NCBI GenBank assembly: GCA_030611725.1
Contig: JAUWPG010000002.1
Span: forward strand, 1 to 51,896
DNA length: 51,896 bases
Direction of reading: 5' to 3'
From: Gammaproteobacteria bacterium
GTDB lineage: Bacteria; Pseudomonadota; Gammaproteobacteria; PS1; Pseudothioglobaceae
Both the position numbers and the translations under genes were made by a program. A model generated the notes under the pieces. The model saw nothing but the letters and a program-made list of their open reading frames with translations, ran no database searches and had not been told where the DNA came from. This document shows positions 1 to 51,896 of the stretch, piece after piece; the stretch's first letter is position 1; every line of letters begins with the position of its first letter.

Positions 1-45
1 CGCAACGGTATTTTTCTTAAAAAGAAATCAGTCCGATACATAATC
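1..45 (+). promoter_or_regulatory. Cobalamin riboswitch, 3' part (truncated by window edge)
   Basis: The window starts with CGCAACGGTA (1-10). This matches the conserved core segment of cobalamin riboswitches (E. coli btuB leader has CGCAGCGGTAA). After a small hairpin (TTTCTT 13-18, AAGAAA 22-27, loop AAA) comes CAGTCCGATACATA (29-42), which resembles the 3' core strand AAGCCCGAAGACCTG. The spacing is short, so this would be the compact type without the large peripheral extension. A run of nine T follows at 46-54. The downstream genes are a BtuB-like receptor, a BtuM-like protein and CobO, which fits B12 repression. The 5' half lies outside the window. Confidence 0.78.
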
Positions 46-76
46 TTTTTTTTTAATCTCACGAAGGATGACTGTC

Positions 77-2059
77 ATGAAATTTACACAACTCTCTGTG
101 GCTGCTGCAGTATCAGCACTAACTTTTTCTACCGCATCGAACGCTATACTAGGCCCTATTCCGATTTATTTGAATCCTATAAAAATTAGTGCAAACCAAT
201 TTAATGGGTTTGATACAGATGCAACATTTTCTACAGAAATATACTCATCAAAAGATATTAACAACTCTGGCTCTACTAATCTTTACGACTTTTTAAGTAG
301 CAATACATCAATAACCATTGCCCCAAGCTTTGGAAATAGATTCTCTCAAAAAATTGATATGCGTGGTTATGGTACAACTAATGGGCACAAAAATACTGTA
401 ATCACTGTTGATGGAATAAGGTTAAATAATCATACTTCTTCACCCCAATCTATTGGCAATATTATTTTAGACAATATTGATAGAATCGAAATCACCAAGG
501 GTAGTGGTTCTGTTATGTATGGTGATGGTGCAATGAGTGGCGCTATTCATATATTTATGAAAGATGCTTACGATTCATTTGCGCAACTAGAAACTGGCAA
601 TGATGGTTTATTTAACAAATCTATTTCAACAAGCTCTCAATCTGACAAATTTAGCATTAATGCCGCCTTTGAGACACAAGAAAAAGGTGGCTACGCCATT
701 GCAGACAGTACTGGAAATAAAGATCGGGGTAAGCAAATCAATAAAACAATTGATTTAAAAACTGATATAACTAATAATACAAAAATTCAATTATCACTAG
801 CAAATAATGACAGTGATTATAGGTATCCAGAATATCAAACTATTGCTCAATTTAATGCCAACCCAACTCAAAACGGAACTGGCAATAACTACGCACATTC
901 AATTATCAACTCCGATAGGTATTCATTAGGGATTAATACCCAGATAAACGAATCATTATCATTAAATGTTAAAATTTCAGAAGAAGATAAAACCAGTGAA
1001 ACAATCTTTTATTGGGGTTCTGGAGGTGTAAAAAAAGACAAGAAAACAAGTGATTCTCTATCTTTAAAGTACACCAATAATAACACAACAATTGATGGTG
1101 GAATTTCTAAGCTTTACGGCGAAAGAAAAGAAGGTGCCAAATTGACCACCAAAGACAATAAAGGCTATTTTATTCAAGCTAAACATTCATTGGATGACAC
1201 AACTTATGTTGCTGGATATAGAAATGAAAGTATTGATTATTTTTATAACCAAACCTCTGCTACTGGAGATTACGATTTAACCGCATACAACATAGGTATC
1301 AATAAAAAACTAGGTGATCATTTGTCAATTTTCTCTAATTACAACAAAGCCTTTCAAGCTTATGATATAAACACTGCATTCAAGTATGACAATATAGCTC
1401 AAGATAGTATATTTGATGGATTTGTCAAGCCGATGACCAATAAAACTCTAAATATTGGCTTAAACCATATTAATGAAAATAGCAGGACAAAAATAACACT
1501 ATTTAGATCAAACTTAAATAATGAAATATATCTACATAAACAGAATGCATCAGATTTTGGAACAAATTCAAACTTAGACAAGTCTCACAAAACTGGTGTT
1601 GAAGTAGACACTAAATACATTATTAGCCCTAAAACTACAATCGGCGTTAACTACAGTTATATTGATGCAATCATTGACTCTGAAGATAAAACCGAGGACA
1701 GAGGGTCCTTTAATGGAAAAACATTACCTGGTGTCTCAAAAAATACCATTGCTGCCAATGTTAAGTTTAAGTTAGATGATAAATCAACACTGGTTCTTAA
1801 GCACAAATATAGAAGTGAAGCCTATGCAGAAGAAGATCTCTCTAATACAAATACTGAAAGAACCAAAGCGTTTAATTCTACTGACATAAACTATAGACAC
1901 AAATACTCTAGTGCTATTGAATTTTCATTCGATATTGAAAACATGTTTAATAAAAAGCACGCTACATTGCTAGGAGATTATAACTCCACCGGTGGGAATG
2001 TAGTCTATCCAGCAAGCTTTACTCGCAATATTAAAGTAGGATTGACTTATAAATTCTAG
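77..2059 (+). CDS. btuB: TonB-dependent outer membrane receptor, BtuB-like (vitamin B12 uptake)
   Basis: This is an outer-membrane beta-barrel receptor that takes up a scarce ligand using TonB energy. I chose ATG 77, not ATG 68, because AAGGA (64-68) sits 8 nt upstream of it and the protein then starts with a clean signal peptide (MKFTQLSVAAAVSALTF, cleavage near SNA). After the signal, PIKISANQF (about residues 35-43) resembles the BtuB TonB box. The plug domain spans about 60-162 and includes TVDGIRLNN, IDRIEITKGSGS and YGDGAMSGAI. The rest is strand-rich barrel ending in the terminal aromatic KF. B12 is inferred from the riboswitch tail just upstream and from the btuM-like and cobO genes behind it. 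Without those it could serve another corrinoid or siderophore. The low-GC, N/K-rich barrel is typical of AT-rich genomes. Confidence 0.85.
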   Translation: MKFTQLSVAAAVSALTFSTASNAILGPIPIYLNPIKISANQFNGFDTDATFSTEIYSSKDINNSGSTNLYDFLSSNTSITIAPSFGNRFSQKIDMRGYGTTNGHKNTVITVDGIRLNNHTSSPQSIGNIILDNIDRIEITKGSGSVMYGDGAMSGAIHIFMKDAYDSFAQLETGNDGLFNKSISTSSQSDKFSINAAFETQEKGGYAIADSTGNKDRGKQINKTIDLKTDITNNTKIQLSLANNDSDYRYPEYQTIAQFNANPTQNGTGNNYAHSIINSDRYSLGINTQINESLSLNVKISEEDKTSETIFYWGSGGVKKDKKTSDSLSLKYTNNNTTIDGGISKLYGERKEGAKLTTKDNKGYFIQAKHSLDDTTYVAGYRNESIDYFYNQTSATGDYDLTAYNIGINKKLGDHLSIFSNYNKAFQAYDINTAFKYDNIAQDSIFDGFVKPMTNKTLNIGLNHINENSRTKITLFRSNLNNEIYLHKQNASDFGTNSNLDKSHKTGVEVDTKYIISPKTTIGVNYSYIDAIIDSEDKTEDRGSFNGKTLPGVSKNTIAANVKFKLDDKSTLVLKHKYRSEAYAEEDLSNTNTERTKAFNSTDINYRHKYSSAIEFSFDIENMFNKKHATLLGDYNSTGGNVVYPASFTRNIKVGLTYKF

Positions 2060-2124
2060 ACAAGCCCGATGACAATAACATTGACTATAATAAAACCATT
2101 AACATTGAACAAACAGGATTTTAA

Positions 2125-2706
2125 ATGACTAATCAAATCAACAAAACTAGAACTCTCTTTGCTGTATTTATCATGATACTTTTAATGATTGCCACTCGTG
2201 GACATGCTAATTGGCTATCAAGCATTATTCATTTACCAGACTTTACTATCCCTGCACTATTTATCGCCGGTATCTACTTGCGACAATTCTGGGTAGCTTT
2301 TTTAATTATTATCAGTGCCATTGCAATTGATAACTACGCAATTGTTTATGAAGGTGTTAGCGCTAACTGTATTACACCTGCTTATAGTGTACTACCATTT
2401 ACTTACTACGCAATTTTTTGGGTCGGCAAATACATTGGTAGTTTAAATATTGATACTAGCATTATGAAAAATGCATTGATTATTATTGTAGCAGCGAGTG
2501 CTCAATGGCTAGTAGCAACATCAAGCTATTATTTCTTTACTGCAACTTACGCTAAAACTGGTTGGGCTAATTTCCCTGCTTATATGTCGCAATGGTCAAT
2601 GGCTGAAATTCTGCCTGTTTTATATTGGATGGTGGCTATATCTATCGTGTTTACACTTAATCATCGCTACTCATTTATTCCATATTTCTCTACGCAGAAA
2701 AACTAA
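2125..2706 (+). CDS. btuM: BtuM-like membrane protein, predicted solitary B12 transporter
   Basis: The protein has 193 residues, about six hydrophobic helices and no signal peptide. Length and topology fit BtuM, a family of ECF S-component-like cobalamin transporters in Gram-negative bacteria. In Thiobacillus denitrificans BtuM an invariant cysteine (Cys80) binds the cobalt and mediates decyanation. This protein has exactly one cysteine, Cys82, in the segment GVSANCITPAYS after the third hydrophobic stretch. It lies 65 bp behind the BtuB-like gene and 9 bp before cobO, which supports a role moving corrinoid across the inner membrane. CAGGA (2114-2118) precedes the ATG. A TATAAT-like box (2086-2091) in the spacer could give a second promoter, but no good -35 is seen. 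No ECF ATPase or BtuCD genes are visible in the window. Confidence 0.75.
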   Translation: MTNQINKTRTLFAVFIMILLMIATRGHANWLSSIIHLPDFTIPALFIAGIYLRQFWVAFLIIISAIAIDNYAIVYEGVSANCITPAYSVLPFTYYAIFWVGKYIGSLNIDTSIMKNALIIIVAASAQWLVATSSYYFFTATYAKTGWANFPAYMSQWSMAEILPVLYWMVAISIVFTLNHRYSFIPYFSTQKN

Positions 2707-2715
2707 AACAAAGCC

Positions 2716-3324
2716 GTGTCTGAAGATCAATCCAAAGACGCTTCTTATAAACAGCGCATGCAGCGCAAAAAGGCGCATATTGACTCTCGCATAGAAGAAG
2801 CTAATATTGACAAAGGTATTATCGTATTACTCACCGGTAATGGCAAAGGTAAATCCTCTTCTGCTTTAGGTATGGTTTGCCGGGCACTGGGCTATGATAT
2901 GAAAGTCGCCATTGTCAAGTTTTTAAAAGGCGTGCAAGATACCGGTGAAGATGCATTCTTAGTCAAACAGCCTAATGTACAAACTGTGTTTATGAAAACC
3001 GGCTTTACTTGGGATACGCAAGATAAAGAATATGACACAGCCATGGCGGTTAAAACTTGGTCAAAAGCTCAGGCGTATCTAACAGATGAATCAATTGATT
3101 TGGTAGTGCTAGATGAGCTCACCTATATGATTAGTTATAAATACCTAGATGAGTCAATGATTCTTAATACACTTAATAACCGACCAAAAGATCAACACGT
3201 CGTCATTACTGGACGAGCTGCGTCAGATACTCTAATTCAAATTGCTGATACCGTCAGTGAAGTTAAAGACATTAAGCACGCCTTTAGAGAAAATATTAAA
3301 GCACAAAAAGGCATTGATTTGTAA
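2716..3324 (+). CDS. cobO: Cob(I)yrinic acid a,c-diamide adenosyltransferase (CobO/BtuR)
   Basis: This enzyme adenosylates corrinoids with ATP, the last activation step for salvaged B12. It has 202 residues, the usual size for the CobA/BtuR/CobO family. The P-loop GNGKGKSS lies at residues 41-48. The N-terminus (KQRMQRKKAHIDSRIEEA) follows the E. coli BtuR pattern. Downstream, VVLDELTY is the family's acidic strand. The start is a GTG at 2716, 9 bp after the btuM-like stop, and it has no clear Shine-Dalgarno, so translation may be coupled. The alternative ATG at 2758 would remove part of the conserved N-terminal helix. It is the last gene of the B12 unit, ahead of a strong hairpin. Confidence 0.92.
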   Translation: MSEDQSKDASYKQRMQRKKAHIDSRIEEANIDKGIIVLLTGNGKGKSSSALGMVCRALGYDMKVAIVKFLKGVQDTGEDAFLVKQPNVQTVFMKTGFTWDTQDKEYDTAMAVKTWSKAQAYLTDESIDLVVLDELTYMISYKYLDESMILNTLNNRPKDQHVVITGRAASDTLIQIADTVSEVKDIKHAFRENIKAQKGIDL

Positions 3325-3355
3325 AAGCGAGGAAAGCCTTGCTTTCCTCGCTAAG
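3325..3355. terminator. Bidirectional hairpin between cobO and radA
   Basis: GCGAGGAAAG (3327-3336) pairs perfectly with CTTTCCTCGC (3342-3351) around a 5-nt loop. It sits between convergent cobO and radA and overlaps the radA stop codon. The T tails on both sides are short (four T), so termination strength is uncertain. Confidence 0.7.
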
Positions 3356-4712
3356 TGTTTTCGCTCATGTATTGCAAAGCTTGGTATAGATATTCCACGG
3401 GAACGATTTTTAAGCCTTTAGGTGCTTTTTTAGGTAAATTACCCTTGGGTATGATGGCTACCTTGAAGCCGTGTTTTTGAGCCTCTGATAAACGCTCAAT
3501 CGCATTATAAACAGGACGAACCTCGCCCGTTAAGCCTACTTCGCCAAAAGCGATCCAATCATTCGGAATTACCTTATCTCTAAGACTCGACATAATCGCC
3601 AGCATCACCACCAAATCAGAGGCAGTTTCATTCACCTTAATACCACCTACCACATTGACAAATACATCTTGGTCATGGGTGGCAACACCACCATGTTTAT
3701 GTAAGACAGCGAGCTGTAAAGCTAGGCGGTTTTGCTCTAATCCTACACAAATGCGCTTTGGATTACCACTTGCCTGGTCAACCAAAGCTTGTACTTCAAT
3801 CATTAGCGGGCGAGTCGCTTCTCGCGTTACCATCACCATAGATCCTGGTGACGGCTTAGCCTGGTTAGATAAGAAGATAGCTGATGGATTTTCAACTTGT
3901 TTTAAGCCTGCTTCACCCATTGCAAAAACACTGATTTCATTCACTGCACCGAAGCGATTTTTTACCGCACGAATAATACGGTAGCGCCCGCCCGCATCAC
4001 CCTCAAAATAAAGCACCGTATCTACCATATGCTCAAGTATTCTTGGGCCTGCTAAAGCGCCGCCCTTGGTTACGTGGCCAATCATGAATAATATTGTGTT
4101 GGTTTGCTTGGCATATTGCGTTAGTTGGGCTGCGCAATCACGTACTTGAGTGACTGACCCTGGTGCAGAAGTTGAGCCATCAGTGACCATGGTCTGGATT
4201 GAATCAATCACAATAACTTTAGGTCGTACTTCTTTAGCCAGCTTAATAATTTTCTCTAGATGAGTTTCACTGAGCAGCAATATATCTTCATTAATACCAA
4301 GACGAATTGCCCTGTCACTGATCTGTTCTGCTGATTCTTCACCGCTGACATACAAGGTAGTATCACTCTTGTTAATGGCTGCCATCACTTGCAGAATTAG
4401 TGTTGATTTACCAATACCAGGATCACCACCAATCAACACCACAGATCCGTTCACTAAGCCACCGCCCAGAGTGCGATCAAGTTCACTAAGCCCAGAACTT
4501 AATCTGGTTCTATGTTCAGATTTAATGGCTGATAAATTTTGAACTCTTGAAGGCGGTAGATCTTTTAAACTTTCAGGCTTGGAAGAAGTCGCCTGAGACA
4601 ATACAATTTCTTCTAAAGCATTCCAAGCTTTACAATCTAAACACTGCCCTGCCCATTGATGGTGCGATGCACCACATTCTCGACAAACAAATTCAATTTT
4701 TGCTTTTGCCAT
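3351..4712 (-). CDS. radA: DNA repair protein RadA
   Basis: RadA is a hexameric RecA-like helicase that helps branch migration during recombination. The 453-residue protein has the family layout. The N-terminal zinc finger has cysteines at 10, 13, 24 and 27. The RecA-like ATPase has Walker A GDPGIGKST at about 96-104. The RadA-specific KNRFG motif is present, and a C-terminal Lon-protease-like domain follows. Length matches E. coli RadA (460). The gene is third in a glyA-nrdR-radA run, with 13 bp separating it from nrdR. Its stop codon lies in the hairpin shared with cobO. Nothing looks damaged. Confidence 0.97.
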   Translation of the reverse strand: MAKAKIEFVCRECGASHHQWAGQCLDCKAWNALEEIVLSQATSSKPESLKDLPPSRVQNLSAIKSEHRTRLSSGLSELDRTLGGGLVNGSVVLIGGDPGIGKSTLILQVMAAINKSDTTLYVSGEESAEQISDRAIRLGINEDILLLSETHLEKIIKLAKEVRPKVIVIDSIQTMVTDGSTSAPGSVTQVRDCAAQLTQYAKQTNTILFMIGHVTKGGALAGPRILEHMVDTVLYFEGDAGGRYRIIRAVKNRFGAVNEISVFAMGEAGLKQVENPSAIFLSNQAKPSPGSMVMVTREATRPLMIEVQALVDQASGNPKRICVGLEQNRLALQLAVLHKHGGVATHDQDVFVNVVGGIKVNETASDLVVMLAIMSSLRDKVIPNDWIAFGEVGLTGEVRPVYNAIERLSEAQKHGFKVAIIPKGNLPKKAPKGLKIVPVEYLYQALQYMSENT

Positions 4713-4725
4713 TTTTATACCAGCG

Positions 4726-5178
4726 TTATTTATTCATGAGTTTGTCAATCTCATGTTTGAATGCTTCAATATCTTGAAATTGTCGATAAACCGAAGCAAA
4801 ACGAATGTAGGCCACTTCATCAAGCACTTTAAGCTCTTCCATCACCCATTCACCAATTTTTTTTGAGGGCACCTCACGCTCTGCTTGAGTCATGAGTTTG
4901 CGCTCAATGCGCTGAATTGAGGTTTCAATTTGTGAAGTTTTAACGGGGCGTTTTTCTAAAGCTTTTAACAAACCAGAGCGTAGTTTTTCTTCACTAAAAG
5001 ATTCTCTAGATTCGTCACTTTTAATTAAGCGTGGAAGATTAAGATCTACCGTTTCACGGGTTGAATAGCGCTCACCACAAGATGTACACTCACGACGACG
5101 ACGCACTTGCGAGCCATCGTCAATTAAACGCGTGTCTAATACTTTAGTGTCGTCAGACTGACAAAATGGACAGCGCAT
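4726..5178 (-). CDS. nrdR: Transcriptional repressor NrdR
   Basis: NrdR is a zinc and ATP/dATP-binding repressor of ribonucleotide reductase genes. The 150-residue protein has the zinc ribbon with cysteines 3, 6, 31 and 34, a basic stretch (VRRRREC), and an ATP-cone domain from about residue 49 to 139. It starts with MRCPFC, as the family does. It lies 18 bp after glyA and before radA, so it is probably cotranscribed. In E. coli nrdR is also near a folate/one-carbon region, though not the same neighbours. No ribonucleotide reductase gene is in this window. Confidence 0.96.
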
Positions 5179-5196
5179 TTTCCCCCTTAATGTTTG

Positions 5197-6450
5197 CTAT
5201 TTATAAACAGGGTGCTTAGCGCAAACTTCAGCAACCTTTGCTTTTACTTCGTCAATAACCGATTGATTACCAAGGTCATCGCAAATATCACACATCCACG
5301 TCGCAAGATCACGACACTCTTGTTCGCTAAATCCACGTGTTGTGACTGCAGGTGTACCGACACGAATACCACTAGTAACAAATGGCGACTGAGGGTCGTT
5401 TGGTACTGCGTTCATATTAACTGTAATATGTGCACTACCTAGTGCCGCATCAACTGCTTTACCCGTTAAACCTTGATCGATAAAGCTGACTAAAAATAAA
5501 TGATCATCTGTGCCGCCAGACACAACATCAAACCCACGTTCAATAAAGGTGTTAGCCATTGCTTTGGCGTTAATTTTTACTTGTTTTTGATAAGTCTTAT
5601 ATTCATCACTCATTGCCTCTTTAAAACAAACTGCTTTAGCGGCAATAACATGCATCAAAGGGCCGCCTTGAATGCCTGGGAAAATTGCAGAGTTTAATTT
5701 CTTTTCAATTTCTTCATTGGCCTTGGCCAGAATCAAACCACCACGAGGGCCACGAAGTGTTTTGTGTGTTGTAGTGGTGGTTACATCTGCAATGCCAACT
5801 GGAGATGGGTATTCACCTGCTGCAATTAAGCCGGCAACGTGCGCCATGTCTACCATTAAATAAGCACCAATCGAATCGGCAATATCTCTAAAACGCTGCC
5901 AATCAACCACGCGAGAATAAGCTGAAAATCCTGCAATAATCATTTTAGGCTTGTGTTCTTTTGCTAAAGCTTCAACCTGATCATAATCAATCTCGCCCGT
6001 ATCTTCATCCAAGCCATACTGAATAGCATTAAAATTCTTGCCAGAAAAAGATGGTGCTGCGCCATGGGTTAAGTGCCCGCCATGCGCAAGACTCATGCCT
6101 AAAATTGTATCCCCCGGCACTAATAACGCTTGGAAAACAGCGGCATTTGCTTGTGAACCAGAATGGGGCTGAACATTGACATAATCTGCATCAAACAAAG
6201 CTTTAGCACGATCAATGGCTAATTGCTCAACCACATCGACATGTTCACAACCACCATAATAACGCTTCTTAGGATAGCCTTCAGCATACTTATTGGTTAA
6301 TTGAGAGCCTTGTGCTTCCATTACTGCAGGTGAAGTGTAGTTTTCACTGGCGATTAGCTCAATATGTGCTTCTTGACGTGCAACTTCTGCATTAATAGCA
6401 TTGGCGATATCTGGGTCTACAACTCTTAGGTTTTTTGATCTTTCGAACAC
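5197..6450 (-). CDS. glyA: Serine hydroxymethyltransferase GlyA
   Basis: GlyA is a PLP enzyme that interconverts serine and glycine with tetrahydrofolate and supplies most one-carbon units. It has 417 residues, the same length as E. coli GlyA. The PLP lysine is K230 in [15 protein letters not shown]. The N-terminal [11 protein letters not shown] and NKYAEGYP blocks are intact. The start is GTG at 6450, supported by a strong AAGGAGA a few bases upstream on the minus strand. It leads the glyA-nrdR-radA unit. The next minus-strand operon upstream (tdh-kbl-transporter) also handles glycine. A purR-type or glycine riboswitch leader is not apparent in the 76 bp upstream that I read. Confidence 0.98.
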
Positions 6451-6525
6451 ACGGCTCTCCTTGTAAATTTTTTAAATATAAATTACAATTAATTTTATCT
6501 TAATTTATGAATAAACAGAATAATT

Positions 6526-6684
6526 ATGCCTCAAATATTACTACCTTTAACCACTGTATTTGTGGGATTGTTTTTAGGGGTGAGCTCTTTTTAGGTACTT
6601 TTTCTGCTCACCAGAAAAAGTATCAAGCCCCAAAGAAAAATCAAAGATTTTTTAAGAGAGTTTAAAGAATCGTTTAAGATTTAA
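6526..6684 (+). pseudogene. Possible small membrane protein interrupted by an in-frame TAG
   Basis: From ATG 6526 the plus strand encodes 22 residues (MPQILLPLTTVFVGLFLG...) and then TAG at 6592. The same frame stays open to TAA at 6682: a further hydrophobic stretch (VLFLL) and a basic tail (TRKSIKPQRKIKDF...). Read through, it would be a 52-residue single-span protein with a positive cytoplasmic tail, a common shape for tiny membrane proteins. The evidence is only the shape of the frame. AT-rich DNA gives K/F/I-rich frames by chance, and no Shine-Dalgarno is clear. It may be a decayed gene, or nothing. Confidence 0.25.
6596..6622. repeat. Perfect 11-bp inverted repeat in the glyA / transporter spacer
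   Basis: TACTTTTTCTG (6596-6606) and CAGAAAAAGTA (6612-6622) are exact reverse complements around CTCAC. Neither side has a proper T tract, so it is not a typical intrinsic terminator. It lies downstream of the transporter-like gene (minus strand, stop at 6674), so it could still act as a 3' end for that operon. Confidence 0.6.
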
Positions 6685-7309
6685 ATCGAAATTTCGGCAA
6701 ACTGATATCGTAATAAATTGCCAATAAACGAGAAATAAACATAGCCGAACCCGCCATAACAGCAGAAATAGTTATATCAACATTAACATACAGTAAACCA
6801 ATAAAAAGCAAAGACCCCATCCAAGAAACCGTTGCATAAAGTGGACTACTAAAAACTACAGGCGTTTCATTACACAATACATCACGAAAAATACCGCCCA
6901 TGGCTCCTGTCATCACACCCATAAAACTCGCCAGCAATGGTGGAGCGCCTATCATTAAAGAAACCAACGTGCCTGCAATACCAAACGTTGCCAAACCCGC
7001 AGCATCCGCAACCAAGAAAAATTTAGGCGATACTGCTATTAACCTTGCAGCAATAAAAATACTAATGGCACTAATCAATGAAGCAATAAAAAATATTTGA
7101 TCTGCAATCCAGAATACTTCTCTGTCAAGCAGCATGTCACGAAGTGAGCCGCCACCCAAACCCGTTGCAACCGCAATGATGATTACCCCAAATAAATCAA
7201 ATTCCTTAAAGCCAGCTTTTAACACGCCAGATGCCGATGAAACAATAACAGCAAGTAATGTTATCCAATATAAATTTTCTAAAAGAACAGCTGTTGGATC
7301 TAATATCAT
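6674..7309 (-). CDS. TRIC/UPF0126-family membrane protein, probable glycine transporter
   Basis: The 211-residue protein has about seven hydrophobic helices in two homologous halves. Each half carries a Gly-rich motif with Arg-Asp: GGGSLRDML (52-60) and GAMGGIFRDVL (135-145). This is the signature of the UPF0126 (YadS/YicG) family, related to TRIC cation channels. Some members have been reported to transport glycine. Here it follows tdh and kbl, whose joint product is glycine, with 28 bp between kbl and this gene, and the next gene downstream is glyA. That context favours glycine as substrate. The direction (uptake or export) cannot be told. A cation-channel role is the alternative. Confidence 0.8.
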   Translation of the reverse strand: MILDPTAVLLENLYWITLLAVIVSSASGVLKAGFKEFDLFGVIIIAVATGLGGGSLRDMLLDREVFWIADQIFFIASLISAISIFIAARLIAVSPKFFLVADAAGLATFGIAGTLVSLMIGAPPLLASFMGVMTGAMGGIFRDVLCNETPVVFSSPLYATVSWMGSLLFIGLLYVNVDITISAVMAGSAMFISRLLAIYYDISLPKFRFKS

Positions 7310-7337
7310 TTACATAATTGAATTAATTTAGCCTTAA

Positions 7338-8531
7338 TTAAATAGATAATTCTTGATAGGTTTTTGCAAAGACTTCAATCGCTTTATCCAAATCTTCTTT
7401 GGTATGAGCCGCGGATATTTGAGTGCGAATCCTTGCTTTGCCTTCGGGCACCACTGGAAAGAAAAATCCAACGGCATAAATACCACGCTCTAATAATTTT
7501 CTACTCATTTCTTGGGCCACTTTAGCATCTCCCAGCATCACCGGAACAATAGGATGATTACCATCATCGACATCAAAGCCTGCCTCTTGCATGCCTTTAC
7601 GGAAATAATGTGTATTAGCCTCTAACTGATCACGTAATTCGGTTGAATTAGACAACATCTCAAGCACCTTTAAAGAGGCCGCGCAAATTGAAGGCGCTAA
7701 AGTGTTTGAAAATAAATACGGACGTGAACGCTGACGAAGCATATCAACAATTTCTTTGCGTGCAGAAGTGTAACCACCCGAAGCACCACCCAACGCCTTG
7801 CCAAAAGTACCAGTGATAATATCCACCCGATCCATCACATTGCAATATTCGTGTATGCCACGACCCGTTTTGCCCATAAAACCAACTGCATGGCAATCAT
7901 CATGATGCACCATGGCATCAAATTCATCGGCTAAATCACAAATTTTATCTAGCTGTGCTATAGTGCCATCCATGGAAAACACGCCATCGGTGGTGATGAG
8001 TATTCTTCTAGCGCCACCCTGTTTGGCTTCAACCAATTTGGCGCGTAAATCGTCCATGTTGTTATTTTTATAACGAAAGCGTGCTGCCTTACATAAACGC
8101 ACACCATCAATAATTGAAGCATGGTTAAGCTCATCAGAAATAACGGCATCTTCCTTGGTGAGGATGGTTTCAAATAATCCAGTATTGGCATCAAAACACG
8201 CCGCATAAAGAATGGTATCTTCCATACCTAAAAACTCACTGACTTTTTTCTCTAGCGTTTTATGGATGCTTTGTGTGCCACAAATAAAGCGCACTGATGA
8301 TAGGCCAAAACCCCACCTTGAAAAGCTGTCTTTCGCGGCTTGAATGACTTCTTTATTGTTAGCCAGGCCTAAATAATTGTTCGCACACATGTTGATTACT
8401 TTAGAGCCACCAGCCAACGTAATGTCATTTTTTTGCTCGGACGCAATCACTCTTTCAGTTTTCCAAAGACCGGCTTGTTTGATTTCTTCTAGATCCTTAG
8501 CAAGGCTTTCCTTTGCACTCTTAAAACTCAT
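7338..8531 (-). CDS. kbl: 2-amino-3-ketobutyrate CoA ligase (glycine C-acetyltransferase)
   Basis: Kbl is a PLP enzyme that splits 2-amino-3-oxobutyrate with CoA into glycine and acetyl-CoA. It has 397 residues (E. coli 398). The PLP lysine is K245 in [11 protein letters not shown], and [10 protein letters not shown] holds the cofactor-binding Asp and His. It is 17 bp downstream of tdh, which makes its unstable substrate, so the two are surely one unit. The order tdh-kbl is the reverse of E. coli kbl-tdh. All family blocks are present. The alternative, a related alpha-oxoamine synthase (BioF, HemA), is unlikely given tdh. Confidence 0.96.
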
Positions 8532-8548
8532 GTTTTTCCTTTTATTGG

Positions 8549-9586
8549 TTAATCTTCCCAGTTAAGAATGACTTTGCCTGATTCGCCTGAAAGCATAGCA
8601 TCAAAGCCTTTTTGAAAATCTGTATAGTGGAATCGATGGGTAATGATCTCCTCTAATGGTAAGCCACTTTGCACCATCATTGAGCCTTTGTACCAAGTCT
8701 CAAAAATTTCACGACCGTAAATACCTTTAATGGTTAAACCTTTGAATACCACTTGATCCCAATCAATACCAGAACCTGAAGGCATAATTGCTAACATAGC
8801 GATATGACCGCCATTAATCATAAGATTGAGCATGTCCGAAAATGCATGGGGCGATCCTGACATTTCCATGCCCACATCAAAGCCTTCAAAAATGCCTAAA
8901 TCTTGCATAAATTCTCGTGTGATTGATTCTTTGCTAACATTCACTGGAATAACTTTAGGGACTACTTTTTTAGCTAAATCGAGTCGGTATTGATTTAAAT
9001 CGGTAATCACAATGTTTCGTGCACCCGCATGGATAGCCACCATAGCTGCCATAATACCGATGGGCCCTGCACCTGTAATAAGCACATCTTCGCCTACCAT
9101 ATTAAACGAAAGCGCGGTGTGGACTGCATTGCCATATGGATCAAAACAAGCAAGTAAATCCGTTGAAATTTCTTGAGCGGGTTTAAATACATTCTCTGAA
9201 GGAATAGACAAATACTCAGCAAAACAACCCGTACGATTAACGCCAATGCCAAAAGTATTAGGACATAGGTGTTTACGCCCCGCTAAACAATTGCGACAAC
9301 GACCACAAGTGATGTGCCCCTCACCCGATACGATGTCACCTACGTTTAAACCAGTAACATTTGAGCCAAGCTCTGCAATTTCACCTGCAAATTCATGGCC
9401 CGTAGTCATAGGCACGGGAACGGTTTTTTGAGCCCATTCATCCCAATTATAAATATGGATATCCGTACCACAAATTGCGGTTTTTTTAATTTTTACCAAA
9501 ACATCGTTATTGCCAATTTCTGGCATGGGCACGTCTTCTAACCAAATGCCTTCTTTTGGGTGTTTTTTAACCAGTGCTTTCATCAT
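8549..9586 (-). CDS. tdh: L-threonine 3-dehydrogenase
   Basis: Tdh is a zinc medium-chain dehydrogenase that oxidises threonine with NAD to 2-amino-3-oxobutyrate. Catalytic zinc ligands are C38 and the H63-E64 pair (counted from MKAL). The structural zinc loop [15 protein letters not shown] is intact. The coenzyme site is [10 protein letters not shown]. The ORF opens with TTG at 9589, but ATG at 9586 or 9583 is more likely. AAAGG lies 6 and 9 nt before them, and E. coli Tdh begins at the MKAL position (9583). It is 27 bp behind the moeB/thiF-like gene and just ahead of kbl. Confidence 0.97.
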
Positions 9587-9613
9587 CAAAAACCTTTACT
9601 AAAAAAAAATATT

Positions 9614-10351
9614 TTAATTGCAGATTGTACAAGATTCATCTTTAGAAATTTTAATATCTCTAAAAGTTAAATCCATTGCATCAATCATCATTAATCGACC
9701 TGTTAATTGACTACCTAAATTGAGTACAATTTTAATAGCCTGCAAAGCTTGTAGTGAACCCATTATTCCAGCTACTGGCGCAAGAATTCCATTTTCAACG
9801 CAATTTTCATCATTATTGCCTTCTTTTGAATACAAACATTGATAGCACGGTTGATTCAGCTCATAACCTTTAAATACAGACAATTGACCCTCAAAACGAA
9901 TCACTGCCGCTGAAACTAATGGGGTTTTCTCCCCAACACAGGATTGATTCACTTTAAAACGTGTATCAAAATTATCACTGCCATCTAAAACTACATCAGC
10001 TTTAGCCACCCAATCACCCAAATTATCTTGATTTAATGCTTTAATTGTGGTGACCTTAATATTAGGATTAATGGCTAATATTTTTCTTTTGGCAGAGTCA
10101 ACTTTGAATTGACCGATGTCCTTGGTGTGATGAACTATTTGCCGTTGCAAATTGGACAGCTCAACTTTATCAAAATCAGCAATAATGAGATGTCCAACAC
10201 CTGCCGAGGCAAGATACATGGCAGATGGCGAACCCAATCCACCCACACCAATGAGTAGCATGGTTGAATCCAACAATACTTGCTGCCCTTCTATGCCAAT
10301 TTGTGGCAGCATAATCTGGCGCGAATATCTTAATAAATCTTGATCATTCAT
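9614..10351 (-). CDS. moeB: MoeB/ThiF-family adenylyltransferase
   Basis: This E1-like enzyme adenylates the C-terminal Gly-Gly of a small sulfur-carrier protein (MoaD in molybdopterin synthesis, ThiS in thiamine synthesis). It has 245 residues, with nucleotide site GVGGLGSP (36-42 region), DFDKVELSNLQRQ, and zinc cysteines C169, C172, C241 and C244. C184 (ENCVENGILAPV) aligns with the ThiF active cysteine. No carrier protein or sulfurtransferase gene lies beside it, so MoeB and ThiF cannot be separated by context. Many genomes use one such enzyme for both. It overlaps msrA by 4 nt (ATGA type), so expression is coupled. Confidence 0.88.
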   Translation of the reverse strand: MNDQDLLRYSRQIMLPQIGIEGQQVLLDSTMLLIGVGGLGSPSAMYLASAGVGHLIIADFDKVELSNLQRQIVHHTKDIGQFKVDSAKRKILAINPNIKVTTIKALNQDNLGDWVAKADVVLDGSDNFDTRFKVNQSCVGEKTPLVSAAVIRFEGQLSVFKGYELNQPCYQCLYSKEGNNDENCVENGILAPVAGIMGSLQALQAIKIVLNLGSQLTGRLMMIDAMDLTFRDIKISKDESCTICN

Positions 10352-10836
10352 TTGAAGTATTTATCCAGTTTTGGCGTGATTAACATTGCACAATAAGGTT
10401 GATTTTGGTTGTTATTATAATAATTTTGATGGTAATTTTCGGCTGGATAAAATACATCCAGTTCGCTTACCTCTGTGACAATATCATCACCTAATTTTTC
10501 AACAAACTGTTTGACTTGTGTTTGCTGATCATTATTTGTATAAAACACAGCAGAGCGGTACTGTGTACCTCGATCATTGCCTTGTTGATTGAGCATGGTT
10601 GGGTCATGTGTATCAAAAAATACTTTTAATAATTGATCAAAAGAAACAATTGCCTCGTCAAACTCAATCATGACCACTTCTGCATGTCCAGTGGTACCCG
10701 TGCAAATGTCTTGGTAAGTGGGGTTTTTCGTTGCACCATTACAGTATCCAGATGTGGTGTTTACCACACCCACTGTGTGTTGGAATACAGCTTCAACACA
10801 CCAAAAACATCCGCCGGCAAAATATACTATTTGCAT
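10348..10836 (-). CDS. msrA: Peptide methionine sulfoxide reductase MsrA
   Basis: MsrA reduces the S-form of methionine sulfoxide in proteins. The 162-residue protein begins almost at the catalytic motif: GGCFWC with the nucleophilic Cys10. GHAEVV, RGTQYRSAVFY and AENYHQNY follow in the expected order. A C-terminal Cys in QPYCAMLITPKL can act as recycling residue. It lacks the N-terminal extension of E. coli MsrA, so it is the short cytosolic form. It is the first gene of the msrA-moeB-tdh-kbl-transporter run. No strong Shine-Dalgarno is visible before the ATG at 10836. Confidence 0.95.
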   Translation of the reverse strand: MQIVYFAGGCFWCVEAVFQHTVGVVNTTSGYCNGATKNPTYQDICTGTTGHAEVVMIEFDEAIVSFDQLLKVFFDTHDPTMLNQQGNDRGTQYRSAVFYTNNDQQTQVKQFVEKLGDDIVTEVSELDVFYPAENYHQNYYNNNQNQPYCAMLITPKLDKYFK

Positions 10837-11206
10837 ATAAGATAATTATTAATTAAAAACATTAGTATAGCGCATGCATATAAGCATAATTATTTAAGAA
10901 TTAAAGCCTATATTTGTATAGCGCTTCCATCATGGAAAAGATTGTACCTGATGAGCAATATCAAGTGTTTAAATTACACCAACCGTCGCTTTGTTTGCCT
11001 GTCTTTTTTATTTCATCAAATTAACCAACTTAGATATTGCTTGGCCAAGTTCACGTTGCAAGCAAGCCATCCTAGCTCCCTAGAAATTTCTTAAATTAAA
11101 TTATTCTTAGGGAAAATTATTCACAATTATCTAAAACTACTTTAAGATATGCAATTAAGCAAATGAATAAAGTGGAAAGACCAAACTATTTACAAGGTGA
11201 ATTTTA
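10837..11206. other. Intergenic region between divergent msrA and NIF3-like gene
   Basis: These 370 bp hold no convincing gene. The longest frames are a 30-codon one from ATG 10932 on the plus strand and a 20-codon one on the minus strand, and neither resembles a known protein. The 9-mer GTATAGCGC occurs twice (10865-10873 and 10916-10924, 51 bp apart). On the minus strand the first copy overlaps a TATACT -10-like box that could serve msrA. TTCCATCATGGAA is a short palindrome near 10925-10937. A promoter for the plus-strand gene is listed separately. Confidence 0.5.
11120..11148 (+). promoter_or_regulatory. Candidate sigma70 promoter for the NIF3-like/AI-2E operon
   Basis: TTCACA (11120-11125), 17-bp spacer, TAAGAT (11143-11148). 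Transcription would start near 11155, about 50 nt ahead of the ATG at 11207. Match to consensus is moderate. Confidence 0.45.
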
Positions 11207-11518
11207 ATGTATCACATCAGTTTTTACGTGCCTGAAGCAGATTTAGAAATTGTTAAAAATGCAATGTTTGAAGCAGGTGCTGGAAAATTTAACAACTACG
11301 AGAACTGTGCTTGGCAAACCACTGGTATGGGACAGTTCAAACCGATTGGAGATGCAAAGCCTGCTATTGGCTATCTAGATAAACTCGAAGCCATTGAAGA
11401 ATATAAAGTTGAAATGATGTGTGTGGATGACAACTTGCAGATGGCGATTGAAGCAATGAAATTTTCACACCCTTACGAAGAAGTGGCTCACACCGTTATA
11501 AAAATGGAAAACTTATGA
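11207..11518 (+). CDS. NIF3-like small protein (stand-alone YqfO-type insert domain)
   Basis: The protein is 103 residues. The sequence matches the small PII/CutA-like domain that is inserted in YqfO/NIF3 proteins and also occurs alone. The characteristic blocks are FYVPEADLEIVKNAMFEAGAG (9-26 region), NYENCAWQT, and HPYEEVAHTV near the C-terminus (88-97). Function is unknown; the fold suggests binding of a small ligand or metal. Database entries often carry misleading names such as NGG1-interacting factor. Its stop overlaps the next gene's start in an ATGA (11515-11518), so it is coupled to the permease-like gene. AAGGTG (11197-11202 region) gives a weak Shine-Dalgarno. Confidence 0.8.
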   Translation: MYHISFYVPEADLEIVKNAMFEAGAGKFNNYENCAWQTTGMGQFKPIGDAKPAIGYLDKLEAIEEYKVEMMCVDDNLQMAIEAMKFSHPYEEVAHTVIKMENL

Positions 11519-12585
11519 ACACACCTTACGAACACGGCTTTATGCTCAGCTTATTAGTCTTGGCCATTGGCGGCCTGTTATGGTTGTTTACCCCGTTTAT
11601 TCCTGCACTATTTTTAGCCTTGCTTATTGCAATTGCAACCTTCAAACAATACAATAAATTCCAACAAAAATTCTCAGATTCTAATGCTGCGCTTTTGACA
11701 ACGCTGCTGGTTACCGTTGTGTTGATTCTACCGCTAGGTTATATTCTACTGATTAGTGGATTAGAGATTTCAGCACTGATACAAACTATTAATACTGATT
11801 TTGACACCAAGCAAAGCAACCAAATACTTCATCAAACCGTTTCTGGTTTACCTTTATCTGATTCACTTAAAGTGACTTTAAATGCTGCACTTAGCAGTAA
11901 TATGGAAGGGTTCCTAATCAGTATTAAAGACTTCTCTGTGGTGATTTTAAAGAGCATTGTGTCGCTGTCTTCTTACTTTATCTTCTTCTTAATTGTGACT
12001 GTCTTCTCGCTCTACTACTTCTATATCGATGGCAAGAATACAGTGAAACGACTTAAAGATTTATCGCCGCTAGAAAACCATTTGAATGACATCTTATTCA
12101 ATCAATTTTCAAACCTGTCCATTACCTTGGTAGGTAGCGTCTTTATCATTGCGCTATTACAAGGTGTGGTGTTTTCTATAGGCGTGATGATAGTTGGTCT
12201 GCCTGTACTGTACTTTGGTATCGCCATGGCCTTGGCTAGCTTCATCCCAGTGCTCGGTGGTTTGATTATTTGGCTGCCTTTAAGCTTGTATCTGTATGCG
12301 CAAGGGCAAACCACTGATGCAATGATTATTGTGCTGTTTGGTGCGGTATTAATTGGCACAGTCATTGATCATTTTGTACGACCAATGATTATACAAAAAT
12401 TCTCAAAAAAATCGAATCAATCTAGTGCATTAGACCATACACTAATTACCGTATTATCGACACTTGCTGGCATTATGCAGTTTGGCATCCTGGGTTTATT
12501 TATCGGACCAATTATTGCTGCCATGGCTATCAGCATCTTTGACGTATACGCTATCAAATACGCAGACTCACTCGACCGGTCTTAA
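11515..12585 (+). CDS. AI-2E family transporter (PerM/UPF0118 membrane protein)
   Basis: The 356-residue protein has about eight membrane helices: paired helices at the N-terminus, a polar region (about 85-140), then a C-terminal hydrophobic bundle. GLPVLYFGIAMALASFIPVLGG and VIDHFVRPMIIQ are typical of the AI-2E exporter family. Members have been linked to autoinducer-2 export, Na+/H+ exchange or simply unknown permease roles, so the substrate is open. It overlaps the NIF3-like gene by 4 nt. No quorum-sensing gene is nearby. Confidence 0.85.
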   Translation: MNTPYEHGFMLSLLVLAIGGLLWLFTPFIPALFLALLIAIATFKQYNKFQQKFSDSNAALLTTLLVTVVLILPLGYILLISGLEISALIQTINTDFDTKQSNQILHQTVSGLPLSDSLKVTLNAALSSNMEGFLISIKDFSVVILKSIVSLSSYFIFFLIVTVFSLYYFYIDGKNTVKRLKDLSPLENHLNDILFNQFSNLSITLVGSVFIIALLQGVVFSIGVMIVGLPVLYFGIAMALASFIPVLGGLIIWLPLSLYLYAQGQTTDAMIIVLFGAVLIGTVIDHFVRPMIIQKFSKKSNQSSALDHTLITVLSTLAGIMQFGILGLFIGPIIAAMAISIFDVYAIKYADSLDRS

Positions 12586-12600
12586 AATCCAACAGTCGGG

Positions 12601-12629
12601 TATAATGTTGTCTTTTTTATTAAAGACAA
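12601..12629 (+). promoter_or_regulatory. -10-like box followed by a leader hairpin
   Basis: TATAAT (12601-12606) is followed at once by an 8-bp hairpin, TTGTCTTT (12608-12615) with AAAGACAA (12622-12629), ending 4 nt before the ATG at 12634. No good -35 is seen. The stem could hide the start region of the next gene or mark the end of the permease transcript. Confidence 0.35.
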
Positions 12630-12633
12630 TGCT

Positions 12634-13104
12634 ATGCTTAAAAGACTTGTTAAATTCTTAGAAAACAATCATCCAAAATCAAACATTAATGATTATTTAG
12701 ATGCAAAATACTTACAACTAACTGGGCCTCAACTCAAGCAAATTGCAGATGCATTAAGTTCTAGTGAATTACAAATTAAGCCGGCTTCGCATTGCAGTGC
12801 GGAAAAATTTATTTTTCATTTTGGCAATACGATTATCTTACTACAGAAAGACAATACTGACTCATCAGCCACTTATCAAGCTGAACTTTCATGGGAAACT
12901 GACTTCTTGGCGATTCACTCAACTAGAAATAAAGGCAAGGGCTTTTATTTTATTGCTTTTGAATTTGATAATGATTATCAAGTGACTTTAAAAGAAACAG
13001 ATAAATTCTTAGAAGACCAAGTTAGAAATGAAGAGCAAAACCAAGAATTAATCGACAAGGCAATGCCAGTACTTAAAGGCTTTATGTCAGCTATTTCTGA
13101 ATAA
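12634..13104 (+). CDS. Conserved-looking protein of unknown function
   Basis: I do not recognise this 156-residue protein. It has no signal peptide or membrane helix, is acidic toward the C-terminus, and mixes alpha and beta segments. The N-terminal third is helical with several Lys (LKRLVKFLENN), and the middle has strands (KFIFHFGNTIILLQK, GFYFIAFEFDNDYQ). The last 35 residues are a polar helix (QVRNEEQNQELIDKAMPVL). The ATG at 12634 has no clear Shine-Dalgarno and lies just after a hairpin. It ends 3 bp from the convergent ihfA stop. Codon use looks like that of its neighbours, so it is probably a real gene. Confidence 0.7.
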   Translation: MLKRLVKFLENNHPKSNINDYLDAKYLQLTGPQLKQIADALSSSELQIKPASHCSAEKFIFHFGNTIILLQKDNTDSSATYQAELSWETDFLAIHSTRNKGKGFYFIAFEFDNDYQVTLKETDKFLEDQVRNEEQNQELIDKAMPVLKGFMSAISE

Positions 13105-13107
13105 ATT

Positions 13108-13395
13108 TTAAACGCCTAACTGGGTTTCTTTTTTAAGCTTTGGGCCTGCTTTAAAGGTAACCACTTTTCTAGCAGAAATCAAAACCTGTTCACCAGTTTT
13201 AGGGTTTCTACCAGGTCTAGCAGATTTTTCTCTAACAATAAAATTACCAAAGCTAGACAGTTTTACTGCTTCACCGCTTGCAAGTGCAGCTTTAATTAGA
13301 TCAAAAAAATCATTGGTGATTGACAATGCCTGATTATGATTTACACCAATACCTTCAACCAACAAATCTGCAATGTCTTTTTTAGTGACTGACAT
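13108..13395 (-). CDS. ihfA: Integration host factor subunit alpha
   Basis: IHF is a DNA-bending nucleoid protein of two related subunits. The 95-residue protein has the HU/IHF fold, with the DNA-intercalating tip GRNPKTGE (62-69) carrying the key proline. Its place directly after pheT (1-nt overlap) is the classic proteobacterial position of ihfA, which decides the subunit. The C-terminal tail after FKAGPKLK is short. It would pair with an IhfB encoded elsewhere. HU itself is encoded at 29045-29320. Confidence 0.95.
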   Translation of the reverse strand: MSVTKKDIADLLVEGIGVNHNQALSITNDFFDLIKAALASGEAVKLSSFGNFIVREKSARPGRNPKTGEQVLISARKVVTFKAGPKLKKETQLGV

Positions 13396-15758
13396 TATCT
13401 TTGGGTGGCTGAGAATTTGTTTTGCATCAAGGCCAAAACTTCATCTACCTTTGCATTTACCTCATCATCTGCCAACGTACCTTCTAATGACTGATAAGTT
13501 AAATTCAATGCAACACTCTTTTTGCCAGATTCGATATTTTCACCGGCATAAACATCAAATAAACTCACACTCATAAAATGAGGCTGTTTAAGACGCTCAA
13601 TGCTTTGCATAAGGTCAGCTATTGGTGTGGCTTCATCAAGTACCAGGGCAATATCTCGTTGAGTCTGTTGGTACGACGAAAATGCCTCATATTTAGCAAT
13701 TTTTCCAGTTAGCATAACGTCAAGATCAATTTCGAATAAATAACACTTAGACAGTGACAATTCTTTTTGTACTAATGGTGATAAAGCACCAATCCAACCT
13801 ACTTGTGTGTCATTCAATACAATCTTAGCTGTTTGTCCTTTTTGCAACGCAGGGTGTTCAGCAGCTTCAAAAGAAAACTGTGCGCCAGTTAGTATTAATA
13901 ATGATTCTAAATCAGCCTTAGCATCAAAGAAATCTAGTGGCTGAATATCACTAGACCACTGTGAGTCAAAACGATTTCCTGATACAACGCCGGCTAATTT
14001 ATTAGACTGCTCATCTGCTTGAACACCCTCAAAACATAAACCAATTTCAAAAAATCTGGCATCAGTGTGGCCACGCCTTTGATTTGATTCAACTGTTTGC
14101 AACAAGCCTGCCCAAAGTGATGAACGCATGGTTGACATATCAGCCGATATTGGATTAGATAATGTAATTTTCTTAGCATCTGGATCAATCAAATTATGAT
14201 ACTTTTCAGACACAAAACTATAAGTGATAACCTCTTGATAACCACGACTAACTAATGCTTGCATAACGTCGTACTTGTCAACACTAGACTCTTGAATAGC
14301 GTCAATATTAGCATCTAGAGAAAGTTTTTGTACTGGCAGCTTATCGTAACCATAAAGCCTTGCTAACTCTTCAATTAAATCTGCTGGAATACGAATATCA
14401 AACCTAAAGCTTGGCGGAATAATAGTCCAAGAATTATCAGATTTATTGCTAATTTCAAAATCTAAATTGGTGAATTTTTCTTCAATCCAGCTTGATTCTA
14501 GTTCAAAGCCTAAGATTTTCTGAATTTTTTCTTGAGTAATGATGATTGGTGTCAGCTCTGGTAATTCGTTTTCGTCAACACAAGTGTTAATATCACTGGC
14601 TTCACCGCCACAAATATCTATAATTAACTGCGTTGCCCTATCCATTGCAACTTCAGTAATATTGAAATCTACACCACGCTCAAAACGAAGTGATGATTCG
14701 GTATGCAAGCCATAACTTCTTGCCTTGCCAGCTATAGAAACCGGTTCAAAAAAAGCGCTTTCTAACAAAATTTGGGATGAATGATCTTGTGTAGAACTGC
14801 TCATACCACCCATTACACCTGCAATTGCTAGTGGGGCCGAGTCATCGGCAATAATTAGAGTGTCGTCGTTTAATTCGACTGTTGTTTCATTTAACAAGTC
14901 TAGCTTCTCGCCAGATTTAGCCATACGGACATCAATAGAGCCATTTATTTTAGCCACATCAAAGGCATGCATTGGCTGACCTAACTCTAATAAAACATAA
15001 TTGGTAATATCAACCACCGGAGAATGCACTTGCTGGCCTGAGCGTATTAGCTTGTCAGTCATCCATTTAGGAGTTTTAACAGTGTTGTCAACCCCTTTTA
15101 TGGTTCTGGTTAAATACTTCGGACAAGCTTGTGTATTGCTTACACCGGTGTTAATACTTGATTTACCTTGTGCACTAACTTCAAACTTAGGCATGTCAAA
15201 CGCCATGTTGTAATTAGCACTTACTTCACGTGCTACACCCAGTACTGAGAAACAATCACCACGGTTCGGGGTAATATCTAATTCGATAATATTATCATCA
15301 AGATCTAAATATTCTCTAATGTCTTGACCAATCGGCGCATCACTGTCAAGCTCTGAAATACCGTCCGATGAATCACTCATGCCGAGTTCTGATTCTGAGC
15401 AAATCATACCAAAGGAAGCTACGCCGCGTAGTTTGGCTTTTTTAATTTTTAAACCACCTGGTAATTTTGCGCCAACCGTTGCAACAATTACTTTTAAACC
15501 AGTACGTACATTTTTAGCACCGCAGATAATTTGTAAGTTTTCATCGGCACCAACATCTACATGACACAAATTTAACTTATCAGCATCCGGGTGTTTTTCA
15601 CAGCTAATTATATGACCAACCACAACTTTATCGAAAGCCGGCGCGACAGATTCAATGCCGTCGACTTCAAGGCCGGCCATCGTAAGTTTCTCAGCCAATA
15701 CTTTGTCACTTACATTAGGATTAATCCATTCTCGCAACCAAGAAGTTGAAATATTCAT
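13395..15758 (-). CDS. pheT: Phenylalanyl-tRNA synthetase beta subunit
   Basis: PheT forms the (alpha-beta)2 enzyme that charges tRNA-Phe. The 787-residue protein has the normal domain order: N-terminal EMAP-like tRNA-binding domain (about 40-150), B3/B4 editing domain (about 210-380), B5 domain (about 400-470), the catalytic-like core, and a C-terminal FDX-ACB domain (about 690-785). Length matches E. coli PheT (795). It starts 4 bp after pheS and its end overlaps the ihfA start by 1 nt. No frame damage is seen. Confidence 0.97.
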   Translation of the reverse strand: MNISTSWLREWINPNVSDKVLAEKLTMAGLEVDGIESVAPAFDKVVVGHIISCEKHPDADKLNLCHVDVGADENLQIICGAKNVRTGLKVIVATVGAKLPGGLKIKKAKLRGVASFGMICSESELGMSDSSDGISELDSDAPIGQDIREYLDLDDNIIELDITPNRGDCFSVLGVAREVSANYNMAFDMPKFEVSAQGKSSINTGVSNTQACPKYLTRTIKGVDNTVKTPKWMTDKLIRSGQQVHSPVVDITNYVLLELGQPMHAFDVAKINGSIDVRMAKSGEKLDLLNETTVELNDDTLIIADDSAPLAIAGVMGGMSSSTQDHSSQILLESAFFEPVSIAGKARSYGLHTESSLRFERGVDFNITEVAMDRATQLIIDICGGEASDINTCVDENELPELTPIIITQEKIQKILGFELESSWIEEKFTNLDFEISNKSDNSWTIIPPSFRFDIRIPADLIEELARLYGYDKLPVQKLSLDANIDAIQESSVDKYDVMQALVSRGYQEVITYSFVSEKYHNLIDPDAKKITLSNPISADMSTMRSSLWAGLLQTVESNQRRGHTDARFFEIGLCFEGVQADEQSNKLAGVVSGNRFDSQWSSDIQPLDFFDAKADLESLLILTGAQFSFEAAEHPALQKGQTAKIVLNDTQVGWIGALSPLVQKELSLSKCYLFEIDLDVMLTGKIAKYEAFSSYQQTQRDIALVLDEATPIADLMQSIERLKQPHFMSVSLFDVYAGENIESGKKSVALNLTYQSLEGTLADDEVNAKVDEVLALMQNKFSATQR

Positions 15759-15762
15759 ATGC

Positions 15763-16776
<1,014 letters not shown>

Positions 16777-16796
16777 TTAAAAAAATATGGTTTGAT

Positions 16797-16826
16797 AAAA
16801 AGCCATAGATTTCTCTATAGCCTTTT
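16797..16826 (-). terminator. Terminator or attenuator between rplT and pheS
   Basis: On the minus strand GGCTATAGA, a GAAA tetraloop and TCTATGGC form a stem (one G-U pair), extended by A/T pairs and followed by TTTTTAT. E. coli has an attenuator at the same place. Here there is no room for a leader peptide, so regulation, if any, would work differently. Confidence 0.7.
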
Positions 16827-16833
16827 AACTTGT

Positions 16834-17202
16834 TTATTTAACAGCTGCTGCAATAGCGACCTTAGCTTGATCTGCAATTTTAGCGAATGCTGCTTTATCA
16901 AAAATTGCAATATCCGATAAAACTTTACGATCAATTTCAATGCCTGCTTTGTTTAAGCCGTCAATCATTCTTGAATAGCTTAAACCATTGTTACGTGCTT
17001 CAGCATTAATACGAACAATCCAAAGTCTACGGAACTGGCGACGTCTTTGACGACGATCACGATACGCATATTGACCTGCTTTGATTACTGCTTGCTTGGC
17101 AACGCGATAGACTTTTGATCTTGCGCCGTAATAGCCTTTAGCTTTCTTTAAAATTTTCTTATGTTTAGCGTGCGCCTGCACACCTCTTGATATTCTTGCC
17201 AT
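16834..17202 (-). CDS. rplT: 50S ribosomal protein L20
   Basis: L20 binds 23S rRNA early in assembly. In E. coli it also represses its own operon by binding the leader upstream of rpmI. The protein is 122 residues and very basic, starting [16 protein letters not shown], with [21 protein letters not shown] in the middle and the SYSRMIDGL helix. This is full family length. It is 14 bp behind rpmI and followed by the hairpin before pheS. Confidence 0.98.
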
Positions 17203-17216
17203 TTTCTATACTCCTA

Positions 17217-17414
17217 TTAACTATACGGTAACATTTTACGAACCATTGGTACGTCAACTTTCTCGACGCTATCCGGTGAACGTAAGCTACGCTTTCTAGA
17301 AGTACTCTTCTTTGTCAAAATATGACGCAGGTGAGAGTGTTTACATTTATAACCACCACTGGCAGTTTTCTTAAAGCGCTTTGCAGCACCTCGATTGGTC
17401 TTCATCTTTGGCAT
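17217..17414 (-). CDS. rpmI: 50S ribosomal protein L35
   Basis: L35 is a small structural ribosomal protein. The sequence has 65 residues, the standard size, with [17 protein letters not shown] at the start and [15 protein letters not shown] in the middle. A strong AAGGAG lies upstream. The spacer before it has several small hairpins. It precedes rplT in the conserved infC-rpmI-rplT order. Confidence 0.98.
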
Positions 17415-17487
17415 AATTTACTCCTTGCCCTATCGGGCTTTATTCCCTTTTTCAGGGTGTTATATCAAATAAGCTTTAAACTTATTT
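17415..17487 (-). promoter_or_regulatory. Structured leader of rpmI-rplT
   Basis: Between infC and rpmI three small hairpins can form: AAATAAG/CTTATTT (17467-17473 with 17481-17487), CCCT/AGGG (17445-17448 with 17454-17457) and GCCC-TATC-GGGC (17427-17438). The last lies right at the rpmI Shine-Dalgarno. L20 autoregulation acts in this spacer in E. coli. That this one binds L20 is inference. Confidence 0.4.
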
Positions 17488-18012
17488 CTTTTTTGATTTG
17501 GGTGCCAGCATCATGCCTAGCTGACGACCCTCCATCTTTGCCTTTTGTTCTACATTGGCAAATTCTTCTGTATCTTTCTCAATTCTGTCTAGAATTTCCA
17601 TACCCAATTCTCTATGCTGCATCTCGCGTCCACGGAACCAAATACTTACTTTAACCTTGTCACCATTATCTAAAAATTTAACCAAATTTCTAAATTTAAT
17701 TTGATAATCGCCTTCTTCGGTGCCTGGGCGATATTTAATAGTTTTAACAGTGTTTTTCTTTTGTTTCTTTTTCTGGTCACTCAGTTGCTTTTTTTGTTCA
17801 TATAGAAATTTACCAAAATTCATAATTTTACAAACAGGCGGTTCAGCATTAGGAGAGACTTCAACCAAGTCTAGACTAGCCTCTTTTGCCATCTCTTTTG
17901 CTTTGCTTGTGCTTACAACACCAGCTTGATCGCCATTGGCATCAATTAATCGAACTTCTGAAACTTTAATATAGTCATTAATCCGAGTTTTTACTTTGTA
18001 TGGTTTTTTAAT
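17482..18012 (-). CDS. infC: Translation initiation factor IF-3, rare ATT start
   Basis: IF-3 checks initiator tRNA and start codon pairing on the 30S subunit. The first ATG in frame (17892) would cut off most of the N-terminal domain. The frame stays open upstream and encodes [20 protein letters not shown] and [20 protein letters not shown], which is the normal IF-3 N-terminus. The only reasonable start is ATT at 18012, followed by AAA as in E. coli infC, with AGAGGA about 6 nt upstream inside the end of thrS. This gives 176 residues (E. coli 180). The conserved linker and C-domain ([20 protein letters not shown]) follow. E. coli IF-3 limits its own synthesis through its AUU codon, and this gene probably does the same. 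It begins 2 nt after the thrS stop. Confidence 0.93.
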
Positions 18013-18014
18013 AA

Positions 18015-19907
18015 TTATTCCTCTTTAACTAATTTTATAAACGCTTTTATCGACATAGAGCCTAAATCCTCGCCACCGCGTTTACGCACTGAAATCTCTT
18101 CATTTTCCATTTCTCGTCCACCTACAACCAAAATGTAGGGATAACGTTGCATGGAATGCTCGCGTATTTTAAAGCCTATCTTCTCATTTCGCAAGTCCGA
18201 AATGACTCTAAGCCCTTGTTTTTTTAACTTTTTATTCACTTCTGTAACAAAATGCGCTTGTTTTTCAGAAATATTCAGAATAACTGCTTGAATTGGCGCC
18301 AACCAAGATGGAAATGCACCTTCGTAATGCTCGATTAAAATTCCAACAAATCTTTCAAGTGATCCCACAATCGCACGATGTAACATCACCGGTGTTTGTT
18401 TAGTGTTGTCTTCACCAATATATTGCGCATCTAGACGTTCTGGCATTGAAAAATCAACCTGTAAGGTGCCACATTGCCATTCACGATCTAAACAGTCTTT
18501 TAGTACAAATTCGATCTTAGGGCCGTAGAACGCACCTTCACCCTCTTGAAGATCCCACTTAATGCCTTTAGCATCTAGCGCTTCAGCTAATGCCGCCTCT
18601 GCTCTATCCCAAACCTCATCTGAACCCACACGATTTTCAGGACGTGTTGAAAGCTTAATATCGACATTATCAAAGCCAAAATGTTTGTAAACGTCAAAGG
18701 TTAAATCAATAAAAGTAGATACTTCTGATTGAATTTGATCGGCCGTACAAAAAATATGCCCATCGTCTTGTACAAAATTTCGTACACGCATGATACCATG
18801 GAGTGTTCCTGATGGCTCATTACGATGACAAGAGCCGAACTCAGCCAAACGCAGTGGTAGATCACGATAAGATTTTAAACCTTGATTATAAATTTGAATG
18901 TGTGCTGGGCAATTCATTGGTTTGATTGCGTAGTCACGATTCTCACTGTTGGTAGTGAACATAGCATCGCCAAATTTGTCCCAATGACCTGATTTTTCCC
19001 AAAGTGTTCGATCGATTAATTGTGGTGTGTGCACCTCTTTATAATCGTTGTCTCTAAAAACACCGCGCATATATTGTTCTACAATTTGATATAGCGTCCA
19101 GCCTTTTTCATGCCAAAACACCATGCCAGGTGCTTCTTCTTGCATATGAAATAAATCTTGTGTTTTGCCAATCTTTCGATGGTCGCGTTTTTCAGCTTCT
19201 TCTAAACGATATAGATAATCCTTAAGATCATCCTTGCTCGCCCAAGCCGTACCATACACGCGTTGTAGCATTTCATTATTAGAATCACCACGCCAATATG
19301 CACCGGCCAGCTTCATCAACTTAAAGGCCTTTAATTTGGCGGTTGATGGTACGTGAGGACCACGACAAAGATCAATAAAGTCACCTTGTTGATACAGTGA
19401 TAATGTCTGATCTGCAGGAATAGATTCAATAATCTCTGCCTTATAATGCTCGCCCTTATCTTTAAAAAACTTCACCGCCTCATCACGACCCATTTCACTA
19501 CGCTCAATCTTAAGATTTTGCTTAATAAGGTGGTTCATATTTTTTTCAATCTTAGCCAGATCGTTCTCTGAAAAACCACCTTTATAAGCAAAATCATAAT
19601 AAAAACCATTGTCGATCACTGGACCAATGGTAACTTGTGCATCAGGGTAAAGCATTTGTGTGGCTTGCGCTAAAAGGTGCGCAGTTGAGTGACGAATCAC
19701 TTCCAAACCCTCTTCATCCTTTGCAGTGATGATTGATAATGTACTGTCAGCTTTGATCACATGAGAGGCATCCACCATCTCACCATCTACTTTACCTGCA
19801 AGCGTTGCCTTAGCAAGACCAGAACCAATAGACTTGGCTACGTCAAATACAGTCGGCGCTTGATCAAAGGTTTTTTCAGTCCCGTCAGGAAGGGTAATTA
19901 TCGGCAT
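18015..19907 (-). CDS. thrS: Threonyl-tRNA synthetase
   Basis: ThrS charges tRNA-Thr and edits mis-charged serine. I place the start at ATG 19907, because the family N-terminus (TGS domain) is [14 protein letters not shown]. The 24 codons upstream from TTG 19979 have no family match and overlap recJ. That gives 630 residues (E. coli 642). The order is TGS domain, editing domain with [10 protein letters not shown], catalytic core with [10 protein letters not shown] and [15 protein letters not shown], then the anticodon-binding domain. No Shine-Dalgarno is clear before 19907. E. coli thrS is controlled by a leader that mimics tRNA-Thr, and I could not see such a structure in the 50-nt spacer here. 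Confidence 0.96.
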
Positions 19908-19959
19908 GACAAAATCATAAAAATTAAAGGAAGCTATTTTACCTTGATAAACCCTATTT

Positions 19960-21651
19960 TTAGGAGGTAATTTGCTCAATCATCAGTTGTAAATTACGAT
20001 TACCTCGCCAAATATTAATTGATAATTTGTAAGCCACTGATACTTGCCTGGTATCAAGCGGTGGCTGGAAAAAAGCAATGGCATCATGCACTTGATTATC
20101 ACCTTTAAGTTTGAGTCGACACTTTAGGTGTTTTTCTCCCACAACTTTTTGCTCAACTATTTCAAAATCACCTTGGAAAATAGGCTCTTCAAAACCCTGT
20201 CCCCAAGGGGCAGAATCAACCAATAATTGTGCATTATCTAACGAAATATCAAACGTCTCTAATACGCCATCTGTAAGCAAATCAACCATAGGAATTTGAT
20301 GATTCAGGTGCACTTTAATGGCATCATTAAAAGCACGTTTAAAAGACCAAAAATCTTCTGGCTTAATGCTTAATCCTGCCGCCATTGCATGCCCACCAAA
20401 TTTTAAAATCAAGCCTGGATTTTGTCGGTCGACCAAATCTAAAAGATCTTTGATATGCACACTAGGAATTGATCGAATAGAGCCTTTTAGAAGGTCTCCT
20501 GATTTAGCAAAAACTGCACAAGGGCAATGGTGTTGCTCTTTAAGCTTTCCAGCCACAATACCAACAATACCCTCATGCCAAGAAGGATCAAACAGGCTGA
20601 TGGCAAATTTACCTTCACTAAGGTCTTGCGATTTTACAATCGCTTCAGCTTCTGTTTGGATACGTTCTTGCTCGGTTCTGCGCTTTTTATTAAAGGCTTC
20701 TAGCTCTTTGGCATAGCGTCTCGCATCGTTTATGTCATCAGTCAGTAAACAGCGAATACCACGTGAAATATCACTCAGACGTCCAGCTGCATTCAGTCTT
20801 GGCGCAACAGAGAAACCTAAATCAGAAGCCTGTAATGTCTCTGCACTTCTATTGGATATTTCCAATAAGGCTAAAATACCAGGTGCGCACTGCTTAGCAC
20901 GAATATGTTTAATCCCTTCTGAAATTAATATTCGGTTATTTTGATCGAGTCTAACCACATCGGCCACAGTGCCAAGCGCCACTAAATCTAACACGGTGCG
21001 TAAATCTGGCAATGGAATATTGTTATCCGCATAATAATTACTCTTCTGAAGGTGGGTTTTTAAAGATGAAAACAAATAAAAACATACGCCAACACCCGCT
21101 AAGTTTTTACTCGGAAAATCACAGCCTTTAAGATTTGGATTGATAATCGCATCAGCCATCGGTAATGTGTCACCTGGTAAGTGATGATCAGTAATAATAA
21201 CATCAATGCCTGATTTTTTGGCCAACTTGGTGCCATCAAAACTAGAAATACCGTTATCCACTGTAATGATTAAATCAGGTTGTTTATCTTTAATCGCAAG
21301 AGTAACAATTTCTGGGCTAAGGCCATAACCATGCTCAAAACGGTTTGGCACTAAAAAATCTACTTGCTTGGCACCCATCATGCGCAATGATTTCATTGCC
21401 ACTACACTCGCAGTTGCGCCATCGGCATCAAAATCACCCACAATTAAAATACGCTTTTGCTCAGTTAGTGCTCGCTCTAATAAAGACAGCGCTTTGTCTA
21501 GTTCTGGAAAGTTAGGTTTTAATAAATTTGCCAATGCAAGAGACAGTTGCGCTTCTACTATACCTCTAGCAGCATAAATTTTCTTTAAAAAAATAGGAAT
21601 ATCTTCTGAGTAAGACTCAAATAAAATAGGGTCTATTTCTCTTGTTAGCAT
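19960..21651 (-). CDS. recJ: Single-stranded-DNA-specific exonuclease RecJ
   Basis: RecJ is a 5'-3' single-strand exonuclease used in mismatch repair and RecF recombination. The 563-residue protein has the DHH phosphoesterase motifs: DFDADG (73-78), VDNG (131-134), TDHH (154-157), and the DHHA1 part with [10 protein letters not shown]-terminal OB-fold completes it. E. coli RecJ has 577 residues. It lies between the DUF1566 gene (6 bp) and thrS (52 bp before the chosen thrS start). Confidence 0.96.
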
Positions 21652-21657
21652 GCTTGT

Positions 21658-22215
21658 CTAAGGTAGGCTACTAACACCACGTACATGTGAATCAAATGAC
21701 TTACCACTACCACGAGTACCACCATAAAAAAATGGAACATCAATTGCTATATCTGTATTTTGTCGACTTGTTGTAGAAGTCCAATAAAGACTTGATCTTG
21801 TATTGGGAAAATATCGGGTATCGACAAGTGGATTATTGTCGTTATAAACCAACAACGATCTTAACTCGCTCTCACTCGGTAGGCGCCAGTCAGATGATTG
21901 GCATAAATTAGTAGTATTCAAAGCCATGATAAATGATTGGGTATTACAACCCTGACCCCAGTTACAATTACGACTATATTCACCATTTTCAATACCAGAT
22001 TCACCGTCAAACCAAGTGTATGTATTTTGACTGCTTTGTAATCCCTCGGTGTTGGTTTTTACTTCCCACATTAATTTAGATTGAACATCAACAATACAAG
22101 GCCATATCTGGGAATTGTCATGCAGTCTAACGCCTGAATGCGAAATCTTAAATAACTCTGCATTTACTAACGTGCTTAAACATAAAGCTATTAAAAATAA
22201 GTGGTTTTTATTCAT
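21658..22215 (-). CDS. Secreted DUF1566 (Lcl-like) domain protein
   Basis: The 185-residue protein has a signal peptide (MNKNHLFLIALCLSTLVNA). After it the domain shows SKLMWEVKT, then cysteines at about 40, 84, 90 and 104, WRLPSESELRSLL, and LYWTSTT. These are the marks of the DUF1566 family, a C-type-lectin-like fold found in periplasmic or surface proteins. The ligand is unknown. It overlaps thiO by 8 nt and lies 6 bp from recJ, so it is translated inside a housekeeping operon. The even number of cysteines suggests disulfides in the periplasm. Confidence 0.8.
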   Translation of the reverse strand: MNKNHLFLIALCLSTLVNAELFKISHSGVRLHDNSQIWPCIVDVQSKLMWEVKTNTEGLQSSQNTYTWFDGESGIENGEYSRNCNWGQGCNTQSFIMALNTTNLCQSSDWRLPSESELRSLLVYNDNNPLVDTRYFPNTRSSLYWTSTTSRQNTDIAIDVPFFYGGTRGSGKSFDSHVRGVSSLP

Positions 22216-23191
22216 TAACTAATTTTGTTATTCTGTGGGCACTTGCAGGCGCCATATTAAGCCCATTACGAAAATGTCCGGTATTGATAAATAAATTATC
22301 ATACTTCTTACTTCTACCTAGCATAATCTTGCCGGATCTACTTGCTGGCCTAAAGCCAGACCAATGATGTTCAACTTTAACGCTTGATAATGCCGGAAAC
22401 CGCTCAGATACAAATTCATGCAACGATGCTTTGGTCAATCTATCTGTTGAACGATCAAAGCCCACGTCTTCCATGGTTGAACCAATCAATATTCTACCAT
22501 CGGCCCTAGGAATAATATAACGACCTTGATCAAGAACAATGTGCTTAACGTCTCTAACTTTTGCCTTAAGTAGAATCATTTGCCCCTTTACTGGAAAAAT
22601 ACTGTCTTGAATATCTAATAATTCCCCACTCCAAGCGCCAGCACAAGTAATAACATTGTCTGTAAAAAAATCACCTTTCTGGGTGCGTACGCCTAACACC
22701 TTGCAAGATTTTTCAATCAAGCCATCAACTTGTGTGTGCTCGACAATTTTGACGCCTCTTTTTAAAATGTCTAATTTCAGTGCTTGTAGTAATCTAGGAT
22801 TTCTAATGCTGGCAACCTGAGGGAACAATGCACCATCAGTGTGATTTTTATAATTAATCTGATAGCGCTCCATCCATGCCTTGGCTTCAGGCGTTTCAAA
22901 CTCATCCATCATTAACAAGCCCGATTTCTGATACTGTGGATCAACACCACTGGAGTGATGTAAATCATCACACAACGCTTCATAAATAGCCTGAGATTCA
23001 AAACTCAACTCATTGGTCAAGTCATCGTATTGCCAAGGATAAAGCGGGCTAATAATGCCACCACCAGCCCAAGATGATTCACGACCACACTCGCGCTGAT
23101 CTAACAAAGTCACCTTAGCGCCTGACATTGATAACATACGGGCACTCATCATGCCAATAATACCGCCGCCAATCACCAAACAATCACTCAT
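22208..23191 (-). CDS. thiO: FAD-dependent amine oxidase, probably glycine oxidase ThiO
   Basis: This is a flavoprotein of the DAO family. In thiamine synthesis ThiO oxidises glycine to dehydroglycine for the thiazole ring. It has 327 residues with the Rossmann start LVIGGGIIGMMSARML, then SSWAGGGIISPLYPW, which is typical of ThiO. GRILIGSTMEDVGFD and the C-terminal TGHFRNGLNMAPAS follow. E. coli uses ThiH instead, but many aerobic gammaproteobacteria use ThiO. No thiG or thiS is adjacent, so a related D-amino-acid or sarcosine oxidase remains possible. It overlaps lspA by 4 nt and the DUF1566 gene by 8. Confidence 0.8.
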   Translation of the reverse strand: MSDCLVIGGGIIGMMSARMLSMSGAKVTLLDQRECGRESSWAGGGIISPLYPWQYDDLTNELSFESQAIYEALCDDLHHSSGVDPQYQKSGLLMMDEFETPEAKAWMERYQINYKNHTDGALFPQVASIRNPRLLQALKLDILKRGVKIVEHTQVDGLIEKSCKVLGVRTQKGDFFTDNVITCAGAWSGELLDIQDSIFPVKGQMILLKAKVRDVKHIVLDQGRYIIPRADGRILIGSTMEDVGFDRSTDRLTKASLHEFVSERFPALSSVKVEHHWSGFRPASRSGKIMLGRSKKYDNLFINTGHFRNGLNMAPASAHRITKLVNE

Positions 23192-23655
23192 GTTTTTTTC
23201 ATATCAGAAAATAAAAGCAATACCACACCAACACTAATTAAGATATCTGCCACGTTAAAAACTGGCCAATAAAACGTTTGGTAGTGCAGGTCAATAAAAT
23301 CAATCACAAAACCTAAAGTCAAACGATCAATCAAGTTGCCGATGGCGCCAGCCAATAATATTGACAAAGCGCTCAGTTTTAACACTTGCGTTATTGCTAG
23401 TCGTCGCATCCAAATGATAATCACAACACTAACAATAATAGAAACACCAGAGAGAAAATATTTTTGCCACCCTGATTGATCTGCTAAAAAACTAAAGGCG
23501 GCGCCAGAATTGTGAACATGGGTCAAACTAAAATAATCATTAATAACAATAGAGTTGTTGGGCAAGATATAGCCATAAATCAATAGTTTTGTTATTTGAT
23601 CAAATATAATCAACAACAAAGTGACTATAAAATAGTGCCTAGTTTTAATCATCAT
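23188..23655 (-). CDS. lspA: Lipoprotein signal peptidase (signal peptidase II)
   Basis: LspA cleaves lipoprotein signal peptides after the cysteine has been lipidated. The 155-residue protein has four membrane helices. Catalytic aspartates are D119 in GFVIDFID and D137 in FNVADI, and GAIGNLIDRL precedes them. It begins with two consecutive ATG codons and overlaps the upstream lipoprotein gene by 1 nt (TAATG). That upstream gene product would be one of its substrates. Confidence 0.96.
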   Translation of the reverse strand: MMIKTRHYFIVTLLLIIFDQITKLLIYGYILPNNSIVINDYFSLTHVHNSGAAFSFLADQSGWQKYFLSGVSIIVSVVIIIWMRRLAITQVLKLSALSILLAGAIGNLIDRLTLGFVIDFIDLHYQTFYWPVFNVADILISVGVVLLLFSDMKKT

Positions 23656-25727
23656 TATGAACGTCTAAATCGATATATAAGGCCAGCCAAAATCAGTAAC
23701 AAAACAAGCATTGGCCACCAAACTACTTGGTTATACTGATTGCGGAACTGATCTCTAAGTTCAGGATTTATGCGTAGATATTTGAGTGTATTTCTTGCCA
23801 TTGCATGCGGTTTTGAATTGGTTAACCATTGGTGATAAAGACCATAAGATTTTGGAATAAAACCCCAAATCCAAGGCGCATCCTCACGCAAAATCGTCAC
23901 CATTTTATCGATAATTACTTGGCGCTCAGCAGAATTTGGCATGTTTTTCATTTTTTCAAAAAGTTTGTCATATTCAGAATTTTGATAGTTTGCTCCATTC
24001 TCGCCACCTGTTTCTACCTTAGAGTTCTTGCCATACAGTAAAAATAAGAAATTTTCTGGATCAGGGTAATCCGCATTCCAGCCCAGTTCAAAAAGCTGGG
24101 TTTGACCTTTACTCATCTTATCTTGCAAACGATTATAACTGCTGGATCTAATCACCAGTTGAATACCAATTTTTTTAAATTGCTTGCGAATCCAATCAAG
24201 CCTAGGCTGATCTTCAGCACTACCGGATGTGGTGTCAAAATACAATACTAATGGTTTTTTCGTTACCGGATCAACACCATCCATATAGCCAGCACTTACC
24301 AATAATGCTTTTGCTTGTGAAATATCCTTACGTTTATTAAGTTCGTTATAAACAAATGGATTGTAATCATTAACCGCGCCAAAAATACCTGCAGGAATCG
24401 GTCCGTGTGCTGCGCTACCTCGACCGTTTCTAAAGATTGAAATGTATTCTTCCTCATTAATGGCAATTGATATTGCTTGCCTGAGATTTTTTGAAGCTTC
24501 AGTATAACCACCAACAATTGAATCCAACATATTAAAAGCCGTGTAATACACACTGGTACTGTTACTGGTTAAAAGACGGATGTTTTTCTCGTGCATTCGT
24601 GGCGCTAAAACTGTATGACCCTTTACTTTAACTTCAATAGCTTGATCAAAGTTATCTGAAGCAATGCCCGATTGATCATAGTAACCTTGTAAAAACTTAT
24701 TCCAATAAGGCGTGGTTTCTTTTTCTAGTAAAAAATGCACTTTATCTAAAAATGGCAGCTTTTTACCTTGGTCTACTAATAGTTTGTTAGCAGCGTCGCT
24801 ATCTTCCCCAACAACAGGGTAATACTCATCATGAAAATCAAGGTTTTTCTTTAGAATCATTTCTTTATTTGGATTGTTAACCGTCAACTGGAAAGGACCT
24901 GTTCCAATTGGATACCAATCTAAGATAATGTTTTTATCAATCAATCCTTGTTGTGCATAAAACACATCGGCTTCTGGTGGCACGGCAGTAAAAAATGGCA
25001 TCGCCAACCAATACAAGAACTGCTCTTGTACGCCATTCACTCTAATTGAATAACGATGTTTGTCCAATACCTTAACACCAGATATTTGATACTGGGTTAA
25101 ATCCAATCCACCTTTCACTGCTTTTAATTCTGTATTCAGCTCCCCCAGACCCACAATCATCTCACTCATTAAACTCAAAATTGGCGAGTGTAATTTAGGA
25201 TTGGCTAAGCGCTTGATTTGATGTACAAAATCACCAGCTGACAACTCTTTTGTTGCCACTTGAGAAAAGTCACTCAAATTATTAATCTTGTTTAGTTGGT
25301 CTTCGTCTAGGGAAAGATTTTCTTTAACAAAAGCCGGGTGTTTTTGATACATGACTCCTGGTTTAATTTGCAAGATGTATTCAGAATAAGCGGAAAATTG
25401 TCGATCTTTGGATGGTATTTCTTGATCTTGGTCATTGTAATAATGAACTTCTGGCATCTTTGACAATACGCCAGGAATCAGGCTGTAAGGGCGCTTTAAG
25501 TAATGATATTGTAATGGTGTCTCATACACCGACTGAATAAACGTCCACTCATTGGATGAATAAGAGCGAGCCGGATCTAAATGCTTAGGACGGGCAGAAA
25601 ACGAACTATACAGTGTATTATCAAGACGCTCTGAATCTGAATAAGGGTTGTTCCAAGGCTCAGTACAAGCGCTGAGTAATGGTAAAAAAATCCATACCAA
25701 AAGTTTTATATGTTTATAATTTGACAT
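23655..25727 (-). CDS. Peptide-type ABC transporter substrate-binding lipoprotein with C-terminal membrane helix
   Basis: This is a family 5 extracellular solute-binding protein (oligopeptide/dipeptide type), about 690 residues. The N-terminal lipobox is LLSAC with Cys21, so it is lipid-anchored. The binding fold covers most of the length: [19 protein letters not shown] near the start, and [20 protein letters not shown] and [15 protein letters not shown] later. Unusually it ends in a hydrophobic helix and basic tail ([18 protein letters not shown]), giving a second anchor. No permease or ATPase gene is adjacent. ATG 25727 is preferred over GTG 25730. Neither has a Shine-Dalgarno, and only 30 bp separate it from fabI. 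Confidence 0.85.
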
Positions 25728-25740
25728 CACATTAATTATA
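25715..25740. promoter_or_regulatory. Overlapping divergent promoter elements between the binding protein and fabI
   Basis: On the plus strand TATAAT lies at 25715-25720 inside the lipoprotein gene, suited to fabI. On the minus strand TATAAT lies at 25735-25740 and would start transcription at or near the lipoprotein start codon. The -35 boxes are weak. A TTGACA at 25721-25726 lacks a -10 at the right distance. Confidence 0.35.
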
Positions 25741-25757
25741 AATACTTAAGGAGTCTT

Positions 25758-26540
25758 ATGGGTTTTTTAACTGGGAAAAAAGCACTTATTGTGGGTGTAG
25801 CGTCAAATCGTTCTATTGCTTGGGGTATTGCTGAATCAATGGCCAAACAAGGCTGTGAAATTGCACTAACTTATCAAAATGAAAAATTAAAAAAACGCGT
25901 TGATAAATGTGCGGCTGTGTGTAATTCTGATATTGTTATTCCTTGTGATGTAGGCACAGATGAGAGTATCAATGCTGCCTTTATAGAATTAAAAAAACAT
26001 TGGGATAATTTTGATATCCTGGTACATTCAGTGGCTTTTGCCCCACGCGAAGCACTTGATGGTAATTACATCGAAGCCACCACGCGTGAAAACTTTGCTA
26101 CGGCGCATGATATCAGTTCTTACAGTTTTACTGCTTTAGCAAAAGCGGCGAATCCAATGCTAAACGAAAATGGCGCATTACTCACTGTGAGTTATTTAGG
26201 TGCAATTCGTGCAATTCCTAATTACAACGTCATGGGTGTAGCCAAAGCTTCTCTTGAAGCTAATGTGCGTTATATGGCAGCGGCTATGGGCCCTGAAAAA
26301 GGCATTCGTGTTAATGCTGTCTCTGCCGGGCCAATCAAAACTTTGGCCGCCTCTGGTATTAAGGACTTTGGTAAATTGCTAGATTATGCTGCTGACAGCT
26401 CTGCTTTAAAGCGCAACGTCACCACGGAAGAGGTAGGAAATGCGGCAGCATTCTTATGTTCAGATCTAGCCTCTGGTATCACTGGTGAGATCACTTACAT
26501 TGATTCTGGTTACAATTTTTACGACAAAGGTCCTGATTGA
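25758..26540 (+). CDS. fabI: Enoyl-[acyl-carrier-protein] reductase (NADH) FabI
   Basis: FabI does the last reduction in each round of fatty acid elongation. The 260-residue short-chain dehydrogenase has the nucleotide site [12 protein letters not shown]. Catalytic residues fall at the same numbers as in E. coli FabI: Tyr146, Tyr156 and Lys163 ([14 protein letters not shown]). AAGGAG (25748-25753) precedes the ATG. It stands alone on the plus strand, ended by a strong terminator. Confidence 0.98.
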
Positions 26541-26558
26541 TAATTAATAAACCTACAG

Positions 26559-26592
26559 AAAAAAGCCCTGTCAATAAAACAGGGCTTTTTTT
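26559..26592. terminator. Bidirectional intrinsic terminator, fabI / ppiD
   Basis: GCCCTGT (26565-26571) pairs with ACAGGGC (26579-26585). The stem is flanked by A5-6 on the left and T7 on the right, so it works as an intrinsic terminator for fabI on the plus strand and for ppiD on the minus strand. Confidence 0.92.
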
Positions 26593-26611
26593 ATGGAATA
26601 TACTGAGTTAA

Positions 26612-28453
26612 TTAACGCTCTATAAACTCTTGTATATCAGAATTTTGTCGTAATGTTGCCAAAATACTTTTAAACATTTCATCAGATTCAAAACTTAACA
26701 ACGTGCTTTCCAATGGAGCACTAGGCATATCATTAGAGGCTTTAACTGCTGAAAGCTGAAGAACAAGCGCATGTCGTTTATCTAGACTTTGAGTGCTGTA
26801 AACAGTGCCACTGTTTGGCTTCGGTAAAGCAAAGACTTTATTGATAATTACTGCATTTGCCTTTTTAGAGTCTCGCCTAATCCAACCAACTTTTTGCCAC
26901 TTAAGTTGGTTTTTATCTATTAATACTTGTGCAGACTTAGCATCGCCTTTCTTAAGTAAATCTGAAATTTTATTGGCAACCTTATCAACAAAAGTTTTTG
27001 TTAATAAGGTTGTTAAATGTGTATTAATTTCACCCTTAACCTCGTCAAATAATTTTTGTCTTTGTGCTAATTTATCTTTAACCCTTAACACCACAAACTT
27101 ATCTTTAGAAAGCTCAATCAATTCAGAATTTAGACCTTCGTTTAGTACTGCATTACTATAAGCAGTAGCGATAAATTTTGCTTCATACTGTGTTGAATCT
27201 CGAGTAAAGAATTCAGAGCTATCGAGTTTTAAACTCATTTGATCGGCTGCCTCTTCTAAACTAGCTTCATAAGTCAAATTGGTAAGCTGTTCAGTTAAAC
27301 TATAAAGTAACTTTTGTGCAGCGCGTTGTGTATAAAGTTTAACCAAATCAGTGCGTACTGTATCGAATGACTTAACGATGCCTGCTTGAATATCATTAAG
27401 CTTAATTACATGATAACCAAATTCAGTTTTAACTGGTGCACTCACCTCCCCTACTTGCATACTAAACACTTTAGCTTCAAATTCAGGCATCATCACACCT
27501 AAAGTAAAGAAGCCCAAACCACCGCCATTGTCTTTTGAATCATCATCTTGGGAATACTGTGCTGCTAATTTTTCAAAATCCCCTCCTTGCTTCAATAAGT
27601 CAACAATTTCACTGGCTTGTTGCTCGGACTTTACTAAAATATGTTGAGCCTGGCGTTCTTCTTCAGTGGTAAAACGCTCTTTTTCATCTTCGTAAAAATT
27701 AAACAACTTATCGTCATCAACCTCAATGTCTTTGGCAATTTTATTTAATGATAGCTCTATAAAATCTACCTTAATTTTTTGTGGTTCAAAAAATAACTTT
27801 GTTTGTTTGTCGTAATACCCCCTAACACTCTTTTCGTCTACCTTAACCTTGCTTGTGTATTGATCAGCACTTAACTTAAGATAATTAAACTGACGTTGTT
27901 GACTGTTTAATTCATGTATTTTTTTTAACGCAGAAGGCGTCACAAAAGCAGAATCTAGCAAGTTGTATTTAATCTGCGCTTGATTGAGTTCGTCTAACTT
28001 AATTGCCTCATATTGAGTATTATTATAGCCATTAAGTCTTAGTATCCTTTTATATGCCTCTAAAGAAAATTTACCATCCACTTTAAATATATCATTCGAT
28101 CGAATTAACACTTGTAGCTCTTCATTTATTGTTGCATGACCCAATTCATTAGCTAGCTGACCTAACAAACGACGATCGATCATTGTATTAATGGTCGATT
28201 GCTTCAATGCATTATCGTATTCTGGAGTATATTTTTCAGCCAACTTTTCTTGTAATCGTCTTTTGTTATTGTTAAATTCTGATAAAAAAGCATCTTTAGA
28301 AATTTCATCATCATTGACAATTGCAACAGCGTTGGACGAACCACTGAAGTCAATACCATAGAGTGCAGTGACAATAAAGGTGAGTGAAATTAAGCCAACA
28401 ATCACATAAGTAACTAGGCCTTTAGAATTTTGCTTAATTGAATTCAATATCAT
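26612..28453 (-). CDS. ppiD: Periplasmic folding chaperone PpiD (SurA-type N-domain, PPIC domain)
   Basis: PpiD is an inner-membrane-anchored chaperone that meets proteins leaving the Sec channel. The 613-residue protein has an N-terminal anchor (about residues 12-34), a SurA-like chaperone region, and one parvulin domain at about 262-352 (QAQHILVKSEQQASEIVDLL, GGGLGFFTLGVMMPEF, FGYHVIKL). A long C-terminal chaperone part follows. Length agrees with E. coli PpiD (623). In E. coli ppiD is next to hupB. Here hupB is also nearby, with two tRNA genes between. Activity as an isomerase is often weak in PpiD and cannot be judged here. Confidence 0.93.
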   Translation of the reverse strand: MILNSIKQNSKGLVTYVIVGLISLTFIVTALYGIDFSGSSNAVAIVNDDEISKDAFLSEFNNNKRRLQEKLAEKYTPEYDNALKQSTINTMIDRRLLGQLANELGHATINEELQVLIRSNDIFKVDGKFSLEAYKRILRLNGYNNTQYEAIKLDELNQAQIKYNLLDSAFVTPSALKKIHELNSQQRQFNYLKLSADQYTSKVKVDEKSVRGYYDKQTKLFFEPQKIKVDFIELSLNKIAKDIEVDDDKLFNFYEDEKERFTTEEERQAQHILVKSEQQASEIVDLLKQGGDFEKLAAQYSQDDDSKDNGGGLGFFTLGVMMPEFEAKVFSMQVGEVSAPVKTEFGYHVIKLNDIQAGIVKSFDTVRTDLVKLYTQRAAQKLLYSLTEQLTNLTYEASLEEAADQMSLKLDSSEFFTRDSTQYEAKFIATAYSNAVLNEGLNSELIELSKDKFVVLRVKDKLAQRQKLFDEVKGEINTHLTTLLTKTFVDKVANKISDLLKKGDAKSAQVLIDKNQLKWQKVGWIRRDSKKANAVIINKVFALPKPNSGTVYSTQSLDKRHALVLQLSAVKASNDMPSAPLESTLLSFESDEMFKSILATLRQNSDIQEFIER

Positions 28454-28767
28454 AATATTTTTTTAGATGGTGTCTTGCTTACGCACTAAAACCATTGGTT
28501 AATAAAAAACAAGAATTATAAACGAAAAAACTTGCACACTCGCGTGGCTTTGTGCGATGAACTTAATTTGATTTTGATTAAATTAATCAAAATCCATAAT
28601 AAGAAAAGTTATGGCTGATTGGATAAGGTCTTCACTCGTGACCATTCAGAGAATTTCGTGACAAAAAAACAAGTTTTAATTATCGTCAACGAATTCCTCT
28701 TATTGACAATCTATTCTCTATATCTTTCTTACTTTGTGTAATTTTTCAGAAAATAAAAAAATAGAAT
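28454..28767. other. Intergenic region upstream of ppiD, with an 11-bp inverted repeat
   Basis: No gene is supported here; frames are 20 codons or shorter. GATTTTGATTA (28570-28580) and TAATCAAAATC (28584-28594) are exact reverse complements separated by AAT. This is the size of an operator for a dimeric regulator, or a weak RNA hairpin. A TTGACA at 28703-28708 has no -10 at the proper distance. The stretch presumably carries the ppiD promoter. Confidence 0.5.
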
Positions 28768-28797
28768 AAAAAAAGGTAGCCAATTGGCTACCTTTTT
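28768..28797 (-). terminator. Intrinsic terminator after the tRNA-Val/tRNA-Asp pair
   Basis: GGTAGCC (28775-28781), loop AATT and GGCTACC (28786-28792) form a perfect stem. On the minus strand it is followed by TTTTTTTATT. It lies 26 bp beyond the tRNA-Asp 3' end. Confidence 0.92.
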
Positions 28798-28822
28798 AGT
28801 TTTGCAATGTTTGCAAAGAATG

Positions 28823-28899
<77 letters not shown>

Positions 28900-28911
28900 G
28901 AAAAGTTTTTT

Positions 28912-28987
28912 TGGTGGGCGATACTGGGCTTGAACCAGTGACCCTCGCCTTGTAAGGGCGATGCTCTCCCAACTGAGCTAATCGCCC
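28912..28987 (-). tRNA. tRNA-Val (TAC)
   Basis: The minus strand acceptor GGGCGAT pairs with ATCGCCC. The anticodon stem TCGCC/GGCGA holds the loop CTTACAA with anticodon TAC. The T loop TTCAAGC is normal. The discriminator is A and CCA is encoded. It is 76 nt, directly upstream of tRNA-Asp. Confidence 0.97.
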
Positions 28988-29033
28988 AAAAAAACTATGC
29001 CCGGCACTTGACCTAAGCAACGGGCATATTATA
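28988..29033 (-). promoter_or_regulatory. hupB-tRNA spacer: TATAAT box and hairpin with T tract
   Basis: On the minus strand TATAAT (29028-29033) is followed by ATGCCCG, a GC-rich discriminator typical of stable RNA promoters. But ATGCCCG (29021-29027) also pairs with CGGGCAT (28997-29003), and seven T follow, touching the tRNA-Val 5' end. So the same DNA reads as a tRNA promoter and as a hupB terminator. Confidence 0.5.
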
Positions 29034-29044
29034 CTTAAGTAAAT

Positions 29045-29320
29045 CTATTTATTAACTGATTCTTTAAGTAATTTACCTGCTTTAAATGCTGGCACTTTAG
29101 ATGCTTTAATTTGGATTGCTGCACCTGTTTGTGGGTTACGACCAGTGCGTGCTGCACGGTCTCTTACTAAAAAGCTACCGAAGCCTGTAATTGCTACGTT
29201 ATCACCACCTGCTAAAGCACCAGTGATTGCACCTGTTGTTGCGTCTAATGCGCGAGCCGCATCTGCTTTTGTTAAACCTGAAGTTTCTGCAATTACTGCT
29301 ACTAAATCTGATTTGTTCAT
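29045..29320 (-). CDS. hupB: DNA-binding protein HU (beta type)
   Basis: HU is an abundant, sequence-tolerant nucleoid protein that bends DNA. The 91-residue protein starts [12 protein letters not shown] and has [20 protein letters not shown] with the intercalating proline at the arm tip. It ends [13 protein letters not shown]. It is close to E. coli HupB, and ppiD nearby fits the hupB neighbourhood. CAGGAG lies upstream of the ATG, and a good sigma70 promoter lies about 75 bp before it. The GC content of this gene is visibly higher than its surroundings, as expected of a highly expressed gene. Confidence 0.96.
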
Positions 29321-29395
29321 ACTTTACTCTCCTGTGTGATAAATTTTATTCTCTTAATTGAAAATTGTAAACTTTTTCAATAAAGCTTTCAATGA

Positions 29396-29423
29396 ATTAT
29401 CCATCAAAAACCTTTGCTGTCAA
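29396..29423 (-). promoter_or_regulatory. Sigma70 promoter for hupB
   Basis: On the minus strand TTGACA (29423-29418), 16-bp spacer, GATAAT (29401-29396). This is the best consensus promoter in the window. Transcription would start near 29389, giving a leader of about 70 nt. Confidence 0.6.
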
Positions 29424-29432
29424 TAGATTTTA

Positions 29433-29465
29433 GAAAAAAAATAAAAATTCTAATTATTAGAATTT
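29433..29465 (-). terminator. Terminator-like palindrome at the ccmG stop
   Basis: AAATTCTAAT (29445-29454), a central T, and ATTAGAATTT (29456-29465) form a perfect palindrome that contains the ccmG stop codon (29450-29452). On the minus strand a T-rich run follows (TTTTTATTTTTTTT). The stem is AT-only apart from two pairs, so it is weak. Confidence 0.5.
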
Positions 29466-30088
29466 GCTAATATTTTTAACTTATTAATTAATGGCAGTAT
29501 TTCGTTTTGCCAGACATTGGGCGTAACTTCGCCAAGGTGTTTAAATACAATCACGCCTTTGTCATCAACTAAAAAAGTCTCAGGAACTCTATATACGCCC
29601 AACTCTAAGCCCAAACTTCCCAGCTCATCAAAGATAACAAAATCAAATGGATTGCCAAGCATGCTTAAAAAACAATCGCCAAAATTAGTGTGATCCCGAT
29701 CCGCCCTAACACAGCTACTCAATTTTTTTTTGTCTTTATAATTAATACCAACCATTTGCACTGTATTGGTTTTGGCTATTTTGATTAACATTTTATGTTC
29801 TGCATGACAAGTGAGACACCAAGATGCCCAAACATTCACCAGTGATATTTTATTATTAAGCTTGTTTTGAGTGAAATATTTCTCACCAGAATGAAAATCT
29901 TCAACTTCCAGGTTTGGAAAACTTTTACCAATGAGTGGTGAAGGCAGTTTTTTAGGATCTTTTCCCAGGCCCTCTAGTAAAAACCAGGCCAATACAACAA
30001 ACAAAATCAAAGGTAAAAACTTTTTACTAGAATTTACCAATACTTTTAACTTATTAATTAATGCTAGTGTCTCGTTTTTCCAGCTCAT
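29450..30088 (-). CDS. ccmG: Thiol:disulfide interchange protein CcmG (DsbE), with self-repeated ends
   Basis: CcmG is a membrane-anchored thioredoxin-like protein that reduces apocytochrome c haem-binding cysteines. The 212-residue protein has an anchor at about 24-40 and the active site WCLTC (C91, C94). The family tail GVYRVPETFLVDDKGVI is present. Two oddities stand out. Residues 3-21 repeat residues 193-211 (WKNETLALINKLK against WQNEILPLINKLK). The C-terminal copy matches normal CcmG (E. coli VWEEEIKPL), so the N-terminal one is the addition. Second, an extra loop of roughly 14 residues around 120-140 brings Cys126 and Cys139. It overlaps ccmE by 1 nt (TAATG). The gene seems functional. 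Confidence 0.9.
   Translation of the reverse strand: MSWKNETLALINKLKVLVNSSKKFLPLILFVVLAWFLLEGLGKDPKKLPSPLIGKSFPNLEVEDFHSGEKYFTQNKLNNKISLVNVWASWCLTCHAEHKMLIKIAKTNTVQMVGINYKDKKKLSSCVRADRDHTNFGDCFLSMLGNPFDFVIFDELGSLGLELGVYRVPETFLVDDKGVIVFKHLGEVTPNVWQNEILPLINKLKILANSNN
29458..29513 (-). repeat. Direct repeat copy 1 (3' end of ccmG)
   Basis: These 56 bp match 30028-30083 at about 48 of 56 positions (counted by eye), offset by exactly 570 bp, which is 190 codons. The central TTTTAACTTATTAATTAATG is identical in both. This copy encodes the normal C-terminus of CcmG. Confidence 0.85.
30028..30083 (-). repeat. Direct repeat copy 2 (5' end of ccmG)
   Basis: This is the partner of 29458-29513. It encodes residues 3-21 of CcmG, upstream of the membrane anchor, where the family normally has only a few basic residues. 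Confidence 0.85.
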
Positions 30089-30510
30089 TACTTCTGTTTC
30101 TCTGCCTTCTTTAAAGCATCGGCTACCTCAGGTGGCATGTAATTTTCATCATGCTTGGCGAGCACTTCCGTTGCTACAAATGTACCATTGACTAGTGATC
30201 CTGTGGTGATAATACCTTGGCCTTCTCTAAATAGGTCTGGCAAGATACCGGTATATTGAATGTTGAATTTGTTTTTATTGTCAGTTACATCAAAATTCAC
30301 CGTCATGTCCTTACGCTTAACACTACCATTACCTACCAAACCACCAAGACGAAAACTTTTTCCAATAGGCGCCTTGCCTTCAGTCACTTCAGTCGGGGAA
30401 TAAAAATAATTAGTATTGCTACCTAATGCTTGAAACAATAAAGTCGCTGCCAACACCGCACCTGCCACTAGCAGGGCAACAAAGACCATTCTATTTTGCC
30501 GTTTAGTCAT
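30088..30510 (-). CDS. ccmE: Cytochrome c-type biogenesis haem chaperone CcmE
   Basis: CcmE binds haem covalently in the periplasm and hands it to the ligase. The 140-residue protein has an N-terminal anchor (about 9-28), an OB-fold domain, and the haem attachment motif AKHDENYMPPEV with His120 and Tyr124. Both key residues of the classic HxxxY type are present. It starts 9 bp after ccmD and overlaps ccmG by 1 nt. In most gammaproteobacteria ccmF comes next. Here ccmG does. Confidence 0.96.
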   Translation of the reverse strand: MTKRQNRMVFVALLVAGAVLAATLLFQALGSNTNYFYSPTEVTEGKAPIGKSFRLGGLVGNGSVKRKDMTVNFDVTDNKNKFNIQYTGILPDLFREGQGIITTGSLVNGTFVATEVLAKHDENYMPPEVADALKKAEKQK

Positions 30511-30519
30511 AATAATCTC

Positions 30520-30681
30520 TCATGATTTTCTTGAATATTTAATACGTAACTGGGTTATTGCTTTTTTGTGAATTGAACGGGTTCTAATAAATAAAATAGC
30601 AATTACTAAAAAAGTTATAAAATACGAAAACCATATATAGTAAGCATATTTATCAAATGATAATAAAGTCAAAAGTTCCAT
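30520..30681 (-). CDS. ccmD: Haem exporter protein CcmD
   Basis: This small gene has 53 codons. The frame from ATG 30681 to TGA 30520 encodes MELLTLLSFDKYAYYIWFSY, one membrane helix (FITFLVIAILFI), then a basic tail (RTRSIHKKAI...). That is the standard CcmD layout: a short N-terminal part with Tyr/Trp, one span and a basic cytoplasmic end. Its start overlaps the ccmC stop by 1 nt (TAATG) and ccmE begins 9 bp later. CcmD helps release haem-loaded CcmE from the CcmABC complex. Confidence 0.92.
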   Translation of the reverse strand: MELLTLLSFDKYAYYIWFSYFITFLVIAILFIRTRSIHKKAITQLRIKYSRKS

Positions 30682-31421
30682 TACTTATCACCCTCCATCA
30701 CAATTTCCTTAACCCAGCGTGAATTTTGCTCTCTTACCAAGATTTCATCTCTAGCACGCATTAACACTAGCGTACCATACAAAAACTTAAAAGCAAAACT
30801 AATTAGCAGTAACGCGTAAAACATATCTATTTGCATAGAAACTTTGGTCACACTCACGGACGAGCCTTGATGCAAACTGTTCCACCATTCTACTGAGTAA
30901 TAAATAATGGGAATATTGACCAAACCAACAATAGCCAAAACAGAAGATGCTTTTGAAGCAGTTTTTGGATTGTCAAATGCATTGTTTAGTGATATATAAG
31001 CCAAGTATAAAAACAACAAAATTAACTCAGAAGTTAAACGCGCATCCCATACCCACCAAGTACCCCACATTGGCTTACCCCAAACTGCACCTGTAACCAA
31101 CGCCAAAAAAGTAAATGCTGCGCCAATTGGTGCAGAAACTGAAGCCACCACATTGGCCAACTTGATTTGCCAAATAAGACCAATACCGCCAGCAGTAGCC
31201 ATCACCACATAAATAAATAAACTCATCCAGGCAGCGGGCACATGCACATACATAATACGCACACTCTCGCCTTGCTGGTAATCAGCTGGTGATACAATTA
31301 AAGCCCAATACAAACCAACAAGTGTTAGAGCGATAAACGGGTACCAAAACCAAGGGATAATTTTTTCACTAATTCGATAAAAATTTTGTGGTGAGGCAAA
31401 TGCCTGAATCCATTTCCACAT
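30681..31421 (-). CDS. ccmC: Haem transporter/handling protein CcmC
   Basis: CcmC presents haem to CcmE. The 246-residue protein has six membrane helices and the tryptophan-rich WWD motif WGTWWVWDARLTS (about 119-131). The haem-ligand histidines H60 (YVHVPAAW) and H184 (NSLHQGSS) fall at the same numbers as in E. coli. It is the first gene of this partial ccm cluster. Upstream is tsaB, 30 bp away, rather than ccmA and ccmB, so the export ATPase parts must be elsewhere if present. Confidence 0.97.
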   Translation of the reverse strand: MWKWIQAFASPQNFYRISEKIIPWFWYPFIALTLVGLYWALIVSPADYQQGESVRIMYVHVPAAWMSLFIYVVMATAGGIGLIWQIKLANVVASVSAPIGAAFTFLALVTGAVWGKPMWGTWWVWDARLTSELILLFLYLAYISLNNAFDNPKTASKASSVLAIVGLVNIPIIYYSVEWWNSLHQGSSVSVTKVSMQIDMFYALLLISFAFKFLYGTLVLMRARDEILVREQNSRWVKEIVMEGDK

Positions 31422-31451
31422 ACATTTAACCCTATAAAAAATTAAAAAACT

Positions 31452-32111
31452 CTATTTTATCGACTTATGCGCCACATTATTACGTAAATAAGTCGGTAGC
31501 GACAGTTTATCATCAAAACCGTTATTATTTTTAATACGATTTAAATATAGATCAATTAAATTTTCGGCCTTAGGGTGAAAATCTGCCACGTAATGATCGA
31601 TACCAGTTTGCCTAGAAAGTTCACTTTCATAACTAGCCCAGCCCGTACCTACACCAATAAAATTATGATTTAATACATCAACATCAATCGGACTTTTGAG
31701 GCTTTCATTGTTAAGCTGTTGGTTTAGATACACACCCCAATAAACCTCACCCATCCGCGCATCAAGTGCCACAGCAATATAATCAGAATTGTATTTTTTA
31801 GCTGCACCAAACCCTATTACTTCGAGAGTTGAAAAACCCATGGTTGGAATATTATGTGCCAACGACATGCCTTGTACCACACCTATACACATTCGCACTC
31901 CAGTGAACGCGCCTGGGCCTCTGGTGTAAACAATCCCATCTAAATCTGCTGCTGTAATACCCGCCTCTTTAAGCACTTCATCACACAATGGCAAAATCAG
32001 GCCTGAGCTTTTTATTATGTCTTTAACAAAACGATTAATCTTAACGTCATTCGCAAGCAAACTCACTGAACAAACTTCAGTACAGGTATCAATGGCAAGA
32101 ATAGTTGGCAT
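31452..32111 (-). CDS. tsaB: tRNA t6A modification protein TsaB
   Basis: TsaB is the scaffold partner of TsaD in making threonylcarbamoyladenosine at position 37 of ANN-decoding tRNAs. The 219-residue protein begins LAIDTCTEVCSVSLL, the ASKHA nucleotide-fold start. It has YTRGPGAFTGVRMCIGVVQG, the family signature, and ALDARMGEVYWG. E. coli TsaB has 231 residues. It starts 4 bp after the glycosyltransferase gene and lies 30 bp ahead of ccmC, so these may share a transcript. Confidence 0.95.
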   Translation of the reverse strand: MPTILAIDTCTEVCSVSLLANDVKINRFVKDIIKSSGLILPLCDEVLKEAGITAADLDGIVYTRGPGAFTGVRMCIGVVQGMSLAHNIPTMGFSTLEVIGFGAAKKYNSDYIAVALDARMGEVYWGVYLNQQLNNESLKSPIDVDVLNHNFIGVGTGWASYESELSRQTGIDHYVADFHPKAENLIDLYLNRIKNNNGFDDKLSLPTYLRNNVAHKSIK

Positions 32112-32115
32112 TTAG

Positions 32116-32775
32116 TTATTTTACAATTTTCTTAAACTTTTTGTTTAACAACAAAACTAATTGTCGACGTTTAGCCAATCTTTTAGCCTGTTTAATCGGA
32201 TGATAATAACTTGGACCTTTTACCAGGGCAACCAATGTTGCCATTTCCTTATCTGATAACGCATCAATTGACTTATGAAAATAAAACTGTGCCGCATTAG
32301 CAAAACCATAAATTGCCTGATCACCTTGTTGGCCTAAATACACCGTGTTCATATAACGATTCAAAATAAATTCTTTGTCGAAAGACGTCTCTAACAATAA
32401 TGCCATCAGTGCTTCGTTAAACTTACGCTGAATTGTTTTTTTTCTGGTCAACAAAGTATTTTTAATCAATTGCTGAGTTAATGTGCTCGCTCCTCTTATC
32501 GGCTTATCGTAAAACCAATAGTCTCGTAAAACCCTAACAATCTCTTTAAAATCTACACCCCTATGTTCAAAAAATAATTGGTCCTCCACCACTAATAACA
32601 TATTGATTAATACTTTCGGATGTTGCTCTAATAACAACGTAGAATGCGCTGGATCAAGTGGTCTTGCAAACGCATCTTTAACCATATTATTCAAATAATT
32701 CACATACACAAAAAAAACGATAACGCTTAATAATGCTAAACCTTTAAGCCATTTTATAATGTTATTTTTTTGCAT
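32116..32775 (-). CDS. Glycosyltransferase-51-only protein, PBP1b-like (no transpeptidase domain)
   Basis: The 219-residue protein is a membrane-anchored peptidoglycan glycosyltransferase that polymerises lipid II. The anchor is at about 10-30. Catalytic Glu64 lies in EDQLFFEHRG, followed by RGASTLTQQLIKN, KFNEALMALLLE and RYMNTVYLGQQGD. These blocks look more like the GT51 domain of PBP1b (GASTLTQQLVKN, YLGQ) than of MtgA (GGSTISQQ). The protein stops after the GT51 domain (RRQLVLLLNKKF), and tsaB begins 4 bp later, so the transpeptidase half is absent. It may be a natural monofunctional enzyme or a shortened PBP1b. No broken transpeptidase frame is seen downstream. Confidence 0.85.
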   Translation of the reverse strand: MQKNNIIKWLKGLALLSVIVFFVYVNYLNNMVKDAFARPLDPAHSTLLLEQHPKVLINMLLVVEDQLFFEHRGVDFKEIVRVLRDYWFYDKPIRGASTLTQQLIKNTLLTRKKTIQRKFNEALMALLLETSFDKEFILNRYMNTVYLGQQGDQAIYGFANAAQFYFHKSIDALSDKEMATLVALVKGPSYYHPIKQAKRLAKRRQLVLLLNKKFKKIVK

Positions 32776-32891
32776 TGAAAATCAACACCCAATCAATCTT
32801 TGGGTTAATTTTAACAAAATATTTTAGTAAAAGGATTTTTCATGCTATAAAGTAGTATCAACAACCTAACTAGTATAAAATATCGACTTCC

Positions 32892-32917
32892 CTTGCTTGA
32901 TCACATGGTGTGGCAAG
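32892..32917 (+). promoter_or_regulatory. Hairpin in the rpsF leader
   Basis: CTTGC (32892-32896) pairs with GCAAG (32913-32917), with an inner CAC/GTG stem (32902-32904, 32908-32910). It ends 16 nt before the AAGGAG of rpsF. Many rpsF leaders bind the S6:S18 complex. I could not confirm that motif here. Confidence 0.35.
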
Positions 32918-32948
32918 CTATTTTAATAACCATAAGGAGAAAGCACTC

Positions 32949-33296
32949 ATGAGACATTATGAGATTACACTTATTGTGCATCCAGATCAATCATCACAGG
33001 TTGGTACAATGATGGACAAATACAAAGAAATGATTACTGCTGACGGCGGTATTATCCACCGTGAAGAAGACTGGGGTCGTAAACACCTGGCTTATCCAAT
33101 CGATAAAATTTATAAAGCACACTACTTAATGATGAACATTGAGTGTGGTCAAGAAACCCTTGATAAGCTAAATTATAATTTCCGTTTTAACGATGCTGTT
33201 TTAAGAAATTTAATTATTTCTAAAAAAGAAGCGATCACCGAGGCTTCAGTTATGATGACTGCTAAAGACGAAGATAAAAAACAGGTTAAGAGATAG
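32949..33296 (+). CDS. rpsF: 30S ribosomal protein S6
   Basis: S6 forms a pair with S18 on the platform of the 30S subunit. The start is ATG 32949, with AAGGAG (32934-32939) 9 nt before it. An upstream in-frame ATG at 32910 would add 13 residues unlike the family. The 115-residue protein begins [15 protein letters not shown] and contains [17 protein letters not shown], both diagnostic. The C-terminal tail is charged. First gene of rpsF-rpsR-rplI. Confidence 0.98.
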
Positions 33297-33305
33297 GAGA
33301 TTATT

Positions 33306-33560
33306 ATGGCTAAGCAACAAAAGAGAAAACGTAGACCTCAAATTAAGATTAGCAATTTTTGTCGTTTTACGGCAGCAGGCGTTAAAGAGATTGACTACAA
33401 AGAAGTGGATGTTTTGTTAAAAAATATTGATGAAAGTGGCAAGATTACTCCATCAAGAATGACAGCTACTAGCGCTAAATTCCAGCGTCAGTTAACGACT
33501 GCAATCAAAAGGGCTAGATTTTTAGCATTGATTCCTTACACTGATAAGCACAAGAAATAG
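33306..33560 (+). CDS. rpsR: 30S ribosomal protein S18
   Basis: The 84-residue basic protein has a lysine/arginine-rich N-terminus ([20 protein letters not shown]), then the core with [20 protein letters not shown] and the final [15 protein letters not shown]. Full length. AGGAG lies just before the ATG. It is 9 bp behind rpsF and 9 bp before rplI. Note there is no primosomal priB gene between rpsF and rpsR, unlike in E. coli. Confidence 0.98.
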
Positions 33561-33569
33561 GAGTTAATC

Positions 33570-34025
33570 ATGCAAGTAATTTTATTAGAAAAAATCCAAA
33601 AATTAGGTAACTTAGGTGATTTAGCCAACGTTAAATCAGGTTATGCTCGTAACTTTTTAATCCCGCAAGGCAAGGCAAAGCCGGCAACAACTGCCAACAA
33701 GGCTGAGTTTGAGACCATCAAAGCTGATTTGCAAGCAAAAGAAGCCGAAACAGTTAAAAACACACAAGTAAAAGCCGATTCTATGTCAGGTGTTGTTTGC
33801 AGTATTACAGCAAATGCAAGCGATGAAGGCAAGTTATTTGGCTCTATCGGTACAGCTGATATTGTTGCAAATTTAGCAGCCAGTGGTCATGAAGTTGAAA
33901 AACGTGATATCAACATGCCAGAAGCAATTCGTTATGTTGGAGAATATGATATTAGTGTTACTTTATACACAGATATTAACGTAGATATTAAAGTTGTGGT
34001 TGAAGCTTCAAAAGATGAAGAATAA
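33570..34025 (+). CDS. rplI: 50S ribosomal protein L9
   Basis: L9 is an elongated protein at the L1 stalk base. The 151-residue protein begins MQVILLEKIQKLGNLGDLANV and has GYARNFLIPQGKAKPAT, the N-terminal domain. It continues through the long helix into the C-terminal domain (GKLFGSIGTADI, YVGEYDISVTLYTDI). A strong terminator follows at 34058, which closes the ribosomal operon. Confidence 0.98.
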   Translation: MQVILLEKIQKLGNLGDLANVKSGYARNFLIPQGKAKPATTANKAEFETIKADLQAKEAETVKNTQVKADSMSGVVCSITANASDEGKLFGSIGTADIVANLAASGHEVEKRDINMPEAIRYVGEYDISVTLYTDINVDIKVVVEASKDEE

Positions 34026-34057
34026 CTAGTCTTTTTACTTAAAAATTGCGTTAAAAT

Positions 34058-34083
34058 TAAAACCCTCGAGAGAGGGTTTTTTA
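34058..34083 (+). terminator. Intrinsic terminator after rplI
   Basis: AAACCCTC (34060-34067), loop GAGA and GAGGGTTT (34072-34079) form a stable stem followed by a T run to 34082. It lies 33 bp after the rplI stop and 18 bp before dnaB. Confidence 0.92.
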
Positions 34084-34100
34084 TTATTTAAATAACACAC

Positions 34101-35549
34101 ATGGACATTAAAAACGCTAACATACCGCCAAATTCACTAGAATCAGAGCAATCTGTACTCGGTGGTTTGTTATTACATAATGATGCCTGGGATCGTATCG
34201 CTGATATTTTAGTTGAGGTCGATTTTTACAACGCCTCACACCGCATTATTTTTAATGCCATTGCTCTACTTTTAGAGCACAATAATCCTGCCGATATCTT
34301 AACAGTCAAAGAGCAGGTTAAAAAAAATAACAACGAAGAAACCATTGGTGGTTTTGCTTATCTGGCACAAATAGCAGAAAATACACCCAGTATTTCAAAT
34401 ATTGAAGCCTACGCAAAACACGTGCGTGAACTTTCTGTTTATAGACAATTGATTAACGTTAGTCACGAAATTGCCGATACCGCATATTATCCTAAAGATA
34501 TGGAAGTGCAAGAATTAATTGACCTTTCTGAGAAAAAAATATTTGAAATTGCCGAGCAAGTCACCAGAGGAAAGCAAGACGTTGTCAATGTTAAAGACAT
34601 TATTAAAGATGTAGTAAACCGCGTTCATGAAATGCAAGAAACAACTGGTATTACTGGATTAGAAACTGGATTTTCAGAATTAGACAAGCTTACTTCAGGT
34701 TTACAAAATGGTGATCTAATTATTGTCGCAGGACGCCCTTCAATGGGCAAGACCGCCTTTGCCATGAACTTGGTTGAACATGTTGCTATTAGTAGCAGTA
34801 ACCCTAAACCAGTCGCAGTTTTTAGTTTAGAAATGCCGACTGAGCAATTAGTACTACGTATGATTTCTTCATTTGGACATATTGGTGGTTCAAAGTTACG
34901 CGATGGCTCTATGACTGAAACTGATTGGAATAGTTTTAATCATGCGGTACGCGCCTTAGAAGAAAATGTAGTGTTAATTGACGAAACCCCATCAATCACC
35001 CCAACAGAAATACGTGCAAAATGTCGTCGTCTTAAGCGAAAATATCCTGAATTATCGTTGATCATGGTGGACTACTTACAACTGATGACAGTACATGGAA
35101 AGAGTGAAAATAGAGTGCAAGAAATCTCAGAAATCACTCGCTCGCTCAAAGCGCTTGCTAAAGAAATTAACGTACCAGTAATTGCTCTGTCACAACTTAA
35201 TCGTGGTGTTGAATCACGCCCTAAGGCTGGCAAAGGTCGTATGCCACAAATGGCTGATTTGCGTGAATCTGGCTCAATCGAGCAAGATGCTGACATTATT
35301 GCTTTTATTTATCGTGACCAACAATATCATGATGACTCTTATTCCAACCCAGAAGAGGAGGGCAAAGCTGATTTAAAAATTGCCAAACACAGGAATGGAC
35401 CAACAGGAAGCATTAAACTAACTTTCGTTGGCGAATATGCACGTTTTGAAGACCTTGCCAATGAAGATCAGTTTCAAGGTATGCCTGACGAACAAATGGA
35501 TGCTGCCTATTTAAATAATATGGCCAATTTTGATAAAGAACCTTTCTAA
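34101..35549 (+). CDS. dnaB: Replicative DNA helicase DnaB
   Basis: DnaB is the hexameric helicase of the replication fork. The 482-residue protein has the N-terminal DnaG-interacting domain (about 10-110) and the RecA-like ATPase with Walker A GRPSMGKT (211-218). IMVDYLQLM is Walker B, and SQLNRGVESRP and DLRESGSIEQDADII follow. Length fits (E. coli 471), and there is no intein. The ATG at 34101 has no Shine-Dalgarno. The rplI-dnaB-alr order is as in E. coli. Confidence 0.98.
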   Translation: MDIKNANIPPNSLESEQSVLGGLLLHNDAWDRIADILVEVDFYNASHRIIFNAIALLLEHNNPADILTVKEQVKKNNNEETIGGFAYLAQIAENTPSISNIEAYAKHVRELSVYRQLINVSHEIADTAYYPKDMEVQELIDLSEKKIFEIAEQVTRGKQDVVNVKDIIKDVVNRVHEMQETTGITGLETGFSELDKLTSGLQNGDLIIVAGRPSMGKTAFAMNLVEHVAISSSNPKPVAVFSLEMPTEQLVLRMISSFGHIGGSKLRDGSMTETDWNSFNHAVRALEENVVLIDETPSITPTEIRAKCRRLKRKYPELSLIMVDYLQLMTVHGKSENRVQEISEITRSLKALAKEINVPVIALSQLNRGVESRPKAGKGRMPQMADLRESGSIEQDADIIAFIYRDQQYHDDSYSNPEEEGKADLKIAKHRNGPTGSIKLTFVGEYARFEDLANEDQFQGMPDEQMDAAYLNNMANFDKEPF

Positions 35550-35570
35550 CTTATTGGCCCAGGCATAACC

Positions 35571-36620
35571 ATGCACGCTATTGCCTCAATCTCACAATCT
35601 GCACTTGTCCATAACTTATCAATCGTCAACAATTTTGCATCAAAAGCAAAAGTTGTTTCAATGGTTAAGGCTGATGCATACGGACATCACCTTGAATTAA
35701 TACAACCCTTAATTGATGGATCTGATCTGTTAGCAGTGAGCGAATTGGTAGAAGTGGAAAAATTAAGGGCAAAAACCAATAAACCAATTTTGCTTTTATC
35801 TGGCATCTATTCAATGGATGATCTGCAAAAAGCAATCGAACTTAACTGCCAAATTGTTGTACATCACCCCACACAAATTGCGCCACTTGTACAAACTCAG
35901 AATAAAATCAGTGTCTGGCTCAAGGTCGATACTGGCATGCATCGCTTAGGATTATCAAACCAAGAATATACTGATTGCCTCTTAAGTTTACAGACCAATC
36001 CACTGATTAAAATCGAATGTGTAATGAGTCATTTTGCCTGTGCCGACGAGATCAACCATCCAATGAACGCAACACAACTCAATCACTTTAACGAACTAAC
36101 AAGTCATGAAAAAAATCGCTCTATGGCAAACTCTGCAGCCATCCTTTCTCAATCAAAATCGATCTTTGATTTTGTACGCCCTGGCATTATGCTCTATGGC
36201 GCCTCACCATTTGAAAATGACACTGTTGATCTTAGGCCTGTGATGCAACTATCAGCACCAGTAATGTCGATTAAAACTGTCCGTACTGGTGAGTCAGTGG
36301 GCTATGGCGCAACTTGGATGGCGGATCAAAAAACCAGATTGGCTATTATTGGTATTGGCTATGGTGATGGCTACCCCAGACATGCTAAAAATGGCACACC
36401 AGTGCTAGTTAACAATACCTTATGTTCGTTAGTAGGTCGCGTATCAATGGATCTTATTTGTGTCGATATTGGAAATGCGCAAGTTAGCATTGGAGATAAC
36501 GCCATATTATGGGGTGACAAGAAACTCCGAGTTGAAACAGTAGCAAGACACAGTAATACAATCAGCTACGAGTTATTAACAGGTGTGAGTAAACGTGTGA
36601 AATTTGTTAGCACTGTATGA
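35571..36620 (+). CDS. alr: Alanine racemase
   Basis: Alr makes D-alanine for peptidoglycan. The 349-residue PLP enzyme has its lysine at K33 in SMVKADAYGHH, and the catalytic tyrosine in VGYGATWMAD. GIGYGDGYPR and LVGRVSMDLICVD are family blocks. It is 21 bp behind dnaB. Its stop overlaps the next start in ATGA (36617-36620), so cpdA is coupled to it. Confidence 0.97.
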   Translation: MHAIASISQSALVHNLSIVNNFASKAKVVSMVKADAYGHHLELIQPLIDGSDLLAVSELVEVEKLRAKTNKPILLLSGIYSMDDLQKAIELNCQIVVHHPTQIAPLVQTQNKISVWLKVDTGMHRLGLSNQEYTDCLLSLQTNPLIKIECVMSHFACADEINHPMNATQLNHFNELTSHEKNRSMANSAAILSQSKSIFDFVRPGIMLYGASPFENDTVDLRPVMQLSAPVMSIKTVRTGESVGYGATWMADQKTRLAIIGIGYGDGYPRHAKNGTPVLVNNTLCSLVGRVSMDLICVDIGNAQVSIGDNAILWGDKKLRVETVARHSNTISYELLTGVSKRVKFVSTV

Positions 36621-37315
36621 ATCATCTTATTCAAATTAGTGATTGTCATATTGACGATACTGAACAATCAATGGGGGTTAATACTCATCAGAATCTAACA
36701 AATATTATCAAAGAAATAACGACTGTTAGTAGCGATGCTCTAATCATTAGTGGAGATTTGGCACACAATGGTACAATGAAATCGTATGAAGTATTAAAAC
36801 ACATTCTTGCACCTATTCAAACAGATATTTTTATCATATCAGGCAATCATGATAATGCTGACAACCTTAGCGCCGTCTTTAAAAAAAATTTATTTAACCA
36901 GTTCACATTAGGGCCGTGGGAAATTATTAGTGTTGACTCAGTTCAAGCTGACAAAACCAGTGGTTACTTAACTCAGGAAGCGTTGACTGATTTAGATAAG
37001 CGTCTTAAAAATTCTAATGCTAAATATAATTTAGTAGTCTTACACCATCCCGTCATACCAATGAACAGCAGCTGGGACGATACGCTCTCTTTAGAAAATC
37101 CAAAAGATCTGTTCAAGGTACTCGATAAATACCCTAAAATACAAGCAATCCTATTTGGTCATGCTCATGAAGCAGCTGAATTTAAGAAAAATAACTTAAG
37201 AGTTATTTCATGCCCATCAACAGCCTTACAATTTAATAATGAAAGCAGGATTGGTTTTAATTATTACACACTTAAAGATAATGGTCGATTAGATTACTAC
37301 ACACAATGGCTATAG
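36617..37315 (+). CDS. cpdA: Metallophosphoesterase, CpdA-like cyclic nucleotide phosphodiesterase
   Basis: CpdA hydrolyses 3',5'-cAMP. The 232-residue protein carries the calcineurin-type metal motifs in order: SDCH (8-11), GDLAHNG (46-52), GNHD (76-79), VLHHP and GHAH. It is a little shorter than E. coli CpdA (275), mostly at the C-terminus. The next gene is a YqiB (DUF1249) homologue, as next to cpdA in E. coli, which supports the name. Another phosphoesterase substrate is possible. It overlaps alr by 4 nt and the DUF1249 gene by 10 nt. Confidence 0.85.
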   Translation: MNHLIQISDCHIDDTEQSMGVNTHQNLTNIIKEITTVSSDALIISGDLAHNGTMKSYEVLKHILAPIQTDIFIISGNHDNADNLSAVFKKNLFNQFTLGPWEIISVDSVQADKTSGYLTQEALTDLDKRLKNSNAKYNLVVLHHPVIPMNSSWDDTLSLENPKDLFKVLDKYPKIQAILFGHAHEAAEFKKNNLRVISCPSTALQFNNESRIGFNYYTLKDNGRLDYYTQWL

Positions 37316-37770
37316 AAGACACATTTCTCAAATCTTTATACACTCAACAACAGCCTAGAACTTACGGCCAAGTTTCGCAATTGTTTGAGCTTAATTATCA
37401 AAAAATTTTAAAGCTAATTCCTTTGTTAAAAGAAACAAACTATAACAGTGTGATTAAGCATAAAACTGAAAGCGATTTATATCTGTTTGTTGAACAGCGT
37501 ACGCCTTATACTGGCACATTTATTCTTACTCATCAACTTGATTCACCCAACGGATTAATCAATCGACCAGATATTAAATTTAAAATCTACTTCGATGCAC
37601 ACCTCTTAGAAGTAATTTCAGTCTGCAATGAAACTACATTAAACAGTGCACATCCATATCTAGCACAATGTAGCGATATGAATATACAATGGGAACTTAA
37701 TACATTTATCGAAAGATGGCTGGATTATTGCTTAAATAAATACCAAGGGAAGTCATGGCAGATAGCGTAG
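37306..37770 (+). CDS. yqiB: DUF1249 (YqiB-like) protein
   Basis: The 154-residue protein has the DUF1249 pattern: YGQVSQLFELNYQKILKLIP near the N-terminus, SDLYLFVEQRTPYTGTFIL, KIYFDAHLLEVISVC, and a C-terminal ELNTFIERWLDYCL. E. coli YqiB lies between nudF and cpdA, and its function is unknown. No membrane helix or signal. It overlaps cpdA by 10 nt and the 5'-nucleotidase gene by 16 nt, which is unusually tight, so the three are surely expressed together. Confidence 0.85.
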   Translation: MAIEDTFLKSLYTQQQPRTYGQVSQLFELNYQKILKLIPLLKETNYNSVIKHKTESDLYLFVEQRTPYTGTFILTHQLDSPNGLINRPDIKFKIYFDAHLLEVISVCNETTLNSAHPYLAQCSDMNIQWELNTFIERWLDYCLNKYQGKSWQIA

Positions 37771-38657
37771 CTGCAGATGCAAAAAATAAATTAGTCATCG
37801 CAATCTCATCAAGGGCTTTGTTTGATCTCGATGAATCTCATCAGATATTCAAAGAACATGGCGTTGAAGCTTACGCCAAACATCAGGAAAAAAATGAAGA
37901 AGTGATTTTACAACCTGGTGTTGGATTCACACTGGTAAAAAAATTACTCAACTTGAATACCAAGCAAAACCCAATTGATGTGATTTTACTTTCTCGTAAT
38001 AGTGCTGATACTGGTTTACGTATTTTTAATTCAATCGAACATTATGGCCTTAACATCTCACGAGCAGCCTTTACTCGTGGAGAAAGCACTCATTCCTTAG
38101 TAGGCGCTTTTGAGGCAGACTTATTTTTATCTAGCAACTATCAAGATGTACAAAAAGCCTTAGAATCTGGTTTTGCCGCCGCCTCTATTGTAGGTTCTGG
38201 CTCAAATCACTCACACAAAACACAACTGCGTATTGCTTTTGATGGTGACGCAGTAATCTTTTCAGACGAAGCTGAAAAAATCTATCAAGAAAAAGGTATT
38301 GAGGCTTTTGAAGAGAACGAAAAAAAATCAGCCAATGTTGAGCTTAAAGCTGGGCCATTTAAATGTTTTCTAAAATCTCTGCACAAAATCCAATCAGCCT
38401 TTCCAGTAGAAAATAATCCAATTAGAACGGCACTGGTCACTGCCCGATCAGCGCCTTCACACAAGCGTGTGATTCATACCATGAGAAAATGGGGTATTCG
38501 TATTGACGAATCTTTCTTTTTAGGTGGACTTGATAAAGGCATTTTCTTAAAAGAATTTAGTGCAGATATTTTCTTTGATGATCAACATTTACACTGTAAA
38601 TCAGCCTCTCAATACGTTCCAACAGGCCATGTTCCTAGTGGTATTTCCAATGAATAA
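37755..38657 (+). CDS. 5'-nucleotidase (PF06189 family)
   Basis: The 300-residue cytoplasmic protein matches the bacterial 5'-nucleotidase family that is also related to vertebrate cytosolic 5'-nucleotidase I. Blocks are LVIAISSRALFDLDESHQIF, VILLSRNSADTGLRIFNSIE, LRIAFDGDAVIFSDEAE and ALVTARSAPSHKRVI, with IFFDDQHLHC near the end. The HAD-like DGDAV and FFDD motifs are intact. It would turn nucleoside monophosphates such as AMP or IMP into nucleosides. AAGGGA (37745-37750) precedes the ATG. AMP is also the product of CpdA, two genes upstream, so the pair could clear cAMP down to adenosine; that link is inference. Confidence 0.85.
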   Translation: MADSVAADAKNKLVIAISSRALFDLDESHQIFKEHGVEAYAKHQEKNEEVILQPGVGFTLVKKLLNLNTKQNPIDVILLSRNSADTGLRIFNSIEHYGLNISRAAFTRGESTHSLVGAFEADLFLSSNYQDVQKALESGFAAASIVGSGSNHSHKTQLRIAFDGDAVIFSDEAEKIYQEKGIEAFEENEKKSANVELKAGPFKCFLKSLHKIQSAFPVENNPIRTALVTARSAPSHKRVIHTMRKWGIRIDESFFLGGLDKGIFLKEFSADIFFDDQHLHCKSASQYVPTGHVPSGISNE

Positions 38658-38727
38658 ATTAATGGCGCTTCTCAGCATTCATCTAAGCGGTGTAAAATAC
38701 TTGAAAATTCTCTAGATTTAAAAAAAT

Positions 38728-39990
38728 ATGAGTAATAAAATTCAAGCCATACGCGGAATGAACGACCTACTCCCCAAAGATTCTGCTTTGTGGTTGTCGT
38801 TAGAAAAAACAATTTTTAATTTGTTTCTGTCTTATGGTTTTAAAAATATTCGTACACCCATCGTTGAAAAAACCGATACTTTTTGTCGTGCAATTGGCGA
38901 AGCCACAGACATTGTTGAGAAAGAAATGTATTCTTGGCAAGAATCTAATGGTGAGAGTCTAAGCTTGAGACCAGAAGGCACTGCAGGTTGTGTACGCGCC
39001 ATGATTGAACATAATCTGCCTAGAGAAGGTATTCAAAAAGTCTTCTACCAAGGCGCTATGTTCAGACATGAGCGCCCACAAAAAGGTCGTTACCGTCAAT
39101 TCCACCAAGTTGGTGTTGAAGTATTTGGTGCTGATAATGCTAAGATAGATGCCGAATTAATGGTAATGACATACTCATTATGGCAAAACCTAGGTTTAAA
39201 AAATATCACGTTAGAAATCAATACTTTGGGCTCATCCGAGGCAAGAGCTAACTATCGATTTTTACTGACTGATTACTTTACCCAGCATAAAGATCAACTG
39301 GATGAAGATTCAACAAGGCGCTTATCGACCAACCCATTAAGAATTCTAGACAGTAAAAATAAAGACATGCAGTCTTTGATTAACGCCGCACCCAAACTCA
39401 TGGATTATCTAGATGATGAATCTAGTAAACACTTTGATGAATTTAAAGCATACTTAGACTACTTAAACATTCCTTATGTAATCAATACACGATTGGTCAG
39501 AGGCTTGGATTACTATAATCGCACTGTGTTTGAATGGACAACAACAGATCTAGGCTCGCAAGGTACCATCTGTGCTGGCGGTCGTTATGATGGATTGGTT
39601 GAAAAAATGGGTGGCAAGCCAACCCCTGCTGTTGGATTTGCATTAGGGTTAGAGCGTTTAATTTTATTACTAGAAGCGCAAGAGATCACACTGAGCGAAC
39701 CACCTTTATCAATTTATTTAGTCATATTGGGTGATGATGCCCAGCTTAGATCTATGCAAGTTGCCACACAACTGCATCATGCATTGCCTGAAGCAATACT
39801 TTATAATGACATCACTTTAGGTAGTTTTAAAGCGCAATTCAAAAAAGCAGATAAAGCCAATGCTGATTTTGCATTAATTTTGGGTGAAGAAGAGATGAGC
39901 AATAACCAGATTAGTATCAAACCACTCAAAGGCCAGGGTTTACAACAAGCCATGAGCCTAGATGAAGTAATTAAGTATTTTAAAAATTAA
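38728..39990 (+). CDS. hisS: Histidyl-tRNA synthetase
   Basis: HisS charges tRNA-His. The 420-residue class II enzyme has IQAIRGMNDLLP at the start, LRPEGTAGCVRA (motif 2 region), FRHERPQKGRYRQFHQ, then RGLDYYNRTVFEW and AGGRYDGLVEKMGG, with motif 3 GFALGLERLI. The C-terminal anticodon domain is present. E. coli HisS has 424 residues. No Shine-Dalgarno is clear before ATG 38728. It leads hisS-yfgM-der. Confidence 0.98.
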   Translation: MSNKIQAIRGMNDLLPKDSALWLSLEKTIFNLFLSYGFKNIRTPIVEKTDTFCRAIGEATDIVEKEMYSWQESNGESLSLRPEGTAGCVRAMIEHNLPREGIQKVFYQGAMFRHERPQKGRYRQFHQVGVEVFGADNAKIDAELMVMTYSLWQNLGLKNITLEINTLGSSEARANYRFLLTDYFTQHKDQLDEDSTRRLSTNPLRILDSKNKDMQSLINAAPKLMDYLDDESSKHFDEFKAYLDYLNIPYVINTRLVRGLDYYNRTVFEWTTTDLGSQGTICAGGRYDGLVEKMGGKPTPAVGFALGLERLILLLEAQEITLSEPPLSIYLVILGDDAQLRSMQVATQLHHALPEAILYNDITLGSFKAQFKKADKANADFALILGEEEMSNNQISIKPLKGQGLQQAMSLDEVIKYFKN

Positions 39991-40000
39991 GAGAAAAAGT

Positions 40001-40618
40001 ATGAAAAATTTTATTGAAGTCGGAAAAACTGAAGACGAACAAGCCGAACAAATTAAAAAGTGGCTTAAAGAGAATAGCATGCAGATTATTGTTGGTATTG
40101 GCATAGGCTTGGGTTCAATTTGGGGGCTGGATTATTACAAAAACTACCAATACGAACAATCGATTGATGCACGTTCAAACTACTTATCCGTGGTTAAAAA
40201 TCCAGGCAATACACAAGCTTTAATAACATTGAAAGAACAACATGCAGACAGTGGCTACACACAGCAAGCGATTTTAATGGCAGCCAAACACGCAGTGAAT
40301 CAAGGCAACTATCAACAAGCGCTTGATCAATTATCATTATTATTGAGTATTGAAAATGAATTCATCTCTCATACAGCCAAATTAAGGTCGGCCGCGATTT
40401 ATCTAGAAATTAATAAACATGACCAAGCTTTGTCAATACTTGGTATAAATGAAAACTTAGAGTTTTCCAGTTTATACAATCATGCTAGGGGTGATATTTA
40501 TCTTTCACAAAACAAGGTTGACTCTGCCAAAAAATACTACCAATTAGCCTTAGGGCAATTATCAGGTGATTCAGAATTGCGAAGTTTAATTCAAATCAAA
40601 CTGAACGACCTTAACTGA
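40001..40618 (+). CDS. yfgM: YfgM-like membrane-anchored TPR protein
   Basis: YfgM is a periplasmic TPR protein that works with PpiD near the Sec translocon in E. coli. The 205-residue protein starts with a polar helix (VGKTEDEQAEQIKKWLKEN), an anchor at about 27-45 (MQIIVGIGIGLGSIWGLDYY), and TPR-like helices after it. It sits between hisS and der, the normal place. Usually bamB lies between yfgM and der, and it is absent here. A ppiD gene is at 26612-28453 in this window, so its partner is present. Confidence 0.88.
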   Translation: MKNFIEVGKTEDEQAEQIKKWLKENSMQIIVGIGIGLGSIWGLDYYKNYQYEQSIDARSNYLSVVKNPGNTQALITLKEQHADSGYTQQAILMAAKHAVNQGNYQQALDQLSLLLSIENEFISHTAKLRSAAIYLEINKHDQALSILGINENLEFSSLYNHARGDIYLSQNKVDSAKKYYQLALGQLSGDSELRSLIQIKLNDLN

Positions 40619-40631
40619 TTATTTCACATTT

Positions 40632-42041
40632 GTGAGCTTACCTATTATCTCTCTTGTTGGACGCCCAAATGTTGGCAAGTCGACACTCTTTAATCGCTTA
40701 AGTAAATCGCGCCAAGCTTTGGTGTCTGATTTTGAAGGTTTAACGAGAGATCGTCAATATGCTGAAATCTTATTGGATGATGACAGTGAAACTTTTGTTA
40801 CTATTATTGATACAGGCGGTCTAACGGGCGATGACAATATTATTGACAGTGGTATCCAAAATCAAGTACTTAACGCTCTTGAAGAGTCTGATGTCATTTA
40901 TTTTATTGTTAGCGCCAGAGATGGTGCAATTGGATTAGACCGGGAAATTGCTTCACGACTAAGACGACTTAAAAAAGATATTATTTTAGTTTGTAATAAG
41001 GCAGAAGGCTTAGATGAAGTCATGGCTGCTGAGTTTTACGAATTAGGCCTGGGTGAACCAAGACTGATTTCTGCAGAACATGGTCAAGGAATTGAGGAGC
41101 TAATCGATCAAACTCTGCCATTATTACCTCAAGCAACCATTGAGGAAGAGGAGGAAGTTAAGGGTATTGCTGTTGCTGTATTGGGCAGACCTAATGTTGG
41201 AAAATCAACTTTGATCAATCGAATTTTAGGCGAAGAGCGCGTCTTAGCAATTGATATGCCAGGCACAACTCGCGATAGCATCTACATTCCATTTGAGCGT
41301 GAAGGGCAAAAATATACACTGATTGACACCGCAGGCATTCGTCGCAAGCGCTCTACTCACGAAAAAATTGAAATATTCTCAATCATTAAAGCCATTGATG
41401 CACTTGATCGGTCACATGTTGTGATTTTAGTATTAGATGCTCGTGAAGGTGTAACTGAACAAGATGCTACCCTGCTTGGTATGATTGCCGAAAAAGGTCG
41501 AGCATTACTGATTGTAATTAACAAATGGGACGGATTAGATGAATATCAAAAGTCTGAAGTTAAGCGCAAGCTTGATGTTAAGTTATCGTTTGTTAATTAT
41601 GCCAGTGTGCATTATATTTCGGCATTACACGGATCAGGGGTTGGTAAACTTTTCGCACCAATCATCAAGTCCTATACCAATGCCAGTTCACAGCATTCCA
41701 CAGCAACACTCAATAAGATTTTAGAAAGTGCCAATACGGGTCATCAGCCGCCGCCAGTAAAAGGTAGGCGTCTTAAAATTAAATACGTTAACCAAACAGA
41801 TGTATTTCCACCGACACTTACCTTTCATGGTAATCACCTTCAAAACGTACCCAATGCTTATGATCGCTATTTAAAGAATTTCTTTATCAATGCACTTAAG
41901 CTGACTAATACACCGCTTAGGATCGAATATAAGAGTGGGGAAAATCCGTTTAAAGACAATAAAAATGAACTCAACGCACGTCAAGTGACTAAAAAGCGTC
42001 GCTTGATGAAGTTTATTAAGAAGCGAAAGAAGCGTAATTAA
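40632..42041 (+). CDS. der: Ribosome-associated GTPase Der (EngA)
   Basis: Der helps assemble the 50S subunit and has two GTPase domains in a row. The 469-residue protein has the first G1 motif GRPNVGKST at 10-18 and the second near 190, then a KH-like C-terminal domain (RRLKIKYVNQTDVFPPTL). It ends with a very basic tail (KKRRLMKFIKKRKKRN). The start is GTG 40632, 13 bp after yfgM, without a good Shine-Dalgarno. Its 3' end overlaps the convergent small gene by 26 bp. Confidence 0.97.
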   Translation: MSLPIISLVGRPNVGKSTLFNRLSKSRQALVSDFEGLTRDRQYAEILLDDDSETFVTIIDTGGLTGDDNIIDSGIQNQVLNALEESDVIYFIVSARDGAIGLDREIASRLRRLKKDIILVCNKAEGLDEVMAAEFYELGLGEPRLISAEHGQGIEELIDQTLPLLPQATIEEEEEVKGIAVAVLGRPNVGKSTLINRILGEERVLAIDMPGTTRDSIYIPFEREGQKYTLIDTAGIRRKRSTHEKIEIFSIIKAIDALDRSHVVILVLDAREGVTEQDATLLGMIAEKGRALLIVINKWDGLDEYQKSEVKRKLDVKLSFVNYASVHYISALHGSGVGKLFAPIIKSYTNASSQHSTATLNKILESANTGHQPPPVKGRRLKIKYVNQTDVFPPTLTFHGNHLQNVPNAYDRYLKNFFINALKLTNTPLRIEYKSGENPFKDNKNELNARQVTKKRRLMKFIKKRKKRN

Positions 42042-42362
42042 ATTCTACCTGCGCATTGGCTCGATCAATCTCTACCAGTAATTCACAATATGAGTTTTCA
42101 TGGATCATGGCTTGGGATGGATCATCACTACAGGCGCAACCTGATAATACCTCGCAAAAGAAAACGCCAATCTTTAGTTGAATCGTTTTGTTGTCCGCTG
42201 AGCTAGATAAAATCATTACATCGATCGAGTCTTTGTCAATAATTGCACTATGATTACAGCATCTTTCTAATGGAAGCACACCCAACTCAAGTGCTTGAAT
42301 GGCTGCTTTAAAGTGTTGGGTAAAACTGTCTTTTCCCCAGTGACTTAAAACAACTCTAAACA

Positions 42363-42363
<1 letters not shown>
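42016..42363 (-). CDS. Small conserved-looking cysteine-rich protein after pyrG
   Basis: The 115-residue protein starts at GTG 42363, which shares one base with the pyrG stop (TAGTG), so it is translationally coupled to pyrG. I know of similar small proteins in betaproteobacteria beginning with a FRVxLxHWG segment, but no function. Cysteines are ERCCNH, FFCEVLSGCACSDDP and YCELLVEIDR, the last ones close enough to bind a metal. The rest is mixed alpha/beta without a signal or membrane helix. The 3' 26 bp overlap der. Real, but its role is open. Confidence 0.7.
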
Positions 42364-44009
<1,646 letters not shown>

Positions 44010-44033
44010 CTAACAAAGTTGAAATGGTTATGA

Positions 44034-44053
44034 TACACAAAACTGTGTAGAAT
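44034..44053. promoter_or_regulatory. Palindrome and -10-like box between pyrG and msbA
   Basis: TACACA (44034-44039), AAAC, TGTGTA (44044-44049) is a perfect inverted repeat in the 79-bp divergent spacer. On the plus strand TAGAAT (44048-44053) overlaps it and could be the msbA -10. An operator role is only a guess. Confidence 0.35.
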
Positions 44054-44082
44054 ATGGGCGTATTAAATCATAGCAACTGCTA

Positions 44083-45804
44083 ATGCAATACAAACAATTC
44101 TTCTCACGCTTGTTTTTTTATCTCAAAGCGCATGTCGGTAAGCTTGTCTTTACCTCGGTAATGATGGTGTTCGCAACTGCATTAGAAAGCTCTATTCCTG
44201 AAATTACCGGCCGTATTATTGATGAATTATTTACTGTAGAGCCTGATCAACAAACTGCTTTAATTTATGCTTTAGCTTTATTTGGCGTCATTGTATTAAG
44301 CTCTATCTTTGCCATGACCTCTACCGCTACCAGTTCTTGGGTATCTAATAAAGTCATTATGGATTTACGTGTGGACATGTTTGCCAAATTACTAAAACTT
44401 CCCAAATCGTATTTTGATCAACACCCTACCGGAAAAACCCTGTCTAAACTTACTTTTGATGTCGAGCAAATCGCAGCTGCTGCTTCAAATATTTGGCTAG
44501 ATTTTATCAAGTCATCCATAGCCGTTATCATCTTAGTGGGCTATTTATTTTACAAAAATTGGCAGCTTAGCTTAACGCTACTGATCTTACTACCTTTGGT
44601 TTATTTAGCCGTTAAACTCTCATCAAACCGTATGCGCAGATCTTCACAAGAAGTGCAGAATTCCATGGGTAAGATGACACATTTATTAGATGAAAATATT
44701 TCCGGCTCTTCATTGATTAAGATTTATCATGCGCAGGATCAAGAAAGTCATAAATTTACCAATCTCATTAATAATATTCGTCAGCAGCGCTTCAAAGTTG
44801 ATATGACTAGCGCGTTTAATACAGGCTTTGTAAATATTCTTATTGGCCTTTCTTTAGGCAGTGTGGTGTATTTCTCATCCACCCTGCTCGATATGAGCGC
44901 AGGTGAGTTCTTGTCTTTCTTTACCGCCATGGGCATGCTGGTTAAACCCGCTAAAAGCTTGGTTAATATCAATAAACCATTACAAACTGCAATGGCTGCA
45001 GGTGAAAGTGTATTTGGACTCATTGATGAAAATGAAGAGCACAACAAGGGCAGAAAAAAACTAAAAAAATCTAAAGGTGCAATTGAATTCAAAGACGTTT
45101 CTTTTGACTACTCTAACGACACAACAGTTTTAAATAATATCAACTTAAACATCTTGCCAGGTGAAACAATTGCCTTGGTCGGTTCTACTGGTAGTGGAAA
45201 AACCACCATTATTCAACTAATTGCTCGTTTTTACAGCCCAACACAAGGATCTATTACCATTGATGGGGTCAATATTAACGAGTTTGATATTGATTCACTG
45301 CGCTCTCAAATCTCTTTTGTTGATCAAAATGTACGTTTATTTAATGACACAGTCAAAAATAATATTGCACTGGGTCAAATAGAAATGATGAGTGATAAAA
45401 AAATTAGGCACGCTGCCGATGTTTCTAATGCCTCTCAATTTATTGAAAAAATGGAAGATGGCTTTAATACTGAAATTGGTGAAGATGGTACCAAACTTTC
45501 TGGTGGTCAACGCCAACGTTTAGCCATTGCCAGAGCGATTGCCAAAGATAGCCCAATTTTAATCTTAGATGAGGCCACTTCAGCACTCGATTCTGCCACT
45601 GAAAAACAAGTGCAAGCCGCCATTGATAAAATGCAAAAAGATCGAACCACCATTATCATTGCGCACAGATTAAGCACTATTCAAAAGGCTGATAGGATTG
45701 TTGTTCTACATCAAGGTGATATCATTGAGCAAGGATCTCACCAAGAACTGTTAGATCAAAAAGGTGAATATGCCTCGCTATATAATCACCAATTTAAGAG
45801 CTAA
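44083..45804 (+). CDS. msbA: Lipid A export ABC transporter MsbA
   Basis: MsbA flips lipid A-core across the inner membrane. The 573-residue half-transporter has a six-helix membrane domain (about 1-310) and an ATPase domain with Walker A GSTGSGKTT, signature LSGGQRQRLAIARA and Walker B ILILDEATSALDS. E. coli MsbA has 582 residues. The fused single-polypeptide layout fits MsbA, but other lipid or peptide exporters of the same class cannot be fully excluded. lpxK, often next to msbA, is not here. Its 3' end overlaps the convergent aldehyde dehydrogenase by 4 bp. Confidence 0.88.
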   Translation: MQYKQFFSRLFFYLKAHVGKLVFTSVMMVFATALESSIPEITGRIIDELFTVEPDQQTALIYALALFGVIVLSSIFAMTSTATSSWVSNKVIMDLRVDMFAKLLKLPKSYFDQHPTGKTLSKLTFDVEQIAAAASNIWLDFIKSSIAVIILVGYLFYKNWQLSLTLLILLPLVYLAVKLSSNRMRRSSQEVQNSMGKMTHLLDENISGSSLIKIYHAQDQESHKFTNLINNIRQQRFKVDMTSAFNTGFVNILIGLSLGSVVYFSSTLLDMSAGEFLSFFTAMGMLVKPAKSLVNINKPLQTAMAAGESVFGLIDENEEHNKGRKKLKKSKGAIEFKDVSFDYSNDTTVLNNINLNILPGETIALVGSTGSGKTTIIQLIARFYSPTQGSITIDGVNINEFDIDSLRSQISFVDQNVRLFNDTVKNNIALGQIEMMSDKKIRHAADVSNASQFIEKMEDGFNTEIGEDGTKLSGGQRQRLAIARAIAKDSPILILDEATSALDSATEKQVQAAIDKMQKDRTTIIIAHRLSTIQKADRIVVLHQGDIIEQGSHQELLDQKGEYASLYNHQFKS

Positions 45805-47180
45805 TCTTTAATCACTAGCATTTTGTGTTCAAGCATATCTTTCATGCTGTAGCCAATACCACCAATACCATATCCTGAATGTTTACGCCCTGCAAATGGC
45901 ATCCAATCTACTCTGAAAGTTGTGTAATCATTAATCATTACTGCTGAAGCTTCTAGTCTCTTAGCAATATCCATTGCTTTGGATATATCATCACTAAACA
46001 CAGCCGCCTGGAATGATACGTCTAGACTATTAGCATCTGAGATCGCATCATCAATATTTTGATAACCATACACACAGACAACAGGGCCAAAAATTTCACT
46101 GGTGGATACTTTGGATGTTTTAGATGGATTGAGTAAGACAGTTGGTTCATAACTAACTTCGTTAATTCGCTTACCCCCTACAATTACTTGGGCACCCTCT
46201 GCAACTGCCTCATTAACCCACGACTCTATTCTATCAGTCTCTTTTGGTAGGATAAGCGGCCCTAAATCACTGTCTTCATTGATTGCATCACCAACTACTT
46301 GTTTGGCGGCTATATTAGCAATTTTTTGTGCCAATTCCCCCGCTCGACCTTGTGGTACATAAACACGTTGAACAGACACACAAACTTGGCCAGAATGATA
46401 CATGCTCGCCTTAACCACGCCATTAACAAAACTTTCTTCATCGGCATACTGATCAAAGATAAGTGGCGCTACGCCACCATGCTCTAGCGCACAACGTGTG
46501 CCAGGTGCAAGCTTTGATTTAAGATACCAGCCTACTTTGGCAGAACCAATAAAACTAAAAAAAGCAACGCGTGAGTCTGTGACTAATTTTTCAGAATTTT
46601 CTCTATCGGTAAGTGCAACCTGAGCCCAGCCTTCTGGCAAACCGGCTTGTAAAATAAGCTCTACTAGACGTAATGTCGATAAAGGTGTGACTGCTGCTGG
46701 CTTAATAATCACTGGACAGCCTGCTGCCACTGCTGGAATAACCTGATGAATGGCTAAATTCAGCGGATGATTAAAAGCACTCACTGCTACCACTACACCA
46801 ATAGGCTCTAAAATTGTAAAAGCTTTACGGCCACTACCCGCAGCACTTAAATCCATTGGTACTTCAACACCTTTGACGCTTTGAATCTCAGCAATGGCAA
46901 TATGAATACCACTGACTGCGCGCGTTACCTCAACACGAGCATCACGGATTGGCTTGCCGCCTTCGTTAGCAATGAGTTGTGAAAACTGCTCATGTTCATT
47001 GGCCACTAAAGTAGCCAACTTTCTTAGAATATTAATGCGCTCATGAATTGGTAGTGCACCTTGAAGGTGTCGCTTTTCTGCACGAGACAACATTTGATCC
47101 ACTTGGACGCTGTTATGCATTTCTAGCTCTTTTAATACTTCACCCGTGTAAGCTTGCTTAACCTGTAATAAATTTGACAT
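45801..47180 (-). CDS. NAD(P)-dependent aldehyde dehydrogenase
   Basis: The 459-residue protein is an ALDH-superfamily enzyme. VVAVSAFNHPLNLAIHQ and IIKPAAVTPLS form the cofactor site, FSFIGSAKVGW follows, then the general base in ALEHGG and the nucleophile Cys in SGQVCVSVQRVYV. It looks closest to the lactaldehyde/glyceraldehyde/succinate-semialdehyde group, and the substrate cannot be told. It is last in a three-gene run, 7 bp after the acetolactate synthase-like gene. The pair suggests that the ThDP enzyme forms an aldehyde which this enzyme oxidises. That is inference. Confidence 0.9.
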   Translation of the reverse strand: MSNLLQVKQAYTGEVLKELEMHNSVQVDQMLSRAEKRHLQGALPIHERINILRKLATLVANEHEQFSQLIANEGGKPIRDARVEVTRAVSGIHIAIAEIQSVKGVEVPMDLSAAGSGRKAFTILEPIGVVVAVSAFNHPLNLAIHQVIPAVAAGCPVIIKPAAVTPLSTLRLVELILQAGLPEGWAQVALTDRENSEKLVTDSRVAFFSFIGSAKVGWYLKSKLAPGTRCALEHGGVAPLIFDQYADEESFVNGVVKASMYHSGQVCVSVQRVYVPQGRAGELAQKIANIAAKQVVGDAINEDSDLGPLILPKETDRIESWVNEAVAEGAQVIVGGKRINEVSYEPTVLLNPSKTSKVSTSEIFGPVVCVYGYQNIDDAISDANSLDVSFQAAVFSDDISKAMDIAKRLEASAVMINDYTTFRVDWMPFAGRKHSGYGIGGIGYSMKDMLEHKMLVIKD

Positions 47181-47187
47181 ATTTAGC

Positions 47188-48825
47188 CTAGTTATTAAAT
47201 TGTTTTAAATCATCCAGAAGTGTTTTGGTATTTTGAGAGTAATCAATCGGTAAATCAATCACGTGCACCCCACCATCAGCAAATGCTTTTTTCATAGTAG
47301 GAATAAGTTCCTCACTAGAAGATATTCTGTGCCCAGTAGCACCATAGCTATTTGCATACATAACAAAATCTGGATTATTGAACTCTAGGGCAAAATTAGG
47401 TAGCCCCTGCCCTGCTTGCTTCCATTTAATCATGCCATACCCACTATCATTAAAAATAATAGTAATTAAATTAAGCTTAAGCCTAACCGCTGTTTCTAAT
47501 TCTTGAGAGTTCATCATAAAACCACCATCACCACACACTGCCACTACTTGACGCTCTGGATACATAAGAGCACAGGCCATCGCAGATGGTAAGCCAGCAC
47601 CCATGGTTGCCAATGCATTATCCAACAACAGAGTGTTTGGCTGATGTGCGTGATAATGTCTGGCAAACCAAAGTTTAAACATGCCATTATCTAGTGTAAC
47701 AATACCATCATCTTTAAGCACTTTTCTAACATCTGCCACCACGCGTTGTGGCAACATTGGAAAGGATGCATCATCATCCAAGGAATGAATAGCTTTTCGA
47801 ATTTTTTCACGAATCGGCTCTATCCATTCTCGATTACAAGCATAACATTCGTTTAGAGCCTCATTGATTCGGTCCATTGAATTGGAAATATTACCAACCA
47901 CCTCAACCTGTGGATAATAAATATCTTTAATTTGTGCCGAATGAAAGTTAACGTGAATCACTTTTTGCTCATTACCTTTCATGATAAATGGTGGCTTTTC
48001 AATAATATCATGACCTACATTAATGATTAAATCTGCTTTCTTAATAGCCTCGTGCACATAGTCTTTCGAAGAAAATGCAGCTGTTCCAATAAAATGTGAA
48101 TCATCGCCACTCAATACACCTTTACCCATTTGAGTATTAAAAAACATAATACCTGTTTTGTTAACAAAATCAGACAGTGGCTGCCTAATACGCTTGCGGT
48201 TAGCACCTGCACCTACCAATAACAACGGTCTTTTAGCAGCTTCAATAACTTTGACTGCCTTTTTAATTGCGCGCTCACTGGCGAATACCCGGTGGATCGC
48301 TTGCCTAGGAAAGACACTATCATCTGCCACTTCTTCACTGGCAATATCTTCTGGCAATTCTAGATGCACGGCACCTGGACGCTCCTCTTCTGCAATACGA
48401 AATGCACCGCGTACCAATGAAGGAATTTGCCTTCCATAAACAATCTGGTCAGAATCTTTAACCAAAGGCTCCATCATTCTAACAATATCTAGGATTTGGA
48501 ATTTCCCTTGTAAACTTTCTTTAATTGGTTTTTGCCCTGTAATTACCACCATTGGCATTCCGCCAAGTTGTGCATAAGCAATAGCGGTTACTAAATTAGT
48601 TGCGCCCGGACCTAAAGTCGCTAAACATACGCCAGCCCTACCTGTTAGACGGCCATAAGTAGCTGCCATAAAAGCCGCTGCTTGTTCATGACGCGTCAAA
48701 ATAAATTTAATTTTTGATCTGCGTACTGAATCTAAGAAATCCAGATTTTCTTCACCAGGAATACCAAAAATATACTCTACACCTTCATTTTCTAACGCTT
48801 TTACAAATAGGTCTGATGCCTTCAT
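47188..48825 (-). CDS. Acetolactate synthase-like ThDP-dependent enzyme
   Basis: The 545-residue protein has all three ThDP domains. The N-terminal PYR part has the activating Glu in ILTRHEQAAAFMAATYGR, and LGPGATNLVTAIAYAQLGG follows. A middle domain comes next, then the ThDP-binding block GDGGFMMNSQELETAVRLKL and NDSGYGMIKWKQ. It resembles the catabolic large-subunit acetolactate synthases that act without a regulatory subunit, and no ilvH-like gene is nearby. Decarboxylases and carboligases of the same family (glyoxylate carboligase, sulfoacetaldehyde acetyltransferase) are alternatives. It overlaps the FMN protein by 1 nt (TAATG) and precedes the aldehyde dehydrogenase, so it is probably not for branched-chain amino acid synthesis. 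Confidence 0.85.
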   Translation of the reverse strand: MKASDLFVKALENEGVEYIFGIPGEENLDFLDSVRRSKIKFILTRHEQAAAFMAATYGRLTGRAGVCLATLGPGATNLVTAIAYAQLGGMPMVVITGQKPIKESLQGKFQILDIVRMMEPLVKDSDQIVYGRQIPSLVRGAFRIAEEERPGAVHLELPEDIASEEVADDSVFPRQAIHRVFASERAIKKAVKVIEAAKRPLLLVGAGANRKRIRQPLSDFVNKTGIMFFNTQMGKGVLSGDDSHFIGTAAFSSKDYVHEAIKKADLIINVGHDIIEKPPFIMKGNEQKVIHVNFHSAQIKDIYYPQVEVVGNISNSMDRINEALNECYACNREWIEPIREKIRKAIHSLDDDASFPMLPQRVVADVRKVLKDDGIVTLDNGMFKLWFARHYHAHQPNTLLLDNALATMGAGLPSAMACALMYPERQVVAVCGDGGFMMNSQELETAVRLKLNLITIIFNDSGYGMIKWKQAGQGLPNFALEFNNPDFVMYANSYGATGHRISSSEELIPTMKKAFADGGVHVIDLPIDYSQNTKTLLDDLKQFNN

Positions 48826-50321
48826 TAATCTTCTCCTTCAACACACAGCGAATACAATTCATTCATAGGGATGGACTTACCATTAGGTTGCACAATTCTA
48901 ACGTGCATTCGATTTAAGAGGCGTACTTCTCTAACGCCACACGAGTGCGCAATTACTTCTACTGCTTTAGTTATGTTATTAACATAATTTTCAACTTTAA
49001 CTATTTTACTTTCTGGATTTAGCCCTTTTTGCAGGCGTTTATTATGCGTGGTAATACCGGTTGGGCAAGTGTTTTTATTGCACTTTAGTGATTGAATACA
49101 ACCAATAGAAAACATAAATCCGCGCGCTGATGTGACAAAATCAGCACCTGCACAAATTGCCCAAGCCACATCTGACGGTGTAATCATCTTGCCAGAAGCA
49201 ATCACTTTAATCCTGTCTTCTAAACCACATTGCATGATTTTATCTACCACTAGTGGCAATGCCTCTTTAAGTGGTAGACCAACGTTATCCATTAGTGCCA
49301 TCGGTGCCGCACCTGAACCACCATCACCACCATCAACCGTAATAAAATCAGGTGCAAATTCCACTCCACGCTTATTAACTTCAACCAATAAATCTTCTAG
49401 CCATCTTATATGGCCAATAACCGTCTTAAAACCAACAGGCTTCTCAGTAATATCTCGGACATGATTAATCATATCGAGCAACTCACTGGCATTTGACACC
49501 TCAATATGACGATTTGGGGAAATTGAATCTACACCTTTTGGTATGCCTCTAATATTTGAAATTTCAGTCGTTACCTTAACACCCGGTAAAATACCACCTT
49601 TTCCTGGTTTGGCACCTTGTGATATTTTAATTTCAAACATTTTCACTTGATCATGTTGAGCAACATCAGCCAATTTTTGATCATTCAAACTACCATCATC
49701 ATTTCTTACGCCGTATTTAGCTGTGCCAATTTGAAACACCAAATCCCCGCCACCTTTGAGATGATAAGGACTTAACCCGCCCTCACCTGTATTCATCCAG
49801 CAATCTGCTTTTTTTGCACCACCAGACAATGCTAGCACCGCAGGCTTAGAAATTGCACCATAACTCATGCCTGAGATATTGAAAATTGATTTAGCGGCAT
49901 AAGGATACTTACTATAATCTTCACCAATAGTCACGGTTCTGGTTTTCACTGCATCACTATCAAGCATCGGAAAAGAGCAGTTAATAAAAATAATCGAGCC
50001 AGGTATATTAAGATTTTTTGTCGATCCAAAGGCAATCGTGTTGTCTTTATCACTAGAGGCACGATCTATCCACTGGCGCTCAGCACGATTAAATGGCATT
50101 TCTTCGCGGTCCATAGCAAAGAAATATTGACGAAAAAACTCTCCTAAATTGCTAAACAAGTAACGAAAATGCCCAACAACAGGATAGTTTTTTAAGATGG
50201 CATTTTTACTTTGACTAATATCAAAAATAAATGTCACTACGATAATAGTAAATACAATTCCCAATAGCCAAACAAACAAAGTTGGCATTAAATTAAAAAT
50301 CAGTTCTGATGTAGTTGTCAA
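48825..50321 (-). CDS. Membrane-anchored FMN-binding glutamate synthase-domain protein
   Basis: The 498-residue protein has one N-terminal membrane helix (LMPTLFVWLLGIVFTIIVV) and then the FMN domain of glutamate synthase, without the glutaminase or NADPH subunits. Family blocks are NISGMSYGAISKPAVLALS, GEGGLSPYHLKGGGDLVFQIG, KISQGAKPGKGG, ITVDGGDGGSGAAPMAL, and the iron-sulfur cysteines in CIQSLKCNKNTCPTG. Stand-alone GltB-domain proteins of this kind are common, and their reaction is mostly unknown. The start is TTG 50321 with GGGAGAG 8 nt upstream. First gene of the trio with the ThDP enzyme and aldehyde dehydrogenase. Confidence 0.9.
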   Translation of the reverse strand: MTTTSELIFNLMPTLFVWLLGIVFTIIVVTFIFDISQSKNAILKNYPVVGHFRYLFSNLGEFFRQYFFAMDREEMPFNRAERQWIDRASSDKDNTIAFGSTKNLNIPGSIIFINCSFPMLDSDAVKTRTVTIGEDYSKYPYAAKSIFNISGMSYGAISKPAVLALSGGAKKADCWMNTGEGGLSPYHLKGGGDLVFQIGTAKYGVRNDDGSLNDQKLADVAQHDQVKMFEIKISQGAKPGKGGILPGVKVTTEISNIRGIPKGVDSISPNRHIEVSNASELLDMINHVRDITEKPVGFKTVIGHIRWLEDLLVEVNKRGVEFAPDFITVDGGDGGSGAAPMALMDNVGLPLKEALPLVVDKIMQCGLEDRIKVIASGKMITPSDVAWAICAGADFVTSARGFMFSIGCIQSLKCNKNTCPTGITTHNKRLQKGLNPESKIVKVENYVNNITKAVEVIAHSCGVREVRLLNRMHVRIVQPNGKSIPMNELYSLCVEGED

Positions 50322-50659
50322 CGCTCACTCTCCCTAATGTTTATTCAGTATATTACGCTTAAAAATAACAACAATCTTGTCAAAAAAAGACTTTTGATAA
50401 AAAAGGGTTATTTTGCTTCATTATTTGTTATTTTCCTTAAATAATAATTCACCAGATCCAATAATTAATATCGAGATTAACATGGCTCGGTTGTCATTAA
50501 TAACGGCAAGCATTTGATTGATTATTTTTTAACGACTATACCAATCTATACGTGAATGTTTTCAAGTAAATTTAAAAAATAAAATTTATTTTTAGATATA
50601 GATTTTTGACTCTGAATAAAAAGTATTTCAAGCAAAGTAAAACCCTTGAATAGTAGGAA
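50322..50659. other. Intergenic region upstream of the GltB-domain trio
   Basis: This 338-bp AT-rich stretch separates the TrpD-like gene's end from the trio's start (both on the minus strand). No protein frame is convincing. It contains the promoter candidate listed next, and a short TCAAAA/TTTTGA hairpin at about 50379-50396. I see no strong terminator for the TrpD-like gene. Confidence 0.5.
50347..50374 (-). promoter_or_regulatory. Candidate sigma70 promoter for the GltB-domain/ThDP/ALDH operon
   Basis: On the minus strand TTGTTG (50374-50369), 16-bp spacer, TATACT (50352-50347). Transcription would start near 50340, about 20 nt before the TTG start codon. Confidence 0.45.
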
Positions 50660-51730
50660 TTATTTAAGGCGATTAAGCACTTTACCAGAATCAAGCACTG
50701 CACGCACTAATCCTGCAGCATCAACAAGAGAGTTTGCTTTTTTAGTGTGCCAAAGTACCAAACTAGCAGACAACACAAGGCCGTCATAAAACATACCTCG
50801 CTCTCCTGAAAGGGCGGCCTTTCCTAGCTTGACCGTATAATCTGCTAACGCAGAAATATCATTATGCACATCCATTTCAGGCGGAAATGAAATCGCACGC
50901 ATATCTTGCTCAATACCTAAAGATCTAGGCTCGATATCCACTCGGTCTTTCTCAATGTTTCCCTCGTAAGAGATCATTAAACCTTTTTGACGAAGCGATG
51001 GAATAACACCACCTTCAACACCGCGCACCAATAACGCACTGTCGATACCAGATGATTTAACTAATTCAGCATAGATCGGCGGATAAGGCTTGTGTACATA
51101 GCCCAAAATAGAGTGTGTTTTTCTGCCACGCAATGGACCGATTAGCGTCTCTACTGTATTAATAACAGTTCGCTTAATAACTCGATCACGTAGTCCAACC
51201 ATATTATGCAAACCCTGGCAATAACTTGCTTGGTCAATATAACTCCAACCTATTGAAGCATCTTCTAATCGAGCTTTAGCATCTGCTGTTGAATGATCAA
51301 CACTCAAGCCTAAAGCTTGAACAATATGTCGATGTGTTAAGCCAAATTTAGGGCTAAGCGCATCCAGACTGTGGATAACAGTAGGCAAGCCTAACTCGGC
51401 CAAAACAGGGGATAAAAAAGATGAAATAGGAATAGAGCGATTGTAGCCACTATATGGATCACCTAAGTCTACCAACTGATCCACATCAACAGATTGCTGA
51501 TCGCTTTCTGCTAGAATTGCTGCTAAAATTCCTTGGTTTTCTTCCATTGTTTCGCGCTTCATACGCAAAGCAATTAAGAAAATAGCTGATTGAACATCAT
51601 CAATCTCACCACGCAAAATGGCTTGCATGCCATTTTTAGCTTCTTCAAAATCAATATCCTTACTCAAATCCGGGCCAGTTGCCACACGTTGAATAATGGA
51701 TTTCATTAATGCTTTAGAGTCATTACTCAT
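50660..51730 (-). CDS. TrpD-like glycosyltransferase-family protein (non-canonical)
   Basis: The 356-residue protein has the anthranilate phosphoribosyltransferase fold: a helical N-terminal domain (about 1-75, with AKNGMQAILRGEIDDVQSAIFLIALRMK) and a large domain (SLDALSPKFGLTHRHIVQALG, NTVETLIGPLRGRKTHSILGY, LLVRGVEGGV). The TrpD motif GTGGD is replaced by DLGDPYSGYNRS, so it is not the tryptophan enzyme. It is closer to the TrpD2/YbiB group, for which nucleic-acid binding has been reported. It lies 2 bp after the stop of a Rieske protein gene and is probably cotranscribed with it. Its role there is unknown. Confidence 0.8.
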   Translation of the reverse strand: MSNDSKALMKSIIQRVATGPDLSKDIDFEEAKNGMQAILRGEIDDVQSAIFLIALRMKRETMEENQGILAAILAESDQQSVDVDQLVDLGDPYSGYNRSIPISSFLSPVLAELGLPTVIHSLDALSPKFGLTHRHIVQALGLSVDHSTADAKARLEDASIGWSYIDQASYCQGLHNMVGLRDRVIKRTVINTVETLIGPLRGRKTHSILGYVHKPYPPIYAELVKSSGIDSALLVRGVEGGVIPSLRQKGLMISYEGNIEKDRVDIEPRSLGIEQDMRAISFPPEMDVHNDISALADYTVKLGKAALSGERGMFYDGLVLSASLVLWHTKKANSLVDAAGLVRAVLDSGKVLNRLK

Positions 51731-51732
51731 GA

Positions 51733-51896
51733 TTAAACCTCTATATAAATTTCGTTATTTTTTTGCTTGACTGCGTAAGTTTGCAGGTTGTCCACATCTT
51801 TCTCTGAGCTATCACCAGTAGCTAAATCAAAGCTAAATCCATGCAACGAACACTTAACACGATTACCTTTAAGACAGCCTAATGTTAGCTCAATAT
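51733..51896 (-). CDS. Rieske [2Fe-2S] protein, C-terminal part (cut by the window edge)
   Basis: Only the last 54 codons are visible. They read IELTLGCLKGNRVKCSLHGF, then SFDLATGDSSEKDVDNLQTY and AVKQKNNEIYIEV before TAA at 51733. The CSLHG segment is the second Rieske motif (C-x2-H). The layout fits a small ferredoxin such as the NirD subunit of nitrite reductase or a dioxygenase ferredoxin. The first C-x-H motif lies outside the window. The TrpD-like gene starts 2 bp after its stop. Confidence 0.85.
   Translation of the reverse strand, partial: IELTLGCLKGNRVKCSLHGFSFDLATGDSSEKDVDNLQTYAVKQKNNEIYIEV

Follow-up and report, generated by a model that had tools for sequence, protein, structure and literature searches.

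The ccmG gene of one gammaproteobacterial species repeats its 3' end directly behind its own start codon

In the window, the 51,896-nucleotide stretch of DNA analysed here, the cytochrome c maturation gene ccmG most probably carries a species-specific, short dispersed intragenic duplication, placed in frame behind a start codon that is still in use and kept as a tolerated passenger. In the lineage of one species, the 3' end of the gene would have supplied a copy of about 60 nt that now stands just behind the start codon, with translation still beginning at the ancestral ATG that overlaps the ccmE stop codon. CcmG would thereby have gained some 20 cytoplasmic residues ahead of its membrane anchor, most likely without a selected function. 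Sequence comparison establishes the copy, its absence in relatives, its direction, net length and frame, and the later divergence of both copies.

The repeat within ccmG

The gene (Table 1) scores 158.3 bits against the DsbE/CcmG model TIGR00385 (cut-off 123.15). Its product shares the anchor, WCxxC site and fold, and presumably the gene order, of known CcmG/DsbE proteins, which are membrane-anchored, thioredoxin-like components of cytochrome c maturation System I that reduce the thiols of apocytochrome c or CcmH. It differs from them in a longer C-terminus and in 20 additional residues ahead of the anchor, a copy of its C-terminal helix. W90, C91 and C94 are invariant in an alignment of 28 sequences, and an AlphaFold2 model places the anchor helix at residues 22–40 and the C-terminal helix at residues 190–210. 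The upstream ORFs at 30088–30510 and 30681–31421 are, from their sequences, presumably ccmE and ccmC; together with ccmD, also named from sequence, they would give the order ccmC-ccmD-ccmE-ccmG, which we take to be the usual one.

Table 1 Features of ccmG and its upstream neighbour in the window
Feature	Position	Strand	Remarks
ccmE, upstream neighbour of ccmG	30088..30510	(-)	ORF; identity presumed from sequence and gene order
ccmG (dsbE family)	29450..30088	(-)	212 aa, with N-terminal extension
Ancestral ATG start of ccmG	30086..30088	(-)	overlaps ccmE stop codon as TAATG
Inserted copy, ~60 nt	30024..30083	(-)	56-nt core 30028–30083 matches tail; ends uncertain within a few nt
Membrane anchor, ancestral CcmG N-terminus	29966..30019	(-)	residues 24–41
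CxxC active site, C91-L-T-C94	29807..29818	(-)	alignment
Donor, 3' end of ccmG encoding C-terminal helix	29454..29513	(-)	repeat alignment

An earlier note on this DNA had described 56 bp of the ccmG tail recurring at its head with about 86% identity, 190 codons apart, and our measurements bear this out: the blocks at 30028–30083 and 29458–29513 are identical at 48 of 56 positions (85.7%) with a spacing of 570 nt, or 190 codons, whereas the best 56-nt self-match among 200 codon shuffles of ccmG reached 34/56. The encoded segment WxNExLxLINKLKxLxNS is likewise present at both head and tail, as that note had read it. No other self-match in the window is as strong as this repeat (blastn E 2.6e-12). 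Searching the genome, a 1.16-Mb draft in 81 contigs, with the insert aligned 60 nt at 85% to the tail (29454–29513) and revealed no third copy; a mobile repeat as the source was rejected, the next best genome match being 23 nt long with an E value of 0.14. Short dispersed (non-tandem) segmental duplications and templated insertions likewise involve tens of bp, lie about 0.5–2 kb apart and keep the same orientation; compared with typical examples, the ccmG copy stands out in being in frame and in lengthening the protein at its head.

Comparison with relatives and the route of copying

The N-terminal extension was found in none of eight congeners, nor in the other family members inspected, in a comparison that includes one genome of the source species, presumably an uncultured marine bacterium of SUP05/Thioglobaceae type; named relatives at congener-level identity include the MAGs Gammaproteobacteria SZUA-1130 and 'Candidatus Ruthturnera sp. 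co234_bin14', and one congener gene (G006) loses its 3' side at a contig end with its start visible. In the congeners and other inspected family members, CcmG starts with M-x-K-F-x-P-L right at the anchor, whereas the window protein starts with M-S-(copy)-S-K-K-F, its head reading (M)SWKNETLALINK from the ATG at 30088, a net gain of 20 codons (60 nt) in frame. Since the relatives start with M-x-K-F, we read this as a net in-frame 60-nt insertion directly behind the ancestral start codon, lying between that codon and the ancestral second or third one.

The TAATG overlap between the ccmE stop and the ccmG start is common to the window genome, G008, G033 and G052, and the longer start context AACAGAAGTAATG to the window genome and G008. 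The absence of the extension in relatives, together with an ATG that still overlaps the ccmE stop, marks the tail as donor and the head copy as new, as the earlier note had proposed; the alignment of close relatives suggested there places the appearance of the extension in the species lineage of the window genome alone. By this comparison, the head block is a copy, from tail to head, of the 3' end of the same gene. The tail of another species as source of the insert was rejected: AATAAGTTAAAA and AATTCTA occur in both copies and are absent from congener tails.

Two routes would give this same product, a collapsed tandem duplication and a one-step templated insertion, and the sequence does not decide between them. 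Along the first, a possible if doubtful course, ccmG would have been duplicated in tandem, the repeated unit running from near codon 2 to shortly ahead of the stop codon, and the first copy then mostly deleted, so that its tail became joined to the second copy; this is a route within the preferred explanation and no alternative to the copy itself. The insert does sit exactly at the tail-to-head junction; however, its position is not discriminating, because selection for the reading frame favours gene ends anyway. The scheme also requires two independent rearrangements with unrelated ends and has left no intermediate in any congener. We found a single ccmG-type locus in the genome, and no intermediate or second full ccmG beside ccmG in the congeners, although such a copy may have been lost. 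Both junctions would also follow from a one-step templated insertion, and the collapsed tandem put forward in the earlier note is not specifically favoured. The junctions are clean, with microhomology read by eye only; relatives differ in the ancestral second codon, which leaves the ends of the insert uncertain within a few nt, and neither route is favoured. Close bacterial precedents were sought in the literature and nothing specific was found, the matches being mostly human-genome work on template switching.

Small changes at gene ends also occur in the congeners, with indels or other alterations at the ccmE and ccmG ends of G003 and altered ccmG starts in G001, G002 and G006, consistent with tolerance of the extension. 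In G003 (L010), about 30 bp are tandemly duplicated at the ccmE end, and KLEKLEKLE repeats close the ccmG tail. A scan of 414 kb of the window genome turned up a few further short dispersed copies, which shows that events of this kind are not confined to ccmG.

Several further repeats were observed. Within L086, positions 323–378 and 1994–2050 are 93% identical over 57 bp; they are separated by 1.67 kb and lie near the 3' end of a hemH-like gene and before another ORF. Within L084, positions 13425–13538 and 13770–13888 are 77% identical over about 119 bp, a stretch that takes in the 5' region and the signal peptide of two adjacent lipoprotein-like ORFs. L080:58-1368 is a long, coding-like repetitive stretch with spacings of 72–81 nt. 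In the window itself, 13129–13297 and 29060–29228 are 59% alike, and, the second lying in an HU-like gene (29045–29320), they probably represent two HU-type paralogues.

Translation and function of the extension

The frame of the extension has stayed open across about eight substitutions; with the start codon upstream, a stop or frameshift would cost the cell CcmG itself, and the open frame therefore cannot separate function from neutrality. The earlier note had also raised a functional amphipathic helix on the cytoplasmic side, and one that anchors or regulates CcmG under selection we consider very unlikely. A helix is predicted at residues 3–20, and the net charge of +2 would suit the cytoplasmic side; however, the hydrophobic moment of 0.28 is lower than that of the tail and is equalled by 28% of shuffles (p 0.28), model confidence is low (pLDDT ~61–63, against ~83–85 over most of the C-terminal helix), and the extension occurs in a single species. 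Similarly improbable is translation from an internal TTG (codon 17, 30040), which would turn the copied segment mostly into 5' leader: an in-frame TTG is present in the copy, but neither the ancestral ATG nor the context upstream of it has changed, G008 having the same, and no good ribosome-binding site precedes the TTG by eye.

Given the low pLDDT, the ordinary moment and a frame that CcmG requires, we regard the extension as a passenger that is probably translated and tolerated, and the head copy has the look of a common, harmless mutation and not of a new device. A bolder and likewise very improbable proposal is that the copied C-terminal helix was kept at the head for its usefulness, perhaps by pairing on the cytoplasmic side with the membrane or with a Ccm partner; if true, the tail, which in part was recently non-coding spacer, would have been reused to give the protein a new element in the cytoplasm. 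Unless the extension proves functional, the copy holds little that is new for cytochrome c maturation.

Divergence of the copies and other changes in CcmG

Relative to the congeners, the head copy appears derived at about five sites (GAG, ACA, CTA, GCA, GTA) and the tail at two to three (CAA, and ATATTAG where the head has GTATTGG), with polarity assigned by inspection, some sites ambiguous and some dependent on the alignment of a short AT-rich 3' spacer. The insert retains AAA and GTATTGG, states that several congeners also show, and the tail retains GAA, ATA, CTG, CCA and GCA. The copies differ at 8 of 56 positions, a corrected divergence of about 0.16 or 0.08 per copy; as the terminal branch measures 0.167 substitutions per site, this would date the duplication roughly halfway along the species' terminal branch, with a wide error from the few sites. 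An assembly or strain-mixing artefact is very improbable even in a draft of 81 contigs, since eight differences, some apparently derived in the head and others in the tail, argue against a simple assembly error, and the reading frame is intact, whereas misassembly usually yields an identical copy. The copy is genuine and rather old, and ccmG offers a dated, polarised case of a bacterial protein gaining a terminal extension from its own gene.

The donor end apparently had a history of its own, having already absorbed former spacer sequence. The earlier note had taken the C-terminal copy to match ordinary CcmG; this holds insofar as it is the original tail, but not for its end, about ILANSNN, which is probably a lineage-specific run into former 3' spacer. 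Other CcmG proteins of the clade end at LINxLKK or a few residues later, whereas the window protein continues LKILANSNN, and the extra tail codons resemble the spacer behind the ccmG stop codon of G004 and G005 (GGTATTGGYAAA). Shuffled spacer reached the head-copy score in 9 of 3000 trials for G004, 69 of 3000 for G005 and 605 of 3000 for G002, and the tail score in 19 of 3000 for G001; the more distant G003 and G008 gave no signal in these shuffles. Suggestively, the ancestral ccmG stop was probably lost first, by a run into the 3' spacer, and the lengthened tail copied later.

A separate change lies at CcmG residues 124–136 (window 29681–29719), where we observed a 13-aa insertion (SSCVRADRDHTNF) plus a second new cysteine at position 139, accompanied by VYRVPET in place of VYATPET and by an active-site CxTCH in place of CVTCR. 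In the alignment, this set is common to the window genome and six congeners, and is not found in G003 or G008. The insertion is perhaps more interesting than the head/tail repeat, and with the new cysteine it might possibly provide an extra disulfide or an altered redox partner.
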